From positions 1 to 39,745 of the forward strand of contig JAFWNY010000012.1 in assembly GCA_017510075.1 (NCBI GenBank): DNA of 39,745 nucleotides. Direction: 5' to 3'. Shown here piece after piece: positions 1-39,745 of this stretch. The position numbers and the translations under genes were made by a program. Below the pieces are notes generated by a model. The model was not told the DNA's origin and made no database searches. It saw only the letters and a program-made list of their open reading frames with translations. The DNA comes from Candidatus Saccharimonadota bacterium. GTDB taxonomy: Bacteria; Patescibacteriota; Saccharimonadia; Saccharimonadales; Saccharimonadaceae. Position 1 is the first letter of the stretch, and every line of letters starts with the position of its first letter.

Positions 1-545
1 CTAATGATACGATGGCCTATGTAACAAATAGTGGCAATAATACTACCACTTGCAATAGCAGTACTCCATGCAACTCATATTACTCCTGGATTGCCGCTAC
101 ACTGGGTGGCAAACAAGCCAATGGCAGCACTGCACAGACTACAAATGGCTATAACGCTGCAGCTAGCATCTGCCCCAAAGGCTGGAGACTACCAACTTCT
201 ACTACTAGTAACGCAGATGCTACAACTAGCCCCAACTGGAAAACTGGTGACTGGTATGCCCTTGCTACCGCATATGGGGCTAACCTAGAAAGCAACTACT
301 ACAATAACTCAGACGCAAACTTCTACAACAACGCTGGCCCTGGCACCGCCCCGAACTTCCTGCTCGCCGGCAACTACTACAATGGCTCGTTCGACTATGG
401 CGGCTCGTACGGCAGCTACTGGTCGTCTACGGCGTACTCCAGTACGCGCGCCTACTACCTGAACTTCAATTCAGGGAACGTCAATTCGGCCAATAACCAC
501 GCTCGCAGGTACGGGTACTCCGTCCGCTGCGTCTATGGCTCCTAA
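1..545 (+). CDS. Surface protein with C-terminal FISUMP-like (lectin-fold) domain, 5' truncated
   Basis: Only the last ~180 codons are in the window; the frame is open from base 3, so the true start lies upstream. The protein has the Fibrobacter succinogenes major paralogous (FISUMP) pattern: ICPKGWRLPT near the middle, then YWSSTAYSS and a final GYSVRCVYGS, typical of C-type-lectin/FGE-like folds on bacterial surface proteins. It is very rich in Asn, Ser, Thr, Tyr and Gly. A ligand-binding or adhesive role is inferred from the fold. The last ~75 codons (from about base 320) switch to C-ending, GC-rich codons, unlike the A/T-ending codons before them. The second lectin-like surface protein at the right end of the window shows the same switch. 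Confidence 0.75.
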   Translation, partial: NDTMAYVTNSGNNTTTCNSSTPCNSYYSWIAATLGGKQANGSTAQTTNGYNAAASICPKGWRLPTSTTSNADATTSPNWKTGDWYALATAYGANLESNYYNNSDANFYNNAGPGTAPNFLLAGNYYNGSFDYGGSYGSYWSSTAYSSTRAYYLNFNSGNVNSANNHARRYGYSVRCVYGS

Positions 546-546
546 C

Positions 547-605
547 AGGGGCAGCAAAAATCACCCGCCCTTAGAAGGCAGGTGATTTTTGTGGGGCCTG
601 CCCCT
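547..605 (+). terminator. Two-tier hairpin after the FISUMP gene
   Basis: An outer stem AGGGGCAG (547-554) pairs with CTGCCCCT (598-605). An inner stem AAAAATCACC pairs with GGTGATTTTT around a short loop. It lies 1 nt after the stop codon and probably ends the transcript. A cruciform just after a lectin-fold gene could also be the hairpin found next to retroelement target sites, but that is speculative. Confidence 0.6.
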
Positions 606-629
606 CCACCACCGAATAACTGAATAATA

Positions 630-652
630 AAATAAGCCCCCTCAAAGGGCTT
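630..652 (-). terminator. Terminator of tRNA-Gly
   Basis: On the minus strand, immediately after the tRNA CCA end, AAGCCC pairs with GGGCTT around a 7-nt loop and is followed by TTATTTTATTATT. Confidence 0.65.
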
Positions 653-654
653 TG

Positions 655-729
655 TGGTGCGGGTAGACGGGGACGATCCGTCGTCTTATCCTTGGGAAGG
701 ATACATAATAGCCGTTATACGATACCCGC
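655..729 (-). tRNA. tRNA-Gly(CCC)
   Basis: The reverse complement folds as a cloverleaf. The acceptor stem is GCGGGTA/TACCCGC with discriminator A and an encoded CCA. The D-loop has A14, GG and A21. The anticodon stem TATCC/GGATA encloses TTCCCAA, giving anticodon CCC. The T-stem is GACGG/CCGTC. The T-loop ATCGTCC is unusual. Confidence 0.9.
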
Positions 730-738
730 GCTACTCTT

Positions 739-747
739 ATTATATCA
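739..747 (-). promoter_or_regulatory. Extended -10 promoter of tRNA-Gly
   Basis: The minus strand reads TGATATAAT, ending 9 nt before the tRNA 5' end. It lies back to back with the argS promoter. Confidence 0.6.
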
Positions 748-762
748 TATTATCCCAAAATA

Positions 763-771
763 TGCTATAAT
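763..771 (+). promoter_or_regulatory. Extended -10 promoter of argS (leaderless)
   Basis: TGCTATAAT ends exactly 6 nt before the argS ATG at 778. Transcription should begin at or within a base or two of the start codon. There is no room for a Shine-Dalgarno site. Confidence 0.75.
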
Positions 772-777
772 TATAGT

Positions 778-2412
778 ATGGAAAATATCAGGGAAGCGTT
801 AAAACAAGCCATCAAGGATCTCTACGGCCTCGATTTTGAGCCCGATATCGCCCCCTCCCCCGCCAATATCGACGCCGACTATTCCACAAACGCTCCCTTG
901 AAACTCGCGAAAGAACTCCACAAGCCCCCCATGCAAATTGCCGAGGAGCTAAGCAAGGATTTAAATGCCAATATTTCAAATCCCGGTTTCTTAAATTTTA
1001 CCATCTCCAGCGCACAACTTATTAAATCGATAGACAATTTGTATAAAAATTTTACACAAGCAATTGCCTCGTCGGATTTCAAAGGCCAGACGGTTATTTG
1101 CGAATTTAGCGACCCCAACCCTTTCAAGGTTCTCCACGTCGGCCACCTCTATACCAGCATCATCGGCGACTCCATCGGCAAGTTATTCGAATACGCCGGC
1201 GCCAACGTCATCCGGGCCAACTTCGGTGGCGATGTCGGCCTCCACGTCGCCAAGACCATGTACATCTTGCAGCAAAAGGACATCAACGACCTCACTATCG
1301 AGGACATCGCCAAGTGTTACATCGAAGGCACCGCCGCTTACGAGGACGACCCTGCAGCCAAAGCCGAGATCACCAAGCTCAACAAAGAAATCTACAGGAT
1401 TAACGCCGACAAAATCCACGACACCCCGTTCGCCGAGCTTTACTGGAAAGGCAGGGAATTATCCTACGACTATTTCCGCAATTTTTACAGCGAAATCGGC
1501 GTTAAATTCGACAAATACTATCCCGAATCCACCGTCGCCGCTCTCGGCCTAGCCAAAGTCAAGGAACAGTTAGCAAAAGGCGTCTACGAAATGTCTGACG
1601 GCGCCGTGATTTTTGACGGCGACAAATATGGTCTCCACACCCGTGTCTTTATCAACAAAGAGGGCGTCCCCACCTACGAAGCCAAAGACGTCGGTCTCAT
1701 CTTCACCAAATGGCAGGATTACCATTTTGACAAATCCGTCGTCATCACCGGCAACGAGCAACTCGACTACATGAAAGTCGTCTTGAAATCCATCGAACAA
1801 TACGCTCCCGAGCTCACCTCTCGCACCACGCACCTCACCCACGGTCTCGTCAAGCTCCCCGGTAATATCAAAATGTCCTCCCGCAAAGGCAATTTCTTAA
1901 AAGCCGTCGATGTCCTCGACATGGTCAAAAACGCCCTGAAGCAAGAGCACGATTCCGACGACAGCACCATCACCCTCGCCGCCACCAAATACGCCTTCCT
2001 CAAATACAAAATGGGCGGTAACATTATTTTTGACCCAGCCGAATCCGTCAAAATGACCGGCAACTCCGGCCCGTATCTCCTCTATTCCTGCGTAAGAGCT
2101 AAGAAAATCCTACATAATTGTCAGAATAATCAAAAAATTAATAACTATATATATAATATATATGAAAAAAACTTATCCAAAAAACTATTAGAATATAAAA
2201 ACATTTTAAAAGATTCCGTCGCCGAAATGGCCCCGCACAAAGTCGCAAATTACTTATACGAACTCGCCCAGGAATTTAGCCGCTTCTACGAACATTGCCC
2301 TGTCGCCGGCACTCCTGAGGAACACAACCGCGCCCAGCTCGTCCAAGTCTATCTTAGCACCATGACCCACGGCCTAAACATCCTCGGCATTGACGTCCCG
2401 GAGGAAATGTAA
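778..2412 (+). CDS. argS: Arginyl-tRNA synthetase
   Basis: Class I synthetase that charges tRNA-Arg. The 544-aa protein has the ArgRS N-terminal additional domain (about 1-100), the DPNPFKVLHVGH stretch carrying the HIGH signature (HVGH), a KMSSRKGNF version of KMSKS near residue 360, and a C-terminal DALR anticodon-binding domain (AHKVANYLYELAQEFSRFYE-type helix). Length is normal for a compact ArgRS. The start is fixed by the leaderless promoter 6 nt upstream. It is the first gene of an operon with orn (1-nt overlap) and a YjbR-like gene. A short AT-rich patch (about 2098-2215), rich in Asn, Ile, Tyr and Lys codons, interrupts otherwise C-ending codon use. Confidence 0.96.
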   Translation: MENIREALKQAIKDLYGLDFEPDIAPSPANIDADYSTNAPLKLAKELHKPPMQIAEELSKDLNANISNPGFLNFTISSAQLIKSIDNLYKNFTQAIASSDFKGQTVICEFSDPNPFKVLHVGHLYTSIIGDSIGKLFEYAGANVIRANFGGDVGLHVAKTMYILQQKDINDLTIEDIAKCYIEGTAAYEDDPAAKAEITKLNKEIYRINADKIHDTPFAELYWKGRELSYDYFRNFYSEIGVKFDKYYPESTVAALGLAKVKEQLAKGVYEMSDGAVIFDGDKYGLHTRVFINKEGVPTYEAKDVGLIFTKWQDYHFDKSVVITGNEQLDYMKVVLKSIEQYAPELTSRTTHLTHGLVKLPGNIKMSSRKGNFLKAVDVLDMVKNALKQEHDSDDSTITLAATKYAFLKYKMGGNIIFDPAESVKMTGNSGPYLLYSCVRAKKILHNCQNNQKINNYIYNIYEKNLSKKLLEYKNILKDSVAEMAPHKVANYLYELAQEFSRFYEHCPVAGTPEEHNRAQLVQVYLSTMTHGLNILGIDVPEEM

Positions 2413-2936
2413 TGAAAAAAGCCAAACTTCTCTGGATAGACCTAGAAATGACCGGCCTCGACCCCTTAAAGGACAAAATCCTTGAGGTCGCCGCCATCGC
2501 CACCGACATGGAGTTAAACGAAATTGCCACCTACGAAGCTGTCGTCAAAGTCAGCGACAAATTAATGGACGAGCGCATGGTCGGCGACTTTTGGGAGAAA
2601 AACGCCAAATCCCGCGATGCCCTCAAAGCTCAGAACCAAAACGGCCAGCCCGTCAAAGAAGTCGAAAGGGAATTACTCGATTTTCTCGACACTTACTTCG
2701 GCAAAACCATCTATCTCGCTGGCAACTCCATCCACCAAGACCGCAAGTTTATCGAACGCGAAATGCCTGAGCTAGACAAGCGCCTTCATTACCGTATGCT
2801 CGACGTCTCCGCCTGGAAGATTTATTTCGAAAACGCCAAACACCAGAAGTTCAAAAAACCCGAGAATCACCGCGCCCTAGATGATATTAATGGCAGCATA
2901 GAGGAGCTGAGATGGTATTTGACCTTTCTAAAGTAA
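2412..2936 (+). CDS. orn: Oligoribonuclease (DEDDh 3'-5' exonuclease)
   Basis: Degrades 2-5 nt RNA fragments to mononucleotides. The 174-aa length is typical of Orn. Visible DEDDh residues are Asp and Glu in LWIDLEMTGLD near the N terminus, Asp in the NSIHQDRKFIE segment, and His and Asp in HRALDDI near the C terminus. The ATG overlaps the argS TAA by one base, so translation is probably coupled. The next gene starts inside the orn 3' end. Orn is mostly known from Proteobacteria and Actinobacteria, while many Firmicutes use NrnA or NrnB. Confidence 0.93.
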   Translation: MKKAKLLWIDLEMTGLDPLKDKILEVAAIATDMELNEIATYEAVVKVSDKLMDERMVGDFWEKNAKSRDALKAQNQNGQPVKEVERELLDFLDTYFGKTIYLAGNSIHQDRKFIEREMPELDKRLHYRMLDVSAWKIYFENAKHQKFKKPENHRALDDINGSIEELRWYLTFLK

Positions 2937-3226
2937 CCGGCCTCGGCGACTACACCAAGAAAACCGAGTCACTTGAAGGCCACGACCACCCCGACCATTC
3001 TCGCACTCTATATTATAAAGGCGAGAAGGCTTTCCTCGTCGTCAACCCCCACACCCTAGAGCTCCGTTGCGACTCCAAGCTCGCCAACTTACTTAAAGAG
3101 AAATACGAATCCGTCATGGAATCCCGCTACTTCGGCAAAGGCGGCATCGAAATCGTCCCCGCCGGCCAGCTCGACCCTGAGGAATTAAACGACCTCGTTC
3201 GCCTCAGTTACAATCTCACCAACTAA
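2912..3226 (+). CDS. MmcQ/YjbR-family protein
   Basis: This 104-aa protein matches the small YjbR/MmcQ family, which has a CyaY-like fold and is annotated as DNA-binding. The pattern LELRCDSKLANLLKEKYESV, then a Gly/Ile strand, then LDPEELNDLVRLSYNLT resembles the family's RCDPELAE and final L-HSY-LV segments. It overlaps the end of orn by 25 nt; GAGGAG upstream of the ATG serves as ribosome-binding site. It is last in the argS-orn operon and is followed by a hairpin shared with the convergent mscL. Cellular function is not established for the family. Confidence 0.7.
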   Translation: MVFDLSKVTGLGDYTKKTESLEGHDHPDHSRTLYYKGEKAFLVVNPHTLELRCDSKLANLLKEKYESVMESRYFGKGGIEIVPAGQLDPEELNDLVRLSYNLTN

Positions 3227-3263
3227 AATGGGCCTCGAAGCTCTAACCGCTCCAAGGCCCATT
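3227..3263 (-). terminator. Hairpin between convergent YjbR-like gene and mscL
   Basis: AATGGGCCT (3227-3235) pairs perfectly with AGGCCCATT (3255-3263). On the minus strand it is followed by a TTTT run, so it best fits the end of the mscL transcript. It may also serve the plus-strand operon. Confidence 0.6.
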
Positions 3264-3272
3264 CGCTTCAAT

Positions 3273-3746
3273 CTACATCTTCTTCTCGGCCTTCGCCATC
3301 TCTTTTTCGACGGTTTTAGCTTTTCGCGCATCACGTCGTCGGTTCATTCGGTTCATCGCTTTAATAATCATAAAGATCACCCAAGCGATAATCAAGAACT
3401 GAATCACATTTTGGATAAAGTTACCGTATGCAATCACCGCTTCGTCACCCGTACCAAAGAAGTTCGGAATCCGGATCGCCAGCCCCGTGAAGTCCACGCC
3501 ACCCGCGATCAAGCCCACGATCGGCATTACGATGTCGTTCACCAGGGAATTAACAATCGTCGTAAATGCCCCACCTACTGCCACACCTACCGCGAGGTCT
3601 ATCACCGACCCACGGTTAATAAATTCGATAAATTCGTCTTTGAAACTTCCTCCACTCTTCCGTGCTTTTGACAAAGTTTCCTTTGCTTTCGCAGCCCCAG
3701 ACGTTTTTGCATCGCCTTTTTCAGCGCTTTTTTTGGCCTCCGCCAT
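3273..3746 (-). CDS. mscL: Large-conductance mechanosensitive channel MscL
   Basis: Pore protein that opens under membrane tension to release solutes during osmotic downshock. The MscL core is clear: [20 protein letters not shown] leads into TM1 (about 48-76) with the Gly/Ala-rich pore-lining helix, a periplasmic loop, TM2 (about 108-130) and a charged C-terminal helix. The protein is 157 aa; about 35 Lys/Ala-rich residues precede the usual start of the family. AAAGGAG lies just upstream of the ATG. It follows the 205-aa membrane protein gene by 14 nt and is probably cotranscribed with it. A second mechanosensitive channel (mscS) lies at 14848. Confidence 0.95.
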
Positions 3747-3760
3747 AATAACTCCTTTCT

Positions 3761-4378
3761 TTAATTAGCTTCCGAAAAATCATCAAACTTACTATAAAGA
3801 TTTTTCAGACTATTGTAAGATGTAGTGAGCAGCTCCCCCAAATCCGCATTGCTCGTAGAGTTAATAATTTCCGCCTCTTCAGACATAATCAGTGAAATCT
3901 CATAAGCCATCTTCAGTGCGTATGTCCTATCTAGCGTACCGCTTATCTTAGCATTAAACAAATCCGCCTCCAGATCATCGCGTGCTAGCTGCGCATCGCT
4001 TACGGTCGCCTCAGGTAAATCTTTTTCTTTAAAATCATATTTCTCGGTAACGTAGTCGGTAAGCTCACGATTGGTATTACTCAGAACACTATAAAGGGAA
4101 GCGCTGCTCGATCTTAAATCAGAAGATTTCACACTGGGCTGGTAAGTCTGAATTACTTCCTCCGTGTTATCTAAGTGCGCTTTTAACGCGTAAGACAAAT
4201 TCTTGTCGCCCTTCTTGCCGCCGCTCAATATGGAGCCAACAATAATAATCAAAATTAATAATACTACCCCTATCATCGACACCATAAATATCTTTGATGA
4301 TAAAATCTTACTCATGCCAGTTTTTTTCACTGGGCGATTTTGCATTGATATTTGATTCAGATAATCTTGCCCTTCCAT
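3761..4378 (-). CDS. Single-pass membrane protein, family not recognised
   Basis: A 205-aa protein with a basic N terminus, one strong membrane helix (about 31-53) and a mostly helical, charged outer domain rich in Ser, Asn, Glu and Leu. It is probably a type II membrane protein with a helical extracytoplasmic domain. No cysteine pairs, catalytic motif or family signature was seen. It is first in a minus-strand pair with mscL, which hints at a cell-envelope role but does not prove it. Its promoter (TGCTATAAT) ends 8 nt before the ATG and overlaps the dnaG promoter on the other strand, so the mRNA is probably leaderless or nearly so. Confidence 0.65.
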
Positions 4379-4379
4379 A

Positions 4380-4395
4380 TGTTATAATTATAGCA
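4380..4395. promoter_or_regulatory. Overlapping divergent extended -10 promoters (dnaG and 205-aa gene)
   Basis: The palindrome TATAATTATA (4383-4392) holds a -10 box on each strand. The plus strand reads TGTTATAAT, 6 nt before the dnaG ATG. The minus strand reads TGCTATAAT, 8 nt before the divergent ATG. The two start codons are only 16 bp apart, and the two boxes share bases, so polymerase can occupy only one direction at a time. Confidence 0.7.
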
Positions 4396-6032
4396 TGCAA
4401 GACGCGAAAGAGGAAATAAAATCTCGGCTCGCAGTGGAGGATGTTGTTGGGCAATACGTGGAGCTAAAGCGCGCCGGCCGCAATCTCAAGGGTCATTCCC
4501 CCTGGGGCGTCGACAAGACCCCTAGCTTCATGGTGTCTCCCGAGAAAGGCATTTGGCATGATTTTTCCGCCAATAAAGGCGGTGATATTTTTACTTTCAT
4601 TATGGAAGTAGAAGGTATTGATTTCAAAGAAGCCCTAGAGAAACTAGCTGCTCAAGCCGGTGTCGACCTCACCAAATATCGCGGCGGCGACCCAGCCGTC
4701 TCCAAGAAAAAGGCTCGGGCTCGTGAAGCTCTGCAGCTTGCTGCCAAGTATTACCAAGCTTGCCTCGTTCGTAATCGTGCCGTTTGTGAGTATGTTTTCT
4801 ATAGGCGCAACCTCAATCGCAGCACCGTTGCCGAGTTTAAAATTGGCTACGCTCCCGCCGGCGGCAAGACCCTCGTCGAGGTCCTGGGGAAACGCGGCTT
4901 CACCGAGGCCGAGCTCGATGCCGCCGGCCTGCTCAACCGCTTCAAAGGCGATATGTTTCGCGACCGCATGACCGTACCGTTTTTCGACACGACGGGCGGG
5001 ATCATTGGTTTCACCGCTCGCGTCATCAACCAGGGTGAGCCAAAATACCTTAATACCCCGGAGACTCTATTATTCAACAAATCCAAATTTATCTTCGGCC
5101 TCTATCAAGCCAAAGAGGCCATTCGTCGTGACGGCTTCGTTGTTATTGTGGAAGGGAATATGGATGTGATCTCATCCCACCAGGCCGGCGTCAAAGAGGC
5201 CGTTGCCACCTCTGGCACTGCCATGACCGAGCACCACCTAAAGGCCCTATCTAATCTCACCAGCGACATTCGCCTCGCCTACGACGGCGACGCCGCCGGT
5301 GTTAGGGCTACCGAGCGCGCCATCATGATGGCCGGCGATCTCGGTCTCGATCTCACGGTCATTTCCGACTACCACGGCGCCAAAGACCCCGACGAACTCA
5401 TCCAGAAGGACCCCAAGCTCTGGCAGCAAGCCGTGAACGATCGCATTCCTGCCGTCGATTGGCTCCTCAGGAAGTACGAAGAGAATCTCAATCTCCGCCT
5501 CGCCCCCGACAAGCGCAAATATTCCGACGTCGCCCTCAAGCTCCTCAGCTACGTCAAGGACGAAGTCGAACGCGCTAGCTACGAGGAAAAGGTTGCCAAA
5601 AAGCTTGGTGTCCCTACAGACATTCTCCGCGACAAAGGCGACCGCTTGCACCAGAAGCTTGAGCAATCCGCCCACAAGAAATACCTCAAGAAGCCCAAAA
5701 CCGAGATTAAAAGCGATCAGCTCCAGAAACTCGAAAACTCCCTTCTCGCGCTTAAGCTCTATGGTGGCATCACTAAGACCGATATTCCCATCGCCATCCC
5801 CGACGATGATACCCGTCTCGCCGAGCTCGAGCTCGTCTTCAATCACGACCACGAGCACACTGCGAACTCTGACTACGAAAAAGAAGCCGCCGAGCTCCTC
5901 TCCCGCTACAATTCCGCGCTCAAGCGCCAGAAAATCTCCGCCCTCAGCGCAAAGCTCGCTAGCCTAGACGAAAATGACGAAGAATACATCAATGTCTTAA
6001 AAGAGATCGACAGAGTCCAGCACGACGACTAG
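4395..6032 (+). CDS. dnaG: DNA primase DnaG with degenerate zinc-binding domain
   Basis: Synthesises RNA primers for replication. The N-terminal domain aligns with the DnaG zinc-binding domain ([36 protein letters not shown]), but all four usual ligands are replaced: Ser35, Gly38, Asp56 and Ala59 stand where Cys, His, Cys and Cys are expected. The polymerase core is intact: FKIGYAP, the Toprim motif VEGNMDV (Glu253) and YDGDAAG (Asp297, Asp299). The helical C-terminal part is short; total length is 545 aa against about 580-600 in many bacteria. Transcription from the divergent -10 box should give a leaderless mRNA. rpoD follows, an arrangement reminiscent of the classical dnaG-rpoD pairing, but with its own promoter. 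Confidence 0.95.
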
Positions 6033-6048
6033 TTTGCAATTATTTTGC

Positions 6049-6077
6049 TTGCAAAAAAGATCAAAATAAGCTATACT
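6049..6077 (+). promoter_or_regulatory. Promoter of rpoD (leaderless)
   Basis: A -35 box TTGCAA (6049-6054), a 17-bp spacer and a -10 box TATACT (6072-6077). The ATG at 6086 lies 8 nt after the -10 box, where transcription would start. This makes the in-frame TTG at 6077, inside the -10 box, an impossible start. Confidence 0.7.
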
Positions 6078-6085
6078 TGATTGTA

Positions 6086-7060
<975 letters not shown>

Positions 7061-7067
7061 GAGGCAC

Positions 7068-7484
7068 ATGAAAAAACTCATCGCAATCATCACCAGCATC
7101 TCACTATCCGTTTTTGCTTTCTCTGCAACACTGTTTACTACACCCGTTTTTGCCGACACCCCCTGTACTTGTGCCAATGGTGACTCGGGCACCAAACCAG
7201 ATACTGCCATCCTGGGCAACAGCGCCTGCGATTGCGGCCACGGCGAGTCTATCATCGGCATTTTAAGCCTCATTGTCAATATCATGACTATCGGTATCGG
7301 CATTCTCGGCGTGATAGGTATTTCCGTGGTCGGTATCCAATATCTTACCGCCGGCGGTAACGAAGAAAAAACTCGCAAAGCCAAGCGTCGTATGTTTGAG
7401 ATAGTTATTGGTCTAGCGGCGTATGTAGTCATCTACGCCCTGCTTAACTGGCTCATCCCGGATTTTAAGCCGCTCGGGGCCTAG
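7068..7484 (+). CDS. Secreted TrbC/VirB2-like small membrane protein
   Basis: A 138-aa protein with a signal peptide (about 1-30, ending VFA-DT), a short Cys-rich stretch (PCTCANG, ACDCGHG) and two hydrophobic helices (about 63-85 and 103-125) separated by the basic loop GGNEEKTRKAKRRM. This two-helix layout after a cleaved signal is that of TrbC/VirB2 pilin-like proteins, which are widespread in CPR genomes. No other type IV secretion gene is nearby, so a pilus role is uncertain. AGGAGG lies 4 nt before the ATG. It is 7 nt after rpoD and 1 nt before the lipid kinase gene, so all three are probably cotranscribed. Confidence 0.6.
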   Translation: MKKLIAIITSISLSVFAFSATLFTTPVFADTPCTCANGDSGTKPDTAILGNSACDCGHGESIIGILSLIVNIMTIGIGILGVIGISVVGIQYLTAGGNEEKTRKAKRRMFEIVIGLAAYVVIYALLNWLIPDFKPLGA

Positions 7485-7485
7485 T

Positions 7486-8574
7486 ATGAAGCGGCTACTT
7501 ATCGTCTATAATCCCAGATCATCTCGTTTTGATGACGTCAAACGCGAAGTCTTTCCAAAAACCAGACAACTAAAAGGTTACGTCACCGGTAAATACGAAA
7601 TCAAGCCCACCAATATCGAACAAAATATCACCGAGCTCGCCAAAATCGTCCAAGATGGCGATCTAATCATCTCCGCTGGCGGTGACGCTACTGGCGTCAT
7701 CTCGGCAAACGCCATCATAAAATCCCGTAAAGACGCCACTCTTGCCGTCTTGCCATATGGCAACTTCAACGACTTAGCGCGAACTCTCGGCACAATGAGG
7801 CTGGAAGACGTCTTTGGTGAAAAAGCATCGGAAGGGCTTCCTGAGGGATCTTTCGGAGGCTGCTGCCAGACCGCTGTAGGAGCCGAACAGACGAAAAGCT
7901 TGCTTTTCGTATCGAGGCGACGCCCAGCGGACGACCCGAAGGGTCGAGAACGAAAGAGCGCGAGCCCCGTGAAGACGGGCGCGAGCGACTCTGTGCCCGA
8001 AGGAAGCCCTTCTATGCTTTTCCCGTTAAAAATCATTGTGGACGGCAAGTTCTTCCGCTATGCCACTTGCTACGTCACCATCGGCATGACCGCCGAAGCC
8101 GTCAAGCTCTACGATAGCAAAAAAATGCGCCGCAAACTAAAACACAGTTTTGGCCGTAAAATCATCTCTTACACCGCAATTGCAAGCTGGTATTTCAAAA
8201 ATCGTCACAAACACCAGTTTATCCCTAGCTTTACTCTAAATAAACATCCCGAGTCCGCCAAGACTTCTGACTACTTCGCCATCAACGGCAGATCAATAGC
8301 GCACGTGATGCGTGGCGGGGAAGATTATCTTAGCCCTAAGACTTTCCGCAGCGAGACATATCGCCTCACTGGCTTTTTCCGCCTCGCCAAAATGATGCTG
8401 CGAAGCATGTTTCACCGTATTCCAAGCTCTGAGACTGCTGGTGATATCCTAGAATTTAGCGCCCCCGCCACCGTTACCATCCAAGCGGAAGGTGAGTCGC
8501 AGCAATTCACCAATATCCATAAAATCGAAATCAAAAAGACCACCAAATATCTGAAAGTCATCACACTAAACTAG
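7486..8574 (+). CDS. Diacylglycerol kinase-like lipid kinase, interrupted by an in-frame repeat
   Basis: Member of the DagK/YegS lipid-kinase family, which phosphorylates diacylglycerol or similar lipids. N-terminal signatures are LLIVYNPRSS, the ATP-binding SAGGDATGV (family GGDGT) and LPYGNFNDLARTLG (family LPxGTxNDFAR). The C-terminal part (FPLKIIVDGKFFRYA onward) fits the second family domain. Residues about 112-179 are foreign to the family. They are encoded by a palindromic repeat whose 162-bp core (7841-8002) recurs at 96% identity inside ileS. Without it the protein would be about 296 aa, the normal family length. Whether the insert is tolerated as an extra loop or disrupts the enzyme cannot be told from sequence. 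Confidence 0.88.
   Translation: MKRLLIVYNPRSSRFDDVKREVFPKTRQLKGYVTGKYEIKPTNIEQNITELAKIVQDGDLIISAGGDATGVISANAIIKSRKDATLAVLPYGNFNDLARTLGTMRLEDVFGEKASEGLPEGSFGGCCQTAVGAEQTKSLLFVSRRRPADDPKGRERKSASPVKTGASDSVPEGSPSMLFPLKIIVDGKFFRYATCYVTIGMTAEAVKLYDSKKMRRKLKHSFGRKIISYTAIASWYFKNRHKHQFIPSFTLNKHPESAKTSDYFAINGRSIAHVMRGGEDYLSPKTFRSETYRLTGFFRLAKMMLRSMFHRIPSSETAGDILEFSAPATVTIQAEGESQQFTNIHKIEIKKTTKYLKVITLN
7819..8022 (+). repeat. Palindromic in-frame insertion element, copy A
   Basis: The core 7841-8002 (162 bp, 54 codons) matches 20978-21139 inside ileS with 6 differences by eye. It contains perfect hairpins: ACGAAAAGC/GCTTTTCGT, CGACCC/GGGTCG and CCCGT/ACGGG. It is enclosed by inverted arms: GAAGGGCTTCCT (7831-7842) pairs with AGGAAGCCCTTC (8001-8012), and the pairing continues outward through GCAT to about 7819 and 8022. 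The arms have no similarity to those of copy B. The junction reads CT-GA-GGG...CCC-GA-AG. No stop codon occurs in the host frame. Confidence 0.9.
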
Positions 8575-8607
8575 AGCAACAATTAAAATGTCGCTCTAGT
8601 TTTTTTA
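8569..8607 (+). terminator. Rho-independent terminator of the lipid kinase operon
   Basis: ACTAGAGC pairs with GCTCTAGT and is followed by seven T. It overlaps the stop codon of the kinase gene and separates it from the convergent serpin gene. Confidence 0.85.
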
Positions 8608-8624
8608 CGCACCAATATGTTCCA

Positions 8625-10457
8625 TCAATTCGCAAGATTGTACACTGCCCCTACGAACCACGCCTCGCCCGAATCCTTGTCGCGAATCAGATACATAAAC
8701 GGTTGATCAAATGTCATATCGATTTCTTCTATCGGTATATCCCATTCGTAGTCAAAACCACCCCCTGTAGAACCAGCCCCAAATATTCCGGTTACGGCTG
8801 CGGCTTTTATCCCATTATTGCTGAAATCAATGTCGGCTTTGTGGACTGCACCAGAAATACACGCATCACCATCAAAGTTTTCGGTATTTACCATATTTGA
8901 CAAATCAGCATCTTTTTCCGAGAATACATTAGTAATCCCTAATTCCGCCAAGTCGTCTATCATGTCGGCAATCTCAAAGTCATATTTGAAAAATGGAATG
9001 TTAGCGTATAACTTTGTTACTACTCCGTCAGTATAGCTGCTCAAGCTTTCTGCATCTTTCAAGTTACTAACCAAGCTTTTTATTTCTTCAGCAGTCAGGT
9101 TTTTGATGTAGTCATTTAGGTTTTTAGACTTTGGCATAATTCCCACATATTGCAGAGTCGCGCCGTCATAAGTCTGTAAGTTCTTTGCAAATACCTTTTC
9201 CGAGTCAGAGTCATAAAAATAAAAATCCGTAGATTGATCCAATTTACCATAATTAGCCGCCAACTGGCTCATATATTCTTCTATATCGAACTCATTTTCC
9301 TCTTCAGTTGAATCATTCTCCGCCAACCATTTTTGATATTCGGCCTGCACTGTATCGCGGATATATTCCTCGCCCAATTCGCTAATAATGTCATAGCGGT
9401 TTGCATTGGCGCCAATACGTGCCGAAGATGCACCTTCTGCGCCGTTGAAAGTTATTTTCTCAAAACTATTATCATCGGCAATCAGGCCTATATATTGGTT
9501 TGCATCTGGGCTCTCGTGGGAATACCTTACATTGTATACACCCCAGTGCTTGCATGGTACTGGTCGTTCAGCTTCTGATTGTGCCGTACACTGTAACTGG
9601 TTTTTCCAGCCCATATCAATTGCTAGCGCATTCACTAACATAAAACTAATGTTAGGATTCAAAGTATTTTCGTCGAACATGTTGTTTATAATACCAAGCG
9701 TCTGGTCGCTCACCCACTTATTCGCATTTTCTGGCGTATTAAAAGAATCATAAATCACATCTGCGTTATACTTAGCTTTAATATCACTTACATAAGTTTC
9801 TTTGATTACATCAGCAAACCCATCACGCACAAACATTGCATTAGCCAGTGAACGGTTAGCACTATTTAGATATGCTTTTGGCTTATAATCTCCAATGATA
9901 TTTGTAATCTGAGTTTTTGATTCACCATCAGCTCCATCGGCCAACATTGCTAAAGCATATTTGATAGATAGCGGACTATAGATTTTATTGTTTTCCTCTT
10001 CCTCCATTTTCAAGAATTCCAAATCGAAATTACTTAAATCGTTACCCTCTAGTTTAAGCTTAGAAAGTAGCTCAGCTTCCTCTGGTATGGCTTGATTATC
10101 CTGTGCCAATTCGCCATCTGAGCCTTTTGGTAAGAAAGCAATCGCGGTTGTTGTCCCCACACCTACTATTAGGAGTATTATTATTGTGACCAAAACCGGT
10201 ACCGTCTTTGATTTTTTCTTTGTCGGTTCTACTACCGATGCACTGTCTGCCATCGTCGTACTTTCTGGCTGTGTTACGGTTGACTGTTCCATGGCGGATG
10301 ATTGTGTTGATGGCCGAGTTGATGTTTCTGACTGCCCCGGCTCAGGTTGCTCTGCCACTGGCTGCGCCGACACTTCTGACTGGCTCGTGACAGGCTCTGG
10401 CTTTGCCTCCGTCTGCGATTTCACTGGATTATTATCCCCCTGCGGATTTTGATCCAT
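8625..10457 (-). CDS. Membrane-anchored serpin (protease inhibitor)
   Basis: Serpins are suicide inhibitors of serine or cysteine proteases. The 610-aa protein has a Gln/Pro/Ser/Thr-rich N terminus (1-80), one membrane helix (about 86-109) and an outer serpin domain (about 130-610). Serpin landmarks are NNKIYSPLSIKYALAMLADGADGES, LVNALAIDMGWKNQ, the hinge NGIKAAAVTG and the C-terminal FDQPFMYLIRDKDSGEAWFVGAVYN. The reactive-centre loop (about 548-580) is longer than usual and Gly-rich, so the P1 residue cannot be assigned. AAGGAG precedes the ATG. It is the only gene here with a clear TGA stop. The topology presents the inhibitor outside the cell, which suggests defence against host-cell or animal proteases. 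Confidence 0.9.
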   Translation of the reverse strand: MDQNPQGDNNPVKSQTEAKPEPVTSQSEVSAQPVAEQPEPGQSETSTRPSTQSSAMEQSTVTQPESTTMADSASVVEPTKKKSKTVPVLVTIIILLIVGVGTTTAIAFLPKGSDGELAQDNQAIPEEAELLSKLKLEGNDLSNFDLEFLKMEEEENNKIYSPLSIKYALAMLADGADGESKTQITNIIGDYKPKAYLNSANRSLANAMFVRDGFADVIKETYVSDIKAKYNADVIYDSFNTPENANKWVSDQTLGIINNMFDENTLNPNISFMLVNALAIDMGWKNQLQCTAQSEAERPVPCKHWGVYNVRYSHESPDANQYIGLIADDNSFEKITFNGAEGASSARIGANANRYDIISELGEEYIRDTVQAEYQKWLAENDSTEEENEFDIEEYMSQLAANYGKLDQSTDFYFYDSDSEKVFAKNLQTYDGATLQYVGIMPKSKNLNDYIKNLTAEEIKSLVSNLKDAESLSSYTDGVVTKLYANIPFFKYDFEIADMIDDLAELGITNVFSEKDADLSNMVNTENFDGDACISGAVHKADIDFSNNGIKAAAVTGIFGAGSTGGGFDYEWDIPIEEIDMTFDQPFMYLIRDKDSGEAWFVGAVYNLAN

Positions 10458-10564
10458 ATAAACTCCTTATTTAATGTCTACGCTTATCTTACCATATTAT
10501 TATAATATTCTCAAGTTTCGGTATTATTGCAGTTTAAACATCTAGCCCTAACCAGAAGCTGGTG

Positions 10565-10573
10565 TGTTATAAT
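10565..10573 (+). promoter_or_regulatory. Extended -10 promoter of the zeta-like kinase gene
   Basis: TGTTATAAT lies 10 nt before ATG 10584. Because this ATG is in the frame of the short N-terminal reading frame, the promoter helps identify a frameshift in the gene. Confidence 0.55.
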
Positions 10574-10583
10574 ATACGGTATA

Positions 10584-11377
10584 ATGTATGCAGAATTAGA
10601 GCAAGTTGTCACCTACATGAATCCCACTGGCCAAGTAAAGTTAAACCTGAATGGCAAGTTGGGCTTGATGAGTATCCCGTCATTTTTGAAAAAATCCTGG
10701 ATGATTTTACTACCGCCGCTACCAAAAACCACCACCTAATTCGTATCGCTGGCATTTCTGGCTCCGGTAAAACTACTCAAATTCTCCCAGCCGTCGAAGC
10801 CTACTGTCGTAAAAATAATTACGAGCCCATTCTTATGGCAGTCCGACGTCTCATAGAATATCACCCACATTTTAACGAGATCAAAGAATTCTACGGTGAC
10901 GACAAACTTCGTCAAATGACCGATGAATTCGGTACGATTATGGTGTTTCTTACGCTCACCGAGTTAATGAAAGGCGGCTATGACATTGTCCTCGACGTCA
11001 CTTTGCTCGATCCCGAGATGGAAGCCATCTTACTTAAAATGATAACAGTAGGGAACTATTACGCACTGATCCTTATGCTCGCCGTCTCACCTACTGTCAC
11101 AGAACAATATCTATCTGGTCGTGCTTGGCGCCACACCAAAGAAACTGAACAAGAATTTATCAGAGCCACTACCAAAGCTCTCGACTTCTATGCCGCTTCT
11201 GCTCCTTATCTCCGTATTATCCTCTGGAGCGCCTACGATAAGCCACCCATCTACGACGGCCATATCTCAGGCTGTCTTGACGTCTTTTCCGATTACTCAT
11301 CTCGCACTGATCTTCCAGCTAGCGATGATGACGCTCGCCGTGATGCCAAAATTGACTATCTTGAATCCAAGGTATAA
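10584..11377 (+). CDS. Zeta-toxin-like P-loop kinase, apparently frameshifted near 10661
   Basis: The main frame holds a P-loop NTPase with Walker A GISGSGKTTQ and a downstream GYDIVLDVTLLDPEME strand-and-Asp motif, like zeta-toxin/UDP-GlcNAc kinase and related small-molecule kinases. A toxin role is not shown and no antitoxin is obvious. The natural N terminus (MYAELEQVVTYMNPTGQVK, then LNLNGKLGL) lies in another frame from ATG 10584. The main frame upstream of about 10661 translates to Cys/His/Arg/Trp-rich nonsense and its only start, GTG 10562, lies upstream of the -10 box. One extra G in the GGG run at 10661-10663 would join the two parts. This could be a real mutation, programmed frameshifting or a sequencing error. 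Confidence 0.7.
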
Positions 11378-11389
11378 TTATTTTCGATA

Positions 11390-11473
11390 TCTGGACGGGT
11401 GGCGGCTTTGGAGGGGGACCCCCAAAATTGCAGTCAATTTTGGGGGATGAAAAGCCGGCAGGACCCGTCCAGA
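11390..11473. repeat. Three-tier nested inverted repeat before ftsA
   Basis: The outer arm TCTGGACGGGT (11390-11400) pairs perfectly with ACCCGTCCAGA (11463-11473). A middle arm CGGCTTT pairs with AAAGCCG. The innermost hairpin CCCCCAAAATTG/CAATTTTGGGGG (11419-11430, 11435-11446) is perfect around CAGT. Imperfect pairing through ATAATT extends the structure to about 11374-11488. There is no T-run after it, so it is not a plain terminator. Its design, distinct arms around a structured core, resembles the inserts in ileS, but it lacks their GA-GGG junction. Confidence 0.8.
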
Positions 11474-11532
11474 AATGAATTATGCAACAAGACCTCACGC
11501 TGTTCAAAAAACTTTAACGCAATTAAATTATA

Positions 11533-11541
11533 TGCTATAAT
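11533..11541 (+). promoter_or_regulatory. Extended -10 promoter of ftsA (leaderless)
   Basis: TGCTATAAT ends exactly 6 nt before the ftsA ATG at 11548, the same geometry as argS, dnaG, mscS and relA. Confidence 0.75.
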
Positions 11542-11547
11542 ATCCTT

Positions 11548-12780
11548 ATGGATAACGATAAACGTTTCGTCACAGGCTTAGACGTCGGCACAGAAAACGT
11601 CCGCGCCGTCATCGCTACAGTCAGCAATAATGGCGAGGTAGCCATCGTCGGTTACAATGAGGGTAAATCTGCCGGTATGCGCAAGGGTATCCCAGCCAAC
11701 CTCACCGGTCCCGCCGGCGCCATTGACAAAATGCTTGGCGACGCCGAGCGCATGGGCGGCTACGATGTCCGCAGTGCCCATGTTTCAATCAATGGTTCTA
11801 CTGTTATCTCTACGCACACCGAGGGCATGATTGCCGTCGGTACCGTCGAGCACGAGATCGACGGGGAAGATCTCGACCGCGTTACTGATGTCGCTGTATC
11901 AGGCCGCATCCCAGCCAATCGCACCGTGCTAGATGTCGTCCCTCTTGAATACGCTCTTGATGGTCAAGGCGGCATCAAGGATCCTATGGGTATGTCCGGT
12001 GCTCGTCTCGAGCTGCGCGCTAATGTCATCTCTGCACTCACTCCCAATGTTGACAATCTCAAGAAAGCCACCGCTACCGCCGACGTCCAGGCTGAGCGAC
12101 TCATCCCCTCTGCTGTAGCTGCCGCTCGCTCCGTCCTCACTGACCGCCAGAAGGAAAACGGCGTCGCTGTCATTGATTTTGGCGCCACCACCACCTCGAT
12201 AGCCATCTACGAAGAAGGCGACCTCCAGTACGTCAGCGTTGTCCCCGCCGGCTCGCACAATATCACCAACGATCTCGCCATCGTCCTCGCTATCGACCCT
12301 GACCTCGCCGAGGAGATCAAGCTCCGCTTCGTCACCGGCAATTTTGACTCCGACAAAAATCCCGTCATCAAACTCACCAAAGACGGCAAAGAACGCAATT
12401 TTGACCGCAAAGAAGTCGAAGAAGTCGTCAAAGCCCGTCTCGAAGATATTTTCGCCGAAGTCCGCAAGAAGCTCAAATCCGCCAGATATCATCAGCGTCT
12501 CCCCGAGGGCATTATTCTCACTGGTGGCGGCGCCAAGATGCGCGACCTTGATCTATTCGTCAAAGAAACCCTCGAAGCCTCCGTTAAGATCGGCATCCCC
12601 CAGGGTGCCGGCGGTGTTGCCGATGCCGTAGCCAAGCCCGAATTTGCCGCCGCCGTCGGCCTCGCCCTTATTGCCGCCGAAGATTCTCAACATCAAATCC
12701 CCCAGGGCAAAAAATCTCCAAAATCCAAAAAACTCCCCAAATCCCCCAGCTTCCTCAAGAAGATATTTAGCAAGTTCTAA
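11548..12780 (+). CDS. ftsA: Cell division protein FtsA
   Basis: Actin-like protein that tethers FtsZ to the membrane and recruits the division machinery. The 410-aa protein shows the actin-fold phosphate-1 motif GLDVGTENVRAVIA near residue 10, the 1C subdomain (GYDVRSAHVSINGSTV), the phosphate-2 motif VIDFGATTTSIAIY, and the adenosine motif GIILTGGGAKMRDL. A Lys/Pro-rich linker leads to SFLKKIFSKF, a C-terminal amphipathic helix that would serve as membrane-targeting sequence. It has its own leaderless promoter and is separated from ftsZ by 167 bp holding an inverted-repeat element, so the two genes are not tightly coupled. Confidence 0.95.
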   Translation: MDNDKRFVTGLDVGTENVRAVIATVSNNGEVAIVGYNEGKSAGMRKGIPANLTGPAGAIDKMLGDAERMGGYDVRSAHVSINGSTVISTHTEGMIAVGTVEHEIDGEDLDRVTDVAVSGRIPANRTVLDVVPLEYALDGQGGIKDPMGMSGARLELRANVISALTPNVDNLKKATATADVQAERLIPSAVAAARSVLTDRQKENGVAVIDFGATTTSIAIYEEGDLQYVSVVPAGSHNITNDLAIVLAIDPDLAEEIKLRFVTGNFDSDKNPVIKLTKDGKERNFDRKEVEEVVKARLEDIFAEVRKKLKSARYHQRLPEGIILTGGGAKMRDLDLFVKETLEASVKIGIPQGAGGVADAVAKPEFAAAVGLALIAAEDSQHQIPQGKKSPKSKKLPKSPSFLKKIFSKF

Positions 12781-12791
12781 ATTGATCTTTC

Positions 12792-12887
12792 ATTACATAA
12801 TTTACTACAATCGAGGGACATAAAGAAAAAATCTATGATTTTTTCGCCGAAGGGGCGAAGCTCCCGAGATGTAGTAAATTATGTAAT
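12792..12887. repeat. Inverted-repeat element between ftsA and ftsZ
   Basis: An 18-bp perfect inverted repeat: ATTACATAATTTACTACA (12792-12809) against its complement at 12870-12887. Imperfect pairing reaches outward to about 12778 and 12900, taking in the ftsA stop codon. Inside, AAAAAATC/GATTTTTT and TTCGCC/GGCGAA form two hairpins. The junction reads ATC-GA-GGG...CCC-GA-GAT, the same GA-GGG/CCC-GA signature as the element in the lipid kinase gene and ileS. It may also act as a transcription attenuator before ftsZ. Confidence 0.8.
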
Positions 12888-12892
12888 AAGAC

Positions 12893-12921
12893 TTGATTTA
12901 GAGAGCAATTAGGTGTATACT
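12893..12921 (+). promoter_or_regulatory. Promoter of ftsZ
   Basis: TTGATT (12893-12898), a 17-bp spacer and TATACT (12916-12921). Unlike ftsA, ftsZ has a short leader with a GCGAGG ribosome-binding site before ATG 12948. Confidence 0.65.
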
Positions 12922-12947
12922 GTAATTATATTAAAGCGAGGAAAATT

Positions 12948-14114
12948 ATGCCAGAAGTAAAACCAACAGAGGTGGAAAGCAAAGCTAGCATTAAAGTAGT
13001 CGGGGTCGGCGGTGCCGGCGGCTCCGCTGTAGAACGTATGAAAGAAGTGGGCCTTTCTGGCGTTGAGTTCGTAGCTATTAATACTGATGCACAGGCCCTA
13101 CATCACTCCCCGGCCGATGTTAAAGTCCACATTGGTAAAGGTCTCGGCGCCGGCGGTGACCCTGAGAAAGGCCGCGAAGCTGCCGAAGAGGGCAGGGAAG
13201 CCATCGAGAAAGCTCTCGACGGTGCCGACATGGTCTTTATTACGTTGGGTGCTGGTGGTGGCACTGGTTCCGGTGCTGGTCCCATTGTTGCTGAGGAGGC
13301 CCGTAAGAAAGACATCCTCACCGTTGGCGTTGCCACTAAGCCGTTCACTTTCGAAGGCGCCCGTCGCCGTGCCAATGCTGACCTCGCCATCGAGAAGCTG
13401 TCTCGTCAGGTGGATGCTCTCATTACTATCCCTAATGATCGCCTCTTGCAGACCATTGATCCTCGTACTCCTCTTCTCGAGACTTTCAAGATTGCCGATG
13501 ATGTTTTGCGTCAAGGCGTTCAGGGTATCTCCGAATTAATCACCGAGCACTCTCTCATCAATCTAGACTTCGCCGATGTCAAGGCCATCATGAAAAATGC
13601 CGGCTCCGCCCTTATGGGTATTGGTCGTGCCAGCGGGGAAAACCGCGCCGTCATCGCCGCTCAGCAGGCTGTCGAATCACCGCTCATTGAGGTCAAGATC
13701 GAGGGCGCCCGCGGTGTACTATTCAGCGTGGCTGGTGGCTACGATATGAGTATGAGCGAGATTCAAGAGGCCGCTGAGGTCATCACTGGTGCCGTCTCGC
13801 CTGATGCCAACATTATCTTCGGTGCTTCCATCCGCCCAGAGCTGGAGGACGAGATCATCGTTACTGTTGTTGCTACCGGTTTTGATTCCGACTACTTCAA
13901 CGAGCCCGAGCCTACACCAGAGCCAGCTATAACTACTACCAGCTTCAAAGACGAGAAGCCTGCCGCCGAAGCCAAAGATTTCGCCCTCGAGAGCAAGACT
14001 AACATGTGGGATTCCATCAAGCACGACCCCGAGCCCGAGCCAGTTGCGGAAGATGACGACATGGACGTCCCCCCATCTCTCCGTGAGCGTCTCAAGGGTA
14101 AAAAACGCAAATAA
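12948..14114 (+). CDS. ftsZ: Cell division protein FtsZ
   Basis: Tubulin-like GTPase that forms the division ring. The 388-aa protein has the N-terminal VVGVGGAGGSAVERM, the tubulin signature GGGTGSGAGP (residues 103-112), the T7-loop segment NLDFADVKAIM with its catalytic Asp residues, and a Pro/Glu-rich linker after about residue 325. The C-terminal peptide DMDVPPSLRERLKGKKRK matches the FtsA/ZipA-binding tail (family pattern D-IP-FLR). The ribosome-binding site GAGG is 7-10 nt before the ATG. The nrdR-like gene follows after 18 nt and is probably cotranscribed. Confidence 0.97.
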   Translation: MPEVKPTEVESKASIKVVGVGGAGGSAVERMKEVGLSGVEFVAINTDAQALHHSPADVKVHIGKGLGAGGDPEKGREAAEEGREAIEKALDGADMVFITLGAGGGTGSGAGPIVAEEARKKDILTVGVATKPFTFEGARRRANADLAIEKLSRQVDALITIPNDRLLQTIDPRTPLLETFKIADDVLRQGVQGISELITEHSLINLDFADVKAIMKNAGSALMGIGRASGENRAVIAAQQAVESPLIEVKIEGARGVLFSVAGGYDMSMSEIQEAAEVITGAVSPDANIIFGASIRPELEDEIIVTVVATGFDSDYFNEPEPTPEPAITTTSFKDEKPAAEAKDFALESKTNMWDSIKHDPEPEPVAEDDDMDVPPSLRERLKGKKRK

Positions 14115-14132
14115 TAATTACAGGAGGTAGCG

Positions 14133-14579
14133 GTGCAAAAATTCAGAATTGGAGACAGTAAAGTCCTAGAGAGCCGCGAAACGGTCGACGGCACCATGAT
14201 TCGTCGCCGTCGCGAGGCCGCCGATGGTCGCCGTTTTACCACCTACGAGCGTATTGAGATGCCGAGCCTCACCGTCACCAAGCGTAGCGGTAACAAAGAG
14301 ATCTACGACCGTGACAAGCTCCTGCTCGCCGTTAAGCGCAGCGTCGGCAAGTTTTTCAGCTCCGAGCTCGAGATCGAAGACGTCGTCAACAAAGCTTCCG
14401 ATATCCTGTATAGCTACAACACCGACCAGATCACCAGCCAGCAAATCGGCGAAGCCGTCCTTGACGTCCTAGCCGAGGTCAACGAAGTCGCCTACGTCCG
14501 TTTCGCCTCTGTTTTTCGTGAATTCAAGACTCTAGAGGATTTCGAAAACATCCTCAAGGAACAAAAGAGGAAAAAATAA
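14133..14579 (+). CDS. NrdR-like ATP-cone protein lacking the zinc ribbon cysteines
   Basis: NrdR represses ribonucleotide reductase genes through an N-terminal zinc ribbon and an ATP cone. Family features are clear: DSKVLESRETVDGTMIRRRRE, GRRFTTYERIE and the ATP-cone segment VTKRSGNKEIYDRDKLLLAVKRS. The four zinc ligands are gone: residues 3 and 6 are Lys and Ile in place of Cys, and the CPEC motif before GRRFTTYE is reduced to AAD. The remaining scaffold still resembles the DNA-binding half. The GTG start follows AGGAGG by 5 nt. It lies 18 nt after ftsZ. DNA binding may work without zinc, or the protein may keep only nucleotide sensing. Confidence 0.82.
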   Translation: MQKFRIGDSKVLESRETVDGTMIRRRREAADGRRFTTYERIEMPSLTVTKRSGNKEIYDRDKLLLAVKRSVGKFFSSELEIEDVVNKASDILYSYNTDQITSQQIGEAVLDVLAEVNEVAYVRFASVFREFKTLEDFENILKEQKRKK

Positions 14580-14585
14580 CTAGCT

Positions 14586-14840
14586 ATGCGAGTAGTATGT
14601 ATTTATCGAGACAACCAAGACTACAGCCGTTCGGTTGGTGAATGGCTCGAGAATTTCCGTCGCCAAACTGGTCGCGAGATTGAGTCTATGAACCCTGATG
14701 ACAACGTTGGTTTTTGTGAAGCCTATGATGTCGTTGAATATCCCACCATTCTTGCCCTCGGCAATAACGGCGAAGTTCTAGCTAGCTGGCGTGGTCGTAG
14801 TTTGCCACTTGTTAACGAAGTTTTGTATTATATGATATAA
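14586..14840 (+). CDS. Small thioredoxin-fold protein without CXXC
   Basis: An 84-aa protein that reads as a minimal thioredoxin/glutaredoxin fold: a first strand MRVVCIYRD, a helix, then EYPTILALGNNGEVLASWRG, which holds the cis-Pro (YPT) loop and the final beta hairpin. The active-site CXXC is missing; single Cys residues occur at position 5 and in FCEAY. A redox role is therefore unproven. It lies 6 nt after the nrdR-like gene in the ftsZ operon. Its stop codon (14838-14840) lies inside the -10 box of mscS. Confidence 0.6.
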   Translation: MRVVCIYRDNQDYSRSVGEWLENFRRQTGREIESMNPDDNVGFCEAYDVVEYPTILALGNNGEVLASWRGRSLPLVNEVLYYMI

Positions 14841-14841
14841 T
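14833..14841 (+). promoter_or_regulatory. Extended -10 promoter of mscS (leaderless)
   Basis: TGATATAAT ends exactly 6 nt before the mscS ATG at 14848 and overlaps the stop codon of the gene before it. Confidence 0.7.
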
Positions 14842-14847
14842 AAGCTT

Positions 14848-15648
14848 ATGGATTTTTTAGAAAAAGTTGTTGAAAATGTTTGGGTGCAACGTGGCTTCTG
14901 GTCGGCCGTAGTTGTTTTATTTAGCTTGTTTATCTACCGTATTATTACCAGGGTCTTAAACAACAAAGAAAAAAAGACCTCCAAAATCATCAGTAATAAG
15001 AAGAACAAAACCATCATCCGTATGCTAAGGAGCATCATTGCTGGCACCCTCAGCATCGTCACGGTACTAATGGTGCTCCAGATTTACGGCGTCAATGTTA
15101 CTTCCATGCTGGCCGGTGTCGGTATCGTCGGTATCGTGGTCGGTTTTGCTTTGCAAGATTCCCTTAAGGATATCATTCGCGGTTTTGTGATTATTTCGGA
15201 TAATTATTACGACATCGGTGACGTCATCAAATACGATGGCAATGTCGGTCCCGTTACCTCCATTAGCCTCCTCACCACCAAGATTCAAGACATCAATACC
15301 ATGGACATTGTCTCCATCGCCAACCGCAATATCGACAAAGTCGAAATTGACCCAGGCTATATCTTCATTCAAGTCCCACTCCCATACGAGCTTAAATTTG
15401 CCAAAGCCGAAGAAGTCATGCAGGGAATCGCTCAAAATGTCGCCAAGGACGACCTCATCACCTCCTGCACCTACCAAGGCCTTACGCAAATCGCCTCCTC
15501 CTCACTAGATTATCAAATCGTCGCTATCTGCGACCCCGTCAATCGTCTCCAAGCTCGTCGCAACGCGCTCGGCATCGTCGTTTCCACCCTCGAGTCCCAC
15601 AAGATCTCCATCCCCTACAATCAGCTCGACCTCCACAACAAAAAATAA
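14848..15648 (+). CDS. Small-conductance mechanosensitive channel (MscS family)
   Basis: Membrane-tension-gated channel for osmotic protection. The 266-aa protein has two N-terminal membrane helices (about 18-35 and 62-82). The pore helix TM3 with Gly/Ala packing (SMLAGVGIVGIVVGFALQDSL, about 88-108) is followed by the family beta domain segment IIRGFVIISDNYYDIGDVIKY. The C-terminal alpha/beta domain is present. This is a minimal three-helix MscS. With mscL at 3273 the organism has both major release channels, consistent with exposure to changing osmolarity, for example in a mucosal habitat. Confidence 0.93.
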   Translation: MDFLEKVVENVWVQRGFWSAVVVLFSLFIYRIITRVLNNKEKKTSKIISNKKNKTIIRMLRSIIAGTLSIVTVLMVLQIYGVNVTSMLAGVGIVGIVVGFALQDSLKDIIRGFVIISDNYYDIGDVIKYDGNVGPVTSISLLTTKIQDINTMDIVSIANRNIDKVEIDPGYIFIQVPLPYELKFAKAEEVMQGIAQNVAKDDLITSCTYQGLTQIASSSLDYQIVAICDPVNRLQARRNALGIVVSTLESHKISIPYNQLDLHNKK

Positions 15649-15663
15649 CCCCCAAGATTAAGT

Positions 15664-15692
15664 TGTGGAAAACTTTTCCACAGGCTTTTTTT
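15664..15692 (+). terminator. Palindrome plus T-run after mscS
   Basis: TGTGGAAAA-C-TTTTCCACA is a perfect dyad (15664-15682), followed by GGC and seven T. It fits a rho-independent terminator for mscS. Each arm is also one base away from the DnaA box TTATCCACA, but an isolated pair is weak evidence for DnaA binding. Confidence 0.65.
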
Positions 15693-15696
15693 GTCA

Positions 15697-15724
15697 TTGA
15701 CATTTTGCGGGGGGAGGGTATAAT
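15697..15724 (+). promoter_or_regulatory. Consensus promoter of the secreted protein gene
   Basis: TTGACA (15697-15702), a 16-bp spacer and TATAAT (15719-15724). The leader is about 35-40 nt, with an AAAGGA ribosome-binding site before ATG 15768. Confidence 0.8.
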
Positions 15725-15767
15725 AAAAGCATAAAGGTTATACACACAAAAACAAGAAAGGATAAAA

Positions 15768-17324
15768 ATGAAAAAACTATTAGGCGGGATAGGCCTTGCG
15801 GCTACGGTCATCGTTGGGGTGGGTGTAGCTTTGCCGACGCACGCAACGGGTGGTACTATCACTTGCAATATGTTGCAAAACGTCATCAGCATGGCCGATG
15901 ATGGTGAGCGGATTGTTTTAGGCGGGGACACAGTATGCGAAACCAGCATCAATATCCCAACTGGCAGCAATATTTATTTAGACTTGGGCGAAAACGGCAT
16001 CAGCTCTAGCGATGCCGCCACCATCACGGTCGCAGAAGGAGCCACGCTTTACCTTGCGGGCCATGCAGAAAATACTGGCTCTAGTGGTACGGTAATCGAA
16101 AATCACGGCAGAATTTATGTTGGCGACTGGCAGCAAAGCGGAGTTTCCACCGCATTTGTCAGTACAAAAGGTGATTATTCCGTGAATAATTATGGGGAAT
16201 TCAATGTCGCCTCTAGCAACGTAGCAATAACTGGAGATATACAGAACAATGAAGGCACGATTAGGCTTGCGGGCGGAACATATAGTGACCTAGCGGCAGC
16301 CAATAGCTACATGACTGATGGTTGTACACTCACGGAAAATGCCTCCGTTAGTCAGTATGGCTATGGCCATGTTTTAACTTGCCCAGAAGTAGAAGTTTCT
16401 TGGAATAGTAGTATCAATAATGTCCTTACTGCAATGCCAGTAGGATATTCTTACACGGTAACCTATAATTATCCAGAGATAGCAGAGGCAAGAGGGTATT
16501 ATGTTAAATCTTATGAACCCGAGGTTATCGGCATCAGCGGTTCTGCTCTCAGTGGCTTCACTATTTCGGCATTAAAGGCCGGCTATCCAGGCATAGCGGA
16601 AGGCTACTTCGCTGGTGAGGGTGTCGGGGGAGTCAAAGTTTATGATATCAAGATGGATGGTAAATCAGTTTTGCCAAATTCGGCGATTGCAAATCAGCTA
16701 ACTTCGTACCCCGCGTATGATGGTATTACGGCAGCAAGTATCGAGGGAAACACTCTGTCTGCTACCATAAGAATAAATAAATTCTCTGATTCTGATATCG
16801 ACATTTCTGAAGACAAAGAAGTCATAGCCGCATTGGGGAACGGGACTATTATAGGTTATTATGATGTTGAATATTTAATCATGGACGGCGATAATCCGAT
16901 AGTAAACATCATAAGCCTTGGCAACAGCAGTGCAGTTGTTGATCTAGAACTACCAGAAGATATCCCTGCGATTCCAGACGGATATACTAGGAACTATTAT
17001 GTAGTCCACAAACATTGCATTCCCGAGACGGGTGCTTGCAAGGTTAGCACTTTGCCGGCTAGTATAAACGGCGAAACGGCGACCGTAACTTCCAGTGAAT
17101 TCAGTCTCTTCATCTTGGCATATACCGATAGTAAGACCAAAACTGAGGCCGAAGCCATCGAAGAGGACAGCGGTTCTGCTACTACCCCAGAAACTGGTGC
17201 ATTAACAAACGAAAGTCGAGATTCCTCCAGCCTTGCAATTCTAGGCTCATTGACTACGGGCATACTCGCATCATTCTTATTATTCCCGAAGGTCAAGAAA
17301 ATTGTTAATCGCAAAAAAGCATAG
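15768..17324 (+). CDS. Secreted surface protein with C-terminal anchor
   Basis: A 518-aa protein with a signal peptide (about 1-26, ending THA-TGG) and a long extracellular part with beta-helix-like repeats early on (LYLAGHAENTGSSGTVIENHGRIYVGD). The end resembles a cell-wall sorting signal: TPETG (473-477), a hydrophobic helix (about 485-508) and the basic tail KVKKIVNRKKA. TPETG is an imperfect sortase motif, so simple membrane anchoring is equally possible. Codon use is more A/T-ended than in the neighbouring housekeeping genes. No family was recognised for the outer domains; adhesion is an inference from architecture. It has its own strong promoter. Confidence 0.75.
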   Translation: MKKLLGGIGLAATVIVGVGVALPTHATGGTITCNMLQNVISMADDGERIVLGGDTVCETSINIPTGSNIYLDLGENGISSSDAATITVAEGATLYLAGHAENTGSSGTVIENHGRIYVGDWQQSGVSTAFVSTKGDYSVNNYGEFNVASSNVAITGDIQNNEGTIRLAGGTYSDLAAANSYMTDGCTLTENASVSQYGYGHVLTCPEVEVSWNSSINNVLTAMPVGYSYTVTYNYPEIAEARGYYVKSYEPEVIGISGSALSGFTISALKAGYPGIAEGYFAGEGVGGVKVYDIKMDGKSVLPNSAIANQLTSYPAYDGITAASIEGNTLSATIRINKFSDSDIDISEDKEVIAALGNGTIIGYYDVEYLIMDGDNPIVNIISLGNSSAVVDLELPEDIPAIPDGYTRNYYVVHKHCIPETGACKVSTLPASINGETATVTSSEFSLFILAYTDSKTKTEAEAIEEDSGSATTPETGALTNESRDSSSLAILGSLTTGILASFLLFPKVKKIVNRKKA

Positions 17325-17332
17325 CGGATAAC

Positions 17333-17374
17333 GCCGCAAATCGCTCGGGCACTAACGCCTGAGCGGTTTGTCGC
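17333..17374 (+). terminator. Imperfect 18-bp hairpin after the surface protein gene
   Basis: GCCGCAAATCGCTCGGGC (17333-17350) pairs with few mismatches with GCCTGAGCGGTTTGTCGC (17357-17374) around ACTAAC. There is no T-run, so it is either a weak terminator or another structured intergenic element. Confidence 0.5.
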
Positions 17375-17393
17375 ATAATTCAAGGGGCTCAAG

Positions 17394-17422
17394 TTGACAA
17401 AAATACAATAATCATATATCCT
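17394..17422 (+). promoter_or_regulatory. Probable promoter of the YbjQ-like gene
   Basis: A consensus TTGACA (17394-17399) is followed at 17 bp by TATCCT, or at 15 bp by TATATC. The -10 is weak. Confidence 0.5.
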
Positions 17423-17443
17423 AATGTCTAGAAAGGTGTAACA

Positions 17444-17773
17444 ATGCTATTATCAACTACCACCACCATTGAAGGAAAAAAGATTGCAGAATATCGAGGT
17501 ATAGTGTTCGGCGAGGTCGTGAACGGTATAGATTTTACCAAAGATATTATGGCTAGTATTATCAATATCGCAGGCGGGCGCTCCGAGGAATATGAGCAAG
17601 AGATAATCGATGCTCGCGCAGATGCTATTACCGAGATGAGCAAACGCGCAGAAAAAATTGGCGCAAACGCTATAGTCGGAGTCAAAATTGATTATGAACC
17701 AATTAGTACAGGCAACAGTGGCGCAAGTATGCTTATAGTTACCGCATCTGGTACAGCAGTAGTCTTAGAATAA
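17444..17773 (+). CDS. YbjQ/UPF0145 family protein
   Basis: The 109-aa length and pattern fit the YbjQ (UPF0145, DUF74) family. These are small proteins that assemble into pentamers and are annotated as putative heavy-metal binding. Family-like segments are the N-terminal TTIEGKKIAEYRGIVFGEVV, the helix EEYEQEIIDARADAITEMSKRAEKIGANAIVGVKIDYE, and the final strand LIVTASGTAVVL. GAAAGG precedes the ATG. The next gene, a small membrane protein, starts 15 nt later with its own ribosome-binding site. Function is not established in the family. Confidence 0.82.
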   Translation: MLLSTTTTIEGKKIAEYRGIVFGEVVNGIDFTKDIMASIINIAGGRSEEYEQEIIDARADAITEMSKRAEKIGANAIVGVKIDYEPISTGNSGASMLIVTASGTAVVLE

Positions 17774-17788
17774 TAACGAAAGGAAAAA

Positions 17789-18091
17789 ATGACAAAAAAT
17801 AATGAATATGTTGGGGTAGATGAAAAATATAGGCCCAAAGAAGCCAAGGAGCAGACCCATGTTTCCGAACCAATTATCGGCTCCGAAAACTCAGCCAAAA
17901 TTCGTAACGGTATCAAGAATGGTGCCGACTATCTTGCTAGCGAAAAAGGCCAAGAGAAAGTCAAGAAAAACCTCAAAACTGCAAAACGTTTAGGCACTTT
18001 TTATATAATCGCCGTCGCTTTTGTGTTTATCGTGGTCGCAATAGTGCTGGCTGTCATTATCGCGAAATTCATCAGCATGAGTAATAAATAG
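17789..18091 (+). CDS. Small single-pass membrane protein
   Basis: A 100-aa protein with a hydrophilic, Lys/Glu-rich N-terminal part (about 1-68) and one C-terminal membrane helix (about 69-95). AAAGGA is well placed before the ATG. It is probably cotranscribed with the YbjQ-like gene. No family was recognised. The tail-anchored layout would leave the charged part in the cytoplasm. Confidence 0.6.
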   Translation: MTKNNEYVGVDEKYRPKEAKEQTHVSEPIIGSENSAKIRNGIKNGADYLASEKGQEKVKKNLKTAKRLGTFYIIAVAFVFIVVAIVLAVIIAKFISMSNK

Positions 18092-18122
18092 CGACCCAAT
18101 CAAGCGCTCCTTTTAGGACTCC

Positions 18123-18527
18123 CTACTTACTTTTACTAGCTCTATTTACTATTTTACCTTTTCTATAGCGAATAATGGCTATAACTCCACTCGCCACTAG
18201 CATTAATTGCGTTATTATTCCCACAATCGAAAAAACATAAACATTATAGAGTAACCAAATAAAATTACATAGCACATAAGTATACCGAATTCCTCTCACT
18301 TTGCAAGCATAAATCGCAATCGTATAAATTGAAGCTGCCGTCGTGGGCAAAAGTGACATTATCGAATCAAACGTAAATAACCCCAATACTATGTAGATAG
18401 CCACAAAAAATAACGGAAGTAATCTTGGCGTTTTAATCTTTCTTGAAGTGGTAAAAGCAGCTAAGCCATTACGGAATGTTGTTACAATTTTATTTGTCAC
18501 ACCTGGCCACGCACCCAAAAAAATAAT
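18123..18527 (-). pseudogene. N-terminally truncated YgjV-family membrane protein
   Basis: The preserved part has the YgjV inner-membrane protein pattern: (F)LGAWPGVTNKIVTTFRNGLAA, several membrane helices, and IRYTYVLCNFIWLLYNVYVFSIVG. In the family about 40-45 residues, a first helix and loop, come before the LGA-TG segment. Here a stop codon lies just four codons upstream of the TTG that opens the frame, and no matching N terminus occurs in other frames. The lost end abuts the ileS promoter region, so it looks like a deletion remnant. A functional short version from TTG cannot be excluded. Confidence 0.55.
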
Positions 18528-18585
18528 TTAATCTACCGCTCAACGATGATGTTTTCTACATCAGATTTCATTTTTCTACAGAATA

Positions 18586-18594
18586 TGGTATAAT
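18586..18594 (+). promoter_or_regulatory. Extended -10 promoter of the ileS leader
   Basis: TGGTATAAT (18586-18594) places transcription start at about 18601, just before the T-box structures. Confidence 0.65.
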
Positions 18595-18600
18595 GGCTAA

Positions 18601-18771
18601 AAGCACCCGAGCAGCTATCACCTGCGAGCTGGCGGAAGAACAGGGATTACCCTTATTAGACCCGCCCGTGAGTCCGCGTAAGAGATCAATTAAGTGCCGA
18701 GCATTAAGCTCGGAAATTGGATGGTACCACTTTCAATCGAGAGTTCCAATGGCAAAACCATTGGATTTTTT
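18601..18771 (+). promoter_or_regulatory. T-box riboswitch of ileS with very short Stem I
   Basis: Senses uncharged tRNA-Ile. A small hairpin GCAG-CTATCAC-CTGC (18611-18625) carries the specifier codon ATC (18617-18619) in its loop. A stem III hairpin CCGAGC/GCTCGG (18697-18713) precedes the T-box AATTGGATGGTACCAC. TGGT (18722-18725) would pair with the ACCA end of tRNA-Ile. The segment TCCAATGG (18745-18752) has two partners. TTGGA (18717-18721) forms the antiterminator; CCATTGGA (18758-18765) forms a terminator followed by six T. Short Stem I is known for actinobacterial ileS T-boxes, which control translation; here the output looks transcriptional. Confidence 0.88.
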
Positions 18772-18786
18772 AATAAAGGAGCAAAC

Positions 18787-21700
18787 ATGAAATACCAAGC
18801 TGGACAACGCCGCAAAGCGGTTGAATACGAAAAAGCCCTCACCGAGTGGTGGAAGAAGAACAAAACCTTTGAAAAATCAGTTGAGCAACGCCCGATTGAT
18901 AATTCCTACGTCTTTTACGACGGCCCTCCGTTCATTACTGGCAACCCCCACCACGGCACACTCCTTAGCTCCATCGTCAAAGACGCCGTCCCGCGCTACT
19001 GGACTATGAACGGCTACCGCGTAGAGCGTCGTTGGGGCTGGGACTGCCACAGTCTCCCCGCCGAGAACTTTGTCGAAAAACAGCTCGGTATCACTGACCG
19101 CCGCGACATCGGTACTAAATGGACTCTTGAAGATTATATCATCAAAGCCCGCGAATCCATGGTGGCAAACTCCGAAACTTGGCGCAGTACTATCGACCGC
19201 GTCGGCCGCTGGGTCGATTTCGACAACTGCTATCGCACCATGAACAAAGATTTCATGGAATCCGTCTGGTGGGCCTTCAAAAAATTATACGAGGCTGGCA
19301 AAATCTACGAGGGTCGCAAAGTCTTGATGTATGACACCAAATTTGCTACCCCCGTATCCAAAGCCGAAGTCACCATGGACAACGATGCCTATCAGACCGT
19401 CACCGACCCCAGCGCCTACGTCAAGTTCAGACTAGTAGATGGCGAACTCGGAAATACTTTCATCGAAGGGGGTCCGGAGCCTGGCAAGGCGAGGAGTAGC
19501 GCCACAACCCCTGTGGCGACAGGGGTTGTGGATGCGCCCCGAGAGGGAAGTATTTCGAGTTCGCAAACTGTCTATATGCTAGCTTGGACGACTACGCCTT
19601 GGACCTTGATGGCCAACCGCGCCCTCGCCGTCAGCAAAGATCTCGATTACGGCGTCTATGATGTAGATGGCGAAAAGCTCATCGTTGCCAAGAAGCTCGC
19701 CGAAAAGCTTTTTGAAGTAAAACCCGAGAAAATTCTCAAAGGTGAAGACCTCGCAGGTTTAGAATACGAATCCATCGACGGCACGATTTGCAAAGTCTTC
19801 ACTGCCGATTTTGTCGGCGAGGAAGAGGGTACCGGCATCGTCCATATCGCTCCCGCTTATGGTGAAGACGACTACGCCCTCTACCTAGACCACCAAAACG
19901 AAATTGGCTTCGTTGATACCCTCGACGAAAACGGCTACTACACCAAAGAATACGCCGACAAACTACACGCCCTCGGCGTCCGCGATACCGACGAACACGG
20001 CATCCAGATTTGGGCTGGCAATAAATTCATCGCCAAATGTCTGGAAGAAAAGGGAATTATTTACAAAATTGAATACATTCAGCACGAATACCCCTTTAAT
20101 CCGCGCTCCAAAGAACGCATTATGTATCGTGCCTTCCCGTCTTGGTTCTTTGATGTCGAAGGTCAGAAACCTCTCATGCTCGCCGAGAACGAGAATATTA
20201 ACTGGTTCCCAGGCTATCTAAAACACGGCCGCTTCGCTAAAAATATCGAAGCCGCCCCAGATTGGAATTTGTCTCGCGACCGTTTCTGGGCTACCGCTAT
20301 GCCAGTCTGGAAAGGCGACAAAGGTTCCATTAAAGTCATCGGCTCCTATAAGGAACTGAAAGATCTCTCCGGCAAAGAGCTCGAAGACTACCACCGACCA
20401 TGGGTAGATGATATTACTTTTGATATCGATGGCGAGCATTTCACCCGTATCGACAAAGTCCTCGACTGCTGGTTCGAATCTGGCTCCATGCCATTTGCTC
20501 AGCTCCACTATCCATTCGAAAACAAAGAAAAGTTCGAAGCCAATTACCCGGCCGACTTTATCGTCGAGTATGTTGGCCAGGTCCGGGCTTGGTTCTACTA
20601 TGTCCATACCGTTAATACCACCCTCGCTGAGATTGGCGCCTTTGGTGAAAAGGCCAAAAACGGTCCCAAGAATGCTTACAAAAATGTCATCACTACCGGC
20701 ACCTTGGCGGGGAACGATGGTCGCAAGATGAGTAAATCTCTCGGCAACTTTACCGACCCGAATATCTTGATGGACCAATATTCCGCCGATGCTCTCCGTT
20801 TCTTGCTCCTCAGCTCCCCAGTTCTCTCTGGCGAAGACTTCGCCCTCCTCGACAAAGATGTCTCCGACATCAACCGCAAACTCGCCATGATTTGGAACGT
20901 CTACGACTTCTTCACTACTTATGCGGAGCTAGAAAATCTAGAATCCGAACAGTTCGAAAGAACGCCAGAATGGTGCTCTGAGGGATCTTTCGGAGGCTGC
21001 CGCCAGACCGCTGTAGGAGCCGAACAGACGAAAAGCTTGCTTTTCGTATCGAAGCGACGCCCAGCGGACGACCCGAAGGGTCGAGAACGAAGGAGCGCTC
21101 GCCCCGTGAAGACGGGCGCGAGCGACTCCGTGCCCGAAGAGCGCCATTCGGCGTTCTCGGCTAATCCGTTAGATGTTTGGATTATCTCTCGCCTCTACCA
21201 ACTACGTGACGAAATTACTGCAGGCATGTCAGAATACAACATCCCGAAGGCCCTCGCCGGCGTCCTTCCGTTTATAGACGATTTAAGCAACTGGTTCGTC
21301 CGCCGCTCCCGCCGCCGCTTCAGCAAAAACGACGACCAAGAGGACAAGCAAAACGCCTTCGCTACCCTCCATTACGTCCTGGTTTACTTATCCAAACTCC
21401 TCGCCCCCTCCACCCCCTTCCTCGCCGAGGAATTATACCAAAAAATGACCGGGAGAGACGGCTCCGTCCACCTCCTCGACTGGCCAGAACCAGGTGAAAT
21501 CGATCACGAAGTTCTCGATAACATGGCGCGCACTCGCCAAATCATCACCGACGCCCTCGCCCTCCGTATGCAAAAGTCAGACACCGAGGAGCAAATCAAA
21601 ATCCGCCAGCCGCTAAGCAAACTCACCTACACCGGCGACAAGCTTGATGATTTCTACGAACAAATCATCGCCGATGAGGTAAACGTGAAAAAAGTCGAAA

Positions 21701-21984
21701 ACACCAAAGAATTCACGCTCGACAAAACCCTCACTAAAGAGCTGAGGGAAGAGGGCACCGCCCGCGAAATCATCCGCGCCGTCCAAGCCGCTCGCAAGCG
21801 CGCCGGCCTGAAGCAAGACGACCAGATCAGACTCTCCCTCTCTATCACCCCCCCAGAGCAATACCTGGACCTCATCAAGTCGGAAACTGGCACCAAAGAG
21901 CTTAACCTGCAAGGCAACTATGCCCACGACGAAATCGCTAAAGTAAACGGCGAAAACCTCACCATCTCCCTCGAAAAACTCTAA
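18787..21984 (+). CDS. ileS: Isoleucyl-tRNA synthetase, eukaryote-like type, with two in-frame inserts
   Basis: Charges tRNA-Ile; class I synthetase with a CP1 editing domain. The start is ATG 18787, just after AAAGGAG and the T-box terminator; the open frame further upstream is riboswitch sequence. Segments such as RVGRWVDFDN, DFMESVWWAFKKLYE and LAWTTTPWTL resemble the eukaryote-like IleRS2 group, which is often mupirocin-tolerant (inference). The HIGH motif reads HHGT (residues 55-58), with Thr for the last His. KMSKS is intact (647-651). Two palindromic inserts are translated in frame: residues about 219-259 at the edge of the editing domain and about 725-790 after KMSKS. The C-terminal zinc finger of type 1 enzymes is absent. 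Confidence 0.95.
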   Translation: MKYQAGQRRKAVEYEKALTEWWKKNKTFEKSVEQRPIDNSYVFYDGPPFITGNPHHGTLLSSIVKDAVPRYWTMNGYRVERRWGWDCHSLPAENFVEKQLGITDRRDIGTKWTLEDYIIKARESMVANSETWRSTIDRVGRWVDFDNCYRTMNKDFMESVWWAFKKLYEAGKIYEGRKVLMYDTKFATPVSKAEVTMDNDAYQTVTDPSAYVKFRLVDGELGNTFIEGGPEPGKARSSATTPVATGVVDAPREGSISSSQTVYMLAWTTTPWTLMANRALAVSKDLDYGVYDVDGEKLIVAKKLAEKLFEVKPEKILKGEDLAGLEYESIDGTICKVFTADFVGEEEGTGIVHIAPAYGEDDYALYLDHQNEIGFVDTLDENGYYTKEYADKLHALGVRDTDEHGIQIWAGNKFIAKCLEEKGIIYKIEYIQHEYPFNPRSKERIMYRAFPSWFFDVEGQKPLMLAENENINWFPGYLKHGRFAKNIEAAPDWNLSRDRFWATAMPVWKGDKGSIKVIGSYKELKDLSGKELEDYHRPWVDDITFDIDGEHFTRIDKVLDCWFESGSMPFAQLHYPFENKEKFEANYPADFIVEYVGQVRAWFYYVHTVNTTLAEIGAFGEKAKNGPKNAYKNVITTGTLAGNDGRKMSKSLGNFTDPNILMDQYSADALRFLLLSSPVLSGEDFALLDKDVSDINRKLAMIWNVYDFFTTYAELENLESEQFERTPEWCSEGSFGGCRQTAVGAEQTKSLLFVSKRRPADDPKGRERRSARPVKTGASDSVPEERHSAFSANPLDVWIISRLYQLRDEITAGMSEYNIPKALAGVLPFIDDLSNWFVRRSRRRFSKNDDQEDKQNAFATLHYVLVYLSKLLAPSTPFLAEELYQKMTGRDGSVHLLDWPEPGEIDHEVLDNMARTRQIITDALALRMQKSDTEEQIKIRQPLSKLTYTGDKLDDFYEQIIADEVNVKKVENTKEFTLDKTLTKELREEGTAREIIRAVQAARKRAGLKQDDQIRLSLSITPPEQYLDLIKSETGTKELNLQGNYAHDEIAKVNGENLTISLEKL
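19442..19564 (+). repeat. Palindromic in-frame insert in ileS, element C
   Basis: Arms GCGAACTCG-G-AAATACTTTC (19442-19461) and GAAGTATTTCGAGTTCGC (19547-19564) are complementary except for two bulged bases. The 85-bp core holds a perfect hairpin ACAACCCCTGT/ACAGGGGTTGT around GGCG. The junction reads TC-GAA-GGGG...CCCC-GA-GA, the GA-GGG/CCC-GA signature seen in copies A and B, though the core sequence is otherwise different. The reading frame stays open and adds about 40 residues absent from the family. Confidence 0.8.
20959..21157 (+). repeat. Palindromic in-frame insertion element, copy B
   Basis: The core 20978-21139 is 162 bp and about 96% identical to 7841-8002, in the same orientation and codon phase. 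Both encode the peptide stretch QTAVGAEQTKSLLFVS and RRPADDPKGRER. The arms (20959-20979 and 21138-21157) pair over 19-20 bp with one bulge and one G-T pair (AGAACGCC, GAATGG, GCTCT) but share nothing with the arms of copy A. Confidence 0.9.
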
Positions 21985-21988
21985 CTAT

Positions 21989-22021
21989 AAAAATCTGCGA
22001 CCAGTTGCGGCCGCAGATTTT
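21989..22021 (+). terminator. Bidirectional terminator between ileS and the ABC permease
   Basis: AAAATCTGCG pairs with CGCAGATTTT. A/T runs on both sides suit both convergent genes. Confidence 0.75.
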
Positions 22022-22027
22022 GAGTGG

Positions 22028-23236
22028 CTAGGTTTTCTTCCTCCGCGCAAACTTCGGCGTGGCAATATTAAAATTAATCGCATTTTTCTGGAACGCCCGC
22101 ACCGCCAGCCGAATCGCAATCACAGCACACACTACCACGATCATAATTCCCGCTAGGAACTCCGGCACACTAATTGTCCCAAACGCATTCCTCAGCATCA
22201 ACCCTATCGGCGCCGACATCGGGAAATAAGTCAAAAACTGCACAATCAAATTCGGCTCCGTCGCCATAAACATCTGCATGAAATACAGCGGGAACACCAT
22301 CGCAATAATCGCCGGCCCGATAAACGACGACGCATCCCGTGCCGTAGATACCAGCGACCCCACAAACACGCACACCCCTGCATAAAACACCGCCGACGCC
22401 ACAAATAGCACCAAACTAAGGCAAATGGACAGCGGCTCCACTTCAATCATCCCCAGTATCGGCGCTAGCATCGCATTGTCACGATTACAAAACACCAATA
22501 TCAGCACCGGCACCACCAATACCAAAATCTGTACCAGCCCCAGCACCAAAAGCGCAATAATTTTCCCCACAATCAAATGCCTAGACGAAATAGACGTCAG
22601 AATCATCTCGCTAATCCGATTTTCCTTCTCCTCCACCACTGTCAGCAGGAATCTATTCCCGCACAGCGCCACGAACATAAAGAACACTATCCCAATAAAA
22701 CAGGGAACTATTGCTTTACCCAGCGCATTCGCATCCTCCCCATCTCGCGCTAGCTTATTATCCACAATCTCATACCCACCAGTCAGCACTAGCGCATCCA
22801 GCTCATCCACCCGGCTCGACGCATCCGACAGCAAAATCATCTTTAAAATCTGCCCGTCATTATTAAATATCTCCAGCCCCTCTGATATATGGTAAAACTC
22901 TGCCTTCTTACTCTCTGCAAAATCCGCTGGTATATAATAATAGAGATCCACCTCCCCATCTTTCACCATCTGCACCCCCTCCTCCTTGTCCACGTCTACC
23001 ACATATGGCACCGCACCAGATAGTACCCCCGCCTCATCCGTAATTGCAATTTTTGTATTCTCATCAAACGTCGGCTCCGTTTCCACGCTCTCCGCCGAAA
23101 TAAAACTAATCAGATAAATCACCCCAATCAAAAGGGGAATAAGCAGCGTCGCCGCCCAAAACGACGGCTTTTTAAGCTGCCGCACTATCTCAAACTTCGC
23201 TACCTTTAGTACACTACTGCTCATAATCTTCTCCAT
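22028..23236 (-). CDS. ABC-2 type transporter permease (NatB-like)
   Basis: Membrane subunit of an exporter. The 402-aa protein has one N-terminal helix (about 26-46), a large extracytoplasmic domain (about 50-185), then five or more helices, with the NatB-like segment VVEEKENRISEMILTSISSRHLIVGKI before the third. This layout matches the NatB/YhaP branch of ABC-2 permeases, linked to Na+ or drug export. The substrate here is unknown. The frame starts at ATG 23236, 23 nt inside the ATPase gene; a second ATG at 23224 (residue 5) is as likely, since it nearly touches the ATPase stop. It pairs with the ATPase gene upstream. Confidence 0.88.
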   Translation of the reverse strand: MEKIMSSSVLKVAKFEIVRQLKKPSFWAATLLIPLLIGVIYLISFISAESVETEPTFDENTKIAITDEAGVLSGAVPYVVDVDKEEGVQMVKDGEVDLYYYIPADFAESKKAEFYHISEGLEIFNNDGQILKMILLSDASSRVDELDALVLTGGYEIVDNKLARDGEDANALGKAIVPCFIGIVFFMFVALCGNRFLLTVVEEKENRISEMILTSISSRHLIVGKIIALLVLGLVQILVLVVPVLILVFCNRDNAMLAPILGMIEVEPLSICLSLVLFVASAVFYAGVCVFVGSLVSTARDASSFIGPAIIAMVFPLYFMQMFMATEPNLIVQFLTYFPMSAPIGLMLRNAFGTISVPEFLAGIMIVVVCAVIAIRLAVRAFQKNAINFNIATPKFARRKKT

Positions 23237-23939
23237 ACACTTCTACGAATATCTCATCCAAACTTTTGCCCCCAAACTCCCTCCGAATCTCATCAATCGT
23301 CCCATAAGCTCTCGCCACTCCGTCTTTTAAAAGTAACGCTCTATCGCACAACCGTTCCACTTCATCCATATAATGCGTAATCATGATGATCGAAGTGCCC
23401 TTCGCATGCAGCTCCTCGATGATCTCCATCAACAGCTTTCGGTTCATTGGGTCAAACCCCTTCGTCGGTTCGTCCAGTATCAACAGCTTCGGCCCATTCA
23501 TAATCGTAATCCCGAGCTGTATCTTCTGTTGTTGCCCGCCCGACAGCTTCTCCACCTTCTCCTTGGCCTTATCTTCTAGCCCCACCCGCTTCAAATACTT
23601 CTGGCTCCACTTCAAAGGATCTTTCACCCCCTTCAGCTCCCCAAAATACACCATCGTATCAATCACCGACTCTTTACGATACAGCCCCCGCTCCTCCGGC
23701 AAATATCCCACCGTCACCTTTCCACTCTCAGGATTATACTTCTGACCATCCACCAGCAGCTCTCCACCGCTAGCCTGATACAACCCCAGCAGCGCCCGCA
23801 CCGTCGTCGTCTTACCCGATCCATTCGCCCCCAGCAGCCCAAAAATCTCCCCCTTCCTTACCTCAAACGACAAATCACGCACCACCACCTTGCCGTCAAA
23901 CGCCATCCGGAAATTATTCACCTCCACCATATTCTTCAT
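23214..23939 (-). CDS. ABC transporter ATP-binding protein
   Basis: Energises the neighbouring permease. The 241-aa protein has Walker A GANGSGKTT (about residue 37), a Q-loop region, the signature LSGGQQQK, Walker B KLLILDEPTKG and the H-loop in MITHYMDE. It resembles NatA-type exporter ATPases; the C terminus (DEIFVEVYGEDYEQ) resembles the NatA-type tail. The minus-strand -10 box TATAAT (23946-23951) ends exactly 6 nt before the ATG, so this mRNA too should be leaderless. Confidence 0.94.
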   Translation of the reverse strand: MKNMVEVNNFRMAFDGKVVVRDLSFEVRKGEIFGLLGANGSGKTTTVRALLGLYQASGGELLVDGQKYNPESGKVTVGYLPEERGLYRKESVIDTMVYFGELKGVKDPLKWSQKYLKRVGLEDKAKEKVEKLSGGQQQKIQLGITIMNGPKLLILDEPTKGFDPMNRKLLMEIIEELHAKGTSIIMITHYMDEVERLCDRALLLKDGVARAYGTIDEIRREFGGKSLDEIFVEVYGEDYEQ

Positions 23940-23945
23940 ACTCCC

Positions 23946-23951
23946 ATTATA
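23946..23951 (-). promoter_or_regulatory. -10 box of the ABC transporter operon (leaderless)
   Basis: TATAAT on the minus strand, 6 nt before the ATPase ATG. There is no TG extension and no clear -35. Confidence 0.6.
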
Positions 23952-24030
23952 CTACATTTTTCACAAAAAAAATCGCCAATTTTTACCCCTGTTAATTTGA
24001 CAAAAACCCACAAAATAAGCATAAACACTA

Positions 24031-24059
24031 TTGACAAAATCGCCCAAGTGTGCTACACT
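24031..24059 (+). promoter_or_regulatory. Strong promoter of the 38-aa peptide gene
   Basis: TTGACA (24031-24036), a 17-bp spacer and TACACT (24054-24059) with TGC in front (extended -10). The leader is about 70 nt and ends in an AAAAAAGGAG ribosome-binding site. Confidence 0.75.
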
Positions 24060-24134
24060 AGAATTAAGTTAGAAAACAAAACAAACATTCTAACAAATCA
24101 CAACTAACAATAACAAAAATAAAAAAGGAGCATA

Positions 24135-24251
24135 ATGAAATTTGCACTATACCAAAACGAAACTAGCTATAACTCAGCAGAAAAAGTCCCGAAGGAAATT
24201 AGCGTAAAGCTAGGTCACACTGCACTCTTTGCCAAAGACGACAAATTTTAA
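24135..24251 (+). CDS. Small protein, 38 aa
   Basis: Frame from ATG 24135 to TAA 24251: a soluble peptide beginning MKFALYQNETSY and ending FAKDDKF, with no signal peptide or membrane helix. Support comes from context: a near-consensus promoter, a strong ribosome-binding site (AAGGAG, 5 nt before ATG) and a clean terminator after the unit. The 100 nt that follow hold a second ribosome-binding site with a start-stop (ATG-TAA at 24285). A possible 14-codon frame beginning MNYLKN (24354) runs through the terminator. The transcript could therefore act as a regulatory or peptide-coding RNA ahead of the surface-protein operon. No family was recognised. Confidence 0.55.
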   Translation: MKFALYQNETSYNSAEKVPKEISVKLGHTALFAKDDKF

Positions 24252-24365
24252 ACATTGCCCCAAGTCACAACAGAAAGGAAACCGATGTAAATAACAAATA
24301 AGAGCAAAATAATAAAATAATAAAAAAAGGAAAAGATTATAAGATAGACAACCATGAATTACCTG

Positions 24366-24393
24366 AAAAACCGAACACAGCGTTCGGTTTTTT
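24366..24393 (+). terminator. Rho-independent terminator of the small-peptide transcript
   Basis: AAAACCGAAC pairs with GTTCGGTTTT around ACAGC, with six T at the end. Confidence 0.85.
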
Positions 24394-24440
24394 GGTGAAA
24401 AATCCAGCATATGCATGCATCAACATTTCGCAAAAACATC

Positions 24441-24469
24441 TTGACAGATTAATCCATAAGCACTACAAT
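24441..24469 (+). promoter_or_regulatory. Promoter of the surface-protein operon
   Basis: TTGACA (24441-24446), a 17-bp spacer and TACAAT (24464-24469). ATG 24519 follows a leader of about 45 nt with AAAGG. Confidence 0.75.
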
Positions 24470-24518
24470 AAAAAGTAACAAGGTTATATACAAAACAATA
24501 AAGAAAGGTCTTCATAAT

Positions 24519-24986
24519 ATGGACAATAACAATGATTCATTTAACTCACTCGGGCTTGACGGCGTCACCATGCACGACAATTCCACCCAGACCCCCGCTC
24601 AGCAGACCAACGGCGCAGTGTCAGACAAAGAACTTGACGACCTCACAAATGAAGAAGTAATCGATTTGTTTATTCGCGGCATCATGGAAGAGAAGGGAGT
24701 TACTGCTCCTACCCCAGAAATAGAGCAAAGCATCTTCGAAGATCTCCGCACCAGACTCCTCGAACAAATTGACCGTTCACTTATCGCTGAACTTCCCAAT
24801 GATAAACTTGAGGAGCTCAACAAACTAGCCCTCGAGAAGGGTCAAATTGAACCTCAGCTCATCGCCAAGATGGTCGAAGAAGCCCATCTCGATGTTGCCG
24901 AAATCACCGGAGTCACCATGGAACGCTTCCGCGAAATCTATCTCGGCAAAACCACCGACGCTAACCCAACCAAGGCGGAGGAATAA
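24519..24986 (+). CDS. Hypothetical acidic helical protein, 155 aa
   Basis: An Asn/Thr/Gln-rich N terminus (1-33) is followed by a helical, acidic domain with EEVIDLFIRGIMEEKG, EQSIFEDLRTRLLEQIDRSLIAELPNDKLEELNKLA and VAEITGVTMERFREIYLG. Parts resemble DUF5663-type short helical proteins of CPR genomes; this is a weak resemblance. There is no signal peptide or membrane helix. It is first in a two- or three-gene unit, 2 nt before the giant protein gene, which suggests a chaperone or partner role for that protein. This is inference from position only. Confidence 0.6.
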   Translation: MDNNNDSFNSLGLDGVTMHDNSTQTPAQQTNGAVSDKELDDLTNEEVIDLFIRGIMEEKGVTAPTPEIEQSIFEDLRTRLLEQIDRSLIAELPNDKLEELNKLALEKGQIEPQLIAKMVEEAHLDVAEITGVTMERFREIYLGKTTDANPTKAEE

Positions 24987-24988
24987 TC

Positions 24989-27900
24989 ATGGACAAAGCC
25001 CCCAATCCAATTCCACCTAGCAATTCCGAGCCGATCGAAGCTCAGAACCAGAACCCAGATGGCCTCCAATCCACCCCTGAAGGAAGCCTTTCCCCAGAGA
25101 GAATCAAAGCAATTGAGAAAGCTCTAGGTCACGACTCACTTGTTTTTACTACCATGAACCCCGAAGATTTCAAGAACCTCGTCGCCGAAGCGGTCGACCT
25201 CAAGACAAAGGAATACCTAGACGATCACAGAAAACTCCGAATTGCCACTAAAGTCCCGATCGTCGGCAGTGTAATCAAGGCTACGATCGCCGCTTCTCGC
25301 CGCGCTGACGTCATGGATACCGTCAGGGCGCAAGGAGATTTTTCCGAAGCAACATTCGAAAAACTTGGGCTTGACTCATCCAGGTTCGACACCGTTAATT
25401 CCACAAACGCTGATGCTAGTATTGAGCGCGCGCAACATATATTGGAGCACGGCTATCGCGACGAAAACGGAGTCGTCACCTCCAAGTTAGACGCCAGCGA
25501 GCGCGTCAAAGAAATGAACGCCGAATCCAGCAGTAAAGTCAGAGGCGTCCTTAACGATTATTTCAAAGCCCTTAAGCAAACACAGGGAGAAGAAGCCAAA
25601 GAAAAAATCCGTCAGGAATACGAAGCTAAACTACCAGAGCTGCTCGGCCAAGGCCCTAGCAGTAAAGGCGAACGCGTTGCTAGCACTATCATCGGCGACG
25701 TTACCAAGCACGACTCTTTGTCAATCGAGTCTGTCAAGCGAGCCATGGCTGGAGTAGAGCAAGCCGCCGAACTAGCAGATGTCACAGCACAGCAGTTCGA
25801 AGAATATACCGAGAAACACCTTTCACTCTACAGCGCCACCATGAAGGAGGGTGTCAATACCAGGAAAAAAGTTGACGGCATCGCAAGCGCCGTTGTCGCT
25901 GGTGGCGTAGCAGGTGCAGCGTTGTACGTTGCCACCGGTCGAGGAGCGCGAACGAAGATCCGAGCCTTTTTGCACACTAATCTAGCAATGGGGGAAGCAG
26001 CCGCAGGAGGCGTCACCGCCGGTCTTACCGGCGCCATCGTAGGTGGTGTATTTGGCGCCGTGCGTGGCGCCCAAAAAGCCAACGTCAAACTTTCCGACGC
26101 CGAAATCAAAGACGTCGCCAATCTCGGCGAAGATTCTGCTAGCGCCACAGCCGAAGCCTCCCCAGCCACTCCCGACAAACCGAAAGGATTCAAACAAAAC
26201 GCCGCCGCTCTATTTGGCAAAATCGAAGGCTTAAAAAGCAAAGCCACCAAAGAAGAAACAACCCTCGCAAGGATCAACGAACTTCGCGACCGCAAGACCG
26301 CCGAAGCCCTAATCCAAGAACTCGACATGGCAATGTCCGATGTTGCGACGAAAGAATTACTAGAAGGCGACGGCAAAGAAGCACTCGAAAAAGCATACGC
26401 TAATGTTATTGCTCGCGCTCGCTTTTCTAGCGAGAAGAGGGTTGACCTCATCAAATATGGTGACGACAAAGGCAAATTAGAACAAAAACTCCTCGAAGTC
26501 GAAGAGGCCATCTATTCTGACGCGGAGGGCGACGATCGCAAAGCCATAGACGAAAGAATTGCCAGTCTCGTTGCGGCAGATACCAAGACATTCACCGAGA
26601 ACAGTATCGAAATTCGCAAACTCCGAGCACAATTTATGGCGAGGTCAGCAGCAGTCGAGGCGATCGCCGGCGCTGCTATTGGTGCTGCCGCTGGCGGCGT
26701 TTTCCATGCTGTCGCACCACATGTTCACGCTCTCGCTGAAAAATTCATGTCGCTCCCAGTTCCTGCCGCCGCCGCTGTTAAAGCTTCGGATGTATTTGAG
26801 GAGGGTATCCGGGAAGAAGGAGCAATCCCCGCAGCTGAAGCTTCTTCGGACGTATTTGAGGAAGGCGGCATTCAAGAAGCAGGAGAATTTCCTGCAGCCA
26901 CTACCGCCGAAGTAGTCACCAGCCCCGAACCGCTCGGTACAGCCGGCAAGACTATAGAGGGCGTAGCAGAACAAATCAATGACAATGTCAACACCGCTTT
27001 GTCAAGCGAGAACGCCGATGCCTTCGTAGATAGCCAGGGCAATAGCCACATCAGCCTCAACGGTCAAGACCACACTTATGATTTCAAGCCCGACGGCACT
27101 CTCACTGAAGAGTCAAAATCCGCCCTCGAACAGGCCAAATTAGAAGTGCGCGAGTTTATTTATAAATATAACCTAGACGGTCACGGCGTCACCCAGGTCA
27201 ACAGTGCAGATTTCTTCAATCCGGACAATGCCGCAGACTACGATCTTACCACGGTTGAAGGCGTTCGCTACGATGGCGACAATTCATTCGTACTCCAAGG
27301 CACCTCAGTCGATGGCGAGGGCAATATCATACTAAACGCAAGCGGTGGGAACTTTGAAGGTAAACAAATCCTCTTCAGCCTCACGCCACAGGCCGGCGCC
27401 GCGGAGAGCTCATTCACGGGTCTTGCCCTAGATGTCAACCCCGACGGTACCGTCAATCTCGAGGGCACAGCCGCCGAAAGCTTATTCGACGAAAACGGCG
27501 ACCTCAAGGCTGGCTTCCGCTATCAGCTTATCGAGAACAATGGCGACAGCACTACTATATATCGAAGCGTAGTAGGGAATAGTGCGCTAGGCGACAACAG
27601 TATCATCGAGGTGCCAGTCGAAAACCCATCCGGTAGCGTCAACGTTTCAACCGTCGAAGGCGAAGACGGAGTAGTACACAATATTACCCAGAAAGCCAAC
27701 TACCTAAGAAGCTACATCGAAGCCAAAAACGGCGAACTTACTAATAAATTCGGTATTGAATCTAATGGCAGCTCTGGCACATTTGAGATACCTCGTTCTG
27801 GCGTTTCGTTAAATGGTGGAGCAGTATCTGTTAATCGTATTGTCCATTATGGTGGGTATGACCCAGACTACGACGCCTATTTTGGCCCGAAGGTCGATCC

Positions 27901-29428
27901 GAATAACCTCGGTCAATCCCTCGCCCAGACCATGCTCAGCAAAAACGGTACAGATATTAGCAACCTCAGTGCGCCAGAAATCGAAGCCGAGTTCCTCAAT
28001 CAACTAAATAGCGGCGCTATCGATAAGGGCGAAGCCATCGAGACCTACTTTAGGACACTCACCAACTCTCCAGAGTCAATGGTACTGAACCGTTTCTTGA
28101 CCGACGAATCATTCTACACCGAAGTCGACCTTGACGGTGATGGTGTCGTGACCTCACAAGAAATCAATGAGTACGCCAACCAACTCATCACTAGCCCGAC
28201 AGCGTACAACCAATTCGCCAACCAGACCATCGAATCATGCATGCGCCGCATGGAAGGCAAAGACGTCGAATTCTTTAATTACGCCGACGAAAACGAACAT
28301 TATAATGTCTCCACTTGGGCTAAGAATGAGGGTGGCGATGTCAGACTGCGCACTGGCCATATTATCGACCCATCGAAACATTCATATTATGGCGTGGGCA
28401 TGCGGTTTGTCGGCGAAGGCGACGACTCGTACTTCTTAGGCGACAGGGTCCGAAGCCTCTACGGGGAGAACGTCACAAATCTTGGCATCCGCACAGCCTG
28501 CGGCGGCCAAATCACCGGTCAAGAAGCTTCTACCACTCCAGCAGCCCCCACATCATCACCAGCTAGTGCCACAATCGCACCAGAACAGGCTCCTTCCGCC
28601 CCTGCTTCGCCAACATCTACACCAGTTGCGCCAGCCGCACCAGTTACTCCCACCGATGACCACACCATACCAAGCTCGGATCCGGTTAACCCCGACAACC
28701 CAGACCCGGTTGATCCAGTCGACCCCGACAACCCGGATCCAGTAGATCCAGATCCCGTAAACCCCAACCCGGTCGAACCGAACACTCCTACTCCGCCCGA
28801 ACCAGATAATCCACTTGCGCCGAAGACCGACTATGACACGCTGAACGGAGCTGGAGCAATACTTGGTGAGACCGAGCAGGATGGAGCCGGTGAGCGTATT
28901 GATGTCACTGGCGACGGCTCCACTACCGCTCTTGACAACCAAGGACAAATTAATGATGCGGATATTTCCACAATGGATGATATTGCAGTCAGGGACGACT
29001 CGGGCAATAATCTTCAGGATAGCCAGGGAAGAACATATATGCAAGATAACGACAATAGCCCGAGCGGCAATAAGAGCGCGGCAGATGTTCAGGATTCAAT
29101 CAACCGAGGCACTCAGACTACAGCCGACGAGAACAATGTTCGTTACCAAGCTTCGCAAAGTAACAACGCTACAACGGAAGTGGGGCAAACAATCGCTCCG
29201 ACCCAAACCCAAGATATGTCTGACGCAAGGACCAGCCAAGCTAATACGACTGAACAATCTTCATCTAGTATTGCCGACGAGATAGCCAGATTCAACAGTC
29301 AATCTCAGGCTGCCCCGCAGCAACCAGCGCAACCAGCTCCAGCTCCGCAACCAGCCGCCACACAGCCAGCTCCAGTTGAATCCGCACCTGCAGCCGCTCC
29401 CACCACAGAAACAGCAGAAACACAATAA
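24989..29428 (+). CDS. Giant surface-associated protein, 1479 aa
   Basis: No signal peptide is visible. The N-terminal ~280 residues are helical and charged. Two Gly/Ala-rich glycine-zipper segments (about 290-355 and 552-575) could span or insert into membranes. The middle (about 620-1180) looks extracellular and beta-rich. One EF-hand-like loop, DLDGDGVVTSQE (about 1046-1057), could bind calcium. A Pro/Asp linker of repeated NPDPVDP units (about 1233-1275) precedes a Ser/Gln-rich and then Pro/Ala/Gln-rich tail. GGAGG precedes the ATG. No family was recognised. Membrane association and cell-surface contact are plausible because an LPNTG-type protein follows, but neither secretion route nor function can be read from the sequence. 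Confidence 0.65.
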   Translation: MDKAPNPIPPSNSEPIEAQNQNPDGLQSTPEGSLSPERIKAIEKALGHDSLVFTTMNPEDFKNLVAEAVDLKTKEYLDDHRKLRIATKVPIVGSVIKATIAASRRADVMDTVRAQGDFSEATFEKLGLDSSRFDTVNSTNADASIERAQHILEHGYRDENGVVTSKLDASERVKEMNAESSSKVRGVLNDYFKALKQTQGEEAKEKIRQEYEAKLPELLGQGPSSKGERVASTIIGDVTKHDSLSIESVKRAMAGVEQAAELADVTAQQFEEYTEKHLSLYSATMKEGVNTRKKVDGIASAVVAGGVAGAALYVATGRGARTKIRAFLHTNLAMGEAAAGGVTAGLTGAIVGGVFGAVRGAQKANVKLSDAEIKDVANLGEDSASATAEASPATPDKPKGFKQNAAALFGKIEGLKSKATKEETTLARINELRDRKTAEALIQELDMAMSDVATKELLEGDGKEALEKAYANVIARARFSSEKRVDLIKYGDDKGKLEQKLLEVEEAIYSDAEGDDRKAIDERIASLVAADTKTFTENSIEIRKLRAQFMARSAAVEAIAGAAIGAAAGGVFHAVAPHVHALAEKFMSLPVPAAAAVKASDVFEEGIREEGAIPAAEASSDVFEEGGIQEAGEFPAATTAEVVTSPEPLGTAGKTIEGVAEQINDNVNTALSSENADAFVDSQGNSHISLNGQDHTYDFKPDGTLTEESKSALEQAKLEVREFIYKYNLDGHGVTQVNSADFFNPDNAADYDLTTVEGVRYDGDNSFVLQGTSVDGEGNIILNASGGNFEGKQILFSLTPQAGAAESSFTGLALDVNPDGTVNLEGTAAESLFDENGDLKAGFRYQLIENNGDSTTIYRSVVGNSALGDNSIIEVPVENPSGSVNVSTVEGEDGVVHNITQKANYLRSYIEAKNGELTNKFGIESNGSSGTFEIPRSGVSLNGGAVSVNRIVHYGGYDPDYDAYFGPKVDPNNLGQSLAQTMLSKNGTDISNLSAPEIEAEFLNQLNSGAIDKGEAIETYFRTLTNSPESMVLNRFLTDESFYTEVDLDGDGVVTSQEINEYANQLITSPTAYNQFANQTIESCMRRMEGKDVEFFNYADENEHYNVSTWAKNEGGDVRLRTGHIIDPSKHSYYGVGMRFVGEGDDSYFLGDRVRSLYGENVTNLGIRTACGGQITGQEASTTPAAPTSSPASATIAPEQAPSAPASPTSTPVAPAAPVTPTDDHTIPSSDPVNPDNPDPVDPVDPDNPDPVDPDPVNPNPVEPNTPTPPEPDNPLAPKTDYDTLNGAGAILGETEQDGAGERIDVTGDGSTTALDNQGQINDADISTMDDIAVRDDSGNNLQDSQGRTYMQDNDNSPSGNKSAADVQDSINRGTQTTADENNVRYQASQSNNATTEVGQTIAPTQTQDMSDARTSQANTTEQSSSSIADEIARFNSQSQAAPQQPAQPAPAPQPAATQPAPVESAPAAAPTTETAETQ

Positions 29429-29464
29429 ATTAACAATAAATTAACAATTAAAGAAAGGAAACCG

Positions 29465-30880
29465 ATGAGTTTTAAACGAATCAAAACATTAAGCCTCGCA
29501 TTCAGCCTAGTTGTAGCTCAGCTTTTAGCTGGCACTTCGGCCAGTGCACTAGAACAAACATGGGGTCCGCAGGATCGCCCCATGTTCAAATGGAGCAGCC
29601 CAGCCAGTTATGTGACTTTTAACTCCATAGACGACAACCCATTTATTGGCAATGAAACCAATTTTGTTCGTGTCAAGGAATACGTCGAAGGAAGCTCTGT
29701 AGGCGATGAAAATTGGGTGAGCTGGCAAGATAACGTTACTGTAGAACCTGGTAAAGAATACGAAGTGTTTATCTACTTCCACAATAATGCGTCAGAATCT
29801 CTTAACACTCCAGAAGGTAATGGCTATGCCCAGAATACAAGAGTAGCCTCAAGCTTCCCGACTAAATTAAGGTCAGGAGAATCTGGCATCATCAAGGGTT
29901 CCGTGTCGGCAACCAATGCAAACCCCACTGCTGTATGGGACACTGCATTCTTTAACGCCGACCAGACCGTTTATCTAAGCTATATCGATAATACTGCCAC
30001 GCTTCACTCCAGTGCAAACTGCAATTCTACGGATGGCACGATTCTCTCGGGGGATGCCCTATTCGTTAGCGACGAGCAAGTTGGCGCCAGTGCTGATGCC
30101 GGTGCTATGATATCATGCTATAATTCTGATAGCCTCTGGGGCGTTATTCCGGGCTGTAATGAATACGCTGGCTATGTGTCATATAGGGTACGCGCAGATC
30201 AACCCACGTTCTGGGTTGAAAAAACCGTTTCACGAGATGGTGGTAATGAATACGTCGAATATCTCGACGCCAATCCTGATGATATACTAGATTTTAAGGT
30301 ATACTATAAAAATACTGGCACCACCAATCAAATTGGTGTCGTGGCACATGATGAGTTGCCGAGCGGTCTAAGCTTAGTGACTGGCTCTGTGCAAGTCACC
30401 ACACCTGCTGGGACGACAATATTGAACGAATCTCAGGAAGCTCAATTATTCTCGGATGACGAAACTGGCTCGCTGAATATCGGTGACTTTCAGCCTGGCG
30501 AAGAAGCTACGATCACTTACAAAGCGAAAGTTGGTTCCAGCGATGATTTCAATTGTGGCAAATCCGAATTATACAACAACGCCACAGTTCAAAACGCCAA
30601 TGGTTCCGAATATGATAAGGTACAGGTGACCATCAATAAGGGCTGCGAAAAAACCTGCGTCACCAACCCCGAAATGGAAGGTTGCCAAGAGCTCCCCAAT
30701 ACCGGCCCGCTCGAAATAGCGCTAGCAGTTGTCATCATCCTCGGTATTGGCGGCGGCGGATACTACTTCTACCGCACCAAGAAATCTCTTAAAACAGCTG
30801 AAACCACCGCCAAGAGCGAAATGAGTCAAGATCCAACTACTACCAACCAACAGCCTGGCGACACTCCGCCTCAAAGCTAA
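29465..30880 (+). CDS. Secreted surface protein with DUF11-like domain and LPNTG anchor
   Basis: A 471-aa protein with a signal peptide (about 1-28, ASA-LEQ), an outer domain with Cys residues (about 29-250) and a DUF11-like domain (about 252-395). DUF11 features are FWVEKTVSRDGG, DDILDFKVYYKNTG and HDELPSGLSLVTGSVQV. LPNTG (410-414) precedes a membrane helix (about 417-436) and a Lys-containing tail. The motif suggests sortase attachment. The 35-residue tail is longer than usual for sortase substrates, so stable membrane anchoring is the alternative. AAAGGAAA precedes the ATG. It lies 36 nt after the giant protein, with two tandem copies of an AATAAATTAAC unit between. Confidence 0.78.
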   Translation: MSFKRIKTLSLAFSLVVAQLLAGTSASALEQTWGPQDRPMFKWSSPASYVTFNSIDDNPFIGNETNFVRVKEYVEGSSVGDENWVSWQDNVTVEPGKEYEVFIYFHNNASESLNTPEGNGYAQNTRVASSFPTKLRSGESGIIKGSVSATNANPTAVWDTAFFNADQTVYLSYIDNTATLHSSANCNSTDGTILSGDALFVSDEQVGASADAGAMISCYNSDSLWGVIPGCNEYAGYVSYRVRADQPTFWVEKTVSRDGGNEYVEYLDANPDDILDFKVYYKNTGTTNQIGVVAHDELPSGLSLVTGSVQVTTPAGTTILNESQEAQLFSDDETGSLNIGDFQPGEEATITYKAKVGSSDDFNCGKSELYNNATVQNANGSEYDKVQVTINKGCEKTCVTNPEMEGCQELPNTGPLEIALAVVIILGIGGGGYYFYRTKKSLKTAETTAKSEMSQDPTTTNQQPGDTPPQS

Positions 30881-30890
30881 GTGTCCTCAG

Positions 30891-30920
30891 TTGAAAAGGC
30901 CCCAATAGGGGTCTTTTCAA
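30891..30920 (+). terminator. Hairpin closing the surface-protein operon
   Basis: TTGAAAAGGCCCC (30891-30903) pairs with GGGGTCTTTTCAA (30908-30920) around AATA with one mismatch. Confidence 0.75.
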
Positions 30921-30933
30921 ATTCTTCAAAATA

Positions 30934-30942
30934 TGATACAAT
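30934..30942 (+). promoter_or_regulatory. Extended -10 promoter of rplU
   Basis: TGATACAAT, about 24 nt before ATG 30967, leaves room for the AAAGGA ribosome-binding site. Confidence 0.6.
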
Positions 30943-30966
30943 GGACAGAGTTAATAAAGGAATAAT

Positions 30967-31275
30967 ATGAAACAAGCAGTCATTCTCGTTGGCGGCAAGC
31001 AATACCTCGTCAGCGAAAAAGAGACCCTGCGGGTGGACCTCCTCCCGACAGGCACCAAAGAGCTCGAACTTGACGCTTTACTCGTAATCGACGGCGACAA
31101 AACAGAAGTCGGTGCACCTACAGTAAAGGGCGTAAAGGTTCAAGCCAAAGTAGTCACGCCCGAAGTGAAGGGCGACAAAATCCGCGTTATCCGCTACAAA
31201 GCGAAAAAGCGCGTCCACAAGGAAACTGGTCACCGCCAGAAATACTCCGAGATTGAAATCACCAAAATCGGATAA
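30967..31275 (+). CDS. rplU: 50S ribosomal protein L21
   Basis: A component of the large ribosomal subunit. The 102-aa protein has the usual L21 start (AVILVGGKQYLVSEKETLRVD) and the C-terminal RNA-binding signature KIRVIRYKAKKRVHKETGHRQKYSEIEI. Length is normal. In most bacteria rpmA (L27) follows directly; here a strong terminator follows and parA comes next, so rplU is a one-gene unit. Confidence 0.97.
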   Translation: MKQAVILVGGKQYLVSEKETLRVDLLPTGTKELELDALLVIDGDKTEVGAPTVKGVKVQAKVVTPEVKGDKIRVIRYKAKKRVHKETGHRQKYSEIEITKIG

Positions 31276-31279
31276 TAAT

Positions 31280-31338
31280 AAAATATACTTAGCCTGAGTG
31301 AGCGTAAGCACGAGCGAAGCTAAGTATATTTTATTTTT
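31280..31338 (+). terminator. Terminator after rplU, with arm-and-core layout
   Basis: AAAATATACTTAGC (31280-31293) pairs perfectly with GCTAAGTATATTTT (31319-31332), followed by ATTTTTG. The enclosed core begins CTGAG and ends CGAAG, the same junction bases as in the repeat in the lipid kinase gene and ileS. It may be a minimal relative of that family reused as a terminator. Confidence 0.75.
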
Positions 31339-31348
31339 GCCCATTTCG

Positions 31349-31357
31349 TGCTATAAT
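31349..31357 (+). promoter_or_regulatory. Extended -10 promoter of parA
   Basis: TGCTATAAT ends 10 nt before ATG 31368, leaving at most a 3-4 nt leader. Confidence 0.6.
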
Positions 31358-31367
31358 CGTAAGTATT

Positions 31368-32138
31368 ATGGCGAAGGTAATATGTGTCACAAATCAAAAA
31401 GGCGGCGTAGGGAAGACCACCACAGCGGTCAACCTCTGCTATTACCTTGCTAAGGATAAGTTTAAGACCCTTCTGGTCGATTTCGATCCCCAGGGTAATG
31501 CTACTAGTGGCGTCGGCATCGAGAAATCCAATGACCTCGGCAACACCATGACTGAAGTCATCCTCGGCGCTGCCACTATGGAGCATACCATCAAAAAAAC
31601 CAAATTCAAGTATTTCGACATTGCCCCCACCACCCCCGAGCTCGCCAACGCCGAAGTCGAAATCACCAGCCAGCCCAAGAAATTCACCCGTCTTCGTGAT
31701 GCCATCCGCAGCATAGAGGCAAATTATGACTACGTTATCATTGATCTTCCGCCATCACTCTCCCTCCTCACCGTCAATGGCATGATTGCATCAAATTACC
31801 TCCTCCTCCCCGTCCAGACCGAATTCTACGCCCTAGAAGGTGTCGCTCAGCTACTTGAATCCATGAAGCTCGTCATGAAGCAAGCTAACCCCAATCTTAA
31901 ATTATTAGGCGTCCTCGCTACCATGTATGATAAACGCACTAGTCTCAGCTCGCAGGTCTACGCCGAGATCAAGAAATATTTCAAACAACTCACCTTCGAG
32001 GTTACCATCCCCCGCAACGTCCGCGTCGCCGAGGCACCTTCTCACGGCGTACCGGTCGGTGCCTACGACAAATTCAGCAAGGGCGCCAAAGCCTACAAGG
32101 AATTCGCTAAAGAAGTAATAGAAAGGACTACAAAATAA
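31368..32138 (+). CDS. parA: Chromosome partitioning ATPase ParA (Soj)
   Basis: A deviant-Walker ATPase that moves ParB-bound origins. The 256-aa protein has Walker A KGGVGKTTTAV (residues 11-21) with the signature Lys, LLVDFDPQGNATSG (Walker A'), and YVIIDLPPSL (Walker B). The short length without an N-terminal HTH is that of chromosomal Soj-type ParA. Its stop overlaps the parB ATG by one base, so the pair is translationally coupled. The promoter geometry suggests a leader of only a few bases. Confidence 0.96.
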   Translation: MAKVICVTNQKGGVGKTTTAVNLCYYLAKDKFKTLLVDFDPQGNATSGVGIEKSNDLGNTMTEVILGAATMEHTIKKTKFKYFDIAPTTPELANAEVEITSQPKKFTRLRDAIRSIEANYDYVIIDLPPSLSLLTVNGMIASNYLLLPVQTEFYALEGVAQLLESMKLVMKQANPNLKLLGVLATMYDKRTSLSSQVYAEIKKYFKQLTFEVTIPRNVRVAEAPSHGVPVGAYDKFSKGAKAYKEFAKEVIERTTK

Positions 32139-32977
32139 TGGCAGGATTAGGTCGCAGTTTTGAATCACTTATCCCCACCGAGCTCATCGACGATGAGTTC
32201 GACCCCACTTTGCAGGAGGACAAAAAAGAAAGCAAGCTAAAAGAGCTCAAGCTCGAAGACATCGTTCGCGACGAAGAGCAGCCCCGCCGCGAATTTAGCC
32301 AAGAAGCCATCGAAGCTCTCGCCGCCTCCATTAAAGAGCACGGTGTTCTCCAACCCATTGTGGTCACAAGAGAGGACGGCAAATACAAAATCGTCGCCGG
32401 CGAACGCCGTTGGCGCGCTAGCAAAATCGCCGGCCTCAAGACTATCCCCGCCATCGTCCGCACCCTAGATTCTCAGAACCGACTCGAACTCTCTATCATT
32501 GAAAACGCCCAGCGCGAAGACCTCAACGCCATCGAACTCGCCACTGCTTATGCCAAGCTCAAGACTCAATTTAACCTCACCGCTGAGGATATCGCCGCCA
32601 AAGTAGGTAAGAGCGAACAGACCATCCAGAACACCCTCCGCCTTCTCACTCTCCCTGATGACGTCAAGAAAATCATGGTCAAGGAAAAACTCACCGAAGG
32701 CGTCATGCGCCCACTAGTCTCTCGCGACGAAGAGACCATCCGCAAAGTTCTCCCCAAAATCGTCGAAGAAGGCTGGACTGCCCGCAAAGTCGAACGCTAC
32801 ATCGCCTACACCAAGAAAAAGTCCTCCACCGCCCTCATCAAAAAGCACCAAGACCACAAAACCGAAGATGCTCTCACCGCCAAATACAATGCGGTCGCCC
32901 GCATTAACGGTAAGTCTCTTACTTTCAAATGCAAGAACGAAGCCGAATTAAAATCCCTTATCAAAAATCTGTTATAA
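32138..32977 (+). CDS. parB: Chromosome partitioning protein ParB (Spo0J)
   Basis: A CTP-dependent clamp that loads at parS and spreads. The 279-aa protein has the N-terminal LEDIVRDEEQPRREF, the CTPase/arginine-rich motif GERRWRASK, the ENAQREDLN segment, and the HTH region with EDIAAKVGKSEQTIQNTLRLL. The C-terminal dimerisation part is short. No parS-like site was found by eye in the window. The -10 box of relA overlaps its last codons and stop. Confidence 0.95.
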   Translation: MAGLGRSFESLIPTELIDDEFDPTLQEDKKESKLKELKLEDIVRDEEQPRREFSQEAIEALAASIKEHGVLQPIVVTREDGKYKIVAGERRWRASKIAGLKTIPAIVRTLDSQNRLELSIIENAQREDLNAIELATAYAKLKTQFNLTAEDIAAKVGKSEQTIQNTLRLLTLPDDVKKIMVKEKLTEGVMRPLVSRDEETIRKVLPKIVEEGWTARKVERYIAYTKKKSSTALIKKHQDHKTEDALTAKYNAVARINGKSLTFKCKNEAELKSLIKNLL

Positions 32978-32978
32978 T
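32970..32978 (+). promoter_or_regulatory. Extended -10 promoter of relA/spoT inside the end of parB (leaderless)
   Basis: TGTTATAAT contains the parB stop TAA and ends exactly 6 nt before ATG 32985. Confidence 0.7.
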
Positions 32979-32984
32979 AAACAT

Positions 32985-34484
32985 ATGAAAGATAAAGATT
33001 CTGATCGCATTCAGAAAGCCATTGAAATGGCCAAAGAAGCCCATGAAGGCCAATTCCGCAAGACTGGCGAGTCCTACATCGTGCACCCCCTAGCAGTCAA
33101 GAAAATCCTTGAGGAATGGGGCATGGATAAGGATACCATCATCGCAGGCGTCCTCCATGACACCATCGAAGACACCGACCTCCGCCTAGATGATATCAAA
33201 AAGGAGTTCGGCGAATCTGTCGCCTTCCTCGTCGATGGGGTCACCAAACTCAGCACCGCCCGTAATGGCATGCGTGACATCGACACCTATCTCCCCGCCA
33301 CCAAAGACAACTTCTTAAGGCTCATGATTGCCCTTGGCGACGACATCCGCGTCCTCATCATCAAGCTCGCCGACCGCCTTCATAACCTCCGGACGTTATC
33401 CGCCCTCCCTCCCGATAAGCAGAAAAAAATCGCCAAAGAATCCCTCGAAGTATTCGCACCCCTTGCCGACCGTCTCAATATGGGCTTGCTGCGTGTCGAG
33501 ATGGCAGATCTCTCCTTCAAGTATGTTGACCCTAAGCGTTTTAACGAACTAAAGGATTTAATCGAAAAATACAACAAATCCGCCGAGAAATCCCTGGGGA
33601 AAATCGAACAAGAAGTCTCCGCCGCCCTCAAAAAAGAGAAAATCAAGTTCACCCTCTCTGGTCGTGTGAAGTCAGTTTACTCACTTCACAAAAAACTCGC
33701 CAAACACAACCAAAACATGGGCGAGATTTACGACCTCACCGCCCTTCGCATCATTGTTGATGACGTCACGACTTGCTATCTCGTCCTTGGCATCATCCAC
33801 TCCCTCTACACCCCTATGAACGGCCGTATCAAGGATTATATTGCCATGCCCAAGCAAAACGGCTATCAGTCCCTCCACACCACCGTGATTACTAAAGACA
33901 AGCGCATAGTTGAGGTCCAGATTCGCACCCGTGAAATGCACGAATACGCCGAGCGCGGCCTCGCCGCCAGCTTCTACTACAACGAGCAGAAACTCACCGA
34001 AAGCTACAAAAAAGGCAAGATCGAGCATCTCCCCACCAACCTTCTCTGGATTACCGAATTACAGATGACCGCTGCCCGCCTCCGCGAAGGGAAGAAGGTC
34101 GACTTAAAAAAACTCAAGATCAACCTCTTCGCCGATAAGATTTTTGTCTATACCCCAAAGGGCGATATTATTGACCTACCGAAAGGCGCCTTACCTCTAG
34201 ATTTTGCCTACCGCCTCCACTCCGAGATCGGTGACCACGTCGTTGGCGTCAAGATCAATGGCAAAATGTCCAACCTAAACAAAAAATTAGAACAGGGCGA
34301 CATCGTCGAGATCCTGACCTCTAAAAACCAAACTCCCAAATCCTCTTGGCTCGACCGCATTATCACCCCTCATGCCCGTCAGAAGCTTCTTCGCGCCCTT
34401 AATCTTTCTGCCCGCCCCACTATCGCCCCCACCGACAAGCCCAAGAAAAAGCGCAAACCCCGCACTACCAGCACCACAAAATAA
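32985..34484 (+). CDS. Bifunctional (p)ppGpp synthetase/hydrolase, Rel/SpoT family, without ACT domain
   Basis: Makes and degrades the stringent-response alarmone. The hydrolase HD domain is intact (LHDTIEDT with His58-Asp59; ADRLHNLRTL). The synthetase domain has YDLTALRIIV, AMPKQNGYQSLHTTV and EVQIRTREMHEYAERG. A TGS domain (IFVYTPKGDIIDLPKGALPLDFAYRLH) follows, then a short basic tail. At 499 aa it stops where long Rel proteins (about 730 aa) continue with helical, zinc-finger and ACT regulatory domains. Loss of that ribosome-sensing part implies simpler control. Hydrolase activity appears retained, so it could be the only Rel enzyme. Confidence 0.94.
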   Translation: MKDKDSDRIQKAIEMAKEAHEGQFRKTGESYIVHPLAVKKILEEWGMDKDTIIAGVLHDTIEDTDLRLDDIKKEFGESVAFLVDGVTKLSTARNGMRDIDTYLPATKDNFLRLMIALGDDIRVLIIKLADRLHNLRTLSALPPDKQKKIAKESLEVFAPLADRLNMGLLRVEMADLSFKYVDPKRFNELKDLIEKYNKSAEKSLGKIEQEVSAALKKEKIKFTLSGRVKSVYSLHKKLAKHNQNMGEIYDLTALRIIVDDVTTCYLVLGIIHSLYTPMNGRIKDYIAMPKQNGYQSLHTTVITKDKRIVEVQIRTREMHEYAERGLAASFYYNEQKLTESYKKGKIEHLPTNLLWITELQMTAARLREGKKVDLKKLKINLFADKIFVYTPKGDIIDLPKGALPLDFAYRLHSEIGDHVVGVKINGKMSNLNKKLEQGDIVEILTSKNQTPKSSWLDRIITPHARQKLLRALNLSARPTIAPTDKPKKKRKPRTTSTTK

Positions 34485-34485
34485 T

Positions 34486-34500
34486 CGCCATATATAGGCG
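34486..34500 (-). terminator. Weak hairpin after tRNA-Pro and relA
   Basis: CGCC pairs with GGCG around 7 nt; on the minus strand it is followed by ATTATTTTG. The stem is short, so it is only a possible terminator for the tRNA transcript. Confidence 0.35.
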
Positions 34501-34535
34501 CGATATCGAACAAAACAGGGAATAGCCAACCGAAA

Positions 34536-34612
34536 TGGTCTGGGATAGGAGATTTGAACTCCTGACCTCACGCACCCCATGCGTGCGCGCTACCAAGCTG
34601 CGCCAATCCCAG
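34536..34612 (-). tRNA. tRNA-Pro(GGG)
   Basis: Acceptor stem CTGGGAT/ATCCCAG with discriminator A and encoded CCA. The D-arm has GGCGCAGCTTGGTAGCGC. The anticodon stem CACGC/GCGTG encloses ATGGGGT, giving anticodon GGG with G37 as is usual for proline. The T-arm is AGGAG TTCAAAT CTCCT. Confidence 0.93.
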
Positions 34613-34640
34613 AAATCACATAAATACTCCAGATATAAAA

Positions 34641-34716
34641 TGGAGCCGATGGCAGGGATCGAACCTGTGACCTGCTCGTTACGAATGAGCTGCTCTACCA
34701 ACTGAGCTACATCGGC
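34641..34716 (-). tRNA. tRNA-Thr(CGT)
   Basis: Acceptor stem GCCGATG/CATCGGC, discriminator T, encoded CCA. The anticodon loop TTCGTAA gives CGT. The anticodon stem has an A-C mismatch at its last pair and the T-stem an A-C at its first. It lies upstream of tRNA-Pro on the minus strand and is probably cotranscribed from the promoter near 34804. Confidence 0.92.
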
Positions 34717-34803
34717 ATACTTTTTTGGTCAATGTACTAACTGCACAGCTCCACTCCGATCATCGAATGATAGCTGCACCAGTATACTTTCTCCAACTAT
34801 TCC

Positions 34804-34827
34804 ATTATATCACATTTGTGCTATAAT
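34804..34827. promoter_or_regulatory. Palindromic divergent promoter of the tRNA pair and the GT2/TetR operon
   Basis: A 24-bp dyad with 10 of 12 arm positions paired: ATTATA-T-CACA-TT-TGTG-C-TATAAT. It contains TGATATAAT on the minus strand (tRNA-Thr/Pro) and TGCTATAAT on the plus strand (ATG 34851 with AAGGAG leader). The inner CACA-TT-TGTG dyad could be an operator for the TetR-type gene at the end of the operon. Confidence 0.6.
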
Positions 34828-34850
34828 AGTAAGTAATTAAGGAGAAAATT

Positions 34851-35441
34851 ATGTCTAAGGTGGAAATTATCAAGCGTCCGGTCGAACAGGTCGGCAGCGA
34901 CATCAAAAAATCAGCGTGGTCAGCCATCATAGAATCACTCGCCCTGATCATCCTCGGTATCCTATTTATCGCCCTGCAAGACACCATGGTCCAGATCCTA
35001 GCCTATATAGTCGGCGCCTTTTTCATTATCAAAGGCGGTTTTCAGATCATTAACTATTTCATGGAAAAAGGCCAAAATGACTTCTTTAATAACGGCCTTC
35101 TTTCAGGCGTAGTATCGGTTCTCATCGGTATCGCCGCGCTTGTTATAGGCGAAGACATTGCACATATCTTCCGTATCATTATCGGCATCATTATTATCTA
35201 CGAGTCGCTCGTCCGCATTAACACCGCCACCAAGCTCTCCACGGCGGGCATCCCAGCCTGGAAATACATTATGCTGTTAGCACTCCTCATGCTCGTTCTC
35301 GGCATATTCATTACCTTCTTCGAGGGCGCCGTCGTGGTATTAGTTGGCTGGATGATGATCGTAACGGGCATTATTGGTATTATAGGTGACATCATGTTTA
35401 TACAGCACGTCAACGCAGTCATAGATAAGCTCACAAAATAA
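34851..35441 (+). CDS. HdeD/DUF308-family membrane protein
   Basis: A 196-aa protein with six hydrophobic helices arranged as three hairpins, matching the HdeD/DUF308 family: SLALIILGILFIALQD, GAFFIIKGGFQIINYF, SGVVSVLIGIAALVIG, GIIIIYESLVRI, LLALLMLVLGIFITFFEG and GWMMIVTGIIGIIGDI. E. coli HdeD is linked to acid resistance, but the function of the wider family is unknown. It is first in a four-gene operon (2-nt gap to the next gene) and has a clear leader and ribosome-binding site. Confidence 0.85.
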   Translation: MSKVEIIKRPVEQVGSDIKKSAWSAIIESLALIILGILFIALQDTMVQILAYIVGAFFIIKGGFQIINYFMEKGQNDFFNNGLLSGVVSVLIGIAALVIGEDIAHIFRIIIGIIIIYESLVRINTATKLSTAGIPAWKYIMLLALLMLVLGIFITFFEGAVVVLVGWMMIVTGIIGIIGDIMFIQHVNAVIDKLTK

Positions 35442-35443
35442 CC

Positions 35444-35806
35444 ATGAATACACTCAAAGAAGATTTTACCAAAATATACAAGACTAGTCGCGGGGTTCTA
35501 GCTCTCATGATTCTTAATCTTATACTCTCGGTCGGGCTACTCATCTTTTCAGTCATTAATCTCAACCCCAATACCGCCGTCGTCAAAATCGGCTACGGCG
35601 ACATCGGCGGCTACCGCGATGGTACCTGGGTAGAAATGATTACTTTTCCGCTCCTTGCCCTCGTATTTGGGTTGCTGCACAATATTATCGCTCTCCGCAT
35701 TTTTCACAAACGCGGTAGTGGCATGGCGCAATTCTTTCTTATTACAACAATCGCTCTCATATTTAGCACGTTCTTAGTTCTAATTCGCTTGCTCGGAGAA
35801 ATCTAA
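35444..35806 (+). CDS. Small three-helix membrane protein
   Basis: A 120-aa protein with helices at about 18-38, 66-88 and 95-117 and a polar loop (KIGYGDIGGYRDGTW) facing outward after the first. No family was recognised. It sits between the DUF308 gene (2 nt) and the glycosyltransferase gene (0 nt), so it is probably an accessory of the glycosyltransferase or its product. Confidence 0.65.
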   Translation: MNTLKEDFTKIYKTSRGVLALMILNLILSVGLLIFSVINLNPNTAVVKIGYGDIGGYRDGTWVEMITFPLLALVFGLLHNIIALRIFHKRGSGMAQFFLITTIALIFSTFLVLIRLLGEI

Positions 35807-37432
35807 ATGCGCAAAAACCTCGAGATTCCACAAGGTAAACGCACCAAACTTTACCGTTTTCTCGAAATCCTGCCCGGAGCCATTAGTTACGGTGCGATAA
35901 TTTTGCTTTTTCTACTATCCTGGCTAGACCCAGTCCTTGGGGCAATCTATTTATTTATCATTATTGCCACCACTCTGGTCAAAGCTATCAGCGTAGCGTA
36001 TCGTACAGTACAAGGGTACGAAGTCATCAAACGTGCCGAGCGAGTAGATTGGCGTAGGCGCATAGAGGATCTCGCCAACCCTCACGAGGCCTACGAGCGT
36101 TTGATCGACGACGATGGCAAGAGCTACCATTTCGACGAGCATATCGAAAACCTCAAGCTCATGACCGCCATGGGCAAAGAATATCCCAACCCTACCAAAA
36201 TATACCATATAGTAATCATGACCGCTTACAATGAAAGCCTCGAAGTCATAGACCCTTCCATCAAAGCCGTTCAGGACAATACTTTTCCAAATGATCACAT
36301 TATTTTCACTCTCGCCTACGAAGAGCGCGGCGGGGAAGATATGGAGCAAATAGCCCACACTCTTAAAAGCAAATATAAGGGTATATTTAAGGATTTTATT
36401 CTCGTCAAGCACCCCTCCAACCTCTCCGGCGAGGTCATTGGTAAAGGCCCTAATCTCACCTACGCCGGTCATGCCATTGCTAAATATGTCGATTCCAAGC
36501 ATTTGCCAGTAGAGAATATCATCGTCACTTCCCTTGATAGCGACAACCATATGCACCCAAAGTATCTAGACAGTGTTGCTTATGAGTTTATCACTCATCC
36601 CAACCGTCAACGACTCAGTTACCAGCCGGTCTCACTCTTCATGAACAATATCTGGGATGCTCCGGCACCTAGTCGAGTTATTGCGGTCTCTAACTCTTTC
36701 TTCAATGTGATATCTACTATGCGCCCGCATGCGCTACGCAATTTTGCCAGTCATTCACAGCCCCTGCAAGCCCTCGAAGCCATGAATTTTTGGAGCAAAC
36801 GCACCATCGTAGAAGACGGGCATCAATACTGGCGCAGCCTATTCTTCTTTAATGGCGATTACGCCGTTTTGCCTATCCGTATCCCCATTTATCAGGACGC
36901 CGTCGTCGACGAATCTTTCTTAAAAACCGTCAAAGCCCAATTCATCCAGGTTCGTCGCTGGTATTACGGTGCTTCCGATGTGGCGTACGTCGGGTCAAAG
37001 CTTTTTGTCAAAAAATCTCGGCGCATCGTTCCGTTTTGGCAGCTCTTCCCGAAGTTCTGGCGGCTGCTAGACGGGCATATTACCCTTGCTATCATGGCGC
37101 CCCTCATTACATTTGGTGCCTGGGTGCCGATGATTATGAACTTATCCACTCACGCCATGGTTGCCTATAATCTCCCCAACATTGTCAGCATTATCGAGAC
37201 ATTCGCCATGCTAGGCCTCGTGGCTACGATTTTGGTTTCATTCCGCATGCTCCCCAAGCGTCCAGCCAAATACCGCAAAGGCCGCAATCTTCTGATGCTC
37301 TTACAATGGGTCTTGATGCCGATCACCTCTATTTTGTATCAATCGCTCGCCGCTTATTATGCACAAACTCGCCTCATGCTCGGCATTTATATGGAAAAAT
37401 TCGACGTCACCAAAAAAGTCATTAAAAAATAG
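35807..37432 (+). CDS. Membrane glycosyltransferase, GT2 family
   Basis: A 541-aa protein with two N-terminal helices (about 22-62), a cytoplasmic GT-A domain and C-terminal helices (about 420-520), the layout of processive GT2 enzymes such as cellulose and hyaluronan synthases. Visible motifs are HIVIMTAYNES, the DxD motif in VTSLDSDNHMHP, the acceptor-site ED in TIVEDGHQYWR, and QVRRWYYGASD (QxxRW). It probably makes or exports a surface polysaccharide or glycolipid; donor and product are unknown. It lies directly after the small membrane protein and 2 nt before the TetR-like regulator. Confidence 0.9.
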   Translation: MRKNLEIPQGKRTKLYRFLEILPGAISYGAIILLFLLSWLDPVLGAIYLFIIIATTLVKAISVAYRTVQGYEVIKRAERVDWRRRIEDLANPHEAYERLIDDDGKSYHFDEHIENLKLMTAMGKEYPNPTKIYHIVIMTAYNESLEVIDPSIKAVQDNTFPNDHIIFTLAYEERGGEDMEQIAHTLKSKYKGIFKDFILVKHPSNLSGEVIGKGPNLTYAGHAIAKYVDSKHLPVENIIVTSLDSDNHMHPKYLDSVAYEFITHPNRQRLSYQPVSLFMNNIWDAPAPSRVIAVSNSFFNVISTMRPHALRNFASHSQPLQALEAMNFWSKRTIVEDGHQYWRSLFFFNGDYAVLPIRIPIYQDAVVDESFLKTVKAQFIQVRRWYYGASDVAYVGSKLFVKKSRRIVPFWQLFPKFWRLLDGHITLAIMAPLITFGAWVPMIMNLSTHAMVAYNLPNIVSIIETFAMLGLVATILVSFRMLPKRPAKYRKGRNLLMLLQWVLMPITSILYQSLAAYYAQTRLMLGIYMEKFDVTKKVIKK

Positions 37433-37434
37433 CT

Positions 37435-37995
37435 ATGCCAAGCAAAATCACCGAAAAGAAGTTAAAAAATAAAAGATTTCGCAGAACAGAAGAATCCCTC
37501 CTCGCCGCCCTCCTCGTCACTAGAGACACCGTCAGCCTCGAAAGACTCATCCGCCTCGCTCGCATCTCGCGCTCCACCATTTATCGTCATCACGGCACCG
37601 TTCAGAAAATCGTACCCAATTACCACGAATACATTATGGCTAAGTATAAGCGGATGCTAAAAAGCCTTTTCAAAATCAAACACATCAGAATCAAGAGTAT
37701 ATATCACAGCATTTTAGACTTTCTCAAAACTTACCAACAAATCATTGATTTTCTATATCACAACGGCGATTCGAGAATAATCGAAGAAATGCTCCTGCTC
37801 TTAGAACCTAAGATTATTGATTTCGGCAAAATCGCCGACAAAGACACCTTCGCCATCTACACCAAAGGAATTTCGGCAGTTATCGAAAAATGGATCTCCG
37901 ACGGCTTCAATAAATCCGATATCCCTAGAGTGGTGGAGAAGATTATCTATCTCACTAATACCGCCAAGCCCTATCTCGCGCCCATTGCCGACTAG
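37435..37995 (+). CDS. TetR/AcrR-family-like regulator
   Basis: A 186-aa protein with an N-terminal helix-turn-helix: TEESLLAALLVTRDTVSLERLIRLARISRSTIYRHHGTV, close to the TetR pattern where the recognition helix ends in YxxH-F or similar. The rest is helical and would form the ligand and dimer domain. The basic leader (KKLKNKRFRR) is typical. As the last gene of the DUF308-GT2 operon it may control that operon through the palindrome at 34804-34827 (inference). Confidence 0.78.
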   Translation: MPSKITEKKLKNKRFRRTEESLLAALLVTRDTVSLERLIRLARISRSTIYRHHGTVQKIVPNYHEYIMAKYKRMLKSLFKIKHIRIKSIYHSILDFLKTYQQIIDFLYHNGDSRIIEEMLLLLEPKIIDFGKIADKDTFAIYTKGISAVIEKWISDGFNKSDIPRVVEKIIYLTNTAKPYLAPIAD

Positions 37996-38037
37996 CTAAT
38001 TGGCCAGGCCATCCATCTAGCCAAAATCGTAAAACTG

Positions 38038-38046
38038 TGATACAAT
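38038..38046 (+). promoter_or_regulatory. Extended -10 promoter of tRNA-Val
   Basis: TGATACAAT ends 9 nt before the tRNA 5' end. Confidence 0.6.
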
Positions 38047-38055
38047 AAAATAAGT

Positions 38056-38132
38056 GGGTGATTAGCTCAGTTGGCTAGAGCGTCTCGTTTACACCGAGAA
38101 GGTCGGGGGTTCGAGCCCCTCATCACCCACCA
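38056..38132 (+). tRNA. tRNA-Val(TAC)
   Basis: Acceptor stem GGGTGAT/ATCACCC, discriminator A and encoded CCA. D-arm TAGCTCAGTTGGCTAGAGC. The anticodon stem TCTCG/CGAGA encloses TTTACAC, giving TAC. The T-arm is GGGGG TTCGAGC CCCTC, slightly irregular at its first pair. Confidence 0.95.
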
Positions 38133-38135
38133 CAC

Positions 38136-38165
38136 AAGCTTGACACCATATCAAGTTTATTTTAT
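38136..38165 (+). terminator. Terminator of tRNA-Val
   Basis: AAGCTTGA pairs with TCAAGTTT and is followed by ATTTTATTG. Confidence 0.7.
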
Positions 38166-38224
38166 TGTATAAAACCGTGGCAGAATAGCCGCAGAGGCGA
38201 CGATCTGGTGACAAGGTGGTGTAA

Positions 38225-39745
38225 CTATGGCGCGGTGACCACCCACGGATCGGTAGCAATTCCGGTGCCACCCGCAATCTCCGTCCCTGTTTTCAGCGAA
38301 ATGGCCGGGCGCACACCGAACTTGCCGCTCGCGATACTGTTGTAGAGGTTGCCGCTCCCGACCAGGTAGAAGCCGTTCGCAAAACCGCTCGAGTGGCGGT
38401 CGAACGGGGAGAGCAACCAGAAGAGCGACCCGGAACGGAGGTATGAGTTGGCGTGGTAAGGAGTAGTACTGTTGGTATAGCCAGACCCAGCAAAGGCAGC
38501 CTCATCAGCAGTGATTAATGCAGCTGGTTTAGCTAGTTGTTTGTTGCCGTTACTTGCACTGCTTGTAGTGTAGAGGTCTGCGTTGCTTCGTGGACAGCCG
38601 AGGGTGGGAGCTTGAACTGTTGTAGCCGTCCTGATTCTAGCACCGAAATAGTATTGTGTAATGCCGGACGAGGCAGTAGTGTATGGAGTTGAGATACTAT
38701 AGCTATTCGCTACGGCAGTTTGTGCACCTGTGCCGGACGTTGCTGTGTAGATAGTTCTATCGTTACAATATCCTGCACTAGGTTCCAGTATACTGGAGTA
38801 GCTGTTGATGTTGGTAAACCAAGTGTTTTCTATGTAATTCTTAATAGTGGAGTTGGTACTATTACCTGAATAGCTGGAATTGCTACCGAATAAGGTGCTA
38901 TAGGCAGTGCTACCTGTAGTGGTTTTATAGTTTGCATTAAATGTGTAGCCTGTTGCGATAATGCTCTTGTGCCCGATATTGGACGTTGCGTTGAAGGCCT
39001 GGGTCGTAACTTGGGCATTGGTGGTTGAGTTGGCACAAGTAGAGCCAGTCCATTTACCGTTGTAAATCATCTTTACACCACCAGATCCGGTAGTACGGAC
39101 GATGCGCCAACAAGTATCTGCAGTGGTTTTACTACCATCTGCGTCTAGGATGACGTAGTTAGGATATGTGGTGGCACTACCATCTGAGCCATATGAGCCT
39201 ACGGAGTTTTCTAGGACACCGCGGTAATAATAGATTTTGTGTGTGCTGGCGGCATCAGTGGCTGCGCCAAAGACACTGGTGTTATATTCATAAACACCAG
39301 AGTTAGAAGTATCCTGAGTGCGATCTGCGGAGGTAGGGACGGTGATGGCAGCACGGAGCTGGGCGAGAGTTTGGGTGCCTTTGCTCATCTCTGCTACTTT
39401 ATCGTAAAGATATTCTTTTGGTATTTCTTGCCATAATGCATAGATAGTGACAGTGGGATTATTGGTTGCATTAAGATTGTATGTTCCACTAGCTGCTATA
39501 GTAGTACCAGAACAAGTATCGGCTGCTCCGCCAGTGCCAGCGGTGGGGTTAGTAGTACACCAACCCATGAAGTTATAACCATCTCTTGTTGGTTCTGTAG
39601 ATGAGAGAGTGATATTAGTAGAACCAGTGAGTGGATCTGATATAGTACCAGTAGTATTACTAGGTAGTCCTGATACAGTGTCAGTAGTATTGCCTTTATT
39701 ATAAGTAATTGAGTAATTAATGAGATTAGCTACAGCAGATACTAC
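38225..39745 (-). CDS. Large surface protein with InlB-type repeat and DUF6273-like lectin domain, 5' truncated
   Basis: The frame stays open to the right edge of the window, so the start is missing. The most N-terminal part seen is an InlB B-repeat/Listeria-Bacteroides repeat: ITYNKGNTTDTVSGLPSNTT, then TRDGYNFMGWCT and TVTIYALW. After a linker, the C-terminal ~330 residues match DUF6273-type C-lectin-like domains: VILDADGSKTTADTCWRIVRT, then FWLLSPFDRHSSGFANGFYL and KFGVRPAISL. Most of the gene uses A/T-ended ACT, AGT and AAT codons. The last ~75 codons (38225-38450) switch to GC-rich, C-ended codons, the part that would form the ligand face. A role as adhesin or receptor is inferred. Confidence 0.8.
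   Translation of the reverse strand, partial: VVSAVANLINYSITYNKGNTTDTVSGLPSNTTGTISDPLTGSTNITLSSTEPTRDGYNFMGWCTTNPTAGTGGAADTCSGTTIAASGTYNLNATNNPTVTIYALWQEIPKEYLYDKVAEMSKGTQTLAQLRAAITVPTSADRTQDTSNSGVYEYNTSVFGAATDAASTHKIYYYRGVLENSVGSYGSDGSATTYPNYVILDADGSKTTADTCWRIVRTTGSGGVKMIYNGKWTGSTCANSTTNAQVTTQAFNATSNIGHKSIIATGYTFNANYKTTTGSTAYSTLFGSNSSYSGNSTNSTIKNYIENTWFTNINSYSSILEPSAGYCNDRTIYTATSGTGAQTAVANSYSISTPYTTASSGITQYYFGARIRTATTVQAPTLGCPRSNADLYTTSSASNGNKQLAKPAALITADEAAFAGSGYTNSTTPYHANSYLRSGSLFWLLSPFDRHSSGFANGFYLVGSGNLYNSIASGKFGVRPAISLKTGTEIAGGTGIATDPWVVTAP

Follow-up and report, generated by a model that had tools for sequence, protein, structure and literature searches.

How does one and the same segment of DNA come to lie, in frame, within the genes of two unrelated enzymes, and what becomes of it there? 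The question is raised by a DagK-like lipid kinase gene and the isoleucyl-tRNA synthetase gene ileS of a Saccharimonadaceae bacterium, both located in the window, the whole 39,745-nucleotide stretch analysed here. Selfish palindromes kept in frame have been described before, in Rickettsia, in Wolbachia and in one archaeon. We put the probability at about three in four that the shared segment belongs to a comparable family, a non-autonomous, selfish palindrome that would be translated with its hosts in the manner of Rickettsia palindromic elements (RPEs). Its folded core, ~76-85 nt long, is spread over the genome and the genus.

A composite palindrome in dagK and ileS

Pairwise comparison of 7841-8002 with 20978-21139 found identity at 156 of 162 positions (96%; BLAST E=9e-73 within the genome), so that the six differences reported in an earlier note on this DNA proved exact. 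They fall at 7864, 7916, 7955, 7962, 7963 and 7992 of the dagK copy. The note was also right that both copies share strand, codon phase (phase 1) and a frame in use without stop codons. Identity ends abruptly, with an exact extension of 0 nt at either side, and the pair is far beyond chance. Two of the six differences amount to one compensatory base-pair swap: A7955-U7992 of the dagK copy, positions paired in the predicted fold, is G-C in ileS. Folded with their flanks, the copies reach z scores of -7.0 (dagK) and -6.3 (ileS), and none of 200 dinucleotide shuffles was as stable as either. These folds bear out the hairpins noticed in the core and extend the stem into flanks whose sequence differs per site. 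Pfam likewise upheld the proposed hosts, a DAGK_cat protein and an IleRS.

The repeat had been taken for a single unit; 162 bp are indeed present, but they comprise two nested elements (Table 1). At other loci, family A stands alone, its first 27 and last 58 nt joined into ~85 nt without the middle ~77 nt. The middle part, family D, occurs elsewhere without A (query 26-96 alone; L207 in another species' dagK). Because each is found without the other, the 162-bp core is a composite, 27 + 58 nt of A around ~77 nt of D. The two copies first recognized in the window are both real, but a third, in ileS at 19449-19560, had been missed. From an alignment of 24 short A copies a three-way junction was predicted. 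It has 24 pairs, and at 15 of them there are compensatory changes on both sides; a covariance model of family A (R1) was used for genome searches. Elsewhere in the window, just upstream of an ftsZ-like gene at 12948, lies a perfect 18-bp inverted repeat (12792-12809 / 12870-12887, 60 bp between arms) that is unrelated to the element.

Table 1. Host genes, cores and stem arms located in the window
Feature	Position	Strand	Description and basis
Host gene 1, DagK-like lipid kinase	7486..8574	+	362 codons, open through element; Pfam DAGK_cat E=1e-11, residues 3-104
Composite core 1 (family A, family D nested)	7841..8002	+	162 bp; fold, covariance-model match (R1)
Family A core, 5' part	7841..7867	+	Short copies elsewhere are query 1-27 joined directly to 105-162
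Nested family D palindrome	7868..7944	+	~77 bp, GACCGCTG...CAGCGGACGACC; found without A at other loci
Family A core, 3' part (hairpin P3, CCCGTGAAGACGGG)	7945..8002	+	Short copies, alignment fold
Site-specific stem, 5' arm, dagK copy	7819..7840	+	Inverted repeats I5/I15; fold
Site-specific stem, 3' arm, dagK copy	8003..8024	+	Inverted repeats; fold
Host gene 2, ileS (isoleucyl-tRNA synthetase)	18694..21984	+	1096 codons; two elements inside; Pfam, solved-structure alignment
Composite core 2 (A; nested D ~21005-21081)	20978..21139	+	96% identical to core 1
Stem 5' arm, ileS loop 2	20960..20977	+	GAACGCCAGAATGGTGCT, one bulged A
Stem 3' arm, ileS loop 2	21140..21156	+	AGCGCCATTCGGCGTTC
Third, divergent member (A' type), ileS loop 1	19449..19560	+	In frame; cmsearch 39.2 bits, E=8.5e-13
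Own arms of third member	19437-19453 / 19553-19569	+	Inverted repeat I7

Distribution and life within host genes

The earlier note's claim of a mobile element hung on further copies in this genome and in other Saccharibacteria, and very many were found. R1 retrieved ~12 good family A copies from the genome itself and matched 108 of 118 congeneric genomes (E<=1e-5), the fullest of which hold at least 32 copies each (32 candidates scored per genome). Run on 295 genomes sampled across the class, R1 matched five sister genera of the same family and none of the other families sampled. In one of these genera (g76; L146, L147, L151, L152, L174), copies form opposed, closely spaced, BIME-like pairs near gene boundaries. 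The exact core motif, sought in 84,980 species genomes, returned 56 matches, all from Candidatus Saccharibacteria and many from the gut of sheep, goat, yak or buffalo. Carriage by phage was rejected on the absence of this exact motif from the viral contig collection.

More than half of the unique copies (92 of 164) lie, at 37 host sites, within open reading frames that are 250 codons or longer; hosts in the genome of the window, named by sequence, are ligA, recX, tlyA, der, the dagK-like gene, ileS (twice), queA, typA, truB and folD. Genic copies occur in both orientations with five of six frames in use, so the insert peptide is not conserved, and the earlier reading of one peptide in one frame holds for the window pair but not for the family. 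The commonest frames do give a hydrophilic, stop-free peptide, as a useful linker or domain might require; set against the use of both strands and five frames, selection for the encoded peptide itself is scarcely credible.

What the insertions do to their hosts is evident from orthologous genes. We located 110 orthologues through their flanks, disregarding openness (30 DagK, 30 IleS with its two loops, 50 TruB), and all were continuous, filled or empty. In a large share, these loops are empty; the others are occupied by A, A', C, D or further palindromes. Most relatives of dagK without the insert have open frames of ~301-312 aa, and the length of the loop varies among them. When IleS is aligned with solved IleRS, its two inserts coincide exactly with gaps (query 248-291 against chain 212-215; 754-822 against 666-670). 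Comparison of DagK and IleRS homologues, as the earlier note had proposed, showed that most do not conserve the segment at these positions, the loop being empty or occupied by another element in other species. As expected of RPE-like elements, the family comprises dispersed palindromes of ~80-170 bp in several families, in frame within unrelated conserved genes of which none is broken, and in loops off the conserved fold, as judged by the IleRS alignment gaps and the variable DagK loop. Two copies without a spanning reading frame that seemed to interrupt a gene were matches to shadow ORFs (small protein set, low power).

The same loops accommodate other palindromes. An unrelated family, TGGGCGGGTG..GGAGCTGGGG...GAGCACGGTGGGGGAAACTGC...GGACCCGCC, sits in frame in dagK (L215, L217, L231, L233) and truB (L245, L250, L255, L274). 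The family C insert at L274 (truB, G072) has an arm duplicated in tandem together with the first part of the core, and the frame is kept. A longer in-frame palindrome, CAGTCATTTT..ACAAC...GTTGT..AAAATGAC..TGCGAGCC, in ileS loop 2 (L176) and truB (L241) apparently represents a further family.

Translation of the insert is the likeliest outcome, giving a hydrophilic linker of 30-60 residues that is tolerated rather than removed. This reading is favoured by the finding that genic copies occur only in permissive loops and only with a total length and frame that leave the ORF intact. Excision at the RNA level appears unlikely from the same comparisons. In its favour, the mRNA would contain a strong, closed and often bulged hairpin. 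A small intron or a byp-like ribosomal bypass would free the insert in length and allow stops, yet all 110 orthologues are in frame and stop-free. The frames used by genes are mostly closed in intergenic copies: of 57 copies that no ORF spans, 23% have them open. The element also lies in either direction with respect to the gene, which a single structured RNA would not permit. Comparison with Rfam introns, ribozymes and known RNA families gave nothing near gathering thresholds. We consequently regard removal or bypass as very improbable, and continue with tolerated translation.

Site-specific arms, exchangeable cores and the means of spread

The core is closed by a stem of ~22 nt, frequently with a 1-nt bulge in its 5' arm, and pairing reaches background ~23 nt out. 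The two arms of a copy pair with a median score of 41, compared with 9.5 for shuffled partners, and 60 of 100 copies exceed the 99% null. Arm sequence hardly follows core identity: same-genome pairs at different sites with cores at least 95% identical have a median arm identity of 0.58, against 0.50 where cores are less than 80% identical; with shuffled arms it is 0.45, the 95% limit being 0.57. The dagK/ileS pair of the window exemplifies near-identical cores with unrelated arms. The arms are thus site-specific yet self-complementary, and they remain complementary as they diverge. Orthologous arms contain 216 compensated pairs versus 129 with random partners, and 190 broken pairs versus 398; in three species the recX arms read ATGGGG/CCCCAT, ATAGGG/CCCTAT and ATAGAG/CTCTAT.

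Conserved folding and compensated arms are also what a structured RNA or DNA motif of benefit to the host would display, if selected at these places for mRNA stability, attenuation or replication. Such a motif would hardly be expected in both orientations, in many unrelated hosts and at intergenic sites, nor to fill orthologous sites patchily or share one loop with several unrelated families, and we hold this explanation to be improbable. The selfish palindrome remains the preferred reading.

Cores can change within a site. Between the TruB arms AGATTCAAGAATA/TATTCTTGAATCT lie cores of type A, in either orientation, of type A' or of the unrelated family C. Among orthologous copies, 45 pairs are mutually inverted; in some of these, arm identity is 0.73-0.77 and core identity reaches 0.96 (L093/L098: arms 0.73, core 0.96). 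At IleS loop 1, the A cores of G005 and G064 point in opposite directions within arms that resemble each other. Two sites (L181, L272) are apparently decayed, with the core mostly lost. Since shared arms surround flipped or replaced cores, the core acts as a unit that is swapped or flipped within a resident stem.

The genomes offer no candidate mover. The Y1 transposase (PF01797) is absent from 113 of 116 congeners, the genome of the window (G000) included, and mobilisation by IS200/IS605 or RAYT was rejected with Y1 present in 3 of 116 genomes. A reverse transcriptase is present in 67 of the 116; by inspection it has no visible relation to copy load, there being genomes with many copies and none listed (for example G003, G018, G035, G038 and G054) and genomes that have one and zero copies (G057, G078, G080, G091, G097), and it too was rejected as the mover. 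We infer template switching at the hairpin as the most economical account. At the replication fork the stem would fold single-stranded DNA into a hairpin, and template switching there could overwrite the core from other copies, as in conversion; switching across the inverted arms could invert the core in situ; and repair of one arm from its partner would let the arms drift while staying complementary. Cores would then be cassettes exchanged and inverted in site-resident stems that are rewritten from the opposite arm, a mobile DNA of episymbiont genes driven by template switching without a transposase. We advance this full scheme tentatively.

In its main rival, insertion of the core would be the work of an unknown enzyme, a recombinase or a polymerase, which by fold-back synthesis also duplicates ~22 nt of the flank in inverted form. 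Such writing of arms at insertion would account for identical cores that travel without their arms, and for pairing that is lost at ~23 nt and carries a 1-nt bulge. At IleS loop 2 a native host flank may have been inversely copied: there the left arm is similar to the native stretch D-E-L-E-K, and the right arm complements the left. TruB and IleS loop 1 conflict with that origin: the TruB arms are common to different cores, so arms can predate cores, and at IleS loop 1 both arms are apparently added DNA, the net gain over empty sites being ~40 codons, or about two arms plus the core. The arms in general also share a weak pattern, with TTT beside the core and AAA at 10-13 nt. Together, this weak consensus and the IleS loop 1 gain suggest that the ancestral element brought its arms along; arms may come in with the element and then diverge. 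We consider fold-back writing doubtful.

Significance and relation to known palindromes

These data reveal a large, undescribed family of selfish in-frame hairpins in essential genes of gut Saccharibacteria. In agreement with the earlier note, which knew of no such family in CPR bacteria, the open-licence literature searched contained no description of palindromic elements of Saccharibacteria or Patescibacteria. In-frame palindromes have accordingly arisen in a further genome-reduced, host-dependent lineage, where the family is very large and structured. With more than 100 species genomes that present filled, empty, inverted and replaced loops, and with near-identical cores in different arms, the long-standing question of their transposase-free spread becomes directly testable. 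Foreign loops in essential enzymes (IleRS, TruB, Der, LigA, QueA and others) can also mislead annotation, phylogeny and structure prediction.

Several known systems resemble the element in part. REP/BIME sequences with RAYT (Y1) and bacterial MITEs are likewise short palindromes that are dispersed and carry no gene, and the inverted pairs of the sister genus recall BIMEs; here, however, Y1 is missing from 113 of 116 genomes, copies are mostly genic and terminal repeats vary per copy. The byps of Magnusiomyces mitochondria, which PMC6649704 cites as coding-gene hairpins skipped in translation, are similarly scattered over coding genes, but they are bypassed, whereas the Saccharibacteria elements keep frame and openness. 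Nematomorph mitochondria contain coding palindromes with co-maintained arms, for which template switching has been proposed (PMC6649704). These too lie within coding genes, and their arms stay complementary while the sequence varies between sites; they differ in being mitochondrial, in lacking a conserved core or dispersed family, and in having perfect arms of up to 142 bp.

The nearest parallel, as the earlier note had recognized, is the RPE, a mobile palindrome in frame within unrelated genes, which is what our data show. RPEs (Ogata et al. 2000, 2002) and Wolbachia palindromic elements (WPEs) are described in PMC10969869 and PMC3767692 as palindromes in frame within genes. Both they and the present families are palindromes of ~100-150 bp, in several families, found in unrelated housekeeping genes and in spacers of a genome-reduced, host-dependent lineage, with QueA and PheT (by sequence) as common hosts. 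Both are loop inserts, solvent-exposed in RPEs and placed here by alignment gaps. The Saccharibacteria element belongs to another phylum, and its exact core motif occurs, among the 84,980 species genomes, only in Saccharibacteria. It further differs in its co-varying, site-specific arms, in the inversion and exchange of cores at orthologous sites, in the nesting of one family in another and in its use of both strands and five frames. The element works like an RPE, and the likeness is one of kind.
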